A stretch of 64,000 bases of DNA. It comes from Planctomycetota bacterium. Its GTDB lineage: Bacteria > Planctomycetota > UBA1135 > GCA-002748355. Both the position numbers and the translations under genes were made by a program. Under the pieces are notes generated by a model. That model was not told the origin of the DNA. It worked only from the letters and a program-made list of their open reading frames with translations, and ran no database searches. Location of the stretch: positions 1-64,000 of the forward strand of contig JALUUL010000086.1 of assembly GCA_027021385.1 (NCBI GenBank). Reading direction: 5' to 3'. Positions 1 to 64,000 of this stretch are shown in pieces (the first letter of the stretch is position 1; the number at the start of each line of letters is the position of its first letter).

Positions 1-39
1 GCCCTCCTCGAGAGGACAGGCGGAGGCCTTCCCCGATGA
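1..39 (+). CDS. C-terminal end of an upstream gene (partial)
   Basis: A reading frame enters from the left edge and encodes ALLERTGGGLPR before a TGA at 37-39. That stop overlaps the ATG of the next gene in an ATGA junction. The same kind of junction links other genes in this operon, which is the main reason to believe it. Too little is present to name the protein; it would be the preceding member of the glycosyltransferase operon. Confidence 0.45.
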   Translation, partial: ALLERTGGGLPR

Positions 40-785
40 GCGCGGGGCCCTCCGGCGGTCTTCGCTTCAGCCTCATCGTGCCGTTCTACAACGAGGAGGA
101 GAACATCGATCCCTTGATGGAGGAACTCGCCGAGGTGCTTCCTCCGCTCGGCGGGTTCGAGGTCATCGCGGTGGACGACGGGAGCCGGGACGGGACCCTG
201 GACCGGCTCCGGAAGAGGCAGGAATCCTTTCCGGAACTGCGGATCGTCAGCCTCGCGGAGAACGCCGGCCAGAGCGCGGCCGTCTGCGCGGGGTTCGACC
301 ATGCCCGGGCCGATCTCGTGCTGATGATGGACGGGGACATGCAGAACGATCCCCGGGATTTCGCCTCGATCCTCGAAGCCCTGGAGGAGGCGGACGGAGT
401 CTCCGGCGCGCGGCTCGCCCGCAAGGATCCCTGGATCCGCCGGGTCTCCTCCAGGATCGCGAACGCGGTCCGCAATCGACTCTCGGGGGATCGGGTCGTC
501 GATTCGGCTTCCGGGATCAAGGGTTTCCGCAAGGAGATCCTCTCGAGGATCCCGAGATTCAACGGGATGCATCGTTTCCTCCCGACCCTCGTGCGTCTGG
601 CGGGGGGACGGGTCGTCGAGGTTCCGGTCAACCACCGGGAACGCGCGGGCGGGGTCCCGAAGTACGGGATCGGGAACCGGGTCTTCAAAGCCCTCCGGGA
701 CCTCTTCGGAGTCCGCTGGCTCCGGGACCGCTGGATTCGCTACAAGGTCGGGCAGGTGTTCGAATCCCCGGGAGATGAGCGATGA
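36..785 (+). CDS. GT2 family glycosyltransferase (polyprenyl-phosphate type)
   Basis: 249 aa GT-A glycosyltransferase of the dolichyl/undecaprenyl-phosphate sugar synthase group (DPM1/ArnC/GtrB-like), which moves a sugar from a nucleotide donor to a polyprenyl phosphate at the inner face of the membrane. Seen: the N-terminal strand ending in VPFYNEEEN (residues 15-23), the nucleotide-binding VDDGSRDGT (46-54), the metal-binding DGD at 99-101 followed by MQND, and the acceptor-side SASGIKGFR near 158-166. Unlike ArnC and GtrB it has no C-terminal membrane segments, so it is soluble or peripheral. It overlaps the next gene by 4 bases. The LAB_N and GT83-like genes that follow suggest it makes the lipid-linked sugar used to decorate lipid A or another envelope glycan (inference). 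Confidence 0.88.
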   Translation: MSAGPSGGLRFSLIVPFYNEEENIDPLMEELAEVLPPLGGFEVIAVDDGSRDGTLDRLRKRQESFPELRIVSLAENAGQSAAVCAGFDHARADLVLMMDGDMQNDPRDFASILEALEEADGVSGARLARKDPWIRRVSSRIANAVRNRLSGDRVVDSASGIKGFRKEILSRIPRFNGMHRFLPTLVRLAGGRVVEVPVNHRERAGGVPKYGIGNRVFKALRDLFGVRWLRDRWIRYKVGQVFESPGDER

Positions 786-1096
786 GCGCGTGGAATCTCT
801 CCCTCTCCGTCCTCGTCGAACCCGAGAATGCGGAGTTCTGGATCATCTGGGGCTTCCTCGGCCAGGCGGTGTTCTTCTCCCGCTTCCTCGTCCAGTGGAT
901 CGCGAGCGAACGGGCGGGGCGCAGCGTCGTGCCCACGGCCTTCTGGTGGCTCTCCCTCCTCGGCGCGGGCCTCCTGCTGGCCTACGCGATCCATCGCAGG
1001 GACGCGGTCTTCATCGTCGGGCAGTGCACGGGGTTCCTGATCTATTTCCGCAACCTCTCCCTGAAGCGGCGTGAGCGGAAAGCCTCGACGGACTGA
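782..1096 (+). CDS. LAB_N (lipid A biosynthesis N-terminal) domain membrane protein
   Basis: 104 aa, three predicted membrane helices (about 19-36, 51-69 and 74-91). The helices and the aromatic/polar pattern FLGQ..FFSRFLVQW, SVVP..FWW and GQ..GFLIYFRN fit the LAB_N family. These are small proteins found either fused to LpxB or alone beside ArnC/ArnT-type glycosyltransferases; their function is unproven and a role in lipid-linked sugar translocation has been suggested. It starts in an ATGA overlap with the GT2 gene and overlaps the following transferase by 26 bases. True LpxB is encoded separately at 35969-37366, so this is a stand-alone form. Confidence 0.85.
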   Translation: MSAWNLSLSVLVEPENAEFWIIWGFLGQAVFFSRFLVQWIASERAGRSVVPTAFWWLSLLGAGLLLAYAIHRRDAVFIVGQCTGFLIYFRNLSLKRRERKASTD

Positions 1097-2726
1097 CCGC
1101 GGGGCCGGGCCGCCGGGACCGCCGGCCTTCGAGGGTTCGGCATGGGGGCGGCTCGCGGGGGGCCCGCTCCTCGCATTCCTTGCCGTCTGCCTGTTCTGGG
1201 GGCCCTTCCTCCGGGGGCGACCCTTCGAGGGGACGGAATCAAGGCGCGCCCGGATCGCGGTCGAGATGCTCGAATCCTCGGACTACCTGAGACCGACCCT
1301 GGGAGGGGAGGCGACCCTGACGAAGCCCCCCCTGCATTACCAGTTGCAGGCTCTCGCGGCATTCTTCCTGGGAGAGGGGGAAGGCTCCTTCCGCGTGCCG
1401 GCCCTCCTCCTCACGGCCCTCCTCCTGGCTGCGGTCTTCGGGCTTCTAAGGCGGGCGGGCGCGGATCGGGTCTTTCTCTGGGGAGCTTTCCTGCTGCTCG
1501 CCTGGCATCCGATCCTCGTCCGCTTCGCCGTTTCCGCCGAGATCGACGGGAGTTTCGCGGCCCTGACCGGACTGGGCCTCGTTCTCCTGGCCGCGTGGAG
1601 GGGGGAGGAAGGAAGTCCCCTGGGCCTGTTGGGGCTCGCCGGGCTCTGCTTCGGGGCGGCCCTGATGACGAAGGGACCGCAGGTCCTCGCCCTCCTCCTT
1701 CCCGCTCTCCTCCCCCTTCGTTCCCGCCCGGGATGGAGAGGCTATTGCCTCCTTTCCGCGACCTTATTCCTGCCGGTCCTTCTCTGGGCCCTGGGCCTCC
1801 TTCTCGAAGGGCATTCCCTGGGCGAGTGGTTCCTCGCCGCGAAACGGGAGAGTCTCGGGCGGGCGGAGGGCTTCGGTTGGGCCCATGTGCTCACGATCCC
1901 CGCTTATCTCGGAAAGGTGTTCGGGATCCTCCTTCCCGTCTGGCTGTTCCTCGGACGATTGCCGGTCCCGGGATCGCCGGCGGCGAGGGTCCTCCTCTAC
2001 GGCGGGATCGGAGGGGTCTGCGCGCTCCTCCCTTTCCCTCACCGTCCGACCCGTTATCTCCTCCCCGCCCTCCTTCCCCTGATGGCCGCCTTCCTCCTGG
2101 GATTCGTGGAGTCCTCCACCGCAGGCGGCGGGTCCGGCGCGGGGGATGCCCGAGCCCGTGGCGGGGGAAAAGGGGGGGGGATGTCCTTTCAGGCGGTGTG
2201 GTTCCTCCGGGCCGGACCGGGGATCCCTCGAGGGCTCTGGGTCCCGCTCGCCCTCCTCCTTGCGCTCGGCTCCTCGCTGTCGGGCTTTCTCGCTCCTCCC
2301 TGGTTGGGTTGCCTGCCTTATGCTCTTCTCCTTCCCCTGTTCGTCCTCGCCCTCGGAGGGGGTGGGCGGAGCTTCGTCCTCTCGGTCTGTCTTGCGGCCT
2401 CCCTCGTCGTCGTCACCGACATCCCCGCGCGGCAGGCCCTGGCTCCCAAGGCTTCCCTCCCCGCCGCCCGGTCGATCGCGGAGAGGAGCGGAGGAGGAGC
2501 GGTCCTGTGCTGGGGGCACGTTCCCGGAGAACTGCAGTGGGTTCTCGGGAACCGCGCCCGCCTCGCGGAGTTCTTCCAGGGAGGGGGCCGGGAGGAGGAG
2601 GTCTGGCTCCTGCACGAGGATCCCTGGCCCGAGGGGTTCCGGGGCCGTCCCTTCGAGACGGTTCTTTCTGGGGTGTGGTCCCTCTCCGACAAGGATCTCA
2701 TGCTCGAACGGCGGAAGGGCCGGTGA
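1071..2726 (+). CDS. GT83/ArnT-like polytopic glycosyltransferase
   Basis: 551 aa integral membrane protein with about ten or more hydrophobic helices, related to ArnT/PMT-type transferases that use a polyprenyl-phosphate sugar on the periplasmic side. The first periplasmic loop has the family pattern EGTESRRARIAVEML (residues 53-67) and LTKPPLHYQLQ (83-93). In ArnT this loop starts with a catalytic Asp-Glu pair; here the aligned pair is Thr55-Glu56, so the Asp is missing. Residues about 350-375 are a Gly/Ala/Arg-rich low-complexity insert, perhaps a cytoplasmic loop. The start is GTG at 1071, inside the end of the LAB_N gene; there is no clear ribosome site, as expected for translational coupling. 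Its lipid-linked sugar probably comes from the GT2 product (inference). Confidence 0.8.
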   Translation: MSGKPRRTDRGAGPPGPPAFEGSAWGRLAGGPLLAFLAVCLFWGPFLRGRPFEGTESRRARIAVEMLESSDYLRPTLGGEATLTKPPLHYQLQALAAFFLGEGEGSFRVPALLLTALLLAAVFGLLRRAGADRVFLWGAFLLLAWHPILVRFAVSAEIDGSFAALTGLGLVLLAAWRGEEGSPLGLLGLAGLCFGAALMTKGPQVLALLLPALLPLRSRPGWRGYCLLSATLFLPVLLWALGLLLEGHSLGEWFLAAKRESLGRAEGFGWAHVLTIPAYLGKVFGILLPVWLFLGRLPVPGSPAARVLLYGGIGGVCALLPFPHRPTRYLLPALLPLMAAFLLGFVESSTAGGGSGAGDARARGGGKGGGMSFQAVWFLRAGPGIPRGLWVPLALLLALGSSLSGFLAPPWLGCLPYALLLPLFVLALGGGGRSFVLSVCLAASLVVVTDIPARQALAPKASLPAARSIAERSGGGAVLCWGHVPGELQWVLGNRARLAEFFQGGGREEEVWLLHEDPWPEGFRGRPFETVLSGVWSLSDKDLMLERRKGR

Positions 2727-3757
2727 TGCGGGTCCTCTGCGTGCGCCTCTCGAGCATGGGGGACATCGCCCAGGCCCTTCCGCTCGTCCACGATCTCCTG
2801 GGTCGGGGCCATGAGGTCGGCTGGGTCGTCGAGGAGAGATTCAGGGAGCTTCTCGAAGCACTCCGGCATCCCCGCTTCCGTGTCCTGGTCTGGAAGCGGG
2901 GGGTGACCGGCCTGCGGCGCCTGAGGGGGCGGGGGAGGGAATACGAGGTCTGCCTGGACTTCCAGGGGAACTGGAAGAGCGGCCTCGTTTCGAGAGTCCT
3001 GGGCGCGCCCTCCGATTTCGGCCCTGCGTTCCCGGACCTCCGGGAGAAGGGGAACGCCTTGTTCCATCGTCGGCGCGCGCCGCGGGCCGAGGGCCCGCAC
3101 GTGCTGGACCGGGGAAGGGCCCTCCTCGATGCAGCGGGCCTCGCGTCCTCCGGGGAACTTCCGCGTCCTCCGTTCCTCGAAGCTCCGGAGGAAGTTCCGC
3201 CGCAGGCCCCCGCCTGGTTCCTCCGGGGGGAGGGGACACCCCTCGCCGTCCTCCTGGGGCGGGAGGGCGATCCGCGTTCCTGGCCCGTGGGGGAAGCCCT
3301 CTCCCTGGCGAGGACCTGGCCGGGGCCTTCCTTCTGCCTGGCGGGCCCCGAAGAAAGAGGGGGGCGAGGCCGGGATCCCCTCCTCCACCGGGTCTCCGCC
3401 CCGAGGATCCCGGAACTCCTCGCGCTCGGCGCCTGGCTCCGGAAGCGGGGCGGGGTCGCCGTCGGCCCGGACATCGGGCCGACGCATGTCCTCCACGCTG
3501 CGGGTGCGACCTGCCTCTTCCTGTTCGGGGCCCAGGATCCGCGGCGGACCTGTCCTCCGGGAGCTGAGGCCCTCCTCGCCTCCGAGGGTCCCGAATGCCG
3601 TCCCTGCCTGCGGAGACGTTGCGGGCATCCCGAGGGACCGGTCTGCATGAACCGTCTCGCCTCGGCCGAGGTCTCGGAGGTCCTCGCCCGACTCGCCCCA
3701 CGACGGGAGGAAGCCTCCCCTTCGGGGAGGGTGGAAGAAGGGCGGACGGGTCATTGA
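2726..3757 (+). CDS. GT9 family glycosyltransferase (heptosyltransferase-like)
   Basis: 343 aa GT-B enzyme of the ADP-heptose:LPS heptosyltransferase family. Seen: N-terminal MRVLCVRLSSMGDIAQALP with the family Gly-Asp at 12-13, DFQGNWKSG at 79-87, and the donor-site loop GPDIGPTHVLHAAG at 248-261 followed by LFGAQDP. A Cys-rich tail (CRPCLRRRCGH, 291-301, and VCMN) is common in GT9 proteins. The start ATG shares one base with the stop of the preceding transferase (TGATG). Likely role: adding heptose or a similar sugar to the inner core of LPS on the cytoplasmic face. The sugar is not determinable from sequence. Confidence 0.85.
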   Translation: MRVLCVRLSSMGDIAQALPLVHDLLGRGHEVGWVVEERFRELLEALRHPRFRVLVWKRGVTGLRRLRGRGREYEVCLDFQGNWKSGLVSRVLGAPSDFGPAFPDLREKGNALFHRRRAPRAEGPHVLDRGRALLDAAGLASSGELPRPPFLEAPEEVPPQAPAWFLRGEGTPLAVLLGREGDPRSWPVGEALSLARTWPGPSFCLAGPEERGGRGRDPLLHRVSAPRIPELLALGAWLRKRGGVAVGPDIGPTHVLHAAGATCLFLFGAQDPRRTCPPGAEALLASEGPECRPCLRRRCGHPEGPVCMNRLASAEVSEVLARLAPRREEASPSGRVEEGRTGH

Positions 3758-3810
3758 CGGCGATCCCCGGCCGGCGCATCGTCCTTGCAGGTGAAGCATG
3801 GAGGTCTTCG

Positions 3811-4677
3811 ATGTTCTCCAACATCCTCGTTCCCGTCGATTTCGGAAGCTGTTCGGAGCACGCCCTCGAGTTCGCCGAGCGGATCGTGGGCAAGGGAGGG
3901 AGCATCCGGCTCCTCTACGTTCTCGACGAGAAGATCGTGCTTCCCTTCGACGGGATGCTCGACCTCTCGATCATCGAGGACTCCGCGAGGAGGTCCCTGG
4001 AACGGATGGTCGAGGGGCGGAAGAGGCAAGGTGTCTCCCTCGGGGCGGAACTCGTCAGGGGAGAAGTCTCCGAGGAGGTGCTCGCCGCGGCCGCCCGAGG
4101 GGGGCATGACCTCCTCGTCGTCGGGAGCCACGGGCGCAAGGGACTTCGGCGCCTCCTGCTCGGGAGCGTGGCCGAACGCATCGTCCGGAGGGCCGGGCTT
4201 CCGGTCTGCGTCGTCAAGGAGGGCCCTCGCCGCGGGCCTTCCTTCGGGAAGATCGGCTTCGCGGCGGATTTCAGTCCGGCGGGCGATCGGGCCTTCGATC
4301 GGTTCCGCGCCCTCTGCCTCGAGCACGGGGCCTCGGCCTTCATCCTGCACGTGCAGGAGAGCGAAGCCGTGCTGGCGGGGTTCGCCGTGCCGGCCGGAAC
4401 GATCGAGCACAATCTGAACCTTCTCCGGGAGCAGAGGCGCAGGCAGTGCGAGGAGATGGTCGAAGCCCTCGAGAAGGACGGGGTGAAGGCCGAGGGCGTT
4501 CTTCTCGAGGGGCAGCCCTGGGAGGAACTCGCGGACTTCGCCTCGAGGCGGGAACTCGATCTCCTGGTCATGGGCACCCACGGCTATCGGGGCGTCGATC
4601 GTCTCTTCCTCGGTTCCGTCGCCGAGAAGACGATGCGGATGATCGAGGAGCCGCTCCTCGTGGTTCCAGGGTCTTGA
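3811..4677 (+). CDS. Tandem universal stress protein (UspA family)
   Basis: 288 aa with two Usp domains (about 1-140 and 145-288). Each carries the ATP-binding signature G-2x-G-9x-G-S: G105/G108/G118-S119 in the first and G255/G258/G268-S269 in the second. Both halves are therefore expected to bind ATP, as in tandem Usp proteins induced by stress or hypoxia. I chose ATG 3811 because GGAGG lies 6 nt before it and the next upstream in-frame start would run into the GT9 gene. It is followed 14 nt later by a degenerate relative, probably in one transcript. Confidence 0.9.
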   Translation: MFSNILVPVDFGSCSEHALEFAERIVGKGGSIRLLYVLDEKIVLPFDGMLDLSIIEDSARRSLERMVEGRKRQGVSLGAELVRGEVSEEVLAAAARGGHDLLVVGSHGRKGLRRLLLGSVAERIVRRAGLPVCVVKEGPRRGPSFGKIGFAADFSPAGDRAFDRFRALCLEHGASAFILHVQESEAVLAGFAVPAGTIEHNLNLLREQRRRQCEEMVEALEKDGVKAEGVLLEGQPWEELADFASRRELDLLVMGTHGYRGVDRLFLGSVAEKTMRMIEEPLLVVPGS

Positions 4678-4691
4678 CGGGTGGGGGAGGG

Positions 4692-5399
4692 ATGGAGAAG
4701 GCCCGGGTTCTGATCCGGGACGGAAGGAAGATCGCCGAGGAAATGGTCCTGCATCGGCCCGACCGGTGGAAGGCCCTCCTGGATGGGATGGGGGTTTCCG
4801 CGGGCGGCGGTGGACCGGAGTCCCTCCTGGCCTCGATCCGCCTCTTCGGGCACGGTCCGGGCGCGAGGAACGCGCCGTTTTCGGAAGTGGACCTCGCGAG
4901 AGCCCTCCAGGGGGGGAGCGGCCCCCTGCTTTCGGCTCCAAAGGCTTGGAAACGCCGGCGGCTCAGAAGGGTCCTGATCCTCCTCCAGGAGGAGGGTTCC
5001 CGGAGATCGGAGGGTCCGGAGATTCCGAAGGGGGGGATCCCGGGGCTCGACCTGTCGGTCCTCTCCCTGCACCGAGGGCTTCCCGGGGAATGGGGGGCCT
5101 GGATCGGGAAGGGGCGGAGGCGTTCGGCCGAGAAGGCGCTCAAGCGCGTGTTAGCCGCGCGCCTCCGGACCTGGGCCGGGAGTAGGGAGGGGGTCGTTCC
5201 GCTCGGCGTGCTCGTAGGGAGGCCCGGCGTGCGTCTTCGGGATCGGGTCCGGCAGGCGCGGCCGGACCTCGTGCTTCTCGGCGGAGATCCGGGGGATGTG
5301 CATTTTCTCCGCCGCACCGCAGCGCGAGCGGTCCGCTGCCCCTGTCCGGTCCTGATCCATCTCCGACCCCGGAAGCGGGGTCAGGATTCGGGTTCGTAG
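4692..5399 (+). CDS. Degenerate universal-stress-like protein
   Basis: 235 aa, not clearly assignable. The C-terminal 70 residues (VPLGVLVGRPG, ARPDLVLLGGDPG, ARAVRCPCPVLIHL) follow the strand order of a Usp domain. The ATP signature G-2x-G-9x-G-S seen twice in the gene just upstream is absent. The N-terminal half is Arg/Gly-rich with no recognised motif. It sits 14 nt after the tandem Usp gene with GGGAGG ahead of the ATG, so the two are probably co-transcribed and related by duplication and decay, or this one acts without ATP. Its end overlaps the convergent CBS gene by 19 bases. Confidence 0.65.
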   Translation: MEKARVLIRDGRKIAEEMVLHRPDRWKALLDGMGVSAGGGGPESLLASIRLFGHGPGARNAPFSEVDLARALQGGSGPLLSAPKAWKRRRLRRVLILLQEEGSRRSEGPEIPKGGIPGLDLSVLSLHRGLPGEWGAWIGKGRRRSAEKALKRVLAARLRTWAGSREGVVPLGVLVGRPGVRLRDRVRQARPDLVLLGGDPGDVHFLRRTAARAVRCPCPVLIHLRPRKRGQDSGS

Positions 5400-5866
5400 G
5401 CGACGACGGCCTTCAAGAGATCGGTGGCGGTCACGATCCCGGTGACCTTCCCGTCCTTCGTGATGATGATGCGATGGGTTCCTTCGGCGAGCATCTTCCG
5501 GGCGAGTTCGCCGGCGCTCATCTCCTCGTCAGCGAGCAGGGGGTTCTTGCTCATGAACTGGGAAACGGTCAGGTCGCTTCCGGGGAGTTCCTCCCGGGGG
5601 AGGTCCGTCGGCATGTCGACCATCTCCCCCTCTTCATCCACCGTGTGGAACTCGGGGGAAAGGGCGGAAAAACCGCCCTCCTCGCTGATTGCCCGGGTCA
5701 CATCGCTTCTCGAGACGACGCCGACCACGGTTCCCGATCCGTCGACGACGGGGGCGCCGTGGATGCCTTCATCACTGAGGAACTGCGCCAGTTCGTAGAG
5801 CCCGAGGTTGGGCTGCACGTAGGCGACATCCTTCTGCATCAAGTCCTTGGCCTTCATCCGGGTCAT
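5381..5866 (-). CDS. CBS-domain pair protein
   Basis: 161 aa made of two CBS domains (about 8-62 and 100-157) with a short acidic linker (HTVDEEGEMVDMP). Motifs seen are GAPVVDGSGTVVGVVSRSDV and its second-domain partner IIITKDGKVTGIVTATDLL. Such free-standing CBS pairs bind adenine nucleotides and act as energy or redox sensors for a partner protein. No partner is fused here. The neighbour with which its end overlaps is a Usp-like gene, and Usp and CBS proteins often occur together in stress loci. The start ATG at 5866 gives MTRMKAKDLM; a second ATG three codons on is also possible. Confidence 0.88.
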   Translation of the reverse strand: MTRMKAKDLMQKDVAYVQPNLGLYELAQFLSDEGIHGAPVVDGSGTVVGVVSRSDVTRAISEEGGFSALSPEFHTVDEEGEMVDMPTDLPREELPGSDLTVSQFMSKNPLLADEEMSAGELARKMLAEGTHRIIITKDGKVTGIVTATDLLKAVVAYEPES

Positions 5867-5998
5867 GCGTCGTTGCCTTTCTTTCTCCTCGGGCTGGTTC
5901 GTCCCGTCGGGTTCCAGGGTTCCGGAGGGGGACCGGAGGCGGGAAGCCTAGACCTCCGGGGCCGCGCCGGAAAAGGAAGGATCGTGTAGATTCTGACC

Positions 5999-6376
5999 AT
6001 GCCGACACGACCCAGCAAGGAACTCGAGATCTTTCCGAATCCTCGTCCCGAACGCGACTACTGGATCCGGATGGAATGTCCGGAGTTCACGTGCCTGTGC
6101 CCCCGGACGGGCCAACCCGATTTCGCAACGCTCAGGATCCGTTACGTTCCGGACCAACACTGTGTGGAACTCAAGTCCCTAAAGCTCTATCTCTGGTCCT
6201 TCCGTGGGGAGGGAGCGTTCCACGAGGACGTGACGAACCGTATCGCGGACGACCTGATCTCCCTCCTCGACCCGAGGGCGCTGATCGTGACGGCGGAGTT
6301 CCGTGTCCGAGGCGGGATCTCGACCGAGGTCGCGGTCAGGCACCTCAAGAAGACGTTCAACGAAGGACGGTCTTGA
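5999..6376 (+). CDS. queF: NADPH-dependent 7-cyano-7-deazaguanine reductase QueF
   Basis: 125 aa, the size of the short (type I, unimodular) QueF. It reduces preQ0 to preQ1, the base inserted into tRNA on the way to queuosine. Seen: [16 protein letters not shown], with Cys34 as the expected thioimide-forming cysteine and Asp41 as the proton donor, the substrate loop [14 protein letters not shown] (56-69), and the FHED motif at 74-77. No other queuosine gene is nearby. A TAGATT hexamer lies only 7 nt before the ATG, so the message may be almost leaderless. Its last 20 bases overlap the convergent secreted protein gene. Confidence 0.95.
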
Positions 6377-7343
6377 CGGCGTTCGAAGCCGTCATTCCGA
6401 GCTTGTTCGCGGTCTTGTCCACGACGAGGGCCTGGAAGAAGAGGGCGAGATTCCGGAGGGAAGGATTGTTCGGGATGGCCCAGGTGAAGCGGGCGACGCC
6501 GTTTCCGGGGCCGGCGCCCTTGCTCACGCCGATCTGGACGATGTCGAGCCCGGTCAGGAGGATGCAGCCCCGCGCGCCGAGTCCGGTCAGAGGCAAGGGG
6601 AGGGGAAGGCCCGCCCACCGCTTGTCCGAGAACCCGAGGAAGCCGAGGACGGCGGTGGCGGGGGGCACTTCGTGGATTTCCAACTGGAAGCTCTTTCCGA
6701 TCGTGGGAGTCGTTGCGATACCCGCCAGCGGCCGGAATCCCCCGGTCCCCGCACAGGCTCTGCCGAAGGGTGTCACCCCCGCCGCATCGACGAAGATCCG
6801 GTAGGGGACGCCGGGAAGGCCCGAGTTCGGGCCGTACCATCCCCAGGAATCCCCGGTGTTCCTGCCGTTCCCGTCGACCGTGTTGCCGACGCAGGTCCAG
6901 GTCACGAGTCCCGCCTTCGTTCCCTTGAAGGAAAAGGTCCAGCTTCTCGAGAGGCTGTTCACGTGGGTGATCGAGAGGCCTGAATTCCCGACCCTCGTGT
7001 TGGTTCCGCGGGTCAAGATCCCTCCGCTGCTGTCGAGGCTGAAACCTCCGCGGGTGGAGTTCGTGACGCCGCCGAGAAGGCTGATCGTCGCCTTCATCGT
7101 TCCGTTCAACGTGAGGGAGCGGGGGGAGGAGATCTTGACGGTGACCTTCCCCCGTTCGTTCGGGAACCCGCTTCCGTGGCAGAACCCGCAGGCGGGGAAG
7201 GCCGAGGTGACCTTCTTCGGGATTCCGGATTCCCCTTCGAGGACGCCCGAGCCTCGTCCGGCCAGGGAAGAGGCCGGAAGGAGGAGACCGGCCGCGACGA
7301 AGAGGAAGCGGAGAGAAGGGGAAGGGACGGATGTGGAAGACAT
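6357..7343 (-). CDS. Secreted choice-of-anchor V domain protein with a CxxCH motif
   Basis: 328 aa exported protein. A signal peptide (Leu/Val/Ala-rich, ending about residue 28, ASSLA-GRG) precedes a mature N-terminus with C52-G-F-C55-H56, a potential haem c attachment site. The next 110 residues fit the choice-of-anchor V domain: [36 protein letters not shown]. The C-terminal 110 residues resemble a tail repeated in many planctomycete surface proteins ([45 protein letters not shown]). The ATG at 7343 was chosen because it places the signal peptide at the N-terminus; an earlier start would add 21 residues. Function unknown; surface display or sorting is inferred. Confidence 0.72.
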
Positions 7344-7546
7344 GCGGGGACTCCGAGAGGGAAGGGAAGGTAATGAGAACTTATCGCATCTAGCGCTTCT
7401 CCCCAAGGGGGCCGGTCGAATCGGACCTCCAGGCCCGGGAATGGGCTTCCTGATTCCCCGGTTTCCTCGCCCGGCCCCCCACGCGTTTTTCCAGGCGCCG
7501 CTCCGATTCCCTGGATCCCGGGGGGAGGGTCGGGAAGGATGGAAGG

Positions 7547-8737
7547 ATGCGCCGCATCGTAATGATTCCCCTTTTCCTTCTCCTGGGACTTGGATTCTGT
7601 TTCGAGCCCGGGGGGCGATGGGTTCGAACAGGTCCGGTGATCTCGCGCCTTTCTGCGACGACCGGGAAGATCCTGCTCTTCGGCGCCCCCGAGGGGATCT
7701 CGACTCTCCGACTCGAGGAAGTGGGCGGGGGATGGACCAGCGAGATCCGGTCGGAGGCAGAGAATGGAGACCTCCGGTTCGAACTCGAAGGGCTCGAGCC
7801 CGAGCGCCGTTACCGATATCGGATTCTCGATCCCCACGGCTCGCTGCTCGGCAGGGGCATGTTCCGGACCGCGCCCAGGGACGGGGAAGGGCGGGTCCGT
7901 TTCGCGGCCTTCGGGGACTCGGGGGGGCAGCCCTGGTTCGCCTATCTCTCGGATTCCCTCGGAATCCGTCCCGTTTCCTGGTTGGCGGATCTCCTTCCCG
8001 GAAGGGGAAAGCAATGGGATCTAGCCGGAATCCTCGCGCGCAGGGAACCGGACCTCGTTCTCCATCTCGGCGACGTCGTGTACCCCTGGGGGAAATGGGA
8101 GCACTATCCGGAGGGTTATTTCCTTCCCTTCGCCCGCATCCTCTCCGGACGTCCCCTGGTCGCGGCCATCGGCAACCATGACGCCCTGGAGCACGGGGCG
8201 GAGCCTCTCCTCCGGATGCAGGGGCGAGATCCGCGGGGCGTTCCTCGCGGGAATCGATACTTCGATTTCGCTTTCGGCCCGGTCCGCTTCTTCTGTTTCG
8301 ACACTATCACCAGTTCCTTCGAGATCGGCTCTCCCCAGATCCGGTGGCTTCGAGAGCGGCTGGCCCTTGCCCGTGAACCCTGGAAGGTCGTTTTCACCCA
8401 TCGGCCGTTCTGGACCTCTTCACGGTCGAGGATGGACGCCGCGAACCGCTACCTCCGCGACCATGTCCACCCGCTCCTCGCCCGATACGGCGTCGCTCTG
8501 GTCTTGAGCGGGCACGATCACGTCTACCAGAGGTATCGGGCCCGGGACGGCGTGGTCTACATCATCTCCGGGGCGGGGGGAAAGAGCCTCTACGAACTGC
8601 ACGAGGACCCGGGCCTCCTCCGGGCCGAGCAGGTGTTCGGTTTCCTGTTCGTGGAGGCGGGGCCGGATTCCCTGGTGGCCAGGGCGGAGACCCTGGAAGG
8701 TCGAATCGTCGATCGGTTCCGGCTGACGAGACCCTGA
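7547..8737 (+). CDS. Secreted metallophosphoesterase (purple acid phosphatase-like)
   Basis: 396 aa. An N-terminal hydrophobic export signal (2-18) is followed by a beta-rich domain (about 25-110) and a calcineurin-like phosphoesterase domain. The metal-site motifs are all present and in order: GDSG (123-126), HLGD (173-176), GNHD (209-212), THRP (284-287) and SGHDHVYQR (321-329). This layout is that of purple acid phosphatase/PhoD-related enzymes acting on phosphate esters outside the cytoplasm. The substrate is unknown. It is transcribed alone and ends before a hairpin terminator shared with the convergent protease gene. Confidence 0.88.
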   Translation: MRRIVMIPLFLLLGLGFCFEPGGRWVRTGPVISRLSATTGKILLFGAPEGISTLRLEEVGGGWTSEIRSEAENGDLRFELEGLEPERRYRYRILDPHGSLLGRGMFRTAPRDGEGRVRFAAFGDSGGQPWFAYLSDSLGIRPVSWLADLLPGRGKQWDLAGILARREPDLVLHLGDVVYPWGKWEHYPEGYFLPFARILSGRPLVAAIGNHDALEHGAEPLLRMQGRDPRGVPRGNRYFDFAFGPVRFFCFDTITSSFEIGSPQIRWLRERLALAREPWKVVFTHRPFWTSSRSRMDAANRYLRDHVHPLLARYGVALVLSGHDHVYQRYRARDGVVYIISGAGGKSLYELHEDPGLLRAEQVFGFLFVEAGPDSLVARAETLEGRIVDRFRLTRP

Positions 8738-8804
8738 GGTGAGGGAGAGAGGCCGCGGAGCCGACCGCGTCCCCGCGGGAATCCGGTCTTGCCGGGGAAA
8801 AGGG

Positions 8805-8840
8805 AAGAGGGCCGGCCGTTTCCGGCCGACCCTCTTTTCC
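8805..8840. terminator. Bidirectional intrinsic terminator
   Basis: An inverted repeat with arms 8805-8817 and 8824-8836 (12 of 13 positions pair) and a 6-nt loop. It is followed by TTTTCC on the plus side and by a pyrimidine-rich run (CCCTTTTCCCC) on the minus side. It lies between the convergent genes ending at 8737 and 8895 and can serve both. Confidence 0.8.
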
Positions 8841-8894
8841 TTCGGAGAGAGCGTCCCGGAGTAGTCCCGAGACGCTCGAGTTCCGCACAAAGGA

Positions 8895-11894
8895 TCAGGG
8901 ATTGATCCGGGTGCGGATGTGGTTCGTCCCGAAGCCGGCGATCCTGGTCAGGGTCGGGTTGAACCAGAAGCTGTAGGTGTAGGCGTCGAAGCCGGTCCTG
9001 AGGACGGTTCTCGGAAGGAAGAAGCTCGGGTAGGCGGTTCCGGTGATGGAACTCGTCTTTCCGAACCACCGGAAGAAGATCGGCGAGTTCAGGAGGCTGA
9101 GCTGGAAGTTGGTCAATGCGTCCAAGCTGAACCTCGTCGCGCCGCCGCTCCAGAGGAGCAGGTACCAGTATCCGCGGTACCTGGGCGCCGTCACGCACAT
9201 GCTGGCCCTTCCGCCTCTACGGGCTGAGAAGCTCGCATAGGTCGTGCTAAGCGCCGGGCTTCCCCAGATGGGGATGAACTCTACCATCCTCGCGGATCCG
9301 GTGTAGCCGGCGATGGATGTCGTGGACGAGGCGCTCCGGGAGTTGTTCCCCTCGGAAATCTCGGAGACGGTTCCGCCGTTGTCGGCGATCGCTCCCAGAT
9401 AGTAGCGCCCGGACCGGGTGCAGTAGGGAATCTGATGCCGCGTCGTCAGCGTCTTCGATCCGCCCGGGATCAGGACTCCCGTCGAATAGTTTCCGAGAAA
9501 CCTGTCGAAGGTCGTGATCACGTTGTTGGTGGACAGGTAGATCCCCGTGAAGGAGGAGGCTGCGCTCGCGGTCCCGATGTTCTTGGTCGTCGTGGTCACG
9601 GAGATGAGCCCTCCGGCACGGCCGGAGGTGGGGGGCGTGACCGCGGTGATCGTGAGGTCGGCCTTCCCGAGACAGCGGCCGAGAACGGATCTGTAGTTGT
9701 TCAGTTCGTTCGACTCGGTTACGACCCGCGTGCGGTCGGCGAGTGCGCCGAGGTAGCAGATTCCCGGGCGCGCCGTGATTGGAATCCTCACCGAGTAGTT
9801 GAGGGTCCGGCTGGCGTTCGCAACCAGGATTCCGGTCGTATAGCTGCCGAGCAGGGTGTCGATCGTCGAGATCGTGCTGTTCGGAGATAGGTAGATCCCG
9901 GTCAAGCTGGTTCCCGCGGTGGCGTTTCCGATGTTCTTGACCGTCGTCGAACCGGTCACTGCCTGGCCGGGGTACCAGATCGTCGTCGAGGCCCGGAAAG
10001 CCGTGACGACCAGGTCCGGCCGCGGGGTCGGTTGTGAGCAGGTGACCCTGTAGGCGTAGGTGTTGTTGCCTTCATTGATTTCGGGGACCCTGAACAGCCG
10101 GTCCGCGTAGGTGCCGAGATAGCAAGTGCCGGTCGTCAGTTTCGAGGGGGCCCGCACGGTGTGGGTCAAGGTCTGGGAGCCGTTCACGGCCAGGGCGGCG
10201 GTCGTGAAGCTGAGAAGCAGGGTGTCGCCGGTCGTGATCAGGCTGTTGGTCGAGAGGTAGTACCCGGAGACGCAGCTGGCCGAGGTCGTCTTCCCGATGT
10301 TCTTGATCGTCGAGCGGATCGTGAAGACCTTGTTCGGTGTCAAGAGGGTCGTGCTCGGCAGCATGTAGGTGACGTCCAGGTCCGGAAGGCCGATGCAGCG
10401 GATGGTCCGAGCGATCGTGTTGTTGGCCTCGGATTCCTCGGCGACCTTGAACAACCTGTCGGCCAGGAGGCCGAGGTAGCAGATCCCGTTCGGAACGTTG
10501 GCCGGTACCGTGGAACTCGCGGTGCGCGTGTAGGTCCCCCCGATCGAAAGAGCGGGGGTATTGAAGGATTGGACGAGGAGGTCCGCGGTCGAGATGATGC
10601 TGTTCGTCGAGATGTAGACCCCGTGGGTCGCGATCGGCGCCGTCGCAGTTCCGACGTTAGAGATCCTGGAGATGAAGGTCGCGGGGACCCTGCCCCGGAG
10701 GAACGAGGAAGTCGTGGAGATGTAGGTCGCCCGGAAGTCCGGTTGCGGTTTCCTCGTGCAAAGGCGGGCCCTCGCGCTCACGAAGGACGAGTAGTCGGCG
10801 CGGGTTCCGGCGTTCGACCCGCCGGTGCTCGTGCAGCCGCCGTGCGTGTGGACGCCGATCGCCCTTCCTGTCGAGGCGACGTAGACGGGGCTTCCCGAAT
10901 TGCCGCCCATCGTGTCGACGCGGTAGCGGAGAAAAGTACCGCCGATCTGGACCAGGGGGCCCGATGCGGTCTGCTGGACGCCGTTGTAGGTCAGGTTCGG
11001 GGTCTTGTCCGTGCCGTGCCCACGGATCGTCAGGCTGGTGTTCAGGGACGGCACGCTCTGAAACTGGAAGTAGGTCTTCTGGACCGAACCGGCGTACCTC
11101 TGGGTCGAGCTGTTCTTCTGCGTGGTGAACACGCCCCAATCCTTGCCGACGCCACCGCTCTCGTAGAGCCTCTTCGCCGTGCCTTCCCAGTTGTACTGGT
11201 TGGAGATGGAGGGGCTCACGAGGTTCCCGCTGCTGGTCGACATCGGGACGTTGAACTGGGCGGTCACGTTGGTGAGGGTCGACGACGCGAGGCAGTGACC
11301 GGCGGTCGCGAAGCAGTTGACCGGCGAGATCAGCCAGGCCGTGCACCAGCTGATCGAGGTGCCTCGCTTCAGGATGATCCGGGCGACCCTGGGGTCGTTG
11401 GATTTCACGCGGTTGTCGGTGCCGCAGATCGTCATCGGGTTCGAGGCCTGCGCCGGGTTGCCGACCCCGACGTTCTTGATCGCGAAGCTGTTGTCCTTCG
11501 AACCCGGCCCTGCCCAGAGCCGGATCAGGACGGCGTCGCCGTTGAAGTAATAACTCTCCAGGGCTTGAGCTCCCTGTTCGGCCAGGATCGTCGACGTCCA
11601 GACCTGGGTCTCGTCATCGACGAGGGACTGGACCTCCAGGGTCGAACCCTCGCCCAGACGGATTTCCTTGAATCCGATCTGTAGGAAGGAGGCCCCCGGG
11701 AAGCGGACGAGCTTCTCGGCGACGAGGACGGGGACCTTCTGATCGTTGGCGAGGGCCTTCGTCGCGAAGGAATAGGTTTGGACCTTTCCGATCGTCGGCG
11801 GGGTCGGGGCCTGGGCCGGCAGGAGCGGAGCGCCGGCGAGAAGGAAGGAGGCCAGCAGGATTCCACGGCCTTTGGATTTCGTGAAGGGGGTCAT
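8895..11894 (-). CDS. Secreted trypsin-like protease with four CARDB repeats
   Basis: 999 aa exported protein. After the signal peptide (hydrophobic ILLASFLLAGAPLLPAQA) come a beta-rich pro-region (about 30-150) and a chymotrypsin-fold protease with His200 (TAGHC), Asp252 (KDWGVF) and Ser333 (GGNSGSPV). Four CARDB-type adhesion repeats follow at about 385-500, 504-620, 626-742 and 745-855. Each carries N(V/I)G, a GxYxS(T/P)N turn, (C/Y)YLG and an E..NN ending. About 140 further residues have no recognised motif. CARDB repeats hold proteins at cell or matrix surfaces, so this is probably a surface-tethered protease. ATG 11894 is preferred; ATG 11909, five codons upstream, is an alternative. 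It is the longest gene in the window. Confidence 0.88.
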   Translation of the reverse strand: MTPFTKSKGRGILLASFLLAGAPLLPAQAPTPPTIGKVQTYSFATKALANDQKVPVLVAEKLVRFPGASFLQIGFKEIRLGEGSTLEVQSLVDDETQVWTSTILAEQGAQALESYYFNGDAVLIRLWAGPGSKDNSFAIKNVGVGNPAQASNPMTICGTDNRVKSNDPRVARIILKRGTSISWCTAWLISPVNCFATAGHCLASSTLTNVTAQFNVPMSTSSGNLVSPSISNQYNWEGTAKRLYESGGVGKDWGVFTTQKNSSTQRYAGSVQKTYFQFQSVPSLNTSLTIRGHGTDKTPNLTYNGVQQTASGPLVQIGGTFLRYRVDTMGGNSGSPVYVASTGRAIGVHTHGGCTSTGGSNAGTRADYSSFVSARARLCTRKPQPDFRATYISTTSSFLRGRVPATFISRISNVGTATAPIATHGVYISTNSIISTADLLVQSFNTPALSIGGTYTRTASSTVPANVPNGICYLGLLADRLFKVAEESEANNTIARTIRCIGLPDLDVTYMLPSTTLLTPNKVFTIRSTIKNIGKTTSASCVSGYYLSTNSLITTGDTLLLSFTTAALAVNGSQTLTHTVRAPSKLTTGTCYLGTYADRLFRVPEINEGNNTYAYRVTCSQPTPRPDLVVTAFRASTTIWYPGQAVTGSTTVKNIGNATAGTSLTGIYLSPNSTISTIDTLLGSYTTGILVANASRTLNYSVRIPITARPGICYLGALADRTRVVTESNELNNYRSVLGRCLGKADLTITAVTPPTSGRAGGLISVTTTTKNIGTASAASSFTGIYLSTNNVITTFDRFLGNYSTGVLIPGGSKTLTTRHQIPYCTRSGRYYLGAIADNGGTVSEISEGNNSRSASSTTSIAGYTGSARMVEFIPIWGSPALSTTYASFSARRGGRASMCVTAPRYRGYWYLLLWSGGATRFSLDALTNFQLSLLNSPIFFRWFGKTSSITGTAYPSFFLPRTVLRTGFDAYTYSFWFNPTLTRIAGFGTNHIRTRINP

Positions 11895-12280
11895 GAAAAG
11901 GAGCCTCATCGTTGTGATTCGGGAAAGGAAAGGATCCCGCCCGTGGATCCTCCTTGGCCGGCCGAGAAAGGTTCGATGTTGCGAAACGGAAGTTCGGCGA
12001 AGAGAAGGGAGATCCGAGTCGGACGAGAACAAGGAAACGGAGTAGAGAGCGAACCCGGAGGAAGACGGAAGTTAAGGGAAGAAGCGAAGATGGGACCGCC
12101 TCTCCGGAGACGGGGAATTATGGCCGAGGGAAGGGGGATCGACAAGCTCCGTCCGGAGGATAAGGGGCCCTCGCGGCGTCCTCGGGCCCGCGGCCGGAAG
12201 GGGGGTTCCGTTCCCCCTCCTTCCTTCGTTCCGAGGGGGAATTCCGACTCCCCGGGTTGGGGAGATGCGGGTTTCGGGTA
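11895..12280. other. Intergenic region upstream of the CARDB protease gene
   Basis: 386 bases between two minus-strand genes. I see no credible gene. A G-run/C-run hairpin lies at about 12195-12225, without a T-tract on either side. The stretch nearest the protease start is less GC-rich than its surroundings and is where a promoter would be expected. No clear -35/-10 pair stands out. Confidence 0.5.
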
Positions 12281-13861
12281 TTACTTGAGGCGGATCTCCA
12301 CTTCTCCTGGGTCGCCCGGTTCGATCCTGAGTTCGGCCTTGCCGACATCTTCCTTGATCGCAACGAGGCGGATCGGGATTCCCGTGCGCACGTGCTCGAG
12401 AAGGAAGGTCCCGTCCGGCCGGCTCAAGACCCGGACGTTTCCGAAAAGGAAACGGCCTCTGTGCCCGAGGTCTCCGGAGGGGACGATCGGGAGATACTCT
12501 CCAGCCCAGGGCATGGCCCGGAGGAGGGCGCCCCCGACCACCTTGCCGTCGGGGCCCAGGACTTTCCCGCGAAGTTTTCGTCCCTCCCCCATGCGGACGT
12601 CGAGCCGGATCTCTGCGGACCTTCCGGTCTGAACGACCCGTACCAGGGGTTCGGCACCAGGGGCCTCGAAGCAGAGTTCGTAACGCCCGGGCGCGATCGA
12701 GGGGATCCGGAAGCGTCCCCTGTGGTCGATCGGCCAGGAGGGCGTTTCCCGGGCTACGAGAAGCTGGACGGGAGGGGAGCGGTAGAGGCGCAGGATATGG
12801 ACCCGACCGTCCTTCATGTCCTCCCCGTTCTTCCAGCGGACCCTTCCGAAGATCGCGTGTCGGGGACCGATCCGGAATTCCCCGAGATCCACCGTCTTCT
12901 CCTTCACGATTCCGAGGCCCAGTTCGACGGGCGCCCCGTCGGGAAGGACGGTCCGGACCCAGTATTTCCATTTGGGCGCGAGTTCCAGGAATCGGAACCT
13001 TCCCTCGTCGTCGGTTCGGGTGGTCCAGGGTTCGGAACCGAAGACTTCCGAGTCGGAAACCGGCACGTCGCTGTCGCAGAGGATGAGCAACCCGGATACG
13101 GGCTTTCCGGAAGCATCGAGGATCCGCCCCTCGATCCCGACCCCGGGGCTGAGGGTCACGAGGTAATTCCTGTCCTTTCCGGGAAGGAAGGTTTTCCTCG
13201 GGACGACGCCGATCCGGTAGCCCGGATGGAAGACGAAGAGGGGCCCTTCGGCCTCCTCCTTCGTGAGTTCCAGGCGCGCACGTCCGTCCCGGTCGGTGCG
13301 GGCCAGGTCCTCGAATTTCCAGGGAACCCGGATTCCGACCCCTTCCAGGGCCTTCCCCCCGGCCATGACCTGGATCGCGAAACTGCCGGAAAGGGGAGCG
13401 GACCTAGGGGAGGAGGGCTTGGTTTCCGGGTTTCCGAGGACGAGCAGGAAGGGTCGATCGGCGTAGACCGAGACTTCCGCGCTGGAAACCCCCTCCTTCG
13501 CGGCCCGCACGCGGAACTCGTAGCCGCGGGGGACGCGGATCTCGAACCGTCCCCGGGCGTCGGTCCTTCCCGTCCACTCCCGGGAAACGGGAGCCCTTGC
13601 CCCCCTCCAGAAGTCGTAGGTGCAGATCCTGTCGAAGGAGATCCGGGCCAGGACCCGGGCTCCTTCGACGGGGGTGCCCTTCTCGTCGTGTACGATTCCG
13701 GACAGGATTCCGGCCGCCGGGTCGGGGCCCCGGCCGTCCGTTGCCTGAAAGAGGAGGAGGGGGAGAAGGAGGGTCGTCGGGATTCCCAGCATCGGTCTTC
13801 GCAGGCGGAGGTGAACGAAGGAATGGTCCCGGAAGGCCGGGTCGAGGGGAACGGGGTTCAT
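12281..13861 (-). CDS. Secreted protein with carboxypeptidase regulatory-like repeats
   Basis: 526 aa. A hydrophobic export segment (LGIPTTLLLPLLLFQA) near residues 24-40 follows RLRR. The rest is a string of beta-sandwich repeats of the carboxypeptidase regulatory-like / CNA-B type. Each starts like GIVHDEKGTPVEGARV or GRILDASGKPVSGLLI and ends like RTDARGRFEIRVPRGYEFRVRA or RTDDEGRFRFLELAPKWKYWV; at least four are recognisable. There is no catalytic motif, so a structural or surface-binding role is likely. The start is uncertain: ATG 13861 supplies a basic N-region for the signal peptide, while ATG 13792 starts at the hydrophobic core. It is divergent from speA. Confidence 0.72.
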   Translation of the reverse strand: MNPVPLDPAFRDHSFVHLRLRRPMLGIPTTLLLPLLLFQATDGRGPDPAAGILSGIVHDEKGTPVEGARVLARISFDRICTYDFWRGARAPVSREWTGRTDARGRFEIRVPRGYEFRVRAAKEGVSSAEVSVYADRPFLLVLGNPETKPSSPRSAPLSGSFAIQVMAGGKALEGVGIRVPWKFEDLARTDRDGRARLELTKEEAEGPLFVFHPGYRIGVVPRKTFLPGKDRNYLVTLSPGVGIEGRILDASGKPVSGLLILCDSDVPVSDSEVFGSEPWTTRTDDEGRFRFLELAPKWKYWVRTVLPDGAPVELGLGIVKEKTVDLGEFRIGPRHAIFGRVRWKNGEDMKDGRVHILRLYRSPPVQLLVARETPSWPIDHRGRFRIPSIAPGRYELCFEAPGAEPLVRVVQTGRSAEIRLDVRMGEGRKLRGKVLGPDGKVVGGALLRAMPWAGEYLPIVPSGDLGHRGRFLFGNVRVLSRPDGTFLLEHVRTGIPIRLVAIKEDVGKAELRIEPGDPGEVEIRLK

Positions 13862-14013
13862 GCGTCCGGCACAGAAGAGCGGAAGGGGATGGGGGAGGCA
13901 AGCCCTGAGGCCCCCGGCCTCGGGGGCCTGGGAACCCGAAGGGGGGCGTTCCTTGCCCGCGGGCCCGGGGCTAGAGTCCTCCCCTCGCCGTTTCGTCGCC
14001 TCGAGAGGTCGAG

Positions 14014-15948
14014 ATGGGATTTCCCGCAAAGAATCGCCAGCCCGTCCTGCGTCCCTGGACGGTCAAGGACAGCGAGGAACTCTACCAGGTCAAGGCCTGG
14101 GGGAAGGGCTACTTCACCGTGAGCGAGGAGGGCACGGTCGAGGTCCTTTCCGGGATGCGGGGGAGGAGGGGGCTCGACATGGCGAAACTCGTCAACGAAC
14201 TCGTCGAGCGGGGGCTGAATCCTCCCCTTCTCCTCCGCTTCGGAGACATTCTCGAGGATCGGATCCGGAACCTGAACGAGGCCTTCCATCGGGCGATCGT
14301 CGAATATGGGTTCCGAGGAAGCTACCGGGGGGTGTTTCCCGTAAAGGTGAACCAGCAGCGGCAGGTCATCGAGGAACTCGTGAACTTCGGGCGCCCCTAC
14401 GGCCTGGGGCTCGAAGCCGGCAGCAAGCCGGAGCTCCTCGTCGCCCTCGCGATGCACGCGGACCCCGAATCCCTGATCATCTGCAACGGCTTCAAGGACC
14501 GGGAATACATCGAGATGGCAATGCTGGCCGCGAAGCTCGGAAAGCAGACCTTTCTCGTCATCGACCGGCTTGCCGAGGTCGATCTCTGCGTCGAGGCCGC
14601 GGGGAAGTTCGGGGTCAGGCCCTCGCTCGGGATCCGGGTCCGGCTCGTCAGCAAGGGTGCTGGGAAATGGACCGAGTCGAGCGGGGATCACTCCAAGTTC
14701 GGCCTCTCCTCCGAGGAGATCCTCGAGGTCGTCCGGATCCTGAAGGAGCACGACCTCTGCGATTGCCTGGAGATGCTCCATTTCCACATCGGCTCGCAGA
14801 TCACCGACATCCGCGCGGTCAAGGCGGCCTTGAGAGAGGCATCGAGGATCTACGTCGAACTCGTAGGTCTCGGGGCTCCGATGGGCTGGGTCGACGTGGG
14901 AGGGGGGCTCGGCGTCGACTACGACGGCTCGCGGACGAACTTCCCGTCCTCGATGAACTACACGCTGCAGGAGTACGCGAACGACGTCGTCGATTCGATC
15001 CGCGCGGCCTGCGACGAGGCCTCGGTCTCCCATCCCTACATCGTCAGCGAATCCGGAAGGGCGATGGTCGCGCACCATTCGGTGCTCGTCTTCGATGTCG
15101 TCGGAATCTCGGACGGGGGCGGAGGGCGGTCCCCTGAACCCGTCGTCGACGGGGATCCCGAGGTCGTCAGGGATCTGCACGAGGTGCTGCGGGGGTTGAG
15201 CACGAAGAACTACCTCGAGGGCTACCACGACGCCCTTCAGCTCCGCGAAGAGACGATGACCCGTTTCAATCTGGGGCTCCTCGACCTGAAAGCCCGGGCC
15301 CGGTGCGAAACCCTCTTCGCCTCGATCTGCCGCAAGGTCCTTAAGCTCGCGAGCGAGGAGGAGGAGCTTCCCGAGGAGCTGGAGCCCCTGGAGAGGTCCT
15401 TGTCCGAGATCTACTTCTGCAACTTCTCGGTCTTCCAGTCGATCCCGGACCATTGGGCCGTCAAGCAGCTCTTTCCCGTCATGCCGATCCAGGATCTCGA
15501 TCGCCGTCCGACGAGGAAGGCCGTCCTCGCCGATCTGACCTGTGACAGCGATGGAAAGATGGACCGCTTCATCGATCCGAGGGACGTCGCGCAGGTCGTC
15601 TCCCTCCATGATCCGGAACAGAGCGGAAAGCCCTATTACGTCGGGGTGTTCCTCGTCGGGGCCTACCAGGAGGTCCTCGGGGATCTGCACAACCTCTTCG
15701 GCGACACGAACGTCGTGCACGTCCGCATGGGGGAGGACGGAGAGCCGGATCTCTACAAGGTCGTCGAGGGGGACAGCGTCCGGGAGGTCCTGAGCTACGT
15801 CCAGTACGATCCCGAGGATCTCGTCGCAAGGGTCCGCAATGCGGCGGAGGGGGCGATCCGGGAAGGGAGGATCCGGCGCGTGGACGTTCAGGAACTCCTG
15901 CGCCGGTATAAGGGGACGCTCGAACGCCAGACCTATCTCGAGACCTGA
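14014..15948 (+). CDS. speA: Biosynthetic arginine decarboxylase SpeA
   Basis: 644 aa, the normal size for the fold III PLP enzyme that converts arginine to agmatine, the first step of one route to putrescine. Seen: the PLP lysine K111 in GVFPVKVNQQ, substrate/PLP segments GLEAGSKPEL and HFHIGSQI, the glycine loop DVGGGLGVDYDGS, and the C-terminal LADLTCDSDGKMDRF with the active-site cysteine supplied across the dimer. GAGAGG lies 7 nt before the ATG. A TAGAGT hexamer at 13972-13977 is a candidate -10. Agmatinase or agmatine deiminase is not in this window. Confidence 0.95.
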   Translation: MGFPAKNRQPVLRPWTVKDSEELYQVKAWGKGYFTVSEEGTVEVLSGMRGRRGLDMAKLVNELVERGLNPPLLLRFGDILEDRIRNLNEAFHRAIVEYGFRGSYRGVFPVKVNQQRQVIEELVNFGRPYGLGLEAGSKPELLVALAMHADPESLIICNGFKDREYIEMAMLAAKLGKQTFLVIDRLAEVDLCVEAAGKFGVRPSLGIRVRLVSKGAGKWTESSGDHSKFGLSSEEILEVVRILKEHDLCDCLEMLHFHIGSQITDIRAVKAALREASRIYVELVGLGAPMGWVDVGGGLGVDYDGSRTNFPSSMNYTLQEYANDVVDSIRAACDEASVSHPYIVSESGRAMVAHHSVLVFDVVGISDGGGGRSPEPVVDGDPEVVRDLHEVLRGLSTKNYLEGYHDALQLREETMTRFNLGLLDLKARARCETLFASICRKVLKLASEEEELPEELEPLERSLSEIYFCNFSVFQSIPDHWAVKQLFPVMPIQDLDRRPTRKAVLADLTCDSDGKMDRFIDPRDVAQVVSLHDPEQSGKPYYVGVFLVGAYQEVLGDLHNLFGDTNVVHVRMGEDGEPDLYKVVEGDSVREVLSYVQYDPEDLVARVRNAAEGAIREGRIRRVDVQELLRRYKGTLERQTYLET

Positions 15949-15975
15949 GAGGCCGGCGTCCGAGCGGCCGGGGCT

Positions 15976-16479
15976 TCAGTCGAGGGGCGGGAGGTCTCCC
16001 AGCCCCTGCCCGTGCTCGGCGTCCACCTTGCGGCAGATCTCCAGGAGTTCGGAGATGTTCCGTTCTCCCGAGGGAGAGACGGAGGAGATGTGCCGGATGA
16101 CGCCGTCCTTGTCGATCACGACCGTGGCCCGGTCGGTGATCCCGTTGTCCGCCAGGTAGAGTCCGAAGGACTCCGCGACCGCTCCCTTGGGGTGGAAGTC
16201 GGCCAGCAGCGGGAAGTTGATGCCGCCCAGGCTCTCCGCCCAGGCCTTGTGGCAGAACTTGCTATCCACGGACACACCCAAGACCTGGGTGTGCGCCGAG
16301 CGGAACTCTCCGGAGAGCCGTTCCGTCTCGGGAACCTCCTTGCTTCAGGTCGGGGTGAAGTCGAGGGGATAGAAAAGCAGCATGAGATGACCTTTCCCGA
16401 GCCACTTCGACGAATCGATCGTGTGACCCAGGTGGTCTTCGAGCTTGAACGACGGGGCTTTTGCACCGACTTCGAGCAT
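15976..16479 (-). CDS. Selenocysteine-containing peroxiredoxin (in-frame TGA read as Sec45)
   Basis: 167 aa thiol (here selenol) peroxidase of the AhpC/TSA family, reducing peroxides with thioredoxin-type donors. AGGAGG sits just before the ATG at 16479. Residues 1-44 form the family N-terminus (VGAKAPSFKLEDHLGHTIDS, then LLFYPLDFTPT). Codon 45 is TGA at 16347-16345, exactly where peroxiredoxins have the peroxidatic Cys. With no frame change the gene continues SKEVPETERLSGEFR, VLGVSVDSKFCHKAW, FPLLADFHPKGAVAESFG and TVVIDKDGVIRH to a second TGA at 15978-15976. Everything except the catalytic codon is intact, so decay or sequencing error is unlikely. A stem-loop suited to be a SECIS follows. 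Other Cys residues (Cys76 and one near the C-terminus) could resolve. TGA is the ordinary stop of most genes here, so recoding must be site-specific. Confidence 0.87.
16296..16331 (-). promoter_or_regulatory. Putative bacterial SECIS element
   Basis: In the mRNA, 13 nt separate the recoded TGA from a 36-nt stem-loop: CCGAG pairs with CTCGG (5 bp), one A bulges, CGGAA pairs with TTCCG (5 bp), CGG bulges, and CTCT pairs with AGAG (4 bp) around a CCGG loop. All 14 pairs are Watson-Crick. The apical loop is 31 nt past the TGA, within the range known for bacterial SECIS elements that recruit SelB. The loop lacks the G often found among its first two bases, unless the inner helix refolds (CGG with CCG around CTCT). 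Confidence 0.6.
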
Positions 16480-16989
16480 CGTGCCTCCTGGTTGTTGGTC
16501 AGCGTTCTTGGCGGCTCCAAGAGCCGCCGGGAAGATCCTGGCTCGCCCCTGGGTCCGGGTCGGAAGACGCCGGCCCCGGGACCTCCTCCGAGAGAGCCGC
16601 CCGAGGACGGCCGGCCCCCCGCGGAACGAGCAAACGGCCAAGGGAATAGGACAGGATGTCGCGGGACCGAAGGGGAATCCCGGGAAAAAGCGAGGTCCAC
16701 AGACCCGTTCCCCGTGCCCCGCCGGGCGACATCCGTACAGGAAGTGATCCCGCCGAACAGGGGGAAAATGGGGGGGAGTGTCCGACGGGATCAGGGGATT
16801 CCTCGTCGGACGGAACCTCCGACCCGAGAGCCGGCCTTCCGCCCGAACGGGGGGAAGGCTAGCCCCTGAATCGTCGGTTGCAAGGGAATCTCCGGTTTTC
16901 GAAGGAGGGGTGGGCGGGGAAGGACTCCTCCCCGGCCGGAACGGGAGGGGATCTGGCCCGACCTTTGCGGGGGCCTTCCGCGGTCGTTG
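16480..16989. other. Long leader/intergenic region upstream of the peroxiredoxin gene
   Basis: 510 bases between tnaA and the peroxiredoxin gene, both on the minus strand. I find no credible gene and no tRNA-Sec. Two clear hairpins exist: GGCGGCTC/GAGCCGCC with a 3-nt loop at 16510-16528, ending 31 nt upstream of the peroxiredoxin ATG, and GTCCGACG/CGTCGGAC with a 16-nt loop at 16780-16811. Neither has a T-tract. The region probably holds the peroxiredoxin promoter and a structured 5' leader (inference). Confidence 0.5.
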
Positions 16990-18363
16990 TCAGAGGGGCT
17001 CGAGCCGGGCGGTGAAGGCCCGCAGGAAAGGGGCTTCCCGGACGATCCGGTAGCCCCGGAGCGCAGGGGCGTCGCGGACCAGGTCCTCGAAGACCTCGAT
17101 CACCCAGTCGAAGTGGCTCTGCGTATAGACCCGCCGGGGAAGAGTGAGCCGGACGAGGTCCAGCTCCGAGGGCGTCGGCCGGCCAGTCGCGGGGTCCGTG
17201 CCCCCGAACATCAGGGTCCCGATCTCGACGGCCCGGATTCCCCCGCGCAGGTAGAGCTCGACGCAGAGGGACTGGCCGGGAAGCTCCTCGGGAGGGATCT
17301 GCGGGAGGAAGGCGCGGGCGTCGACATAGACCGCATGGATTCCGGCGGGCTTCACGGTCGGGACCCCCGCCCGTTCGAGGGCTTCCGCCAGGTATCTCGC
17401 GGAGGCGTGCCGGTAGGAGAGATAGTCGGGGTCGAGGACCTCCCGGAGGCCCTGGGCGAGGGCCGCCATGTCCCGGCCGGCCAGGCCGCCGTAGGTCGGG
17501 AAGCCCTCCGTCAGGATCAACAGGTCCCGACATCGCTGGGCGAGTTCTCCGTCGTTCATCGCGAGGATACCGCCGATGTTCACGAGTCCGTCCTTCTTGG
17601 CCGAGATCAAGCAGCCGTCTGCCAGGGAGAAGAGTTCCCGGACGATCTCCTCCAGGCCGCGATCGGCGTGGCCCTCCTCCCTTTGCTTGATGAACCAGGC
17701 GTTCTCGGCGAAACGGGCAGCGTCCAGGAAGAACGGCACCCCTTTCGCGCGGTAGAGCCGGGAGACCTCGCGGAGGTTCGCGAGGGAGACCGGCTGGCCC
17801 CCGACGGTGTTGTTCGTGACCGTCGCCAGGCCGAGGGGGATCTCCTCCTTCGGGGTTTCCTCGAGAAAGCTCTCCAGGGCCTCCAGATCCATGTTCCCCT
17901 TGAACGGGGCTTCCGCGGAGGGTTCGAGAGCCTGCGCGAGCGGAAGGTCCACGGCCTTCGCTCCCGTGAACTCGATGTTCGCCTTCGTCGTATCGAAGTG
18001 CGTGTTGTTCGGGATCTTCTTCCCCTCCGCCCCGAGGATTCCGAAGAGGATCCGCTCGGCCGCCCTCCCCTGGTGGACGGGGATCACGTGTCGGTACCCG
18101 GTGAGGTCCCGGACGACCTGTTCGAGTTCGAAGAAGGATTCGCTGCCGGCGTAGCTCTCGTCGCCCATCATCAGGGCGGCCCATTGGCGCGTGCTCATCG
18201 CGCCCGTGCCCGAGTCGGTCAGGAGATCGATGATGACATCCCGGGCCTTGAGCCCGAACAGGTTGAAGTGGGCCTGCTTGAGAGCGCGTTCCCGCTCCTC
18301 CCTCGAGGTGATCCTCAAGGGCTCCACCGTCTTGATGCGGAAGGGTTCGATGATCGTTTTCAT
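16990..18363 (-). CDS. tnaA: Tryptophanase (beta-eliminating lyase family)
   Basis: 457 aa PLP enzyme of the tryptophanase/tyrosine phenol-lyase family, splitting the amino acid to pyruvate, ammonia and indole (or phenol). The PLP lysine is K257 in SAKKDGLVNIGG; also seen are IDLLTDSGTGAM (45-56), HQGR (97-100) and FLDAARFAENAWFIKQRE. Length and numbering match tyrosine phenol-lyase, but the two residues that separate the enzymes point to tryptophan: position 124 is Asp (Thr in tyrosine phenol-lyase) and position 381 is Ile (Arg in tyrosine phenol-lyase, where it binds the phenol oxygen). A TAGGAT hexamer lies 20 nt upstream of the ATG. No TnaC-like leader peptide and no permease are seen. 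It is divergent from pepA. Confidence 0.87.
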   Translation of the reverse strand: MKTIIEPFRIKTVEPLRITSREERERALKQAHFNLFGLKARDVIIDLLTDSGTGAMSTRQWAALMMGDESYAGSESFFELEQVVRDLTGYRHVIPVHQGRAAERILFGILGAEGKKIPNNTHFDTTKANIEFTGAKAVDLPLAQALEPSAEAPFKGNMDLEALESFLEETPKEEIPLGLATVTNNTVGGQPVSLANLREVSRLYRAKGVPFFLDAARFAENAWFIKQREEGHADRGLEEIVRELFSLADGCLISAKKDGLVNIGGILAMNDGELAQRCRDLLILTEGFPTYGGLAGRDMAALAQGLREVLDPDYLSYRHASARYLAEALERAGVPTVKPAGIHAVYVDARAFLPQIPPEELPGQSLCVELYLRGGIRAVEIGTLMFGGTDPATGRPTPSELDLVRLTLPRRVYTQSHFDWVIEVFEDLVRDAPALRGYRIVREAPFLRAFTARLEPL

Positions 18364-18499
18364 TGCTGTCTCCGAGGGAGGGGATCCTAGTCGAGGGGGA
18401 GGCCCGGGGATGCGGCCATTCGTCGCTTCGCGTTCCCGGCAGAGGGCCGGAGGAGGGAATCCTGCCTATTCGAAGACGGCGGGTTCATACTCCTCCTCC

Positions 18500-19960
18500 A
18501 TGACCGAGCTGCGCTATTCCGTCTCCACGGCCTCCTTCCTGAAGGATCTCGACCACCTGCTCGTCGTCGGGCGGAGGGATCGGATCCAGCACCTCGGGAA
18601 GGTCGGTCCGTTCACCGGTCTCCGGGATATCCTCTCCGGACTTCTGGACCAGGCCGTGACCGGGAGGATGGGATGCAGGGTCTCGAGCCTGACCGGGAAG
18701 CGGCCGGGCCTCCTGACCCTCGGCATCCTTCCGGACGAGACCTCTCGATACAACTCTCCCTCCCTGGCGGAGAGCATCCGGCGGATCTCGGGAGGAGCGG
18801 GCCTCGAGGAGCACGGAAAGGGCGGCCTGCTCCTCCTGCTCCGGGAGAACTCCCACCTTCCGGCGGCCCTGAACGCGGTCGGGAGGGCCTTCCCTCTCTT
18901 CGATGCTCGATCCCAGCGGAGGAAGCGCCGCAGGGCTCTGCTGCGGATCCTCGCCCTCGGGCCCTCAGGGCGGGCTCTCCGCGTCCCGCCCTGGGTCCGG
19001 GAGACAGTGGCGTGCACGCGGGCCGCCGCTCGATGGGTGGACCTTCCGCCCGGGGAACTCTATCCCGAGGCCTTCGCCCAGGAAGCCCGCCGTTTTCTCC
19101 GGGGGCTGCCTTCCGTCAAGCTGCGGGTGATCCGTGGGCCGAAGCTCCTCGAGGCGGGCCTCGGGGGGCTCGAGGCCGTGGGACGGGCGGCGGGACGGGG
19201 CCCCTGCCTCTTCCTCGCGAGCTACGACCCTCCCGGGGCGAAGGGGGAGAAGACCGCCCTGGTCGGCAAGGGCATCACCTTCGACAGCGGGGGGCTCTGC
19301 CTGAAGGGGAGGACGAATCTGCTGGGGATGAAGGGGGACATGGGAGGGGCGGCCGCGGTTCTCGGCGCCTTTCGTGTTCTCGTCTCCGCGGGGATCGCGC
19401 GGCGGCTCCGCCTGGTCCTCTGTCTCGCCGAGAACGCGATCGGGCCCAAGGCCTTCCGTCCGGACGACATCCTCATGCTCCATTCGGGGAAGAGCGTCGA
19501 GGTGAACAACACCGACGCCGAGGGCCGGCTCGTGCTGGCCGACGGCGTTTCCTACGCGGCCAGGGTGCTCGGAGCCGGGCTCGTTCTCGATGCCGCGACC
19601 TTGACCGGAGCGCAACTCGTCGCGACGGGGCGCTTGCACGCCGCCATCGTCTCCAACGACCCCTCTCTGGAGGAGGATCTCGTGCGCGCCGGGAGGGAGA
19701 GCGGAGATCTCGTCCATCCGCTGCCCTTCGCGCCTGAGTTCTACCGGTCGGAGTTCAAGAGTCCCGTGGCCGACATGCGAAACTCGGTCAAAGACCGGAT
19801 GAACGCCCAAACGAGCTGCGCGGCCGAGTTCATTCATGCCCAGATCGAGGATTGCGGGGTCCGCTGGGGCCATGTCGACCTCGCGGGTCCGTCCGTCGCG
19901 GAGGAACGGGGGACCGGTTTCGGGGTGGCCCTCCTGTCCCGGCTCCTTCTCGGGAACTGA
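18500..19960 (+). CDS. Leucyl aminopeptidase (family M17, PepA-like)
   Basis: 486 aa two-metal aminopeptidase, cytosolic and normally hexameric, releasing N-terminal residues from peptides. The N-terminal domain (1-160) is divergent. The catalytic domain has GKGITFDSGGLCLKG with metal/substrate residues K257 and D262, MKGDMGGAA with D280, and the family signature NNTDAEGRLVLADG with D339 and E341. R343 of the same signature is the expected bicarbonate-site arginine. The start at ATG 18500 follows CTCCTCC rather than a purine-rich site, so the start is supported mainly by domain length. Confidence 0.92.
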   Translation: MTELRYSVSTASFLKDLDHLLVVGRRDRIQHLGKVGPFTGLRDILSGLLDQAVTGRMGCRVSSLTGKRPGLLTLGILPDETSRYNSPSLAESIRRISGGAGLEEHGKGGLLLLLRENSHLPAALNAVGRAFPLFDARSQRRKRRRALLRILALGPSGRALRVPPWVRETVACTRAAARWVDLPPGELYPEAFAQEARRFLRGLPSVKLRVIRGPKLLEAGLGGLEAVGRAAGRGPCLFLASYDPPGAKGEKTALVGKGITFDSGGLCLKGRTNLLGMKGDMGGAAAVLGAFRVLVSAGIARRLRLVLCLAENAIGPKAFRPDDILMLHSGKSVEVNNTDAEGRLVLADGVSYAARVLGAGLVLDAATLTGAQLVATGRLHAAIVSNDPSLEEDLVRAGRESGDLVHPLPFAPEFYRSEFKSPVADMRNSVKDRMNAQTSCAAEFIHAQIEDCGVRWGHVDLAGPSVAEERGTGFGVALLSRLLLGN

Positions 19961-19975
19961 CTTCCCCCTCGAGGC

Positions 19976-20737
19976 TCAGGGGGAGAACAGGCCGGCCGGG
20001 GCTCCGCAGGGATCCCGGAAGATCGCGTATCTCCCACCTCCGGGGATCTTGCAGGGACCGAGGAGGATGCGGGCTTCCCCGTCCGATTCCGGGATCCGGT
20101 CGAGGTCTTCCTCGAGTCGCCGTACGTGGAAGTAGGGGATCCAGCAGGGCCTATCCCCGTCCTCGGGAAGGGACATGATTCCGGCGATCTCCTCTTCCCC
20201 GGAGGACTGGACCCAGTATTCGAGGTTCCCGATCCTCGTCCGCCTGCTCTTCCAGCCCAGGAACTCCCGGTAGAAGCGGGCCGCCTCGGCCGGACCGGAG
20301 GTCCAGCACTCGTTCCAGCAGATCCGGCCCGGACCCTCACCCCCCCTCCGCCCCCCGTTCGAGACGCCGTCGGAGGAGAGCGTGCAGAAGACCGCACCGA
20401 ATGGGTCCTGGACGATTGCGAACCGTCCGATGGAGGCGATTCCGGTCGGGGGAATGCGAACCTGGCCTCCGCATACCTGGACCCGGCGGGCGGCCTCGTC
20501 GCAGCAGTCGACCGCGAGGTAGGGGATCCAATGCGGAGAGAGGCCCTCGCCCTCTCCCAGCGGAACGAGTCCCCCGAGTTCGGAACCTCCGGCTCGGATG
20601 ACGGTGTAGTCTGCGCCCTTCATCGCCCTCGGCCGGAACTCCCAGCCCAGCAGGGATCCGTAGAAGGCCTCGGCTCGTTCGGGATCGGTGGGCCTCAGAT
20701 CGTGGCGGACGAAGCGACCTTGATCGGCGGGGCTCAT
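19976..20737 (-). CDS. Two-domain VOC (glyoxalase-fold) protein
   Basis: 253 aa with two vicinal-oxygen-chelate domains (about 1-125 and 135-253). Each begins with a metal-side pattern (RHDLRPTDPERAEAFYGSLLGW; WNECWTSGPAEAARFYREFLGW) and ends with R.AI..DP.GA (RFAIVQDPFGAVF; RYAIFRDPCGAPAGLF). This arrangement resembles the 27-kDa antigen/glyoxalase-like group whose substrates are mostly unknown. ATG 20737 has AGG 6 nt before it and removes an unlikely N-terminal extension. The protein seems cytosolic. Its end lies only 15 nt from the end of pepA. Confidence 0.82.
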   Translation of the reverse strand: MSPADQGRFVRHDLRPTDPERAEAFYGSLLGWEFRPRAMKGADYTVIRAGGSELGGLVPLGEGEGLSPHWIPYLAVDCCDEAARRVQVCGGQVRIPPTGIASIGRFAIVQDPFGAVFCTLSSDGVSNGGRRGGEGPGRICWNECWTSGPAEAARFYREFLGWKSRRTRIGNLEYWVQSSGEEEIAGIMSLPEDGDRPCWIPYFHVRRLEEDLDRIPESDGEARILLGPCKIPGGGRYAIFRDPCGAPAGLFSP

Positions 20738-20920
20738 GAGACCTCGTTCCGCGAACCGGATCGGGGGGGCTCGAAGCGAAGGGGAGGCCCGCGGTGGAAC
20801 CGTTGTTTCCCGCCACGGATTCTTCGGTGCCTGAGCGAGGGATCCAAGCCGACTGCAGGAGAATGGGCAAGTGTTTCCGGATGAATGTCCGAACCATTCC
20901 CCCCCCGGTATCCTGGCCGC

Positions 20921-21679
20921 ATGGCCGAACTCCGACACGGAGCCCTTCTGCTCTTGGGCTTGCTTCCGTCCTGCGCCGCCTCGGGAATCCCGGAAGGGGA
21001 GGGGCTTGGAATCGTCGCCGTGGATCGAGAGCCCCCGAAGGGGGTGAGGCTCTATCCGAAACCAGTCTGGACCCCGGGGGACCGCTTCGTCTATCGCCGC
21101 GGGGGACGGGTCCGCGTCGAATTCCGTGTCGTTGCGGTGGAGGAGGACCGGAGGGTTCTGGAGGAGGTCGGCAGCGGGCTGGTCCTGGTCCTCGACGGGG
21201 AACTTCGCGAGCTGGGGCGGGGAGTCGGAGAAGAGTTCCGTTATTTGAGAAGGATGGATCCTTTCGACGCCCGTTTCAGTTGGCCCCTGTGGGTCGGAAA
21301 GAAATGGGCCTGCGATTTCCTCGACAAGAACCCCGAGGGGGGAATCCGGCGTCTCCGCGCCGATTACGAATGCGAGGGGAAGGAACGCATCGTGACGGCC
21401 GCCGGCGTCTTCGAATGCCTGAGGATCCTGAGGAGAGCCTCCCTCCTCGTCCCGGGAAGGGATTACTACGAACAGGTTTCGATCCTCTGGTATGCGCCCG
21501 ATGTCGGATGGTTCGTCCGGCGCCTCGAGGAGGGCCTGATGATCGAACTCGAGGCCTACCAGAGACAGCGTAGGACCCTACGGAGCGGGGCCGAGAGGGA
21601 TGCGAACCCGCCCGGCCCCGCTTCGAACGTGGGAGGCCGATCCTCCCGCGGACTTCCCGAGAATCGTTCTACTTCTTGA
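20921..21679 (+). CDS. Putative lipoprotein, uncharacterised
   Basis: 252 aa, no family recognised with confidence. The N-terminus MAELRHGALLLLGLLPSCAASG looks like a lipoprotein signal with a possible lipidated Cys18. The rest alternates strands and turns: TPGDRFVYRRGGRVRVEFRVV, WPLWVGKKWACDF, GVFECLRILRRAS and ILWYAPDVGWFVRR. The last phrases recall DUF3108/TapB-like envelope proteins, where a similar GWFV motif ends the domain, but this is weak. The last ~30 residues are Gly/Ser/Arg-rich. Its final 11 bases overlap the convergent DUF3332 gene. Confidence 0.62.
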   Translation: MAELRHGALLLLGLLPSCAASGIPEGEGLGIVAVDREPPKGVRLYPKPVWTPGDRFVYRRGGRVRVEFRVVAVEEDRRVLEEVGSGLVLVLDGELRELGRGVGEEFRYLRRMDPFDARFSWPLWVGKKWACDFLDKNPEGGIRRLRADYECEGKERIVTAAGVFECLRILRRASLLVPGRDYYEQVSILWYAPDVGWFVRRLEEGLMIELEAYQRQRRTLRSGAERDANPPGPASNVGGRSSRGLPENRSTS

Positions 21680-22013
21680 CCTCGAGGAACTTCGAGCCGT
21701 CGAGGAGGAGGCTTTCGAGGTAGCCGTCCTCGCCGAGATACTCGGCGTGTTTGAAGCCGGTCCCCTTGCCGTCCCAGGCGTCCTTCACCCAGAAGTGGTA
21801 GGCGTTCGTGACGAAGAAATCGCCGATGTAGGACAGGCCCTCGGTGATCGGGATCACCGGGATGACGTGGAGAGCGGCATTGAGCCAGGGGCTCTGGGTG
21901 TAGAGCTTCATGTCCCAGTCATCGACCGTGCGGCGAAGTTGCTGCGGCCCGGCCGAGCATGAGGTGAATACACCACAAAGAAGCAGAACGAGGCCAAAAG
22001 CCCACTTACGCAT
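21669..22013 (-). CDS. DUF3332 family lipoprotein
   Basis: 114 aa. MRKWAFGLVLLLCGVFTSCSAGP is a lipoprotein signal with the lipidated cysteine in FTSC (residue 19). The mature part has RRTVDDWDMKLYTQSPWLN, IPVIPITEGLSYIGDFFVTNAYHFW, the Trp/Asn-rich layout of DUF3332 small envelope proteins, whose function is unknown. GGAGGG lies 6 nt before the ATG at 22013. The downstream location of this gene relative to tRNA-Gly on the same strand leaves a 215-nt spacer in which it must have its own promoter or share the tRNA transcript. Confidence 0.72.
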   Translation of the reverse strand: MRKWAFGLVLLLCGVFTSCSAGPQQLRRTVDDWDMKLYTQSPWLNAALHVIPVIPITEGLSYIGDFFVTNAYHFWVKDAWDGKGTGFKHAEYLGEDGYLESLLLDGSKFLEVKK

Positions 22014-22228
22014 CGGATCCCTCCATGTTCGAGATGTTCGACTCCAATCGAGGACCGGGGCCGGAAGGCCGCCGCACTGCCGGCTCTCGCGCCCCGAACC
22101 GCCCTCGACAAGGAACTTTAGGGCGCATCCTTCGGGGGATGCAACAGGGATTCCCTGGAAAGGGAGTCCGGGCGATTCCGGCAATCCGAAGCCTTAAGGA
22201 AAGACGCTCGGGGGGTCGGGGTAAAGGG

Positions 22229-22304
22229 TGGAGCGGGCGAAGGGACTCGAACCCTCGACATTCAGCTTGGGAAGCTGACACTCTACCAACTGAGTTACGC
22301 CCGC
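22229..22304 (-). tRNA. tRNA-Gly (anticodon CCC)
   Basis: 76 nt with encoded CCA. The acceptor arms GCGGGCG/CGCCCGC pair, the anticodon stem TCAGC/GCTGA encloses a TTCCCAA loop giving CCC, the T arm contains GGTTCGAGTCC, and the discriminator is T as in other glycine tRNAs. It reads GGG, a frequent codon in this genome. Confidence 0.95.
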
Positions 22305-22431
22305 AATCTCGAGGGCGCGGAAGATAACGACGGGGGGGAGCCTTTGCAATCCGGGCGGCGGGGTCCCCGGGAAGCGGTGCGAGAGAGCCGCGGCTGCGGG
22401 CCCGGTCCCCGGGAACGCGGGGATCGCAGCT

Positions 22432-23445
22432 TCAATCCTCTCTCGGGAGCCATCTCCAGGGATCCTTCGGGATGCTGCGGAGAGCGGATTCGAGGTCGTC
22501 CCTGCCCAGGGCTCTCGTGAAGGGGAGGAAACGCCGGGGGTCGATCCCCAGGACGTAGAGGTCCAGGGGGCGCCCGGCGCCTTCCAACTCATACCCCAGG
22601 TCCTCGAGGATCCGGGTGGGTTCTCCTCGGGAACTGCGGGCGAGGCGGAGGGTGGAGAGGGCCTCGAGGAAGGCCCGCTCCGGGGCGGGGACGCCCCGGG
22701 TCTCCAACCCGCGGAACAGGAGGTCCCTGCGTTCCCCGGTCGCGAACCAGGCCTCCCGGGCCTGGAACCAGAGGTGGAGGTAGGGGCGGTTCATGTAGAG
22801 GAGACCCGAGAGGAAGAGGAGGGCGAAGCTGGCGCCGAGAAGGGGGGAGGGCCGTCGCCGCGCGTGTCGCTGCGCCCCGGGCAGGGGGAAGAAGAAGAAC
22901 ACGAGCGCGAATCCCGTCAGGAGCCCGCCGACGTGCCCGGAGTTGGAGATGTTCGGGATCAGGAAGCCGATCGCGAGGTTGAGGAGGATCGCGCTCATGA
23001 GCCAGCGCCCGATCGGGTCCTGCAGGAAGTCGAAGTAGGACCTTCCGAGACGGCTGCGGATCGCGAGAGCGGCCCCGAAGAAACCGAAGAGGGAGGTCGA
23101 GCCCCCGGCGATGATCCCGTAGGCGGGGAGGAAGAGGCTTCCGAGGAGGTTCCCGCCCACGGCGGTCACGAAATAGAGGAAGAGATAGGGACCGAGTCCG
23201 AGGTCCGCCTCGAGCATCGGACCGATCCGGTGGAGGAAGAGAGCGTTGAAGGCCAGATGCAGGAGGCCGATGTGGACGAGGCTCGCCGTGAGCAGCCGCC
23301 AGGGTTCGCCGAGCACGATCTGGATCGGTCGGACGGCTCCGGCGGCCAGGAGCTTCCCGTCCGTCGGTTCGGTCAGGCCGAAGTGGAAGAAGAGCAGCAG
23401 GTAGGCGAACAGGAGGACCCAGGTCCCGAGGGGAGGGCGTCTCAT
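22432..23445 (-). CDS. Rhomboid family intramembrane serine protease
   Basis: 337 aa. Six membrane segments occupy about residues 8-200. Catalytic features: the HxxxN segment HLAFN (63-67), Ser116 in GGSTSLFG and His171 in NSGHVGG, making the Ser-His dyad that cleaves membrane helices. The C-terminal 110 residues are a soluble helical extension with no named domain (PERAFLEALSTLRLARSS, ILEDLGYELEGAGR). Start at ATG 23445, overlapping the stop of the upstream TPR gene by 4 bases, so the two are translationally coupled. Substrate unknown. Confidence 0.9.
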   Translation of the reverse strand: MRRPPLGTWVLLFAYLLLFFHFGLTEPTDGKLLAAGAVRPIQIVLGEPWRLLTASLVHIGLLHLAFNALFLHRIGPMLEADLGLGPYLFLYFVTAVGGNLLGSLFLPAYGIIAGGSTSLFGFFGAALAIRSRLGRSYFDFLQDPIGRWLMSAILLNLAIGFLIPNISNSGHVGGLLTGFALVFFFFPLPGAQRHARRRPSPLLGASFALLFLSGLLYMNRPYLHLWFQAREAWFATGERRDLLFRGLETRGVPAPERAFLEALSTLRLARSSRGEPTRILEDLGYELEGAGRPLDLYVLGIDPRRFLPFTRALGRDDLESALRSIPKDPWRWLPRED

Positions 23446-24284
23446 CGGCCCCCCTTTCCGAGGAGGCGGAGCCGTGCCCGGGCCCGGGCCAGGTCGTCCT
23501 CCGGAGACCATCGCCCCTTCTTCCCCTTGCGCGCCGGGGGGAGGAGTTCGCGGATCCTTGCGAGGACCCTCCTCGCTTCCTCCGGGGCTCCGGTCCGTTC
23601 CCGGGCGAGGGCCTCGAGGTAGAGGATCTCCGGCCTTTCCCCGAATCTGCGGGAGTAGCGGCCGGCCATCTCGAGGCAGGCCTCGAAGCGGCCGGCTGCG
23701 AACAGGACCCGGACTCCGAGCCGCATGCCTTCCCCGAAGCCGATCTCCGGATCTCCGGCCAGAGCCTCCTCGAGGAAGGGGGCCGCCTGCTCGGGCCGTC
23801 CGGCGAGCCAGAGGGCCCGCCCGAGGAGATAGAGAGTCCTCTTCTCAGTCGGATCCCGGCGCCGAGCCTCTTCGAGGAACGGGAGGGCCAGCCCGGGCTG
23901 TCTCCCGTCGAGGTAGCACTGGGCGAGTTTCTGGAGGTCCGGAACCGAGGCGAAATGCCGGACCTTGTCGAGGAGATCGCCCGCGGTCTTGCGGTCGAAG
24001 CGCATCCGGTCCCGGATTCCCGAGAACCAGACTCGGAGGGCCGGAAGGGTCGTCGGCCAGAGGAGGGCGGCCAGGGCGAGGAGGGCCAGGATGGAGGGCA
24101 GGAGGGGACCGCGGAAGAAGTCGAGAAAGCCGAGAATCCGGGCTTCGAGCCTTGCGAGAGTCAGGGGGTTCTCGAGGAAGAGGAGCCAGCCCGAAAGGAG
24201 GAGCAGGGACGGCAGGAGGAGAAGGAGGGAGAAGCAGAGGATCCAGGGGTCGAAGCGCCGATCGCGACTCGGATGCGGGTCCAT
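23442..24284 (-). CDS. Membrane-anchored TPR protein
   Basis: 280 aa. Two membrane helices at the N-terminus (about 13-36 and 55-80) are followed by a soluble part made of helical TPR-like repeats (LAQCYLDGRQPGLALPFLEEA, YLLGRALWLAGRPEQAAPFLEEAL, LFAAGRFEACLEMAGRYSRRFG, YLEALARERTGAPEEARRVL). TPR arrays hold protein partners; coupling to the rhomboid protease by an ATGA overlap suggests this protein is its adaptor or regulator (inference). ATG 24284 avoids an unlikely low-complexity N-terminal extension. Confidence 0.8.
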   Translation of the reverse strand: MDPHPSRDRRFDPWILCFSLLLLLPSLLLLSGWLLFLENPLTLARLEARILGFLDFFRGPLLPSILALLALAALLWPTTLPALRVWFSGIRDRMRFDRKTAGDLLDKVRHFASVPDLQKLAQCYLDGRQPGLALPFLEEARRRDPTEKRTLYLLGRALWLAGRPEQAAPFLEEALAGDPEIGFGEGMRLGVRVLFAAGRFEACLEMAGRYSRRFGERPEILYLEALARERTGAPEEARRVLARIRELLPPARKGKKGRWSPEDDLARARARLRLLGKGGR

Positions 24285-24666
24285 GGCCCCGTTCTGGCGG
24301 AGGGGATGACCGGTGGCAAGCAGCTTTCCGGAAGGGGAGCGGGGGGAGAGGAACCGGGACGGCCCGTGACCCGCTGGGGGGAGGTCGCCGGAGCGCCGGG
24401 CTTCGGGCCTTTTTGACATTCGAGACAAAAACTCGATCCGAAAAGAGAAACTTTTCCGGGGAGGGTCGCTAGAGGGGGGTGCGATGGGATGCATGGGCCC
24501 ATCGTGAGAGAGACGAGGTGGTCCCCGGCAAGAGTTCACCCAGCTCTTGCCGGGGTTTTTTTGTACCCCTGGTCCGGCCCCTCCCGGCCCGCCCTCTTCC
24601 CACGAGGACCCGGAACACTGGGGGGCCGGGCTTGCGGCGGACCCACCCGTTCCCGATCCTTCCCCG
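24285..24666. other. Regulatory region upstream of tryptophan dioxygenase: candidate leader RNA
   Basis: 382 bases between divergent starts. On the plus strand it holds a TTGACA at 24413-24418 (no convincing -10), a hairpin CGATGGG/CCCATCG at 24482-24504, and the strong terminator at 24523-24562. A tiny frame inside it (24484-24507, MGCMGPS) has no Trp codon. After the terminator 104 nt remain before the dioxygenase ATG, with no clear second promoter. This is the layout of either an attenuated leader or a separate small RNA. I could not match it to a riboswitch class I know. Confidence 0.55.
24523..24562 (+). terminator. Strong intrinsic terminator
   Basis: A perfect 12-bp stem (24523-24534 with 24544-24555, CCCCGGCAAGAG against its complement) with a 9-nt loop, followed directly by seven T residues. 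It points toward the tryptophan dioxygenase gene and lies upstream of it, not downstream of any visible protein gene on this strand. Confidence 0.92.
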
Positions 24667-25743
24667 ATGGACTCGACGAGACCGATCTCCTACGCGGCCT
24701 ACCTGCGTCTTCCGGAACTCCTGGGTTGCCAGGAGCCCCCCTCGCCGGAGGGGGGGACTCGAGCCCTGGCTCACCACGACGAGATGCTCTTCCTCGTCGT
24801 CCACCAGGTCTTCGAACTCTGGTTCCGCCAGATCCTCCACGACCTCTCGCTGGCGAGGGACCTGCTGGGGCGCCCCGACCGTCCCGAGGCCGACCGGAGG
24901 GTGCCGGAGGAGGACATCCCGCGGATCACGGACCTCCTGCGGCGGGTCAACGAGATCTTCCGGCTGATGACGGATCAGTTCACGGTCCTCGAGACGATGC
25001 CGAGCGTTCATTTCCTGGCCTTCCGGGATCTCCTGCTGCCGGCCAGCGGATTCCAATCCTTCCAGTTCCGGGAACTGGAGATCCTGGCCGGGCTCCGGGA
25101 CGACCAGAGACTCGGAGCGGCGGGGACGGGGTACGACCGCCTGCTCTCCCCGGAGGAACGGGAGAGGCTCGCCCGGCGCAGGGAGGAGATGAACCTCGCC
25201 GAGGCCGTCTTCGCGTGGCTCGCACGGACGCCCGTCGGCGAGGCCTTCCCCGATTTCGCGGAGGCCTTCGAAAAGGCCTACGCCGCCTATGTCGAGGAGC
25301 AGGGGTCCTACCACGGCCGGAATCCGAACGTGGATCCCCAGGCGGCCGGCCGGGCGGCCGCCCGGATCCGCGCCCAGGGGGAGGCTTGCCGGACCTGGAT
25401 CCGCGCCGGGGACGAGCGGGACCGGAACGCCCGCCTCGGCTTCCTCTTCCTCATGTCGTATCGGACCCGGCCCCTCCTTCGCTGGCCGGGAGCCCTCTGC
25501 GAGACCCTCTGCGAGTTCGAGGAGCGGTTCCGTCTGTTCCGCTTCCGGCATGCCCGCATGGTCGAGCGGATGATCGGGTCGAGGGTCGGGACCGGCGGCA
25601 GCACGGGGATCGCGTATCTCGACGAGACCGCCAGGCGGTACCGGATCTTCGGGACCCTTCTCGAGGGGGTCTCCTTCCTGATCGACACGGCCCGCCTTCC
25701 CCCGATCCCCCATCCGGAACTCCTGGGATTCCGAAAGGACTGA
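24667..25743 (+). CDS. Tryptophan 2,3-dioxygenase
   Basis: 358 aa haem enzyme that opens the indole ring of tryptophan to N-formylkynurenine, using O2. Seen: HHDEMLFLVVHQVFELWFRQ (36-55) with His46 at the place of the substrate-base histidine, the haem-ligand region FRFRHARMVERMIG with His295, and GTGGSTGIAYLDET (308-321), the C-terminal signature. R117-type substrate contacts lie in HFLAFRDLLLPASGFQS. ATG 24667 gives the family length; upstream in-frame codons would read through GC-rich leader. No kynurenine formamidase or kynureninase is nearby, so the pathway is incomplete in this window. Confidence 0.92.
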   Translation: MDSTRPISYAAYLRLPELLGCQEPPSPEGGTRALAHHDEMLFLVVHQVFELWFRQILHDLSLARDLLGRPDRPEADRRVPEEDIPRITDLLRRVNEIFRLMTDQFTVLETMPSVHFLAFRDLLLPASGFQSFQFRELEILAGLRDDQRLGAAGTGYDRLLSPEERERLARRREEMNLAEAVFAWLARTPVGEAFPDFAEAFEKAYAAYVEEQGSYHGRNPNVDPQAAGRAAARIRAQGEACRTWIRAGDERDRNARLGFLFLMSYRTRPLLRWPGALCETLCEFEERFRLFRFRHARMVERMIGSRVGTGGSTGIAYLDETARRYRIFGTLLEGVSFLIDTARLPPIPHPELLGFRKD

Positions 25744-25831
25744 GCGAGAAGGAACGCGGTTGTCGAGCTTCGACGGGCCGGCGGGAAAGGTCCGATGGAT
25801 TCTCCGCGATCTTCCGGTTAGACCTGGGCCG

Positions 25832-26227
25832 ATGGGTCACCCTCCTGTCGTTCCATTCGTCCTCGTACTCGTCCTGACCGTCGGGCTCCTGATCTTCGCC
25901 CTGGTCACCGGGATCCGAGGCCCGAGGAACTTGCACGTCAAGGTCTCCTGCGCCGCCCTCCTCGCCCTGGGGCTCGCGATCTACCTGGCCGAGGTCGTCG
26001 GAGGGTTCTGGGTTTTTCCGAAGATCCCTCTCAGGGTCCATCTGTCCTTCGCGATCCCCGGCGCCCTGATGGGACTCGTGACCGCCGTCAGCGGGGTCCT
26101 CGTCCTCAAGGATCGCTGTTCGCGGAGGACCCACCGCCGGATCGTCTCCCTCTTCCTCCTGCTCGTTCTGGCCGCCTCGACGACCGGCGTCTGGATCTTC
26201 TGGGTCGGCCGGGCGAAGCCTCTCTGA
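25832..26227 (+). CDS. Small four-helix membrane protein (DUF420-like)
   Basis: 131 aa with four hydrophobic helices (about 7-27, 35-57, 70-92 and 106-126). Histidines sit at helix ends (LHVKVS, VHLSFAIPG, RTHRR). This resembles DUF420/cytochrome-b-like small proteins thought to take part in haem-copper oxidase assembly, but there are too few specific residues for certainty. The ATG at 25832 has no strong ribosome site; a TTG at 25760 would add 24 residues. It lies 88 nt after the dioxygenase and may be co-transcribed. Confidence 0.62.
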   Translation: MGHPPVVPFVLVLVLTVGLLIFALVTGIRGPRNLHVKVSCAALLALGLAIYLAEVVGGFWVFPKIPLRVHLSFAIPGALMGLVTAVSGVLVLKDRCSRRTHRRIVSLFLLLVLAASTTGVWIFWVGRAKPL

Positions 26228-26370
26228 GTTCCGGCCCCCCTCGGGGGGGGAAGGGTTTCTCCGGGCTTGGGGTAAGGACCCTCGAGGGAAGGAGGCTTCC
26301 CCCCGGGATCCCCGCGCGCGGGCGCTGAAACCCCCCAAGCCGAGGGGGGAGGCGAGCCGATAGGGAGGGG

Positions 26371-27036
26371 GTGCCGGCCCTCGAACGGACGCTTCCCGCC
26401 CTCCCCGCCCCGATCGAGACGGGAGCGGAAACCGGTCTTCTCCCGCCCCTGCGGGAGAAGAGTCCGGAGTTCCCGCTTCCTTCCGGAAAGGCGGAGTCCG
26501 ATGGCGCGGCCCGACCGGAAGTCCCGCGGGGGAAGGGAGGGATCCTCCGGATCCTGTGCGCCGATCTCCTGCGGCTTTCGATCTTCCTGGCCCTCTGCCA
26601 CGCCTTCGTCTTCCAGGTCTCGGTCGTGCGGGGATCCTCGATGATGCCGAACATCCATGACGGGGACCGGCTCTTCGTGGACCGCGTCTCCTACCTTCTC
26701 CGCGACATCCGGCGTTTCGACGTCGTGATCCTGGCCTGCCCGAAGGAGCCGGGGGTGGATTACGTGAAACGCATCGTCGGTCTCCCCGGGGAGGAGGTCC
26801 GGATCCGGGAAGGGGCCCTCTTCGTCGACGGCCGGCGGATCCGCGCCCCGTTCCCGTTCATCTCCGACCCCGATTCCTTCGGGGTCTGGAAGGTCCCCGA
26901 GGATTCCTACTTCGTCCTCGGGGACAACCGGCCGGTGTCGAGCGATTCCCGCGAGGGATGGTTCGTCCGCCGGGACGAGATCCGGGGCAGGGTGCGCGCA
27001 TGCCTCTGGCCCCTCTCGAGCGTCCACGCGTTCTGA
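26371..27036 (+). CDS. lepB: Signal peptidase I
   Basis: 221 aa S26 membrane peptidase that removes signal peptides from exported proteins, of which this window has many. A 55-residue Pro-rich N-terminus precedes one membrane helix (about 62-83). The catalytic Ser90 lies in VRGSSMMPNIHDGD and Lys133 in DYVKRIVGLPGEEV. The conserved GDNRPVSSDSR follows near residue 195. The GTG start at 26371 is preceded closely by AGGGAGGGG. Only one membrane helix is present, as in Gram-positive type enzymes, rather than the two of E. coli. Confidence 0.92.
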   Translation: MPALERTLPALPAPIETGAETGLLPPLREKSPEFPLPSGKAESDGAARPEVPRGKGGILRILCADLLRLSIFLALCHAFVFQVSVVRGSSMMPNIHDGDRLFVDRVSYLLRDIRRFDVVILACPKEPGVDYVKRIVGLPGEEVRIREGALFVDGRRIRAPFPFISDPDSFGVWKVPEDSYFVLGDNRPVSSDSREGWFVRRDEIRGRVRACLWPLSSVHAF

Positions 27037-27117
27037 GGATCGGGGAGCGCGGCCCAGATCTCCCCGACCGCGCTCTCCGTCCTTGGCATCCGAGCCCGGA
27101 TCCTCCAGGCTGTCGGC

Positions 27118-27825
27118 ATGGATGCGCAAGGGGAAGGAGCGCCGAAGGCCTCCTCGGGCAGGAGGATCTGGGTCGCCGGCGCCGGCCGGGGGATCGGGGC
27201 GGCGCTCGCGGCCAGGCTCCGGACGGAGGGATTCGAGGTCTCGGCCTTCTCGCGAAGGTGGGGGCAGGACTTCTCGGACCCGAGCTGTGTCGAGGCCCTG
27301 CTCCAGGAGCACGGCCCACCCTGGGGATGGATCCACTGTCCGGGCTCCTTCCTCGAGAAGCCCCTGCTCGAGACCGGAATCGAGGAATGGGAGGAACTCC
27401 TGCGATCCAACCTCCATTCCTTCCTCGTCGCCGCGAAGGTCCTTCTTCCCGCGATGGCCGAGGAGGGCGGAGGAAGGGTCCTCGTCTTCGGGGCCTCGGG
27501 GCTCGACAACGGTATGGCCAGGCGGAGGGGAGCGGCCTATTTCGCGGTCAAGGCGGCCCTCCTGGAATGCCTGCGCAGTCTGGCCTTCGCCTTTGCTCCG
27601 AAGGGGATCTGCATGCACATGGTCTGTCCCGGCCTGATCCTCCACGAGCACAGCGCCCGGGAGAGCCAGGAGCGCTTGGCTCCGCGCGTTCCGGCCGGAC
27701 GCCTCGGGACTCCGGCCGACCTCTTCGGCCTCTGCACCTACCTGCTCTCGGAAGAGAGCGCCTACCAGACGGGTTCGGTGCTCTCCGTCGACGGCGGTCT
27801 GGGGCTCGGGCCGATCACGGACTGA
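27118..27825 (+). CDS. Short-chain dehydrogenase/reductase (FabG-like)
   Basis: 235 aa NAD(P)-dependent Rossmann enzyme. Cofactor loop AGAGRGIGAA (G21, G25, G27) and catalytic Ser126, Tyr140 and Lys144 (FGASGLDN, AAYFAVK) are present. The C-terminal RLGTPADLFGLCTYLLSEES and GSVLSVDGGLGLG are typical of classical SDRs of the 3-oxoacyl-ACP reductase type. The usual NAG motif is replaced by HCPGSF (72-77). The substrate cannot be read from sequence. It is transcribed on its own and faces the FAH-family gene. Confidence 0.88.
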   Translation: MDAQGEGAPKASSGRRIWVAGAGRGIGAALAARLRTEGFEVSAFSRRWGQDFSDPSCVEALLQEHGPPWGWIHCPGSFLEKPLLETGIEEWEELLRSNLHSFLVAAKVLLPAMAEEGGGRVLVFGASGLDNGMARRRGAAYFAVKAALLECLRSLAFAFAPKGICMHMVCPGLILHEHSARESQERLAPRVPAGRLGTPADLFGLCTYLLSEESAYQTGSVLSVDGGLGLGPITD

Positions 27826-27840
27826 GGCCTCGGCCCGACT

Positions 27841-28740
27841 TCAGGCCTCGACGACGGGGTTCGCGAGGGTTCCGATGCCTTCGATCGAGACCTCGACGCA
27901 GGATCCGGGATTCAGGGGGGAGACCCCCTCGGGGGTTCCGGTGAAACAGAGGTCCCCGGGGCGCAGGGTCGTGTGCCGGGAGAACCAGGCGACGGCCTGG
28001 GCGATCCGGTGCAGCATCGATCCGGTTCGGGAATGTTGGCGGACCTCGCCGTCGACCCGGACCTCGATCTCGAGGTCCGGCGTTCCGTCCGCCGGGGGGC
28101 CGTCCGCTCCGAAGAACTCCTCGAAGGGGACGACCCAGGGGCCGACCGGCCCGAAACCGTCGAAGCTCTTGCAGCGCACCCAGGGATGCCCGCGTTCGCG
28201 GTCTCTTTGCTGCATGTCTCGGGCCGTGACGTCGTTTCCGATCGTCAGTCCGGCGACGAGGGCGACCGCCTCTTCCTCGTCGAGGTCCTTTCCCGAGGCT
28301 CCGAGGACGAGCACGAGTTCCCCCTCGTGGTCGACGCGGCCGAGAGAGGGGGGGAGCGGGATCGGACGGCCGGCCGGGATCAGGGCCTCGGGGAGTTTGT
28401 TGAACCACATCGGCTCCTTCGGGGGCTCGGCGCCGAACTCGGCCGCGTGGGCCGCGTAGTTCTTGCCCAGGCAGAGGACCTTTCCGGGCTCGGGGATCGG
28501 AAGACCGAAGCCCTCGGCCGGGGGTTCGGGGCTGCCTTCGCCCGAGAGGCGGGCGAGCTCCTCGAGCTTCGAGGCGCGGAGGCATCCCTCGGCGAGGCAG
28601 GCGCGCGCGTCGTAGGCCAGGTCTCCGAGGATCCCCTCGAGATCATGGAAACGGCCCTCGAGGAGGCAGCCGAGGGGACCGGGCCGCTTCGGATCGGGTC
28701 CCGCCCGATGGTACCAGGCGAGCCTGGGGAGGGGTGTCAT
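27841..28740 (-). CDS. Fumarylacetoacetate hydrolase family protein
   Basis: 299 aa. The C-terminal FAH fold has metal ligands E139 and E141 (VDHEGELVLVLG) and D170 (GNDVTARDMQQRD), plus PIPEPGKVLCLGKNYAAHAAE (81-101) and GDLCFTGTPEGVSPL. These enzymes cleave or isomerise 2-oxo-dienoic acids (for example homoprotocatechuate or aromatic catabolism) or act as acylpyruvases; the exact substrate is open. Start ATG 28740 overlaps the stop of the upstream toroid protein gene by 4 bases, so the two form an operon even though their functions look unrelated. Confidence 0.88.
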   Translation of the reverse strand: MTPLPRLAWYHRAGPDPKRPGPLGCLLEGRFHDLEGILGDLAYDARACLAEGCLRASKLEELARLSGEGSPEPPAEGFGLPIPEPGKVLCLGKNYAAHAAEFGAEPPKEPMWFNKLPEALIPAGRPIPLPPSLGRVDHEGELVLVLGASGKDLDEEEAVALVAGLTIGNDVTARDMQQRDRERGHPWVRCKSFDGFGPVGPWVVPFEEFFGADGPPADGTPDLEIEVRVDGEVRQHSRTGSMLHRIAQAVAWFSRHTTLRPGDLCFTGTPEGVSPLNPGSCVEVSIEGIGTLANPVVEA

Positions 28741-30362
28741 TGGGCGAGGGCCAGGAGGGCGTAGGCCGTGCAGAGCACGGGGCTCGCTTCCCACCAGCGG
28801 CCGTTCTTGTCGTTGACCCAGAAGCCTTCGTCCTTCTGACGGGCCTTCAGGACCGTCCGGAGTTCCTTGCGCCAGTCGCGTCCCGCGATCCGGTCGACCT
28901 CGGCCAGGGACAGGGCCCGGGCCAGGGTCAGGTAGTAGTAGTAGAGGCCCTGATACCTGGCCTTCTCGCCGAGCGCGGGGGAGGCGCCGGGGTTCGTCTC
29001 GAGGGTCCAATTCTTCGAGGCCCAGGCGAGGGCGGCCTGAAGGCGGGGGTCGTCCTTCGGGAGACCGCTGAGGACGTAACACTTCAGGAGCGCGTAGGTC
29101 ATCGAGCCGTAGGACCGGGCGATCTGCGTTCCATCGGAGACCTCGTCGTAGCCAGCGGGGGAGTTGCCGGGGTAGTAGGCGGCGCCTCCGTCCTCGCCGG
29201 GGCGGACGACGACCTTCTTCCCGTCGTCGGCCCGTCGCGTACCCTTCCAGGCCCCCTCGCCGGGGAGATTCTGGCAGCGTCGGATGAAGATCAGGGCCTT
29301 CGCGATCGCGTCGTCGTCCTTCGGAAGGCCCGTGAGCCTGAGGGCCTCGAGGGCCATCTGCGTGTTCGAGAGATCTCCCCGCCGGTCCCCCCCGTATCCG
29401 ATCGACCCGTAGTCCCGGTCCGAGACCCGATAACCGCGGTGTTCGAGGTTCTGGATCGACAGCAGGAAGCGACGCGCCTTGGCCAGGGCGGGGGGAACCG
29501 ACTCGAAGGGGCAGTCGGCGAGGGCGAGGACCGCGGCGCAGGTGACGTAGTTCGGAAGGGACTCGGAGAAGCTGCCGTCCGGCCGCTGGTTCTTCAGGAG
29601 GAAGTTCCAACCCTTCCGGAGGATCTCGACCTCCCCGGAGGCGCGCTTGGCGGCCGGTTTCGTCGCGATCGCCGCGAGCGCGAGGGCCGTCGTGCCGGGA
29701 TCGGGGACCTCGCCCCGCCCCGGGACGGGCATGTACCAGACTCCGTCCTTCGACCGGGAGAGGAGCCAGTTCAGGGCCTTCTGCTGGAAGGGCTCGAAGG
29801 GAAGGGCGTTCTTCGACTTCGCCGAACGGGACCCCCGGTTCAGGACCTCGTAGGCCGCGACCTTCGCGACGAGAAGGGGGATCGAGGGCCCGCCTTCGAT
29901 CGAGGCGGCCTTCGCGAGGTCAGCGGGGCGCCAGGGGGAGAGAAAGCGCCCTTCGGGGGCCGCCTTGGCCAGGGCTTCCCTCGTCTCCTTCAGGAGTTCC
30001 GGGTAGGCCCCGAGGTCCTGGAGGGCCTGGACGACCCATCGGGTGTTCTCGAGGAGGACGGTCATTGCTGCGGAGGAGGCCCCGAAGAGTCCGTCGCTGC
30101 GCCGCCCGTCGAGGATGCGCCGGAGAGGACGGCGCATCAACGGCCCGTCCTCCAGCGAATAGCGCCGGGGACTGCGCACGAGAGCCACGATCCACTGCGC
30201 GGCCTCGGCGACGCTTCCGAACTCCTTGCCGTCCAGCCTCCGGATCAGGCTGTCGATTTCGTGTTTGAGGGCGGATTTCCGCCGGGCCGCATCCTGCGGG
30301 GGGGCCGCTCCGGCCGGGACGGACAACGACAGGGCGAGGAAGAGGAAGGGCAACGGACGCAT
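28737..30362 (-). CDS. Secreted prenyltransferase/squalene-oxidase repeat protein
   Basis: 541 aa exported protein. The signal peptide (PLPFLFLALSLSVPAGA) is followed by alpha-alpha toroid repeats of the terpene cyclase/prenyltransferase type: LLSRSKDGVWYM, LLKNQRPDGSFSESLPNYVTCAAVLAL, NTQMALEALRLTGLP, GSMTYALLKCYVLSGL and KDEGFWVNDKNGRWWEASPVLCTAYALLAL. The DxDD acid of true class II cyclases is not seen, and export also argues against terpene synthesis. Such secreted toroid proteins are common in planctomycetes and are of unknown function, perhaps binding polysaccharide or protein. It is the first gene of an operon with the FAH enzyme. Confidence 0.82.
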   Translation of the reverse strand: MRPLPFLFLALSLSVPAGAAPPQDAARRKSALKHEIDSLIRRLDGKEFGSVAEAAQWIVALVRSPRRYSLEDGPLMRRPLRRILDGRRSDGLFGASSAAMTVLLENTRWVVQALQDLGAYPELLKETREALAKAAPEGRFLSPWRPADLAKAASIEGGPSIPLLVAKVAAYEVLNRGSRSAKSKNALPFEPFQQKALNWLLSRSKDGVWYMPVPGRGEVPDPGTTALALAAIATKPAAKRASGEVEILRKGWNFLLKNQRPDGSFSESLPNYVTCAAVLALADCPFESVPPALAKARRFLLSIQNLEHRGYRVSDRDYGSIGYGGDRRGDLSNTQMALEALRLTGLPKDDDAIAKALIFIRRCQNLPGEGAWKGTRRADDGKKVVVRPGEDGGAAYYPGNSPAGYDEVSDGTQIARSYGSMTYALLKCYVLSGLPKDDPRLQAALAWASKNWTLETNPGASPALGEKARYQGLYYYYLTLARALSLAEVDRIAGRDWRKELRTVLKARQKDEGFWVNDKNGRWWEASPVLCTAYALLALAQ

Positions 30363-30555
30363 CGTGACGGCTCCGTGAAAAATCGGACTTCGTGGACCGG
30401 AACGGCGGATCCTCCGAAGGCCGCCGCTCCGTGGCGGGCCGGAACAGGATAGGGCATGATCCGATCCGGACTGAGGGGAATCCGTTTCGGAACGAATCGA
30501 AAGCCCCGCGGTTCAATCGGAGGATTCTCCCAAAGGGTTCTCCTCACTCAGACGA

Positions 30556-31338
30556 ATGTCCGTTGCCGAGACTTCCCGCCTGCTGATCCTCTTCGCCCGC
30601 CGCCCGTTTCCGGGCCGAGTCAAGACGAGGCTCTGCCCACCCCTCCGGCCCGAGGAGGCTGCCGCCCTCCAGGCCGCCTTCGTCGCGGATTGTTTCGCCG
30701 TCGCGCGGTCGATGGCGGAGGCGGATCCCCGTCTCCGGATCGAGATCCACTGGGACTCCCCGGAATCGGGACCCGTTCCGTTCGAACCTCCCTGGTATGT
30801 CCGGAACGGGGACGGAGTATGTGGGATCGATCCCCCGGCCGGCAGGGTCCAGGAGGGGGAGGGACTCGGTTCCCGGATCGCGCATGCCTTCGGGCGGGCC
30901 TTCGAGGGGTCGGGAACGCCCCCCGGAGCGGTCCTCCTGCGCAACACCGATTCCCCCGAGCTGCCGGCCTCCCTCCTCGAACTCGGCCTCGAACTCCTGG
31001 AATCCCCGACGGGTCCCGACGTGGTCTTCGGGCCGGATCCGGGGGGGGGCTACACCTGCGTCGGCCTCCGCCGGGATCGGCCCGGACTGTTCCTCGACCT
31101 CCCTCTCGGAGGGCATGCGGAGGGGAGCGGAATCCTCGCACGGAGCCTCGAGCGCTGCACGGAACTCGGGTTGGTCGCGGGGGTGCTCCCCGAAGCCCCC
31201 GACTGCGATCTCCCTGCGGACCTGCACGCCCTCGAGCAGCGCCTGCGGAAGGACCCGGGGCGGGCCCCGAAGACCGCCGCCCTCCTCGCCCGGTGGCGGG
31301 AGGAAGGCTGGGAACGACCCGATCCCGGCCCGTCGTGA
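30556..31338 (+). CDS. TIGR04282/DUF2064 glycosyltransferase-like protein
   Basis: 260 aa. The N-terminus LLILFARRPFPGRVKTRLCP (residues 9-28) is the family hallmark. LLRNTDSPELPASLLELGLEL and VVFGPDPGGGYTCVGLRR correspond to the nucleotide-sugar fold of DUF2064 proteins, some of which are named arsenosugar biosynthesis glycosyltransferases. The usual acid in GTDCP is TDSPE here. No arsenic gene is nearby, so the arsenosugar label should not be carried over. The gene lies 51 nt before dapC and may form the first gene of that operon. Confidence 0.82.
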   Translation: MSVAETSRLLILFARRPFPGRVKTRLCPPLRPEEAAALQAAFVADCFAVARSMAEADPRLRIEIHWDSPESGPVPFEPPWYVRNGDGVCGIDPPAGRVQEGEGLGSRIAHAFGRAFEGSGTPPGAVLLRNTDSPELPASLLELGLELLESPTGPDVVFGPDPGGGYTCVGLRRDRPGLFLDLPLGGHAEGSGILARSLERCTELGLVAGVLPEAPDCDLPADLHALEQRLRKDPGRAPKTAALLARWREEGWERPDPGPS

Positions 31339-31389
31339 GGGCTCGGCGCTAGCATGATCCCCCTCACCGCAGGGAGATAGACGAACACG

Positions 31390-32535
31390 ATGGACTCGAG
31401 AATCCGGAATCTGAAGACCTACCCGATGGTCCTGCTGCAACGCAGGAAGGAGGAACTGCTCGCGCGGGGGCTCGAGGTCTTCGACTTCGGGACCGGGGAT
31501 CCGCGGGAACCGACCCCCGCCTTCATTCGAGAGGCCTTGAAGGAAGCGGTCCCCGAGGTCTCCCAGTACCCGTCGGTGGCCGGAGAGCTCGGTCTCCGCG
31601 AGGCCTTCGCCGGGTTCTTCGAACGGAGGTTCGGAGTCCGGCTCGACCCCGACCGGGAGGTCCTGCCGACGCGGGGGAGCAAGGAAGCGATCTTCCACCT
31701 CCCTCTCGTGCTGATCGATCCCTCCGAGGATCGCCGTCTCGTCGTCCTTCCCGAACCGGGGTATCCGGTCATGGAGATCGGGGGCCTCTACGCCGGGGCG
31801 GAGCTTTGGGTCCATCGCCTCGACGAGGGGAACGGCTACCTGATGCATCCGGAGGAGGTTCCACCGGAGGTCCTGGACCGTGCGGCCCTCGTCTGGCTCA
31901 ACTATCCGAACAACCCGACCGGCCGGGAGATGCCGGCGGAAGTCTTCGAGACCTGGGTTCGCGCCCGCGATCGTCATGGCTTCGTGCTCTGCTCCGACGA
32001 ATGCTATGTCGATCTCTACTTCGGCGAGCCTCCGCGCAGCCTGCTCGAGTTCGGCAGGAAGGGCTGCCTCGCCTTCCACAGCCTCTCCAAGCGTTCGGGG
32101 ATGACGGGTTACCGCAGCGGGATCGTCGCCGGAGATCCGGATCTCCTCACCCTCTACCGCGCCCAACGCGCGGCCTTCGGACAGGCGATGACGGTCTGGG
32201 TTCAGCGCGCCAGCGCGGCCGCCTGGAACGACGACCGGCATGCCGAGGAGCGCCGGCGGGTCTTCGCCGCGAAGAGGAACCTGATGGCCGGCGGCCTCGC
32301 GGCCCGCGGTCTCGAAGTCTTCGGGACGAGCGCGACCTTCTATCTCTGGCTTCGCGTTCCCGGGGGATTCGACGGAGAGGCCTATGCGGCCCGCCTGGCG
32401 GAGGAGGGCATCCTCGTCTCGCCCGGTCCCTTCTTCGGAAGGGGACAGGAGGACCGGATCCGCGTCGCTCTCGTTCCCGATCTCGAGGCCTGCGGGAAGG
32501 CCTTGGAGCGCTGGCCCGACGCGCGTGGATCCTGA
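31390..32535 (+). CDS. dapC: Succinyldiaminopimelate aminotransferase (DapC-like)
   Basis: 381 aa fold I PLP aminotransferase. Seen: NYPNNPTG (171-178), SDECYVDLYF, and the PLP lysine K234 in FHSLSKRSGMTGYRSG. The assignment to DapC rests on context: the next genes are dapD and dapE, which complete the succinylase branch from tetrahydrodipicolinate to LL-diaminopimelate. Taken alone it could be another class I/II aminotransferase such as DapL, but an operon with dapD and dapE argues for DapC. TAGCAT at 31350-31355 is a candidate -10 and AGGGAG precedes the ATG. Confidence 0.87.
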   Translation: MDSRIRNLKTYPMVLLQRRKEELLARGLEVFDFGTGDPREPTPAFIREALKEAVPEVSQYPSVAGELGLREAFAGFFERRFGVRLDPDREVLPTRGSKEAIFHLPLVLIDPSEDRRLVVLPEPGYPVMEIGGLYAGAELWVHRLDEGNGYLMHPEEVPPEVLDRAALVWLNYPNNPTGREMPAEVFETWVRARDRHGFVLCSDECYVDLYFGEPPRSLLEFGRKGCLAFHSLSKRSGMTGYRSGIVAGDPDLLTLYRAQRAAFGQAMTVWVQRASAAAWNDDRHAEERRRVFAAKRNLMAGGLAARGLEVFGTSATFYLWLRVPGGFDGEAYAARLAEEGILVSPGPFFGRGQEDRIRVALVPDLEACGKALERWPDARGS

Positions 32536-32627
32536 GCCCTTATCCCCGACCGGGGGAGGCGTGAGGAAGGAGCGCGGGGCTGCTAGCCTTGGGCCCGCCC
32601 CTTCCTTGTCCGATGGAGCCGCCGTCG

Positions 32628-33458
32628 ATGAACTCGAAGGATCCCCGCGCCGAAAGGGTCCGCGCCGCCTTCCGCGACCGGAGCCTCCTGCACGAAGAAT
32701 CCCACGCCGAAGCCGTCCACTCCGTGATCGCCGACCTCGACCGCGGCGCCTTGAGGGTCGCCTCCCCGGCCGAGGGGGACGGGGAGGGGGACTGGATCGT
32801 GCACGACTGGATCCAGGAGGCCGTCGTCCTCTATTTCGCCCTCGCGGAGATGGTCGAGGACGTCGAGACCACTCCCCCGTTCCATGACAAGGTCCCGCTC
32901 AAGCGGGATCTGAAGGCCGCGGGGGTCCGGGTCGTGCCCGGGGGGATCGTGCGATACGGGGCCTTCCTGGAGCGCGGGGTCGTCGTCATGCCCGGTTTCG
33001 TGAACATCGGGGCTCGTGTCGGATCGGGGACGATGGTCGACACCTGGGCGACGGTCGGTTCCTGCGCGCAGATCGGACGCAACGTGCATCTCAGCGGAGG
33101 GGTCGGCATCGGAGGAGTCCTCGAACCGCCGGGAGCCCGTCCGGTCATCATCGAGGACGACTGTTTCGTCGGTTCGCGCTGCATCGTCGTCGAGGGGGTG
33201 CGGGTCCGGAAGGGAGCGGTGCTCGGAGCGGGGGTCGTGCTGACGCGGTCGACGCCGATCCTCGACGTCCGCGGGGAGACGGAGACCGTCCTGAAGGGGA
33301 CGGTCCCCGAACGGGCGGTCGTGATTCCGGGAACGCGGAAGAAGGAGTTCCCCGCGGGGACCTACGACCTCCCCTGCGCCCTGATCATCGGAGAGAGGAC
33401 CGAGAGCACGGATTCGAAGACCTCCCTGAACGAGACCCTCAGGAGCTTCGCGCTGTGA
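32628..33458 (+). CDS. dapD: Tetrahydrodipicolinate N-succinyltransferase DapD
   Basis: 276 aa, the length of E. coli DapD (274). It succinylates tetrahydrodipicolinate with succinyl-CoA. An N-terminal helical domain is followed by a left-handed beta-helix of hexapeptide repeats (GAFLERGVVVMPGFVNIGARVGSG, then ATVGSCAQIGRNVHLSGGVGIGGVLEP). Substrate-site phrases MVDTWATVGSCAQIG and EDDCFVGSRC are conserved. I chose ATG 32628, with GGAG 8 nt upstream; ATG 32613 is possible. TAGCCT at 32584-32589 may be an internal promoter. Confidence 0.94.
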   Translation: MNSKDPRAERVRAAFRDRSLLHEESHAEAVHSVIADLDRGALRVASPAEGDGEGDWIVHDWIQEAVVLYFALAEMVEDVETTPPFHDKVPLKRDLKAAGVRVVPGGIVRYGAFLERGVVVMPGFVNIGARVGSGTMVDTWATVGSCAQIGRNVHLSGGVGIGGVLEPPGARPVIIEDDCFVGSRCIVVEGVRVRKGAVLGAGVVLTRSTPILDVRGETETVLKGTVPERAVVIPGTRKKEFPAGTYDLPCALIIGERTESTDSKTSLNETLRSFAL

Positions 33459-34579
33459 AGGGATTCGAGGACCTGGAGAGCCTCGCTCTCAGATTCCTCG
33501 AGATCCCGAGTCCGATCGGGGAGGAACGCGCCCTCGCCGACGCCTGCGAAACCTGGATCCGGGAAGCCGGGGTGCCGTGCATTCGCGCGGGAGACAACCT
33601 GGCCTTCGGCCCCGAGGCCCGGGGGGACCGCCCGCGCCTCCTCCTTCTCGGACATCTCGACACGGTGCCGCCGCAGGGAGAGAACAGGCCGCGGCTCGAG
33701 GGGGATCGGATCCACGGGCTCGGGGCCTCCGACATGAAGTGCGCGGACGCCCTGATCCTCCGCGCGGTGGTCCGGGCGGCGACGGAGCCCTGCCGCTACG
33801 ACCTACAGGCCGTCTTCTACGCCCGGGAAGAGGGACCCTTCGAGGAGTCCGGCCTCCCCGAGATCGCGGAGGCCGCGCCCGGGTTCTTCCAGGACGTCGA
33901 CCTGGCGATCGCGATGGAGCCGACGGGGGGCGCGATCGAATGCGGCTGCCTCGGAACCCTGCACGCGGAGGTCCGCCTGAGGGGGCGCGCGGCCCATTCC
34001 GGACGACCCTGGCAGGGGGAGAATGCGATCCACAAGGCCGCTCCCCTGCTCGAGGCCCTCTCGCGCTTCGGGATCCGCGAATGCGTCTTCGACGGCCTGC
34101 GCTTCCGCGAGAGCTGTTCGGCGACGATGATCCGCTTCGAAGGGGCGCGCAACGTGATTCCCTCATCCTGCACGGTGAACCTCAACTTCCGCTTCGCCCC
34201 CGACCGGGACGACGAGGAGGCGGCGGCCTTTCTTCGTTCCTTCGTCGAAGGGGTGTACGGGAAGGAGGCGATGTCCGGGGGCGGGGTCTCGGTCGAGATC
34301 GCCGATCTCTGTCCGGCCGGCAGGGTCTGCGCCGACCATCCTCTCCTGCGTGAGCTGGAGGCCGCGGCCGGGGTGGAGTTGGAACGCCGGGCCAAGGAGG
34401 CCTGGACCGATGTCGGGAGGCTCTCCCGGTGGGGGATCGACGCCGTGAACCTCGGCCCGGGCGAGGGTAGCCAGGCCCACCAGGCGGGGGAATGGTGCTC
34501 GCGGACCCGGCTGCGGGAGACGGCCGCCCGCTTCGACGCCTGGCTCTTCGGGAAGGGCGGCCGGACGGACGGAGTCTGA
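33455..34579 (+). CDS. dapE: Succinyl-diaminopimelate desuccinylase DapE
   Basis: 374 aa M20-family zinc hydrolase that removes succinate from N-succinyl-LL-diaminopimelate. Metal/catalytic motifs: LLGHLDTVPPQG, GASDMKCADA, ARE-EGPFEESG (glutamates), AMEPTGGAIECGCLGTLHAEV and the C-terminal GEGSQAHQAGEW. The dimerisation domain lies between. Start is GTG 33455 in a GTGA overlap with dapD, so translation is coupled. With dapC and dapD this completes three consecutive steps in one operon; dapA, dapB and dapF are elsewhere. Confidence 0.92.
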   Translation: MKGFEDLESLALRFLEIPSPIGEERALADACETWIREAGVPCIRAGDNLAFGPEARGDRPRLLLLGHLDTVPPQGENRPRLEGDRIHGLGASDMKCADALILRAVVRAATEPCRYDLQAVFYAREEGPFEESGLPEIAEAAPGFFQDVDLAIAMEPTGGAIECGCLGTLHAEVRLRGRAAHSGRPWQGENAIHKAAPLLEALSRFGIRECVFDGLRFRESCSATMIRFEGARNVIPSSCTVNLNFRFAPDRDDEEAAAFLRSFVEGVYGKEAMSGGGVSVEIADLCPAGRVCADHPLLRELEAAAGVELERRAKEAWTDVGRLSRWGIDAVNLGPGEGSQAHQAGEWCSRTRLRETAARFDAWLFGKGGRTDGV

Positions 34580-34581
34580 TC

Positions 34582-36021
34582 GTGACGCGGATGCGCAGGG
34601 CCGCGGCCGTCATGCTCACCAGGGGGGCGGGACCGGAAGTCTCGGTGCTCCTCGTGGAGCGTGTCCGGGAACTGCGTTTCTTCGGGGGGTATTTCGCGTT
34701 TCCGGGGGGGACCCTGGATCCGGGGGATCCGGATCCGGCCCACTGCGCGGTCCGCGAACTCCGAGAAGAGATCGGTCTCGAACTCGAGGTGAAGGATCTC
34801 CTCCCCCTGGGACGACTGACGACGCCGGAGTTCGCGCCGGTCCGCTACGAGACCGAGTTCTTCCTCGCGCGCTGCCCCGAGGGGCGGGAGCCGAGCCCCT
34901 GCTGCGGAGAACTCGCCTCGGTCCGCTTCGTGGACCCCGCCGAGGCTCTCGCCGAGTGGCGCGCGGGAGAGACCGCCATCGTGCCTCCCGTGCTCTTCTT
35001 CCTCGAAGAGGCGGCGAAGGGCTTCGAAGGGTTCCGCGAACGTGCGCGCGCGGGCATCCGGGAACTCGAAAGGGGGCGGCTCCATCCGGTCTTCTTCCGT
35101 CCCGGCATCCTTCTCGCGGCCCTGCGCACCGCGACCCTCCCTCCCGCGACGACGACGAACTGCCTCCTCGTCGGGGAAGCCCGGGTGCACGTCGTCGATC
35201 CCGGAACGATGGAGGAGGGTGAACTCCGGCGCCTCTTCGACCTCCTGGACGGGTTCCGGGCGGAAGGGAGGAAGCTCGAGGGGATTCTCCTGACGCACGA
35301 CCATCCGGACCACTGCGGGGGGGCGATCCCCGTCGCGGAGCGGTACGGGATTCCGGTCCGCGCCCATTTCCTGAGCCTGCAACACCTGCCCGAAGGCCTC
35401 GACCGCCGTCCCCTGGCCGAGGGGGACCGCCTCGAACTCGGGAGGAGTCCCGACGGACGTCCCGGCTGGAGCCTCCACGCGGTCGAGACTCCGGGACACC
35501 ATCCGGGCCATCTCGTCTTCTTCGAGGACCGCTACCGATCCCTGATCGCGGGAGACCTCGTCTCGACGGTTTCCACGATTTTGATCGATCCGCCCGAGGG
35601 CCGCCTCGCCGACTACCTGGACTCCCTCCGGAGGGTCCGGGCCCTCCGGCCCGAGACGCTCTTTCCCGCCCACGGTCCGGCCGTACAGGACGGCGTCGCC
35701 CTCCTCGACCGCTTTCTCGAACACCGCAGGGAGAGGGAGGAGCTGTGTCTCGAGGCCCTGGCCGAGGGGCCGAGGACGCGCGAGGAACTCCTACCCCTGG
35801 TCTACGCGGATACCGAACCTCTTCTTCACGCCGCGGCCTCCCGCTCGCTCCTCGCCGGTCTGCGCAAGCTCGAGGAAGAGGGTCGCGTCAGGGTCGAGGA
35901 GGGCCGCTGGCGTCTCGAGACCGGATCCGTTTCGGACGGGGCGCCTCCGGAGCCGGGGGGGAAGGGCTTCATGGAAGGAGGATCCAGGAGGCGAGGAGGC
36001 GGTCCGCCCCTTCCCCTTTGA
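34582..36021 (+). CDS. NUDIX hydrolase fused to a metallo-beta-lactamase-fold domain
   Basis: 479 aa. N-terminal NUDIX domain (about 1-170): FAFPGGTLDPGDPDP and the NUDIX helix RELREEIGLEL; the box Gx5Ex7REUxEExGU lacks its first Glu, which may alter catalysis. C-terminal beta-lactamase-fold domain (about 195-400) with LTHDHPDHCGG, TPGHHPGHLVF and AGDLVS, all metal ligands present, then a winged-helix tail (RTREELLPLVYADTEP to EEEGRVR). The order NUDIX-MBL-WH resembles LACTB2-like endoribonuclease fusions. The GTG at 34582 has GGAG 7 nt upstream and is only 2 nt past dapE, so it belongs to that operon. Its end overlaps lpxB by 53 bases. Confidence 0.85.
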   Translation: MTRMRRAAAVMLTRGAGPEVSVLLVERVRELRFFGGYFAFPGGTLDPGDPDPAHCAVRELREEIGLELEVKDLLPLGRLTTPEFAPVRYETEFFLARCPEGREPSPCCGELASVRFVDPAEALAEWRAGETAIVPPVLFFLEEAAKGFEGFRERARAGIRELERGRLHPVFFRPGILLAALRTATLPPATTTNCLLVGEARVHVVDPGTMEEGELRRLFDLLDGFRAEGRKLEGILLTHDHPDHCGGAIPVAERYGIPVRAHFLSLQHLPEGLDRRPLAEGDRLELGRSPDGRPGWSLHAVETPGHHPGHLVFFEDRYRSLIAGDLVSTVSTILIDPPEGRLADYLDSLRRVRALRPETLFPAHGPAVQDGVALLDRFLEHRREREELCLEALAEGPRTREELLPLVYADTEPLLHAAASRSLLAGLRKLEEEGRVRVEEGRWRLETGSVSDGAPPEPGGKGFMEGGSRRRGGGPPLPL

Positions 36022-37366
36022 GACGAGCGCGGACCTCCGCGAGGTCGCGGATCCGGCCTTCCCTCGCTTCGCCGTCCTCCCAGAGGGATTCGAGGGAGGC
36101 GAGAACGCGTTCCCAGCCCTCTTCCTCGAGGAAGCAATGCTCGGGAAAGGCCTCCCGTCCGAGAATGAGGTTCGGGGCGCCGATCCAGGGGACGCTGAGG
36201 CCGCGGGAGGCGAACCACTTTTCGCGGCGGTGCTCGAGCTTGAAGACGAGGACGAAGGGAACCCCGGCCAGCGCCGTCTGGATCGTGGTGGTCCCGGACT
36301 TGACCAGGGCGAGGCGACAGGAACGGAGGGTTTCCCCGGGATCGGCGTGCACGACCTCGCAGAGGGAAGGGTCGGCGCCCTCCGCCTCGAGAAAGGTTCG
36401 GACGCGGTCGGCCACCGAGACCCGGCGTTCGGCGTCGCTCTGCGGGATCCTCGCGCCGCATTCCGGGTGCTTCCGGCGGAACTCGAGAAAGACCCGGAGC
36501 ATCGGGACGAGATGGCGGTCGATGTCCTTGCGCCGACTGCCGGGGAGGAGGGCGAGGATCCTCCGGTCCCCGGAATCCGAAGGAACGGGCGAGCGCTCCG
36601 CTCCGGCCGATTCCGCGGCGAGGGGGTGCCCCGCGTAACCCGTGGGGATCCCCCCCTTCCGGAAGAACGGAGGCTCGAAGGGTAGGACCGCGATCGCCGC
36701 GTCGACGGCTCGGCGGAAGCGGGCCATGCGCCAGGGCCCCCAGGCCCAGTATTGCGGGCAGACGTAGTAGAGGACCGGCAGCCCGCGGCGTTTGGCCTCT
36801 TCCGCGAGGACGAGATGCAGGCCCGGGTTGTCGATCAGCACGACGAGATCCGGCGGGTCCTTCTCGAGGATTTCGAGGAAGCGTCCGACGACGTCGAGGA
36901 AGAACGGGATCTCGGCGAGGACGGCGCTCAGGCCCATGACCGCGCGATCGACGAGATCCGCCTCGACCCGGACGCCGAGCTTCGCCAGGTTCTTTCCGCC
37001 GAAGGCGGAGATCTCGAAATCCGCCCCTTCCGCCCGGAGGGTCTTCACGAGACGGCAGGCCTGCGCTTCTCCCGAACGCTCTCCGCAGGAGAGGAAGATC
37101 CGCCCGGGGCGCCGGCCGCCGAGGGCTCCCCGGATCCGCGCCCGGGCCTCCTCGTTGCCCTCGGCGAGGCGGCGCGGATCCCCCGCCTCCTCGAGCAGCG
37201 AGGCGGCTTCCGCGCGCCAATGCCTCCTGCGAAGCAGGTAGAACCAAAGCCTCGCCGGAACCGACAGGGCCCGAAGGATCTCCCGCAGGACGAGGAAGAC
37301 CAGCCTCGGACGGAACCGCCGGCGCCGGGGAGGATCTCGGTCTCGGGCTTTCGGCTGCGGGCTCAA
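35969..37366 (-). CDS. lpxB: Lipid-A-disaccharide synthase LpxB
   Basis: 465 aa GT19 enzyme that joins UDP-2,3-diacylglucosamine and lipid X to the lipid A disaccharide, on the inner membrane. Motifs: FLSCGERSGEAQA (residues 91-103, normally AGEASGD), AVMGLSAVLAEIPFF, LIDNPGLHL, YYVCPQYWAWGPWR, ALLPGSRRKDID and LVKSGTTTIQTAL. An N-terminal extension of about 85 residues, with a basic and hydrophobic stretch (LVFLVLREILRALSVPARLWFYLL), is absent from E. coli LpxB. The start is TTG at 37366 in a TTGA overlap with the upstream ABC permease; no better in-frame start or ribosome site is seen. It ends inside the convergent NUDIX-MBL gene. Confidence 0.92.
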   Translation of the reverse strand: MSPQPKARDRDPPRRRRFRPRLVFLVLREILRALSVPARLWFYLLRRRHWRAEAASLLEEAGDPRRLAEGNEEARARIRGALGGRRPGRIFLSCGERSGEAQACRLVKTLRAEGADFEISAFGGKNLAKLGVRVEADLVDRAVMGLSAVLAEIPFFLDVVGRFLEILEKDPPDLVVLIDNPGLHLVLAEEAKRRGLPVLYYVCPQYWAWGPWRMARFRRAVDAAIAVLPFEPPFFRKGGIPTGYAGHPLAAESAGAERSPVPSDSGDRRILALLPGSRRKDIDRHLVPMLRVFLEFRRKHPECGARIPQSDAERRVSVADRVRTFLEAEGADPSLCEVVHADPGETLRSCRLALVKSGTTTIQTALAGVPFVLVFKLEHRREKWFASRGLSVPWIGAPNLILGREAFPEHCFLEEEGWERVLASLESLWEDGEAREGRIRDLAEVRARLKGEGADRLLASWILLP

Positions 37367-38166
37367 AGGTCGATGCGCGTGATGCGGTGGCGGGCGAGAA
37401 GGTACAGGACCACGATCCCCGCGAGGAGCCAGATCCCCCGGGAGAGGAAGAGGTCGGCGAACCCGAGAGTGCCGGAGAGGATCGGCATGTAGACGTCGTA
37501 ATCCGAGAGCCGGAAGAGGCTGATCTCGCGGATGCCCTTCACGAAGAAGATGCCGACCTCCATGACGATGAACCCGCCTACGGCGAAGGCCACGTGGACC
37601 TGGGTCTTGAAGCAGGTCGAGAGGAAGATCGTCAACATCAGGAAGAGGAGGATGAAGAGGGATCCGTGGAGGCTGGCGAGCAGGAGAGGAGCGGCCGCGA
37701 TCTCGTAGCCCTGCAAGCGGGCCATCGGCCAGACGGACAGGGAACTCGCGAAGACGGGGACGAGGGTCGAAGCCGCCAGGACCATCGTCTTGTCCCGGAG
37801 GATCCTGCTCCGCGACACGGGGCGGGAGAAGAGGAACTCCAGGGTGCCGTTCTCCCGCTCCCTCGCGATCGCCCCGGTTCCGAGGAGCACGGCCGCCGAG
37901 ATCCCGATGACGTTCACGCTGCGGAAGAACTGTTCCGCCGCGATGTAGGCCCGGTAGGCGAAGTCGGGATCCTTGCTCATGACGTCCTTCAGCATCCTCT
38001 TCGCGAAATCGACCGGGATCAGGTCGAGGAGCCCGCTCATCCCCTTGTCGATCGCCTGCCGGAGTTGGGGCCAGTAGAGGAGGGTAAGGACCAGCAGGAG
38101 TTCGAGGATCAGGAAGTAAGCGAAGGTCATGCCCCGTACTTCCTTCCAGGTCTTGCGGGCGATCAT
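37363..38166 (-). CDS. ABC-2 type transporter permease
   Basis: 267 aa, six hydrophobic segments. After a basic MIARKTWKEVRG start and the first helix comes a large outside loop, then the ABC-2 permease hallmark IARERENGTLEFLFSRPVSRSRILRDK. This is the membrane half of an export pump; the ATPase is the next gene upstream, overlapping it by 4 bases. Substrate unknown. Being cotranscribed with lpxB, a glycolipid or envelope cargo is possible, but NatA/B-like pumps carry other things too. Confidence 0.85.
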   Translation of the reverse strand: MIARKTWKEVRGMTFAYFLILELLLVLTLLYWPQLRQAIDKGMSGLLDLIPVDFAKRMLKDVMSKDPDFAYRAYIAAEQFFRSVNVIGISAAVLLGTGAIARERENGTLEFLFSRPVSRSRILRDKTMVLAASTLVPVFASSLSVWPMARLQGYEIAAAPLLLASLHGSLFILLFLMLTIFLSTCFKTQVHVAFAVGGFIVMEVGIFFVKGIREISLFRLSDYDVYMPILSGTLGFADLFLSRGIWLLAGIVVLYLLARHRITRIDL

Positions 38167-39065
38167 TCGTCGACCTCCGGGTCCCCGGCGTACAGGAGGT
38201 CGTAGAGTTCGTGGAGGGGGGCCGAGCCGAAGCTCAGGCTTTCGGGGCCCGCTTCCATCAGGGCGTCGATGAGGGCGACCCGAGCCTCGGAGTCCTCCGT
38301 CTCGAAGAGGAACTCGCCGTCTCGAATCGTTCCCGTACATCCGAGGGGCGTGGAGAGCTTCGGGGCCTTTCCGGAAAACCGACCGCGGACCCTTCGTTCG
38401 AGCCTCTTCCTCGCCTCGTCGACCTCCCGGGGATCGGCGATCCTTCCCCGAACGAGGAAGGCGAGGCGGTCCGAGAGCCGTTCGAGTTCTTCGAGATGGT
38501 GGGTCGAGACCAGGATGCTCCGCCCCTTGCCTTTGAGGTCCAGGCAGATTCCGCGCAGCTTCCCCCGGACGCTGGGATCCAGGGCCTTGTCGGGTTCGTC
38601 GAGGACGAGGAGGGGCACGCGGGGGCTGAGGGCGATCGTCAGCGCGAGTTGCTGCTTCATGCCCGCGGAGTAGGAGCGGATCTTCCGGCGCAGGGGGATC
38701 CGGAAGACCTCGAGGCAGAGGTCCCTCGTCTCCTCGTCGAGTTCCCGGTGGAAACGGAGTCCGAAATCCAGAGCCTCTTTCCCCGTCATCTGGGGATAGA
38801 GGCTCGTCTCCCCTGGAAGATAGCCGACCCTTCCCCGCGTCCACACCGGATCGGCGAGCGCGTCCCTTCCTTCCAGGACGACCGAGCCCCGCTCGGGGAA
38901 GGCGAGTCCGAGGAGGCAGCGGAGGAGCGTGGTCTTGCCGACTCCGTTCGGTCCGACGAGGCCGAGCATCTCCCCGGGGCCGAGATCGAGGTCGAGGCCC
39001 GCGAGAACCCGGGTCCGGCCGTAGGACTTGGCGAGTCCGCGGACCGAGAGGAGGAGATCCTTCAC
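38163..39065 (-). CDS. ABC transporter ATP-binding protein
   Basis: 300 aa. Walker A GPNGVGKTT (about residues 38-46), signature YSAGMKQQL, Walker B LLVLDEP, H-loop STHH. The signature is AGMKQQ rather than the usual SGGQ, which is common in ABC-2 exporters. A C-terminal domain of about 90 residues (ARKRLERRVRGRFSG, VALIDALMEAGPESLSFG) is typical of that class. GTG 39065 lies in a GTGA overlap with pabA; the partner permease overlaps at its other end. Confidence 0.9.
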   Translation of the reverse strand: MKDLLLSVRGLAKSYGRTRVLAGLDLDLGPGEMLGLVGPNGVGKTTLLRCLLGLAFPERGSVVLEGRDALADPVWTRGRVGYLPGETSLYPQMTGKEALDFGLRFHRELDEETRDLCLEVFRIPLRRKIRSYSAGMKQQLALTIALSPRVPLLVLDEPDKALDPSVRGKLRGICLDLKGKGRSILVSTHHLEELERLSDRLAFLVRGRIADPREVDEARKRLERRVRGRFSGKAPKLSTPLGCTGTIRDGEFLFETEDSEARVALIDALMEAGPESLSFGSAPLHELYDLLYAGDPEVDE

Positions 39066-39670
39066 GTGGCCGCCGCCTCCTTCTCCGGGTGCAGGGCGAG
39101 GCGCAGGAATCGACGGAGGAGGCGGGGGCCGGCCGGGGAGAGGAAGGATTCGGGGTGGAACTGCCACCCGAACCAGGGACGACGGGAATGCCTCATGGCC
39201 ATCACGATGCGCCGGTCTCCGGTCCGGATCCAGGCTTCGAGGATCCAGGGTGATCCCTCGAGATCTGCGGCGTCCACCTCGATCGAATGGTAGCGGGCGA
39301 GTTCGAGGGGAGTCGGAAGCCCCGCGAAGAGGCCGCGCCCCCGGTGATGGACCGCGCTCGTCCTTCCGTGGACGATCTCCAGGGAAGACCGCAGCGGAAG
39401 CCCCGTCGCAGAGGCGAGGGCCTGGTGCCCCAGGCAGACCCCGAGGACCGGAAGGTCCGGAGGGAGACATTCGGCGAGGTCGAGAAGGCAGCCCATCTCT
39501 CCGGGGGCGCCGGGACCCGGGGAGAGCAGGAGGGCCTTCGGTCTGCGCGCGAGGACTTCCCGGGCCGAGCAGCGGTCGGACCGGAGCACGAGGACCTCGG
39601 TCCCCGCCTCCCTCAGGATCTGGACGAGGTTGAAGACGAAGGAGTCCCGGTTGTCGAGGCAGAGGATCAC
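39062..39670 (-). CDS. pabA: Aminodeoxychorismate/anthranilate synthase glutamine amidotransferase (PabA/TrpG)
   Basis: 202 aa class I glutaminase. Catalytic Cys lies in GVCLGHQALA and the His-Glu pair in FGWQFHPESFLS; LLLSPGPGAP is the oxyanion strand. It supplies ammonia to PabB (61640-63067) to make aminodeoxychorismate, or to TrpE. Because PabB and PabC are in this window and no TrpE or TrpD is, I prefer PabA. The GTG at 39670 yields MILCLDNRDSFVFN, the family N-terminus; a TTG at 39706 would add 12 residues. It is the first gene of the pabA-ABC-lpxB operon. Confidence 0.88.
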   Translation of the reverse strand: MILCLDNRDSFVFNLVQILREAGTEVLVLRSDRCSAREVLARRPKALLLSPGPGAPGEMGCLLDLAECLPPDLPVLGVCLGHQALASATGLPLRSSLEIVHGRTSAVHHRGRGLFAGLPTPLELARYHSIEVDAADLEGSPWILEAWIRTGDRRIVMAMRHSRRPWFGWQFHPESFLSPAGPRLLRRFLRLALHPEKEAAAT

Positions 39671-39804
39671 GGGAGGGGACCTAAATCCTCCTCCTCCCGA
39701 TGTCAAACCGGAGGGAGTTTTCGGAAGGAGAGGGGGGGAAGAGGAGCGGGAGCCCTGCTAGCGTTTGGCCGGTCCGGAGAGCGGGCGATGGAGAAGGAAA
39801 GGGA

Positions 39805-41160
39805 ATGAACATCCTGATCATCGGGATGGGGGAAGTCGGCTTCCACCTCGCCGCCGAGCTGTCCCGGAGCAAGCATGCGGTGACGGTCATCGATCCCGAC
39901 CCCGCGAAGGTCAAGCGGGTCGGCGAGGAGTGCGACGTGCAGACCTTGTGCGGGGACGCTTCCCATCCCTCCGTCCTGGACCAGGCGGAAGCGGCGGCCT
40001 CGGACCTCGTCGTGGCGGTCTCGGATCATGACCAGGTCAACCTCCTGTGCTGTCTCCTGGCCCGGAGGATGGGGGCGGGGAAGGCGATCGTCCGGGTCAA
40101 GGACATGCGGCCCTACCGCAACTATCGAAGCCTCCTCCGGAGAAACCTCCTCTTCGACGTCATGATCAGCCTCGAAGACCTGGCCGCCGAGGAGATCGCG
40201 AAGATCGTCCGGAGGAACCGGGCGGTCGCGGTCGAGAACTTCTTCGGAGGAAGAGTCACGCTTCGGGTGCTTCCGGTGCAGGAGAAGTCGCCGCTGCTCG
40301 GAAGGCCCTTGAAGGACATCAAGGTGCCGAAAGGCGTCCACGTCGTGGCCGTGTTCCGGGACGAGCAGACGATGATCCCCGACGGGTCCTTCGAGTTCGT
40401 CGAGGAGGATCGGATCTACGTTCTCGGGCTTCCCGACGCGGTCGAACGTTTCGAGTCCTGGGTCGGGCACCGGCGGGGACGGACCCGGAGAGTCGTCATC
40501 TTCGGCGGGAGCAACGTGGCCCTGGAGGCCGCGCGACAGCTCGAGTCGAAGGGGTTGAGGGTCCACCTCCTCGTCGACGATCCCAAGCGGGCGGAGGATT
40601 TTTCGGCCAGCCTGAAACCGGGTTCGGTCTTCGACGTCCAGGGCGCCGACCTTTCGGCCTTCAAGGAGGAGCAGCTTTCCAAGGTCGACGCCTTCGTCGC
40701 GGCCAGCAGGCTCGACGAGAAGAACCTCCTTTCCTGCCAGATCGCTCGGGAGATGGGCTGCGAACGCACGATCGCGCTCGTCGGGAAGCCCGACTACACG
40801 GACCTCTACCAGACGATCGGGATCACGAGGGCGGTGAGCCCGAGGGTCCTCTGCTCGAACGCGATCGTGGATTTGATCCATGCGGGGAGGATGCGTCTCC
40901 TCGCGACCTTCGACGGAGGAGCGGCGAAGGTCTGCGAGGCCGTCGTGCAGCCCGACAGCATGCTCGTCGGGAAGCGGCTTCAAGAGGGTCCGTTCCCTTC
41001 CGGTTGCCGGGTCGGGGTCATCCAGCGCGAGGATCCGGACGAGGGGATGAAGGTGATCGTCGCTTCCGGCGAGGACGAGATCCTCGCCGGTGACCATCTC
41101 GTGCTGTTCCTGCTTCAGGAGGTGGAGAGCAGGATCGACTCGCTGCTTGGAGGGCGTTGA
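39805..41160 (+). CDS. trkA: Trk potassium uptake regulatory subunit TrkA
   Basis: 451 aa cytoplasmic NAD-binding protein that gates the TrkH channel. Two halves each contain a Rossmann (RCK_N) and a TrkA_C domain. The first has IIGMGEVGFHLA and GDASHPSVLDQA; the second has the altered VVIFGGSNVALEAA without a full GxGxxG, so only the first clearly binds nucleotide. AAGGAAAGGG lies just before the ATG at 39805. TAGCGT at 39759-39764 is a candidate -10. It ends exactly where trkH begins. Confidence 0.93.
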   Translation: MNILIIGMGEVGFHLAAELSRSKHAVTVIDPDPAKVKRVGEECDVQTLCGDASHPSVLDQAEAAASDLVVAVSDHDQVNLLCCLLARRMGAGKAIVRVKDMRPYRNYRSLLRRNLLFDVMISLEDLAAEEIAKIVRRNRAVAVENFFGGRVTLRVLPVQEKSPLLGRPLKDIKVPKGVHVVAVFRDEQTMIPDGSFEFVEEDRIYVLGLPDAVERFESWVGHRRGRTRRVVIFGGSNVALEAARQLESKGLRVHLLVDDPKRAEDFSASLKPGSVFDVQGADLSAFKEEQLSKVDAFVAASRLDEKNLLSCQIAREMGCERTIALVGKPDYTDLYQTIGITRAVSPRVLCSNAIVDLIHAGRMRLLATFDGGAAKVCEAVVQPDSMLVGKRLQEGPFPSGCRVGVIQREDPDEGMKVIVASGEDEILAGDHLVLFLLQEVESRIDSLLGGR

Positions 41161-42804
41161 GTGAGCCTCCGGCACGTCGCCAAGGTCCTCGGGATCTTCC
41201 TCCTCTTCTATTCGGCGGCGATGCTCGTGCCGCTCGGGGTCGGAGCGATCCGGGGAGACCTCGCGGTGGAGGGGGCGTTTCATCCCGTCCGCGGCTTCCT
41301 CCTCGCCGCCTCGGCGGGCTTCCTCTGCGGCGGGATCCTCTGGGTTCTGGGCCGGAGGTCGGAGGGGGAGTTCTACCGGAAGGACGGAATCCTCGCCGTG
41401 TCGGGGATCTGGATCGCGGCCGGGATGCTCGGCGCCTTGCCCTTCGTCTTCTCGGGCGTCCTCGGATTCTGGGACGGGTTCTTCGAGGCGACGAGCGGCC
41501 TCACGACGACCGGCTCCTCGGTCTTCGGCTCCTCGAGGACTCCGCGGATCTCCGAACTCCCGAGTTCGATCCTCTTCTGGCGGGCCCTGACCCACTGGAT
41601 GGGAGGGCTCGGCATCGTCGTCATGTTCCTCGTCTTCTTACCGGCCCTGGGGATCACGGAGAAGACCCTGTTCCAGGCGGAGGTTCCCGGGGTCAGCAAG
41701 GAGGGTTTGCGCCCCAGGATCCGGCAGTCGGCGCTCGTCCTCTTCCGCATCTACCTCCTGATCACCTCCGCCTTGATCCTCGGCTACCTCGCCTTCGGCA
41801 TGGGGGTCTTCGACGCCGTCTGCCACTCCTTCGCGACGATCGCGACGGGGGGGTTCTCGACCCGGGATTACAGCGTCGGGGAGTTCAACTCGCTCGGTAT
41901 CGAGGTCGTAGCGATCACCGGAATGATCCTGGCGGGGACGAACTTCGCGCTGTTCCACAGGGTCGGCCGATCCTTCCGGCGGAGCGCGGCGGGAGGGAGC
42001 CTCTGGAATCCCCGGAACTGGCCCTCCCTCCGCGAGCTGGTCGGGATCTTCAGCAGGGATCCCGAGTTCCGGTTCTACTTCCTGACCTATCTCGGGGTCG
42101 TGGTCCTGATCACCTTCCTTCTCCTGGATCTGGGGACCCTCGTCCCAGGGGAGGCGCAGATCGGGAGGAACCACGACTACTCCACGCTCGGGGGCGCCCT
42201 GAGGGACGCGTCCTTCCAGACCGCGAGTCTGATCTCCTCCACCGGTTTCGCGAACTCGAACCTTCTCAACTGGCCCCTGGTCGCGCAGGCGGTCCTCGTC
42301 TTGCTGATGATCGGCGGGGCTTGCGGGGGGTCCACCGGCGGAGGGATCAAGGCGGCCCGGGTGTTGATCCTCGCGAAGCACCTGGCCCGGGGCCTGCGGA
42401 AGTTCGTGCGCCCGCGGGCCGTCGACCCGGTCCGTTTCGGAGAAAACAAACTGGACCGGGACCTGCTCGATTCCGTGCTCGCCCTGTTCGTCTCCTGGAT
42501 CCTGATCCTCGCCCTGGGTTCGATCCTCGTGCTCTTCCTCGAACGGGAACTCGACGTTTTCTCCGCCTTCACGACGACCGTGACCTGTCTCAACAACATG
42601 GGGCCGGGCTTCACGGCTCTCGTGCGCGATGCGGCGGGGAATCTCGTCCCCGCGAACCCGGGAGGGTTCGATGTCGGATCCTACGGCTGTTTCGGCGAGT
42701 TCGGCAGCGCGACGAAGGGACTCCTCGGGTTCGTGATGATCCTGGGGAGGCTCGAGGTCTACGCGCCCCTCGCGATCCTGATGCCGGGCTTCTGGAGGGA
42801 CTGA
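41161..42804 (+). CDS. trkH: Trk potassium uptake channel subunit TrkH
   Basis: 547 aa membrane protein, four M1-P-M2 repeats. The selectivity segments are seen: EATSGLTTTGSSVF, SFATIATGGFST, ASLISSTGFANS and VTCLNNMGPGF, with the central glycine in each. It lets K+ enter the cell under control of TrkA. It begins with GTG immediately after the trkA stop. The C-terminus LVIL-like MILGRLEVYAPLAILMPGFW is the family's usual end. Confidence 0.94.
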   Translation: MSLRHVAKVLGIFLLFYSAAMLVPLGVGAIRGDLAVEGAFHPVRGFLLAASAGFLCGGILWVLGRRSEGEFYRKDGILAVSGIWIAAGMLGALPFVFSGVLGFWDGFFEATSGLTTTGSSVFGSSRTPRISELPSSILFWRALTHWMGGLGIVVMFLVFLPALGITEKTLFQAEVPGVSKEGLRPRIRQSALVLFRIYLLITSALILGYLAFGMGVFDAVCHSFATIATGGFSTRDYSVGEFNSLGIEVVAITGMILAGTNFALFHRVGRSFRRSAAGGSLWNPRNWPSLRELVGIFSRDPEFRFYFLTYLGVVVLITFLLLDLGTLVPGEAQIGRNHDYSTLGGALRDASFQTASLISSTGFANSNLLNWPLVAQAVLVLLMIGGACGGSTGGGIKAARVLILAKHLARGLRKFVRPRAVDPVRFGENKLDRDLLDSVLALFVSWILILALGSILVLFLERELDVFSAFTTTVTCLNNMGPGFTALVRDAAGNLVPANPGGFDVGSYGCFGEFGSATKGLLGFVMILGRLEVYAPLAILMPGFWRD

Positions 42805-42865
42805 TCTTGGGACCTTCGGACGGGGGGGGAAGACGGATCTCCGGTCGAGCCTCCGGAGTCCGGTT

Positions 42866-43528
42866 TCATTTCCGGACGCGGATCCGGGTGCCGTCCGCGC
42901 GGTATCGGGTTTCGATCCGTTCGACCGATCTGCGCGGGGTCAGGAGGGTGGCGCGGAACTCCGGGAGGGCCGCGAGCAGGAGGTAGGCCCCGCCGCCCTC
43001 GACCTCGGCGACCCCCTTGACCAGGCCCACGAGGACCGGACCCTCCCTCCCTGAGCGGAAGACCCCGGCCCCGACCTGTTCGGGGCCGAGTTCGAGGCCC
43101 GAGGGTTTGTGCACGACGTCGCCGAGCAGAGGCCCCTCCACGGGGACCCGGACGCCGTAGCTTAGGACGCCGGACTCCTTCCGGATCATCAGGAGGAGGG
43201 ATTCTCCGGGGCGGATCGGGTCGAAGGAGATCGGTGCGGACGGGATCGGGACCTCGAGGTCGACCCGGCGGATCGGCCCCCGCGAAGTCCGGATCGTGCC
43301 CGCCTCCACGACCGGCGCCCCCTCGATCTCGTAGTGCACCTTGGCCGGCCCTCGGTCGGCGGTCCGGGCGAGGAAGAGCACCCCCTCGGTCGTCGAGACC
43401 CCCTGTTCGAACCCTCCCGGGGTCCGGATCAGGACCTCGGGAACCGCGGCCCGGCGGAGCCGGAAGTTCCGGCAGGAGGCCGCGAGGAGAATCGGAACGA
43501 GGATCCAGGCCGTCCGGAATCGGAGCAT
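42866..43528 (-). CDS. Putative lipoprotein, uncharacterised
   Basis: 220 aa. MLRFRTAWILVPILLAASCRNF is a lipoprotein signal with a lipobox LAASC (Cys19). The mature part is beta-rich (VHYEIEGAPVVEAGTIRTSRG, RVPVEGPLLGDVVHKPSG) and ends in a basic strand RTRYRADGTRIRVRK-like tail (RSVERIETRYRADG). No family is recognised. A TAGGAT hexamer is only 7 nt upstream of the ATG, so its transcript may be nearly leaderless. It is separated from the metallopeptidase-like gene upstream by 65 nt. Confidence 0.68.
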   Translation of the reverse strand: MLRFRTAWILVPILLAASCRNFRLRRAAVPEVLIRTPGGFEQGVSTTEGVLFLARTADRGPAKVHYEIEGAPVVEAGTIRTSRGPIRRVDLEVPIPSAPISFDPIRPGESLLLMIRKESGVLSYGVRVPVEGPLLGDVVHKPSGLELGPEQVGAGVFRSGREGPVLVGLVKGVAEVEGGGAYLLLAALPEFRATLLTPRRSVERIETRYRADGTRIRVRK

Positions 43529-43593
43529 GGAGGGATCCTATCCGAAGCTTCGAGGGAACTCACGGCGGGACGGGAGTTCGAGGTGGGGGGGCT

Positions 43594-45147
43594 TTAGATC
43601 CCCCGCTTGACCCACTCGACCCAGCTCTTCTCGAATTCCTCCCAATCGACCCCTCGGAAGGCCTCCTCGACCGCGCGATCGGTGTCCTTGGTTTCCTTCG
43701 CGACGCGGATGTAGGTCGGAAGGATCTTCTTCCACGCCTTCTTGAAACGCCGGCTCCTGGAGCCGCGTCTCAGGAAGTCGACCATCGCCCAACCCTGGGC
43801 GTAGTAGTCCGGAGCCCGGGGCCCGTAGAACTTGTCCTTATGCCACCGGACGATCGACCCCAGGGGGACGTACTTGTGGGTTGCGACGATGGTTTTGATC
43901 GAACCCTTGCGCATCTTCGATGTCGCGGGTTTCCAGCGGCCCCTTCCGACCCGTTTCATCGAGCCGAAGAAGTCCCCGTGACCCTCGTCGAACCACCGGT
44001 GCAGGTGTGCCCCGCCGAACCAAAAGTCGGCGTATTGGTGCCAGCCCTCGTGGTATGCGACGGTCTCGGTCGAGAAGGCGCCCTTTCCGTTGAAGATGAC
44101 GAGTTCCTTCGACAAGGGGTTGAACCAGCCGATGACTCCTCCCGAGGTTCCTCCGTAACGATTGAACTCCTGGGCCGTGCTGCAGATCCTCAAAACGCTC
44201 CAGAAGGGCTTGGCCCCCTTCTCGGGCGGGAAGTACTCCATGTAGACCTCGCGCATCTCGTCCATGCGGGAGGCGATGTGCTCGGCGAAGGATCGGGCCT
44301 TGCTCTTCTTGTCGGGGCGGTCCCAGGAGTAGAGGACGATGTAGTTGGGGGTGCAGAAGATGTTCCAGTTCTTGAGATTCTTGATGCTCTCCTTGGCCTT
44401 CGCGAGAAGGGGTTTGCGCACTCCCGGGTCGATGTCCGCGAACTCCTCGCCCTCGATCTGGCCGTCCTTCGTCTTCCTTTTCTTCTTTAGGAGGGCGAGG
44501 GAGCGGTAGCAGGTCTTCGCGACCCTCTTGAGTTTCTTCTCGAACTCGTCGGGGTAATGGATGATCAGGACGATCTCGCGCCCCTCGAGTTCGTAACAGG
44601 CCGCCTTGTGGATCCAGGTCGTGCTGCTCGAATGGGAACGCCACTCGTAGTAGGTGTAGGGAAGGCGGTCCCCAGACTTCTGTTTGAGTTTTTTCCCCTC
44701 GACGTCGATCTGGACGTCCCGGTTCTGCGGCGCCTTGTGGAGCCAGGTCGCGAAATCGGGCTGGAGCCGCATCTTGCGGATTCTTTCCACCTGGGCGTCG
44801 GGGTCTGGTTTTCCGGGTGAGCCGCGGCGGCGGGGAGGATTCTTACCTTCCTCCTCGCCCCCCTTCGTCACCGGGGCCCCGCCTTTCCCCTTCCGGAGTT
44901 GGAAGACCATGATATTCATCTCCCAGACATAGGTGCCGCCCTTGCCGTACAACGGCTTCTTCGTGGCCGACCATCGGTCCTTCAGGTGCGGGCTGTCCTG
45001 GAGCTTGTTGATCGGGATCTGAGCCAGGGTTCCGGGAACCTTGTATGCGACCCCGAGCGGAAGGTTCTTGTGGGTCCTGGTTTTCTGGGCCGGAAGCGAG
45101 ACCGCGAGGAGGAGGATGGGCAGGAGGCTTTTGGGCAGCATCGGCAT
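43594..45147 (-). CDS. Secreted DUF1570-like zinc metallopeptidase
   Basis: 517 aa with a signal peptide (LLPILLLAVSLPA, residues 8-20). A zinc-protease helix is seen at YHEGWHQYADF, H366-E367-G-W-H370, and the third ligand is likely E388 in WFDEGHGDFF, the gluzincin pattern. The surrounding segments (FAEHIASRMDEMREVYMEYFP, RICSTAQEFNRYGG, YAQGWAMVDFL) match the DUF1570 family found in planctomycetes and relatives. The first 150 residues form a separate beta-rich region. ATG 45147 was chosen to place the signal peptide at the start; ATG 45141 is equally possible. Confidence 0.8.
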   Translation of the reverse strand: MPMLPKSLLPILLLAVSLPAQKTRTHKNLPLGVAYKVPGTLAQIPINKLQDSPHLKDRWSATKKPLYGKGGTYVWEMNIMVFQLRKGKGGAPVTKGGEEEGKNPPRRRGSPGKPDPDAQVERIRKMRLQPDFATWLHKAPQNRDVQIDVEGKKLKQKSGDRLPYTYYEWRSHSSSTTWIHKAACYELEGREIVLIIHYPDEFEKKLKRVAKTCYRSLALLKKKRKTKDGQIEGEEFADIDPGVRKPLLAKAKESIKNLKNWNIFCTPNYIVLYSWDRPDKKSKARSFAEHIASRMDEMREVYMEYFPPEKGAKPFWSVLRICSTAQEFNRYGGTSGGVIGWFNPLSKELVIFNGKGAFSTETVAYHEGWHQYADFWFGGAHLHRWFDEGHGDFFGSMKRVGRGRWKPATSKMRKGSIKTIVATHKYVPLGSIVRWHKDKFYGPRAPDYYAQGWAMVDFLRRGSRSRRFKKAWKKILPTYIRVAKETKDTDRAVEEAFRGVDWEEFEKSWVEWVKRGI

Positions 45148-45341
45148 ACTCGTTACGGAGAAACCGGGGACGAAGGGATTCTCGCGCGATTCCCGGATCC
45201 GCACCAGCCGGAAGGACACGGGATTGTACCGGGTTCGCGAAGAATCCTCCGAGAGGAGGGGGTCGGACGCATCCGGCCCCGAAGGATTCCCGGATTTCGG
45301 AGCTCGAGGGGTGGGAGGGGCGCGCCCGGGAGAATCTCCCC

Positions 45342-45677
45342 TCAATCTTCCTCGGCGGGGGATTTCGAACCCTTGCCCGAAGCCCGATTCCCCTCGGCTC
45401 CGGAGGATTTCGTTCCCGTGCGCCGGCCCGGTTCCTTGGGGGCGGGTTTCGAGTCTCCCTGCGTTTCCTTCTTCGCGGCCTTCCGGTATTCCTCGCTGCG
45501 GTAGTCGGTCTCGTAGAAGCCCTCACCCTTGAAGAGGATCGCCGCGCCCCCTCCGATCAACCTCCGGAGACGTCGTTTGCCGCATTCCGGGCAGGTGCGC
45601 TTGGGCTTGGCTGTGATGCTCTGGAAGAGTTCGAGCCGATGCCCGCAGGCTTCGCATTCGTAGTCGTAGGTGGGCAT
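45342..45677 (-). CDS. FmdB family zinc-ribbon protein
   Basis: 111 aa. One Cys4 zinc ribbon at the N-terminus (C8/C11 in YECEACGH and C29/C32 in CPECGK) followed by GGGAAILFKGEGFYETDYRSEEY and a Lys/Ser/Pro-rich disordered tail. This is the FmdB regulatory-type protein common in planctomycetes and many other bacteria; role not established. It lies 3 nt after grpE, so it is the last gene of the chaperone operon, which hints at a proteostasis role (inference). Confidence 0.88.
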   Translation of the reverse strand: MPTYDYECEACGHRLELFQSITAKPKRTCPECGKRRLRRLIGGGAAILFKGEGFYETDYRSEEYRKAAKKETQGDSKPAPKEPGRRTGTKSSGAEGNRASGKGSKSPAEED

Positions 45678-45680
45678 GGA

Positions 45681-46403
45681 TCAAGCCTCTCGATCCTTCT
45701 CCGAGGGGTCCTCCCCCCCTCCCTCCGCCGCGGGTTCCGGTCCCGAGGAGTCCGGTTCTCCGGGGTTTTCGGAGCAACGACTCGAGTCCTCCTCCTTGGG
45801 GGGAGGTCCATTGCTGACGACGACCCGGGCGGGACGGAGTACGCGTTCCCCCCGGATGAAACCCTTCTGCTGGACGCTGACGATCGTACCGGCGGGAATC
45901 TCCTCGCTCTCGACCATGGACACGGCCTCATGGATTCTCGGGTCGAAGGCCTTGCCTTCGGCGGGGATCGGAAGGACCCCGTGCCGGCCGAGCAGGTCCT
46001 CCATCATGCCGTGGACCATGCGCAGCCCCTTGTAGAGGGCTTCCGCGTCGGAATCCGAAGCCAGGGCCATCTCGAAGCTGTCCAGGATCGGAAGGAACTC
46101 GTGGCAGATCTTCTCCATCGCCCCCTCCTCGATCCTCCGGCGGTCTTCCGCCTGACGGCGGCGCATGTTCGCCATGTCGGCGAGGGCGCGCTTGAGCTTG
46201 TCCTCCATGGCCCGGAGGGCCTCCTCTCGGTCCTCCTCCCCGGACTTCGAGGATTCCGGGGGAGAGGAAGGGCCTTCTCCTTCCTCCCCGTTCCCCTCCG
46301 GTCCGACTCGCGCGTTCCCGGAATCTTCGGAGGAGGGGGATTCCTCCCTCCTCGGTTCTTCCTCTCCGTTCGGGTTCCGCTTCTTCCGTTTCCGCTTTTT
46401 CAT
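45681..46403 (-). CDS. grpE: GrpE nucleotide exchange factor
   Basis: 240 aa. GrpE exchanges ADP for ATP on DnaK. Residues 1-60 are acidic and disordered, followed by the long helix (DKLKRALADMANMRRRQAEDRRRIEE), then the four-helix/beta region with FLPILDSFEMAL, GLRMVHGMMEDLLGRHGV, FDPRIHEAVSMVE and GTIVSVQQKGFIRGERVLRPARVVVS. The acidic C-terminal tail is longer than usual. DnaK itself is not in the window. It is 36 nt after dnaJ. Confidence 0.94.
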   Translation of the reverse strand: MKKRKRKKRNPNGEEEPRREESPSSEDSGNARVGPEGNGEEGEGPSSPPESSKSGEEDREEALRAMEDKLKRALADMANMRRRQAEDRRRIEEGAMEKICHEFLPILDSFEMALASDSDAEALYKGLRMVHGMMEDLLGRHGVLPIPAEGKAFDPRIHEAVSMVESEEIPAGTIVSVQQKGFIRGERVLRPARVVVSNGPPPKEEDSSRCSENPGEPDSSGPEPAAEGGGEDPSEKDREA

Positions 46404-46439
46404 GCTTCATCCCGGGAACCGGGCGGCTCCCCCCTGCGT

Positions 46440-47576
46440 TCAGAAGATGTCCTTGATCTTTCCGAAGAAGCCCTTGCCCTTTTCGTGTTTCCGTTCCTGC
46501 TCCTCCTCGATCGCGTCGAGTTCCTTCAGGAGTTCGCACTGTCGTTGGGTCGGGCGTTTCGGGACCCGGACCGCGATCCGGATCAAGAGGTTTCCGCGGC
46601 CTCTGCCGTCGGGACGGGGCAGCCCCTGGCCGCGAAGGCGGAGGATGTCTCCCGGTTGGGTCCCTTTGGGCACTTTCAGTTCCACGGGCTTGTCGAGGGT
46701 CGGTACTTCGATCGTTGCGCCCATCACGGCCTGCGCGTAGCGGATCTGCACCTCGGCAAGCAGGTCCGAGCCCCTCCGCCGGAAGACATCGTCTTCCTTT
46801 ACGTGGATCACAAGAACGAGGTCTCCCGGAGGACCGCCGTCCTCTCCCGCCTCTCCCTGTCCCGGGATCCGCTGGACATGCCCCTCCTCGATCCCCGGCG
46901 GGATCGTGAAGGTGATCGGTTCGCGCTTCCGGACCTTGCCCGTTCCCCGGCAACTGACGCAGGGGTGTCGGATCGAACTCCCCCTGCCCTGGCAGGCGGG
47001 GCAGCTCCGGCGGATCTGGAGGAAGCCCTGGGATTGATGGATCTCCCCCGTCCCACGGCAATGGGGGCAGGTCACGGGGCGGGTTCCGGGTTTGGCTCCG
47101 CTGCCCTGGCAGGTATCGCAGGTCTCGAGACGGGCGACCTCGATCGTCTTCTTGGCGCCCTTGGCCACTTCCTCAAGGGTGATCTGCAGGTCGACCCGCA
47201 GGGAGGCGCCCCTGCGTCCCCCGGACCCGCGGCCGCGGCCGCCCATGAAGAAGTCCTCGAGGCCGCCTCCGAAGCCGCCGAAGATGTCCCCGAACATCGA
47301 GAAGATGTCCTCGACCGAGAACCCCCCGGTCGCGAAGTCGGGCTGGCCGTTGACTCCGGCATGGCCGAACCGGTCGTATTGGGCCCGCCTCTCCTCGTCG
47401 GAGAGGACCGCGTAGGCCTCCGCCGCTTCCTTGAATCTCTTCTCCGCCTCGGGGTTGTCGGGATTCCTGTCCGGATGGTTCTTGAGGGCGATCTTTCGGT
47501 ATGCGGACTTGATCTGGTCGAGAGTCGCCTCCCGGGGGACCCCGAGAACGTCGTAGTAGTCGCGCTTGTCGCTCAA
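46440..47576 (-). CDS. dnaJ: Molecular chaperone DnaJ
   Basis: 378 aa type I Hsp40 that stimulates DnaK and presents substrates. J domain with HPD at 34-36, a Gly/Phe-rich linker (about 80-120), four zinc-binding CxxCxGxG repeats ([32 protein letters not shown]) and the C-terminal substrate domains. The start codon is TTG at 47576, with GGAGG 5 nt upstream and no in-frame ATG near; the protein starts [12 protein letters not shown]. It is 67 nt downstream of groEL1 in the chaperone operon. Confidence 0.95.
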
Positions 47577-47643
47577 GGGGCCTCCATGGAAGGGCGGCCC
47601 GCGCCCCAGGGCGCGGGCCCGCCGACATGGGCGATCGAGAGTT

Positions 47644-49275
<1,632 letters not shown>

Positions 49276-49566
49276 TCAACCCTCGAAACGGGCCAGGACC
49301 TCGCTCTCCCTCATAATCTTGTATTCCTCGCCGTCGATCTTGACGTCGGCCCCAGAGTATTTTCCGAAGATCACGACATCTCCCTTTGAGAGTTCGAGCG
49401 CGGCGCGATCCCCGGAGTCCAGGAGCTTCCCGTCTCCGAGCGCGACGACCTTGCCTCGTTGAGGCTTCTCCTTGGCGGTGTCCGGGAGGACGATGCCGCC
49501 TGCGGTCTTCTCTTCCGCTTCCAGGACCTTGATGACCACTCTGTCATCCAATGGGCGGATGGCCAT
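49276..49566 (-). CDS. groES: GroES co-chaperonin
   Basis: 96 aa, the usual GroES length. [42 protein letters not shown] carries the mobile loop ([11 protein letters not shown]) that contacts GroEL and caps the chamber. ATG 49566 has AGGAGG just upstream. It is the only groES in the window and stands between two groEL genes, so it may serve both. Confidence 0.96.
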
Positions 49567-49640
49567 TTGACGCCTCCTTGGGTTTCTGCTGGATTCCTTG
49601 ATGTTCTTTCGTGTTCCTCGGCTTCCTATGGGTCCGGGGA

Positions 49641-52960
<3,320 letters not shown>

Positions 52961-53009
52961 GGTCGCCCGGGGCGAGGATCCGGACGTGGGCGGATCGCGC
53001 GGGAGGGGG

Positions 53010-55259
53010 ATGAGGCCGGGGATCGGGATCCTTGGACGGCTACTCCTTCTTCTCGCAGGGGGGGGATGGATCGTTCTGGGATCCGGTTTCGAGAGCCGGA
53101 TGGAGGCGGTTCCGGGCTACCGGGAGCGGATCCCGGGAGGGCCGATCGGATCGAGGCCCGAAGGCGAGCGAGACCGATTCCTCGTTCTCGGTACCGGGGC
53201 CTCCCTGGAAGGCCTCTGCCGCGATCCCCTCGCCCTGCGGACCCAGGTGCTGTCGAGTCCCGCGGAACGGGTGTTCGAGCCCGGAGACCTCGAACTCGTC
53301 CTGCTCGGGAGGGCTCGGAAGGGCCGCCCCGCCCGCCTCGAACTCGGGCTGCGGGGCTGGGATCCAAGAGATCGGCTCCAGCTCGACCGGGGAGAGGGGC
53401 CCCCCGAAGCTCTTGCCGTGATTCCCGGATCCGGGGTGGGGAAGGCCGTGTTCGAGCTTCCGGTCCTGGAATCGGAGCGGACGCTGCGCTTCCTCTGGGA
53501 AGGGAGGCGCGGGAGGCGGTTCGGGAAGATCGTGAAGAGCTGGAGGCTCCGACCTGGGCCCCCTCCCTCCTTCGACCTGACGGAAGGCCTTCCCGGGTCT
53601 CTTCCGCTCGCGAAGGCGCTCGAGGTCCAGGGATTCCGGAAGGTCGAGGATGGAGAGGGCGCCGCCCTCCACCTCGTTCCGATCGACCGTCCGCCGCCGC
53701 CCGGGCTCCTCGCCCGCGTCGACCGGGGGGACGGGCTCCTCCTGCTTGGAGGGCCGGGGCGCCGGATGCACCCCGACTGGATTCCGGTCGCCCCAGCCGT
53801 GCCGGTTCCAGAGCCGAGGGCCGGAAAGGGGGAGGGTTCCGGGGATCCGGAAACGAGGGCCGGTCCCGTTTCGGATTCTGGGGCGGGGAAGGATTCCGGA
53901 AAGAGGAAGGGAGGAGGGCCTCCGGAAGGGGGGGAAGGACCTTCCGATCCCGGGCCTGTCTCCAAGGTCGAGCGGCGCGCCCCCCCCACGGAGGGGCCGA
54001 CCCGGGCGGTCGCGCTCGTACTCGTCGTCGACGACTCGGCGAGCATGGCGGAGAGCGGGGAGGGGGGCACCCGGAAGATCGATATGGCGCGGAAGGGCGC
54101 CTGGGCGACCGCCGCCCAACTCGGAGACGGGGACGAGTTCGCCCTGATCGCCTTCGGCGAACGCCCCCGGCTCCTGCTCGGCCTGGGGCCCGCGTCCCGG
54201 AAGGAGGCCTTGCGCAGGGCGCTCGGAGGACTCAGGGCCGGGGACGGAAAGACTCTAGCTTTCGACGCCCTGACCCTCGCCTGGGACCAGTTGAAGCGCA
54301 GCCGGGCGCCGATCCGGCAGGTCGTCCTGCTGACCGACGGCGCCTTCCAGGACCACGAACGCCCCTGGGAAGAGATTCTGGCCGCGATGAAACGGGAGGG
54401 CATCGGGGTCTCCGCCCTCGGGGTCTTCCTGGATGTCTCCGGGGCCGGGGAGTTCCTCCCCCTGAAGAACAAGCTCGCCGAGGTCGGCGGGCGCTTCCTC
54501 GCGACCCGGAGGCCGGACCGTATCCCCCGCCTGCTTCTCGGGGAGGTCGCCCTCCTCGTCTCCGCCCGGAAGCGCCTGGTCCGGGGAAAGCACGCGAAAG
54601 GAGGGACCCCCCGGAAGCCCGAGACTCCGCCCGGCCTCGGAAAGGGGGCCGAGGCCCCGACCCGAAAGGGGCCGAAGCCCCCCCTTCGGCTCCAGCCGAT
54701 CCCGGTCGAAACCCGGCCCGTGCTCGCGGGCCTCGAGGAGGTCGACTGGCCGGCTCTCGAGGGGGCGACCCCGATCGAGGCCTCCCGCCGCGCCCGCGTT
54801 CACCTCGCCCTGCAGCCCGCGGGGACCGTCCTCCAGGCCTCCGCTCCCTATGGGCTCGGTCGGGTCTCGATCCTCGCGGCCGGGGCCGGGCTCGGCGGCG
54901 ACGGGGAACTGTGCGGGAAACCCTGGTATCCCAAGTGGATCGCCCAGACCGCCGCGTCCCTCCTGCCTCCCGACGAAGGGAGGGCCCGTCTCGAGGTCGA
55001 GGGCTTCGAGATTCGGGAAGGGGACGGGCTCCCCCGGGGGGTCCGCGCGAAGATCGCGGATCTCCTCGGCGCTGAGCAGGCCTCGGAGAATCCCGCCCCG
55101 AGCCAGGTGCGCGTCGTTTCGAGGAAGCCCCCCTGGCCCTGGGCCTGCGCGCTCGCCCTGTTACTCGCCCTGCTCGTCCTTGGCGAGCGGCGGCCCGTCC
55201 CCTGGGACTTCCGGGGCGCCCGCTCCCGAGAGCGCGATCCGCGGCTCCCGGGGGGATGA
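53010..55259 (+). CDS. Membrane-anchored von Willebrand factor A domain protein
   Basis: 749 aa. One N-terminal hydrophobic segment (10-25), a beta-rich region, then a Pro/Gly/Lys-rich disordered linker (about 262-330). The vWA domain (334-520) has the MIDAS metal site D341-x-S343-x-S345 (VVDDSASMAES) and LLTDGAFQDH. A C-terminal membrane helix (about 712-730, WACALALLLALLVLG) ends the protein. It resembles large planctomycete vWA proteins with a glutamine amidotransferase-like fold around the vWA, but without catalytic residues. Function unknown; GGAGG lies just before ATG 53010. Confidence 0.8.
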   Translation: MRPGIGILGRLLLLLAGGGWIVLGSGFESRMEAVPGYRERIPGGPIGSRPEGERDRFLVLGTGASLEGLCRDPLALRTQVLSSPAERVFEPGDLELVLLGRARKGRPARLELGLRGWDPRDRLQLDRGEGPPEALAVIPGSGVGKAVFELPVLESERTLRFLWEGRRGRRFGKIVKSWRLRPGPPPSFDLTEGLPGSLPLAKALEVQGFRKVEDGEGAALHLVPIDRPPPPGLLARVDRGDGLLLLGGPGRRMHPDWIPVAPAVPVPEPRAGKGEGSGDPETRAGPVSDSGAGKDSGKRKGGGPPEGGEGPSDPGPVSKVERRAPPTEGPTRAVALVLVVDDSASMAESGEGGTRKIDMARKGAWATAAQLGDGDEFALIAFGERPRLLLGLGPASRKEALRRALGGLRAGDGKTLAFDALTLAWDQLKRSRAPIRQVVLLTDGAFQDHERPWEEILAAMKREGIGVSALGVFLDVSGAGEFLPLKNKLAEVGGRFLATRRPDRIPRLLLGEVALLVSARKRLVRGKHAKGGTPRKPETPPGLGKGAEAPTRKGPKPPLRLQPIPVETRPVLAGLEEVDWPALEGATPIEASRRARVHLALQPAGTVLQASAPYGLGRVSILAAGAGLGGDGELCGKPWYPKWIAQTAASLLPPDEGRARLEVEGFEIREGDGLPRGVRAKIADLLGAEQASENPAPSQVRVVSRKPPWPWACALALLLALLVLGERRPVPWDFRGARSRERDPRLPGG

Positions 55260-55281
55260 GGCCGGGGATCCAAGGAAGGGA

Positions 55282-56451
55282 TCAGGAAGGAGGGAGACCC
55301 TCAGCCCCGGTCCGGGCCTCGCCCGCCTCCTTCAGGTCGCTGCTCTTCGCGAAGGCGCTTTCCCCCGACCAGAGCCAGATCCGGTTCTTTCCACGGGCCT
55401 TGGCCTCTTTCAAGGCCTGATTCCCCCGGCTCACGAGTTCGTCGGGAGCGGCTCCCCCTCGGCCGTCGTAGGTATCGATCCCGATCGAGAGGGTCAGGCG
55501 ATGGCGGAAGGAGCCGTTGTCGAACTCCCGGCGGGCCGTCTGGTTCCGGATCCGGGCTGCGACCTGCACGGCTTCGGCCGGGGTCGTGTTCGGAAGGAGG
55601 ACCATGAACTCGTCCCCACCGAAACGGGCCGCGTGGTCGATGTCGCGGATGCTGCCGCGCAGGATCTTCGCGAACTGGCCAAGCACGAAGTCCCCGAACG
55701 AGTATTCGAAGCGGTCGTTGATCGCCTTGAAGTCGTCGATGTCGATCAGGAGGAACGAGAGGGGTTGGCGGTGGCGTTCAGCCCGGTGGAATTCCTGGCG
55801 CAGGAGATGGCGGAAGTGCCGGTCCGTGTAGAGACCCGTCTTGAAATCCTGGATGACCTGCCCCTCGAGCTTGCGGGCGTGGCTCTGCAGGGACAGATAA
55901 CGCTTCTTGGCCTGGAGGAGGAGTTCGATCCGATGGAGGCACTCCTCCCGATGGAACGGGGCGATCAGGAAGTCCTTGAAGAGCAGCGGGAGGAGTCGCA
56001 GTTCCCGGAGCTTTTCCAACTTCTCGAGAAGGAGGAGGACGGGGATCGGATCTTCCCGGTTCTGGACCGAGGCCAGCATTTCGATCTCGACCCCCTCCGC
56101 GGAGGAGACGAGAGGCTGGCAGAGGATGATCGAGGGGCGGATCTTCCGGAGGAGCCGTTGGGAATCCAGGACGTTGCCGCTCCGGGTCACCTGGTATCCC
56201 GCCCGCCGCAGATCGGAGACGAGAGCGTCCGCTTCCTCCCCACGCCCCGGCTCGGATCCGCGGTCGTGGGGCGGAGACCCGAACCGAAGGGCTCCTCGGC
56301 CGTGCTCGAGGACCAGAATGTGGTGGTTGTCGGTGGATGCGCTCAATTCCGGCTCCCCCCTTCCGAGTCCGTCCCCCCTCGTCGATCCGTTTCCTCCCCG
56401 TTCCACTTCCACCTCGCCTGTCCGTCGCATGAAGGACTCTCGATCGTCCAT
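55282..56451 (-). CDS. Diguanylate cyclase (GGDEF) with degenerate receiver domain
   Basis: 389 aa. C-terminal GGDEF domain (about 205-370): GLYTDRHFRHLLRQEF, the metal site LLIDIDDFKAIND, the intact active site ARFGGDEF (278-282) and the inhibitory I-site RDID (269-272), 5 residues upstream of GGDEF. So it should make cyclic di-GMP with product inhibition. The N-terminal domain (43-180) has receiver-like order, but the phosphoacceptor Asp is replaced (SIILCQPL) and the usual KP is AP, so it probably cannot be phosphorylated. ATG 56451 is chosen; ATG 56430 is an alternative. It is divergent from rpsB. Confidence 0.87.
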   Translation of the reverse strand: MDDRESFMRRTGEVEVERGGNGSTRGDGLGRGEPELSASTDNHHILVLEHGRGALRFGSPPHDRGSEPGRGEEADALVSDLRRAGYQVTRSGNVLDSQRLLRKIRPSIILCQPLVSSAEGVEIEMLASVQNREDPIPVLLLLEKLEKLRELRLLPLLFKDFLIAPFHREECLHRIELLLQAKKRYLSLQSHARKLEGQVIQDFKTGLYTDRHFRHLLRQEFHRAERHRQPLSFLLIDIDDFKAINDRFEYSFGDFVLGQFAKILRGSIRDIDHAARFGGDEFMVLLPNTTPAEAVQVAARIRNQTARREFDNGSFRHRLTLSIGIDTYDGRGGAAPDELVSRGNQALKEAKARGKNRIWLWSGESAFAKSSDLKEAGEARTGAEGLPPS

Positions 56452-56912
56452 TTCCGGAGGCCGTTGTCCGGGGAAGGGGCGTGGGTCCGCCGGAAAACAG
56501 GCGGAAAACCCGGTTTTTCCGCCTTCCCGGAAGGATTCCGCCGCCGGACCCGAGGATACGCCGGCGTGGACGGACCGACAAGTCCGGCCCGGTAGGAGTG
56601 ACGGACCTCTCCGCCCTCTTTCGCCTCTCCCCTCCATGCAACCGGCGGCTTCCGGAATCCGTGGGGGGGAGGATTCGATGCTTGCCAGCCCCCGGAGGGG
56701 CCGTAGAATCTTCCGGCTCGTTACCCGGCGGCCGGACTCGTCCGAAGGCGCCGGGCCGTATCCTTTTCCATCAACTGACCCGGGCCGGACCCGCGATTCT
56801 TTCCAGGAGGTCACTCGGAAAGGGTCCGGGGCTCGAGGTGCGGGATCCGGAGGCGGTATGGGCCGTTCCGGACCGACATCACGGTAACCGGGAATCCAGG
56901 CAAGGAAGCCTC
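56452..56912. other. Divergent intergenic region between the GGDEF gene and rpsB
   Basis: 461 bases, no credible gene. It contains a perfect hairpin GCGGAAAA/TTTTCCGC with a 6-nt loop at 56501-56522 and a good sigma-70-like promoter at 56682-56709 aimed at rpsB. The rpsB leader would then be about 190 nt long, with room for autoregulatory structure, although I cannot identify the known rpsB leader motif. A ribosome site AAGGAA lies 7 nt before the rpsB ATG. Confidence 0.5.
56682..56709 (+). promoter_or_regulatory. Sigma-70-type promoter of the rpsB operon
   Basis: TTGCCA (56682-56687), 16 nt, then TAGAAT (56704-56709), a close fit to the -35/-10 consensus. It is the best such pair I saw in the window and stands 203 nt upstream of the rpsB start codon. 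Confidence 0.6.
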
Positions 56913-57977
56913 ATGGCCATCGTCAGCGTCAAGGAACTCGTCGAATCCGGGGTGCATTTCGGGCATCAGGCCCGGATGTGGAATCCGAAGATGGAGCCCT
57001 TCATCTTCGACAAGCGGAACCTCATCCACATCATCGACCTGAAGGAGACGATCCGCGGTCTCTTGCGAGCCCGGCATTTCCTCTTCCGCCTCGCCGCCTG
57101 CGGGGCGCAGATCCTCTTCGTCGGCACGAAGAAGCAGCTCAAGGAACTCGTGGCCTCCGAGGCGCATCGATGCGAGATGCCCTTCGTCACCGAGCGCTGG
57201 ATCGGCGGGACGCTGACGAACTACCACACGATCCGCAGCCGTCTGGACCGCCTCCTCGAACTCGAGGCCAGCGAGGCGGACGGTTCGATGGACCGCCTCA
57301 GCAAGAAGGCCCAGTCACGGCTCCGCCGGGAGATCCGGAAGATCCGCCGCAACCTCGACGGCATCCGGGAACTCAAGGGCCTTCCGGGGGCCGTGGTCGT
57401 CATCGATCCGAAACGGGAGGACATCGCGGTCCGCGAGGCGATCAAGATGAACGTCCCCGTCGTCGCGATCCTCGACACCGACTGCGATCCCGACCCGATC
57501 GACATCCCGATCCCGGGGAACGACGACGCCCTCCGCAGCGTGCAGTCCCTGCTCACCCGCTTGTCCGACGCCGTGATCGAGGGACGCAAGAACATGGATC
57601 AGGAAGCGATGCAGTTCCGTTCCGAGATCCCGACCCTGACGGGGCGGGAGGAACGGACCAGGGATCGGCGGCGGGGGGGGCGGAGCGACCGTCCGGCGGC
57701 TTCCGGCCGCTTCGCGGACCGGCGGTCGGGCAAGGCGGATTCGGTCTCCTTCGGAAGGGCGGAGGAGGAGGAGATCCTCGAGTCTCCGAAGCCCCCTTCC
57801 ACCGGGGAGACCGGGACCGACGGGACCTCACCCGAGCCCGCCGCGGCTCCGGAGGCCCCGCCGGCCGGTACCGACGAGCTTCCCGCCTCGACGGAAGCGG
57901 CGCCGGAGCCCCGGGCCGAGGCGCCGAGCGCTCCGCCGGCAGAGGAAGGCGGCGAGGAGGAGAAGGCGAAGGACTGA
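56913..57977 (+). CDS. rpsB: 30S ribosomal protein S2 with long C-terminal extension
   Basis: 354 aa. Residues 1-232 are a normal S2: VKELVESGVHFGHQARMWNPKM, FIFDKRNLIHIIDL, FVGTKKQLKELVASEA, RWIGGTLTNYHTI and DTDCDPDPIDIPIPGNDDA. Then about 120 more residues, first basic (RREIRKIRR-like and DRRRGGRSDRPAASGR), then acidic and Pro/Ala/Glu-rich to EEKAKD. That extension is disordered and not part of the ribosomal fold. It starts the conserved rpsB-tsf-pyrH-frr cluster. Confidence 0.95.
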   Translation: MAIVSVKELVESGVHFGHQARMWNPKMEPFIFDKRNLIHIIDLKETIRGLLRARHFLFRLAACGAQILFVGTKKQLKELVASEAHRCEMPFVTERWIGGTLTNYHTIRSRLDRLLELEASEADGSMDRLSKKAQSRLRREIRKIRRNLDGIRELKGLPGAVVVIDPKREDIAVREAIKMNVPVVAILDTDCDPDPIDIPIPGNDDALRSVQSLLTRLSDAVIEGRKNMDQEAMQFRSEIPTLTGREERTRDRRRGGRSDRPAASGRFADRRSGKADSVSFGRAEEEEILESPKPPSTGETGTDGTSPEPAAAPEAPPAGTDELPASTEAAPEPRAEAPSAPPAEEGGEEEKAKD

Positions 57978-58086
57978 ATCCTCCTTCGAAGAAAACAAGG
58001 CGGCCCTTCCCGGTCCGAGGGGGCGCCGAACGAACACCTGCGGACGGCGGGGAGCCTGTCCGCGAGACCCAGGAGTTGCGGAAATC

Positions 58087-58689
58087 ATGACGACGATCGA
58101 TGCCAAGACCGTGATGAAGCTCCGCCGGGAGACCGGCGCGCCAATGATGGAGTGCAAGCGGGCCCTCGCGGAAGCAGGCGGCGATTGGGAGAAGGCCAAG
58201 GAAGCCCTCCGGATCGCCGGACTCCAATCCGCCGACAAGAAGGCCTCCCGGGAGACTTCCGAGGGGATGGTCTTCAGTTACATCCACGCAGGGAACAAGC
58301 TCGGCGTCCTTCTCGAGATCAACTGTGAGACCGACTTCGTCGCCCGGAACGAAGAGTTCCAGAATTTCGGGCACGAACTCTGTCTGCATCTGGCCTTCGC
58401 CAAGCCTCCTTACCTTTCCCGGGAAGACGTGCCGGCCGAGGACCTCGAGAAGGAGAGGAGCTTCCTCCTGGAGCAGATCCGGCAGACGGCCGGGGACAAG
58501 CCCGCAGAGATCCAGGAGAAGATGGTCGAGGGCAGGATGAAGAAGTTCTTCGCGGAGAAGTGCTTCCTCGAACAGCCTTTTGTCAAGGATGACAAGATCA
58601 CGATCGAAGAGTTCCGGAAGCAGATGGTGGCGAAGATCGGGGAGAACCTGGTGATCCGTCGGTACGCCGTCTTCAACGTCGACGATTGA
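58087..58689 (+). CDS. tsf: Elongation factor Ts
   Basis: 200 aa, the short form as in Thermus (196 aa), with a single core domain. EF-Ts exchanges GDP for GTP on EF-Tu. N-terminal KTVMKLRRETGAPMMECKRALAEAGGD is the UBA-like domain that contacts EF-Tu; GMVFSYIHAGNKLGVLLEINCETDFVARN is the core. The C-terminus ends in YAVFNVDD. AGGAG lies 10 nt upstream of the ATG. It is 109 nt after rpsB. Confidence 0.95.
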   Translation: MTTIDAKTVMKLRRETGAPMMECKRALAEAGGDWEKAKEALRIAGLQSADKKASRETSEGMVFSYIHAGNKLGVLLEINCETDFVARNEEFQNFGHELCLHLAFAKPPYLSREDVPAEDLEKERSFLLEQIRQTAGDKPAEIQEKMVEGRMKKFFAEKCFLEQPFVKDDKITIEEFRKQMVAKIGENLVIRRYAVFNVDD

Positions 58690-58726
58690 ACGGGGTCACC
58701 GCTTCTACCCGGGAGGGGTGCCAGCG

Positions 58727-59458
58727 ATGCGACTCGAGCGGATCCTCCTGAAGATCAGCGGCGAAGCCCTCGGGCGGAAGGGCCAGGCCGCCGTCGATCC
58801 CCAGGCCGCGGATCTCATGGCCGAGGAGGTCCTGGCCGTCCACGCCCGGGGGATCCAGGTCGGGGTCGTCATCGGCGGGGGGAACATCCTCCGGGGGGCG
58901 TTGTTCTCCGAGGCCGGGACGAACCGGGCCACGGCCGACCAGATGGGCATGCTGGCGACGGTCATCAACGCCCTCACGCTGAGCGACGCCCTCGAGCGGA
59001 AGGGATGCGGGACGCGGGTCCTGTCGGCCGTGGAGATGAACACGGTCGCGGAGCCCTTCATCCGCAGGCGGGCGATCCGGCACCTCGAGAAGGGAAGGGT
59101 CATCCTCCTCGCCGGGGGGACCGGCAACCCGTATTTCACGACCGACACGGCCGCGGCGCTCCGCGCGATGGAGATCGGGGCCGACGCCCTGCTCAAGGCC
59201 ACGAAGGTCGACGGCGTCTACGACAAGGATCCGAAGACGAACGGGGACGCGAAGCGCTTCGCTCAGCTGGGTTTCGACGAGGTCTTGCATCGGGACCTGC
59301 GGGTCATGGATGCTACGGCCGTGACCCTTTGCAAGGAGAACGGGCTGCCGATCTGCGTGTTCGATTTCTTCGTGAAGGGGAACCTGGACCGTATCGTGTG
59401 CGGCGAGGATCTCGGGACCTGGGTGGTCCCCCCCGAGAAGGAGGAGGAGGTGCGATGA
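58727..59458 (+). CDS. pyrH: UMP kinase PyrH
   Basis: 243 aa, homohexameric bacterial UMP kinase (UMP + ATP to UDP). Motifs: RILLKISGEALGRKGQAAVD, GVVIGGGNILRG, ATADQMGMLATVINALTL, GTGNPYFTTDTAAALRA, KATKVDGVYDKDPKTN and RDLRVMDATAVTLCKEN. ATG 58727 is preferred over GTG 58718 because GGAGG is 10 nt before the ATG but almost touches the GTG. It overlaps frr by 4 bases. Confidence 0.95.
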   Translation: MRLERILLKISGEALGRKGQAAVDPQAADLMAEEVLAVHARGIQVGVVIGGGNILRGALFSEAGTNRATADQMGMLATVINALTLSDALERKGCGTRVLSAVEMNTVAEPFIRRRAIRHLEKGRVILLAGGTGNPYFTTDTAAALRAMEIGADALLKATKVDGVYDKDPKTNGDAKRFAQLGFDEVLHRDLRVMDATAVTLCKENGLPICVFDFFVKGNLDRIVCGEDLGTWVVPPEKEEEVR

Positions 59459-60021
59459 CCGAGTTCGCCAAGGACCTGATGGAGGACGTCCGTGACCGCA
59501 TGCAGAAAGCGGTCGAGCACCTGAAGCAGGAACTCCAGGGGATCCGGACCGGCCGGGCGACCCCCGCGCTTGTCGAGAACATCAAGGTCGACTACTACGG
59601 GACCCCGACCCCGTTGCTGCAGCTCGCGCAGATCAGCATTCCGGACGCCCGTCAGATCGCCGTGAAGCCTTTTGACGCCTCCGCCTCCTCGAACATCGAG
59701 AAGGCGATCCTGAAGTCCGATCTGGGGTTGAACCCGAGCAACGACGGCAAGGTCATCCGACTCACCCTTCCGATGCTCTCCGAGGAGCAGCGCAAGAAGT
59801 TCGCGGGCCGGGTCAAGGACATCGGCGAGCAGGCCAGGGTCGGCCTCCGAAACATCCGCAGGGACGCGAACAAGCACGTCGACCAGCAGCAGAAGGCCGG
59901 GGAGTTCAGCGAGGATGTCGGAAAGGACCTCCACGACCGGATCCAGGACCTCCTCAAGGAGAGGGAGAAGGAGGTCGAGGAGATCCTCTCGAGGAAGATC
60001 GCGGAGATCATGGAGGTCTAG
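59455..60021 (+). CDS. frr: Ribosome recycling factor
   Basis: 188 aa, normal length. RRF splits terminated ribosomes together with EF-G. Seen: MQKAVEHLKQELQGIRTGRATPALVENIKVDYYG, ISIPDARQIAVKPFD, AILKSDLGLNPSNDGKVIRLTLP and the C-terminal charged helix KEREKEVEEILSRKIAEI. ATG 59455 overlaps the pyrH stop (ATGA) and has GGAGGAGG upstream. It ends the rpsB cluster; tRNA-Lys follows 45 nt later. Confidence 0.96.
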   Translation: MTEFAKDLMEDVRDRMQKAVEHLKQELQGIRTGRATPALVENIKVDYYGTPTPLLQLAQISIPDARQIAVKPFDASASSNIEKAILKSDLGLNPSNDGKVIRLTLPMLSEEQRKKFAGRVKDIGEQARVGLRNIRRDANKHVDQQQKAGEFSEDVGKDLHDRIQDLLKEREKEVEEILSRKIAEIMEV

Positions 60022-60066
60022 CCCTTCCGCCGGAATTCCGGCGGTCGCCGGCCGGGCGGGAGTCTC

Positions 60067-60142
60067 GGGGGCGTAGCTCAGTCGGTAGAGCAACGGCCTT
60101 TTAAGCCGTGGGTCGAAGGTTCGAGTCCTTCCGCCCTCACCA
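60067..60142 (+). tRNA. tRNA-Lys (anticodon TTT)
   Basis: 76 nt with encoded CCA. Acceptor GGGGGCG pairs with CGCCCTC (one G-T pair), the anticodon stem ACGGC/GCCGT has a CTTTTAA loop giving TTT, T arm GGTTCGAGTCC, discriminator A. Confidence 0.95.
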
Positions 60143-60174
60143 TTTCCCCCCCGGGTGAACACGAGGAGAAGCGC

Positions 60175-60435
60175 ATGGATCCGTCCCTGAAGGAAATCCT
60201 GGACCTCATCCGCTGTCCGGAGAAGCGTGTTCCTCTCCGTCCGGCGACGGCCGAGGAGCTGGCCCGTCTCAACGAACGGATCCGAAAGGGGGGCTTCCGC
60301 AACCGGGGAGGGACGGAGGTCGAGGAGGAGTTGACCGAAGCCCTCGTCCGGGAGGGGGGGGACATCGCCTACCCGATCCGCCGGGGGATCCCGATCCTGA
60401 TCCTCGAGGAGGGACTCCCGCTCGAGTCGTCCTGA
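60175..60435 (+). CDS. Trm112-like (UPF0434) small protein
   Basis: 86 aa. LKEILDLIRCPEKRVPLRPA and IAYPIRRGIPILILEEG are the two ends of the Trm112/UPF0434 fold. The zinc cysteines usual in this family are reduced to one (Cys14), so it probably does not bind zinc. Family members activate methyltransferases in other organisms or are of unknown role in bacteria. It sits between tRNA-Lys and tRNA-Glu. Confidence 0.8.
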   Translation: MDPSLKEILDLIRCPEKRVPLRPATAEELARLNERIRKGGFRNRGGTEVEEELTEALVREGGDIAYPIRRGIPILILEEGLPLESS

Positions 60436-60484
60436 AGGTTGTCTGGAGCGGGACGAGCTGCTATCAACTTCGGCCTTTTCGAGA

Positions 60485-60562
60485 GTCCCTATCGTCTAGC
60501 CAGGCCCAGGACGCCAGGTTTTCATCCTGGTAACGGGGGTTCAAATCCCCCTGGGGACGCCA
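60485..60562 (+). tRNA. tRNA-Glu (anticodon TTC)
   Basis: 78 nt with encoded CCA. Acceptor GTCCCTA pairs with TGGGGAC (one T-G pair), anticodon stem CCAGG/CCTGG encloses TTTTCAT giving TTC, T arm GGTTCAAATCC, discriminator G. Followed at once by an intrinsic terminator. Confidence 0.95.
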
Positions 60563-60564
60563 AG

Positions 60565-60601
60565 CGCGGCGCCGCATCCTTGCCGGCGCCGCGTTTTTTT
60601 T
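60565..60601 (+). terminator. Intrinsic terminator of the tRNA-Glu transcript
   Basis: Ten-base perfect stem CGCGGCGCCG/CGGCGCCGCG with a 9-nt loop, followed by eight T residues (60594-60601). It probably ends the transcript that includes tRNA-Glu and perhaps the upstream rpsB cluster. Confidence 0.92.
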
Positions 60602-60643
60602 AGGGGGGCTCCGAGAGGAACGGAGCCCGGAGCCGGGGTCGGG

Positions 60644-61594
60644 CTACCGATCCGCCCCGCCGGGGCGCTGCTTCTTCCCCCTGCGCGCGAGGGGGTGCGC
60701 AGCCTCGTAGACCTTGCGAAGCCGTTCCAGGGAGAGATGGGTGTAGATCTGCGTCGTGACCAGGCGCGCGTGTCCGAGCATCTCCTGGACGGTCCGCAGA
60801 TCGGCTCCGTGGTCGAGCATGTGGGTCGCGAAGGAATGGCGGAGGACGTGGGGGCTCGGGATGCGGGCCAGTCCTGCCCGACGGGCTAGATCCCCTAGGA
60901 TCTGGCGTACCCGGCGCGGCGTCAGGGGGGTGACGTTGCGGCCCAGGAAGAGGCGGTCGCTCCGCTTGCGCTTGAGGCGCATCCGTTCCCGGCGCCTGGG
61001 GAGGTGGAGGGAGAGGGCCCGGCGGGCCGGCCCCCCGAGCATGCCGAGCCTCTCCTTGCCTCCCTTGCCGTGGAGAAGGAGCCGCCCGCCGGAAAGGTCG
61101 AGATCCCGCATCGTGAGCCCGCAGAGTTCGGAGATCCGGCAGCCGGTCGAATACAGGGTCTCGATCAGGGCCCGGTCACGGGTCCCCTGGAAATCGTCGG
61201 GGAACTCGAGCGAGAGGAGGCGTTCGACCTCCCCCTCGGTCAGAACGAAGGGGAGCCGACGGCCGCCCCGCGGGCCGCGCAGGGGGGCCGCCGGGTCCGT
61301 ATCGCGGTGCCCGCGTTCGAGGAGGAAACGGTGGAAGGCGCGCAGGGCCGACAGGCTTCTGCGGATCGAGGAACGTTCGAGGCCGCCGCGGTGCAGGGTC
61401 GCGAGGAAGGCCCTGAGGTCCGCGCTCGTCGCCTCGAGGGCCGTCACCCCCCGTTCCTCCAGGAAGGCGATCCAGCGGAGGACCTCGCGGCGGTAGGCCC
61501 TCAGCGTGTGGGGGCTCGCCCGCTTCACTCCCTCGAGGTGGTCGAGGAAGAGCCGGCAGGGCTCGGGCTGCGGAGGAGAGGACTTCGGGTTCAC
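60644..61594 (-). CDS. Tyrosine recombinase XerC/XerD
   Basis: 316 aa. N-terminal SAM-like core-binding domain (12-105), then the catalytic domain with R153 (TGCRISELCGL), K177 (GKGGKER), H249 and R252 (PHVLRHSF), H275 (LGHARLVTTQ) and Y284 (IYTH). This is the full tyrosine-recombinase set and the size of XerC/XerD, which resolve chromosome dimers at dif. Which of the two it is cannot be told. It lies beside tRNA-Glu, but nothing else here looks like an island. GTG 61594 is assumed; there is no good ribosome site. Confidence 0.88.
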   Translation of the reverse strand: MNPKSSPPQPEPCRLFLDHLEGVKRASPHTLRAYRREVLRWIAFLEERGVTALEATSADLRAFLATLHRGGLERSSIRRSLSALRAFHRFLLERGHRDTDPAAPLRGPRGGRRLPFVLTEGEVERLLSLEFPDDFQGTRDRALIETLYSTGCRISELCGLTMRDLDLSGGRLLLHGKGGKERLGMLGGPARRALSLHLPRRRERMRLKRKRSDRLFLGRNVTPLTPRRVRQILGDLARRAGLARIPSPHVLRHSFATHMLDHGADLRTVQEMLGHARLVTTQIYTHLSLERLRKVYEAAHPLARRGKKQRPGGADR

Positions 61595-61639
61595 GGAAAA
61601 AGGGTTGAACGGCGTCCGGCCCCTGTCAACGTTCCGGGC

Positions 61640-63067
61640 ATGGATCCGGACCGGTCCTGGATGACGGGAATGGACCTGCGGGCGCTCTCCTGGTTGTCCC
61701 GGCAGCGGGAGGAGGACCGTCCCGTGCTCCTGTTCTCCGGCGGGCCGCCGGGGCCCGAGGCCCGCTGGCATTGCGCGGCCGTCGAACCCCGCTGCCTCGT
61801 CGTCGCCCCGCGGGCCGCGGACCCGGACCGGGATCCGATCCGCCTCCTCGATCCCAAGGGGCGGGTCCTCGACGAGGCGCGCGGGCGGGATTTCGCGCCT
61901 GCGATGCGGCGCTGGACGGCTCGGGCGCTCGCGGAAGCGAGGGACGAGGGCGCCGTCCGGGGCCTCGAGGGGACCGGGGAGGAGGGTTTCGGGCCGGGGT
62001 GGTTCGGGAGCCTGGGCTACGACCTCGCCTGGTGGTTCGAATACGGCCTGCCCCGGAGGAACCTTCCTGAGAGCCGGTTGCCGGTCGTCCATCTCGGCTT
62101 CTACGACCGTCCCCTCGTCCTCGATCGGATCGAGGGAGGGATTCGCGGCCCGGCGCGGGAACAGGAGGCCTTCCTGGCGCTCGAGAGGATCGGGGAGATT
62201 CCTCCCCTCGAGGGGAGGCTTCTCGCGGACGAGTTCCCGAGGGAGGATTACGTGAGGGTCGTGGCCTCCCTCGTCGAAGCCTGCCGGGAGGGACGGATCT
62301 TCCAGGCGGACCTGACGCGGCGCCTGAGGGTCGGGAGCGAGGGAGGGCCGATGCCTCTGTTTTTGAACCTCGCCCTCCGGAATCCGGCCTCCCACGCGGC
62401 CTACTTCGGCCAGGGTCCGGGGCGCGCGTTCGTCTCGGCCTCGCCGGAAGGCTTCCTCACGGTCGAAGGAAGCGCGCTTCGGACCTGCCCGATCAAGGGT
62501 AGCCTCGCCGCTTCTCCGGATCCCCGGGAGGACCGCAGGCGCAGGAAGGCCCTGCTCGCCTCGGAGAAGGACCGCGCGGAACTCGCGATGATCGTCGACC
62601 TCATGCGCAACGACCTGGGAAGGATCGCGGCCCCGGGGAGCGTGCGGGTCGAGGCCTTCCCCGAACTCCTCTCCCTGCCCTGGATCCATCATCTGCGGGC
62701 GAGGATCCGCGCGCGGGCCGGGGAGGGGACCGATCTCTGGGACCTCCTTACGGCCCTTCTGCCGGCGGGGTCGATCAGCGGCGCGCCGAAACCGATGGCC
62801 GTCGCCCTTCTCGAGGAACGGGAGCGCAGCCGCCGGGGGGGGTATACCGGGGTTTCGGGTTGGTTCGGAGCCGGCGGGGACGCGCGGCTCGCGGTGTCGA
62901 TCCGCAGCGCCGAGGTCGAGGAAGGGGAGATCCGTTTCGGCGTCGGCGGGGGGATCACGGCCCTCAGCGATCCGGAGGCCGAATACGAGGAGACCCGAGC
63001 CAAGGCCCGGGGGTTCCTGGAGGCCTTCGCGGTCCTCGAGCCGGGGAACCCGGGAGGCGGGGCATGA
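61640..63067 (+). CDS. pabB: Aminodeoxychorismate synthase component I PabB
   Basis: 475 aa chorismate-using enzyme. FVSASPEGFLTVEG, the PabB-specific PIKGS (K286, where anthranilate synthase has PIAG), DRAELAMIVDLMRNDLGRI, PAGSISGAPKPMA and GYTGVSGWFGAGG are seen. The lysine marks the covalent-intermediate chemistry of aminodeoxychorismate synthase. It works with PabA (39062-39670) and feeds PabC. The ATG at 61640 is 45 nt from the divergent xerC start. It overlaps pabC by 4 bases. Confidence 0.93.
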   Translation: MDPDRSWMTGMDLRALSWLSRQREEDRPVLLFSGGPPGPEARWHCAAVEPRCLVVAPRAADPDRDPIRLLDPKGRVLDEARGRDFAPAMRRWTARALAEARDEGAVRGLEGTGEEGFGPGWFGSLGYDLAWWFEYGLPRRNLPESRLPVVHLGFYDRPLVLDRIEGGIRGPAREQEAFLALERIGEIPPLEGRLLADEFPREDYVRVVASLVEACREGRIFQADLTRRLRVGSEGGPMPLFLNLALRNPASHAAYFGQGPGRAFVSASPEGFLTVEGSALRTCPIKGSLAASPDPREDRRRRKALLASEKDRAELAMIVDLMRNDLGRIAAPGSVRVEAFPELLSLPWIHHLRARIRARAGEGTDLWDLLTALLPAGSISGAPKPMAVALLEERERSRRGGYTGVSGWFGAGGDARLAVSIRSAEVEEGEIRFGVGGGITALSDPEAEYEETRAKARGFLEAFAVLEPGNPGGGA

Positions 63068-63891
63068 ATCCGAGGCCGGGAACGGGGTCGTGCAGAGGCC
63101 GGGCCGTATGGGCGGACGGAGTCTTCCGGGACCCGGATGCGCCCCTCTTCCCGCCCTTCGAGAGCTCTCTGCTCCGTGGCCTCGGGCTCATCGAATCCTT
63201 CCGGATGCTCCGCGGGAGGCCGATCCCGGACTTCGGAGTCCACCTGCAGCGTCTCCGGTGGGGGGCTGGCCGCCTCGCCTTCGGGCCGGTTCCTCCTCTC
63301 GAGGAGGCGGAGATCCGCGACGAACTTCTCGAGAGGGCGGGCCTCGACGAGGGCCGGGGACGCCTCCATCTCCTCCCCGCCGGGGCGCGGCCGCGGTTCC
63401 TCTGGACCGTCGAACCCCTCCCGGAGCCTCCGCCCCCCCTGAGGCTGACCTTCTCCCCGTTCCGTAGGGGGAACCTCGATCCGACCGCCTCCCTCAAGCA
63501 CGCCTCTCGGGGCTTCCTCGAGGCGGCTCTACGGGAGGCCCGGGACCGGGGTTTCGACGAGGCGATCCTCCTCGGGGAGCAGGGGGAGGTCCGGGAATGC
63601 TGCGGGGCGAACCTCTTCCTCGTCGAGACCTCCGGAACGGTCGTGACCCCGACCCTCGTGGACGGGTTCCTGCCCGGCGTGACCCGGGGGCGCTTGTGCC
63701 GGATCTTGCGGGAACACGGGATTCCCGTTCGGGAACGCACGGTTTTCGCCGAAGAACTGGAAGATGCCCGGGAGGTGTTCCTGACGAATGCCGTCCAAGG
63801 CATCCTGCCGGCGGCCTCGGTCGAGGAGAGAATCCTTCCCGAGACCGCCGCCAGGGAACGCTGGTTGCGGTGGATCCGTGAGGAAACCTGA
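63064..63891 (+). CDS. pabC: Aminodeoxychorismate lyase PabC (class IV PLP enzyme)
   Basis: 275 aa fold IV PLP enzyme: PLP lysine K145 (SLKHASRG), ECCGANLFLVE with the ring-nitrogen Glu, and LVDGFLPGVTRGRLC with the phosphate loop. Coupling to pabB by an ATGA overlap favours 4-amino-4-deoxychorismate lyase, which gives p-aminobenzoate and pyruvate. By sequence alone a D-amino acid or branched-chain aminotransferase is possible. Confidence 0.87.
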   Translation: MNPRPGTGSCRGRAVWADGVFRDPDAPLFPPFESSLLRGLGLIESFRMLRGRPIPDFGVHLQRLRWGAGRLAFGPVPPLEEAEIRDELLERAGLDEGRGRLHLLPAGARPRFLWTVEPLPEPPPPLRLTFSPFRRGNLDPTASLKHASRGFLEAALREARDRGFDEAILLGEQGEVRECCGANLFLVETSGTVVTPTLVDGFLPGVTRGRLCRILREHGIPVRERTVFAEELEDAREVFLTNAVQGILPAASVEERILPETAARERWLRWIREET

Positions 63892-64000
63892 ACGGTCCGG
63901 GGGCCGGGGGTGACGACCCATTCCCGGGGACCCGCGTAGAATGTAAGGATGACGCCGAAGCTCCCCCGGCAAGGCGGAATCCCAAGAAACAGAGGAGGCG
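63892..64000 (+). other. Region after pabC, possible start of another gene
   Basis: A TAGAAT hexamer at 63937-63942 lies 7 nt before an ATG at 63949 whose frame stays open to the window edge (17 codons). Near the edge, AGGAGG at 63993-63998 looks like a ribosome site for a gene starting outside the window. I cannot tell which is right. Confidence 0.35.

Follow-up and report, generated by a model that had tools for sequence, protein, structure and literature searches.

An AhpE-like peroxiredoxin gene of a planctomycete, almost certainly encoding a selenoprotein through an in-frame TGA at its catalytic codon

Introduction

Peroxiredoxins act through a peroxidatic residue that reduces a hydroperoxide to water or an alcohol and is itself oxidised. 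The window analysed here, a 64,000-nucleotide stretch of a planctomycete draft genome, contains a peroxiredoxin gene in which the codon for this residue is TGA, and the question is whether that codon is read as selenocysteine (Sec) or marks an erroneous or broken sequence. A first-pass annotation, made from the sequence letters, had proposed Sec at the catalytic Cys position, a proposal that the Sec machinery of the genome and the TGA codons of the orthologues now support. Our comparative analysis indicates that the gene product is, with near certainty, a true selenium enzyme belonging to a type that is already known.

Results

Reading frame of the peroxiredoxin gene

Read-through translation of the minus strand from position 16479 to 15979 gave one continuous product (MLEVGAKAPSF...FYPLDFTPT-U-SKEVPETE...LGDLPPLD-stop). 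The first-pass claim that a single frame encodes the whole peroxiredoxin except for a TGA at codon 45 was thus confirmed, and the strand, which had been left unstated, proved to be the minus strand. The translation of the forward strand at 15976-16479 is an unrelated sequence, and we rejected it as peroxiredoxin coding. The only internal TGA of the gene is codon 45, which lies within PLDFTPT-U-SKE; this corresponds to the active-site motif PxxxTxxC/U, with P38, T42 and U45 all present. The read-through protein matched Pfam AhpC-TSA (PF00578) over the full domain (E 2.2e-33, model positions 1-124).

The other structural claims of the annotation held as well. The strong ribosome site was found before the ATG (Table 1). 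The segments on either side of the TGA, reported as intact and in the same frame, were about equally conserved (70% identity upstream and 62% downstream to the orthologue L021 from a same-family genome). The expectation that gene finders would split the gene was borne out by an ORF finder run without recoding, which returned two pieces at 16345-16641 and 15976-16281. We also considered the terminal TGA, codon 168, as a second Sec codon and rejected it: the orthologue L022 has TAA there, and the convergent neighbour gene ends at 15948, 27 nt past the peroxiredoxin stop.

Table 1. Positions of the peroxiredoxin gene and its associated features in the window
Feature	Position	Strand	Basis
Sec-peroxiredoxin CDS, 167 residues and TGA stop	15976..16479	-	Read-through translation; Pfam AhpC-TSA/Redoxin full-length; AlphaFold mean pLDDT 95.7
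In-frame TGA, codon 45, peroxidatic position (PxxxTxxU), Sec by reading	16345..16347	-	TGA in 70/81, Cys in 11/81 at the codon
True stop, also TGA (TAA in the close orthologue L022)	15976..15978	-	Translation, orthologue comparison
Shine-Dalgarno GGAGG, 4 nt before ATG	16484..16488	-	Sequence
Cys76, candidate resolving Cys, helix alpha3, 31 residues past Sec45	16252..16254	-	Counts in Sec and Cys forms; helix 74-83 in model
Cys149, second candidate resolving Cys, C-terminal helix	16033..16035	-	Counts in Sec and Cys forms
Conserved hairpin 3' of the TGA, candidate bacterial SECIS element	16296..16331	-	RNAalifold stem in five same-family genes; covariation; shuffles

Conservation of the TGA codon among relatives

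We fetched 80 loci from genome contigs and, after removal of duplicates and inclusion of the window, obtained a working set of 81 sequences. The aligned codon 45 was TGA in 70 of the 81 and Cys in the other 11, which are more distant homologues. Within the family of the source organism, five of eight genomes, the window's included, hold the gene with one internal TGA, and in all five this TGA is codon 45. Aligning the orthologues at this position had been proposed as a check; TGA was found in all four same-family orthologues and in most of those from other phyla, and Cys was confined to the more distant homologues. The records of the TGA forms are labelled Planctomycetota, Myxococcota or Deltaproteobacteria, Acidobacteriota, SAR324, Krumholzibacteriota and others. 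Named species with a TGA orthologue include Enhygromyxa salina (L061) and Paraliomyxa miuraensis (L060). Taken with the even conservation of the two parts of the gene, the frequency of TGA at this codon is not a matter of chance.

In a maximum-likelihood tree, a branch supported at 100/99 separated 67 Sec sequences, including that of the window, from the 11 Cys sequences and three divergent Sec sequences. In a search of the class, every match of at least 42% identity has TGA, and no stop-free match exceeds 41% identity. A TGA-bearing relative was present in 36 of the 154 genomes of the class, and a search of plasmids returned only relatives below 60% identity. Downstream of the TGA, L021 and L022 differ at 4, 1 and 47 sites at codon positions 1, 2 and 3, respectively, and comparison of the sequences indicates that the parts on both sides of the TGA are under purifying selection of the same pattern.

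Selenocysteine machinery of the source genome

The source assembly is a draft of 3.69 Mb in 86 contigs with a completeness of 93%. The annotation had named the lack of Sec machinery as the result that would count against it; a search for selA, selB, selD and tRNA-Sec found all four in this genome. SelA was detected at E 6e-119, SelB carries the winged-helix domain SelB-wing_3, and a tRNA-Sec with a UCA anticodon was detected at 78.1 bits (gathering score, 47). The selD gene (L018, G000:C58:49948-50868) adjoins selA and has its own in-frame TGA, in SCAGUAAK, so that SelD is itself a selenoprotein. TGA is the stop codon of 10 of the 12 window genes inspected and of the peroxiredoxin gene too, and is still a normal stop in this genome.

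SelA is nearly universal in the class, being present in 139 of 154 genomes and in 52 of the 53 of good quality. With so high a background, the co-occurrence of SelA and the TGA-form peroxiredoxin (33 of 36 genomes) carries no information.

A second locus of the source genome (L119, G000:C79:114765-115124) encodes a TlpA/thioredoxin-like protein of the AhpC-TSA superfamily with an in-frame TGA in GDWUGPC (WUGPC; UxxC), and this protein is a further predicted selenoprotein.

RNA signals beside the TGA

Of the 66 Sec genes with Ser as residue 46, directly after the TGA codon, 65 encode it by AGC or AGT, compared with a share of 40% elsewhere in the same genes, with related genes counted individually. 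The base 3' of the UGA thus appears to be under selection, pointing to a constraint at the RNA level.

RNAalifold predicted a 12-bp stem in the five same-family genes (nucleotides 17-52, with the T of the TGA as nucleotide 1). In these genes 86.7% of cells were paired, compared with 31.7-51.7% for slid versions. Compensatory, two-sided changes occurred in 4 of the 12 stem pairs, and no shuffle reached the pairing or covariation score. The stem was derived from the same five sequences used to score it, and all these figures lean in its favour. The folding energy of the window hairpin was about 2.2 standard deviations better than that of synonymous shuffles (z about -2.2; 42- and 60-nt stretches containing the whole stem). 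When folding was limited to 45 nt past the TGA, the window sequence showed no signal (z about +0.4), because the hairpin reaches further.

The published bSECIS model (PMC13188914) places the apical loop 16-37 nt after the UGA and asks for a G within its first two positions. The apical loop of the conserved stem lies about 30 nt after the UGA, within this range; its sequence is UCCG, and the hairpins of the window that fit the model are short 4-bp alternatives only. The conserved hairpin is a plausible bSECIS; since its apical loop starts without a G, it is only a candidate. Consensus-type hairpins of at least 4 bp were found in 86% of genes and 67% of synonymous shuffles, and we dropped this threshold as too permissive; hairpins of at least 7 bp separated the two (38% of genes versus 8% of shuffles).

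Another 22 relatives, nearly all of them carrying the glutaredoxin-like fusion discussed below, have a different hairpin, typically CAGCGC-UGGAA-GCGCUG, which also shows compensatory changes. Its UGGA loop, 19-20 nt after the TGA, fits the published model (PMC13188914). RNAalifold over all 64 non-redundant Sec genes together found no common structure because the hairpin differs between subclades, and the analysis was therefore made by subclade. An Rfam search at the window hairpin returned no element.

Predicted fold and candidate resolving cysteines

In the AlphaFold model (Table 1), residue 45 opens a helix. The active-site arginine, Arg117, was present in all 81 sequences, and the PxxxT motif and arginine (Thr42, Arg117) were invariant in the Sec forms. 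Two cysteines occurred in Sec forms only: Cys76 in 47 and Cys149 in 44 of the 70, with neither present in any of the 11 Cys forms. This co-occurrence suggests a selenenylsulfide intermediate.

Mycobacterium tuberculosis AhpE (Rv2238c, PDB 1xxu and others) was the best match to the window protein in sequence (E 4e-24) and, with the AlphaFold model, also in fold (TM 0.86-0.94; 1.4 A over 152 columns). AhpE has Cys at the site and is described as a 1-Cys enzyme, whereas the window protein has Sec45, Cys76 and Cys149, and AhpE lacks a Cys at the position that corresponds to Cys76. With Sec at the site and Cys76 and Cys149 as candidate resolving residues, the window protein departs from the 1-Cys type, which relies on one catalytic Cys and lacks a resolving one.

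A C-terminal extension was found in 28 relatives, and the two examples characterised were glutaredoxin-like (PF00462 and GST_N). Fusions of such a domain (CGFS/CGxS) to a Sec peroxiredoxin were observed at L024, most of L040-L069, L092, L102 and others. The stop codon of the window gene falls in the linker region; the domain is absent, and a search of the genome for a stand-alone copy found none.

Discussion

Alternative explanations of the TGA codon

A sequencing or assembly error hiding TGC or TGT would make the gene an ordinary Cys peroxiredoxin. A single base change would suffice, and the assembly is a draft of many contigs; however, the same codon is TGA in the independent same-family assemblies G002, G003, G004 and G007 and in dozens of other genomes, and neither the AGC constraint next to the TGA nor a conserved hairpin is expected from an error. 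The interruption of the frame at residue 45 of 167 might mark a pseudogene created by a nonsense mutation, but the third-position excess of substitutions speaks for purifying selection on both halves, and in 70 genes the stop falls on the one catalytic codon. The TGA codons of the relatives, the tree, the identity split and the substitution pattern together exclude, for practical purposes, both the error and the pseudogene, to each of which we give a vanishingly small chance. Nor do we see any real prospect that TGA is a general sense codon, whether by reassignment or by Cys insertion, and is read without hairpin-directed Sec. Nothing but the in-frame TGA itself speaks for this, and against it stand the regular use of TGA as a stop in the window genes, its alignment with Cys in homologues and the presence of a canonical tRNA-Sec with SelA, SelB and SelD.

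A different possibility concerns the efficiency of decoding. Sec insertion in bacteria competes with release factor 2, and the window hairpin departs from the consensus apical loop; the UGA might thus be read inefficiently or conditionally, yielding mostly a 44-residue fragment and making the gene a selenium-dependent switch. This fragment has no apparent function, however, and the full protein is strongly conserved, and we regard a switch as improbable.

Proposed function

We are highly confident in the remaining account, in which the gene encodes a stand-alone AhpE-like Sec-peroxiredoxin whose UGA is decoded by the Sec machinery and a hairpin and which reduces peroxides. Given the machinery and the conservation described above, SelA and SelD would make Sec-tRNA(Sec), which SelB would deliver to the UGA at codon 45 with the assistance of the hairpin just 3' of it, and translation would then end at the ordinary UGA of codon 168. 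Oriented by Pro38, Thr42 and Arg117, the Sec45 selenolate would reduce its substrate, H2O2 or an organic hydroperoxide, to water or alcohol and turn into a selenenic acid. This acid may be reduced by way of a selenenylsulfide formed with either Cys76 or Cys149 or, alternatively, directly by an external thiol or a thioredoxin-like protein.

Relation to known selenoproteins

TxxU peroxiredoxins are a long-known and common bacterial selenoprotein family, and the window gene is of this known kind; they are listed among the experimentally established selenoproteins (PMC13188914). PrxU of Eubacterium acidaminophilum (Sohling 2001, cited in PMC13188914) belongs to the same family and, in the account given there, has Sec at PxxxTxxU and a hairpin after the UGA. 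The window protein is shorter at the C terminus and scored 86.8 bits against the cut-off of 270 for NCBIfam PrxU (NF040737), which places the window gene in a different subfamily. The marine metagenome reports describe Prx selenoproteins of the same motif class (TxxU; 43 members in the Sargasso Sea, PMC1088965; 253 in GOS, PMC2398784) as being among the most abundant selenoproteins. Sec machinery and selenoproteins are also described for Planctomycetota, in the Porphyra-associated strains P1 and P2 (PMC4807772), and the main text of that study names no peroxiredoxin.

Less familiar is a cross-phylum, Sec-dominated AhpE-like branch in which many members have a fused glutaredoxin-like domain. 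Hybrid Prx-Grx enzymes are known from Haemophilus and others; the 28 relatives with a C-terminal glutaredoxin-like extension resemble them but have Sec in the Prx part, and the window gene has no such domain. The GOS paper reports Prx fused to a PP2C phosphatase, and the passages covered contain no Prx-Grx fusion (PMC2398784); we found no description of a Sec Prx-Grx fusion in the literature searched, which is partial in coverage and weak as evidence. A broader and distinctly tentative reading, on which we place somewhat less than even weight, is that the branch forms a cross-phylum Sec-dominated AhpE-like clade where a partner cysteine at a novel position (Cys76 or Cys149) resolves Sec45, relatives carry a fused glutaredoxin-like reductase, and the family of the window gene uses a bSECIS without the apical-loop G.

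The locus is a clear selenoprotein gene that standard gene calling splits in two, and the presence of TGA-bearing relatives in 36 of the 154 class genomes makes it likely that such misannotation is systematic among uncultured Planctomycetota and in several further phyla. With 70 TGA forms and only 11 distant Cys homologues, the set examined lends itself to asking why Sec is retained, by what route it is reduced once it has reacted and how far SECIS hairpins can vary. Other same-family genomes contain AhpC-like and PrxQ-like paralogues with TGA at the peroxidatic codon (L029, L030 and L032-L036), pointing to a large predicted selenoproteome.
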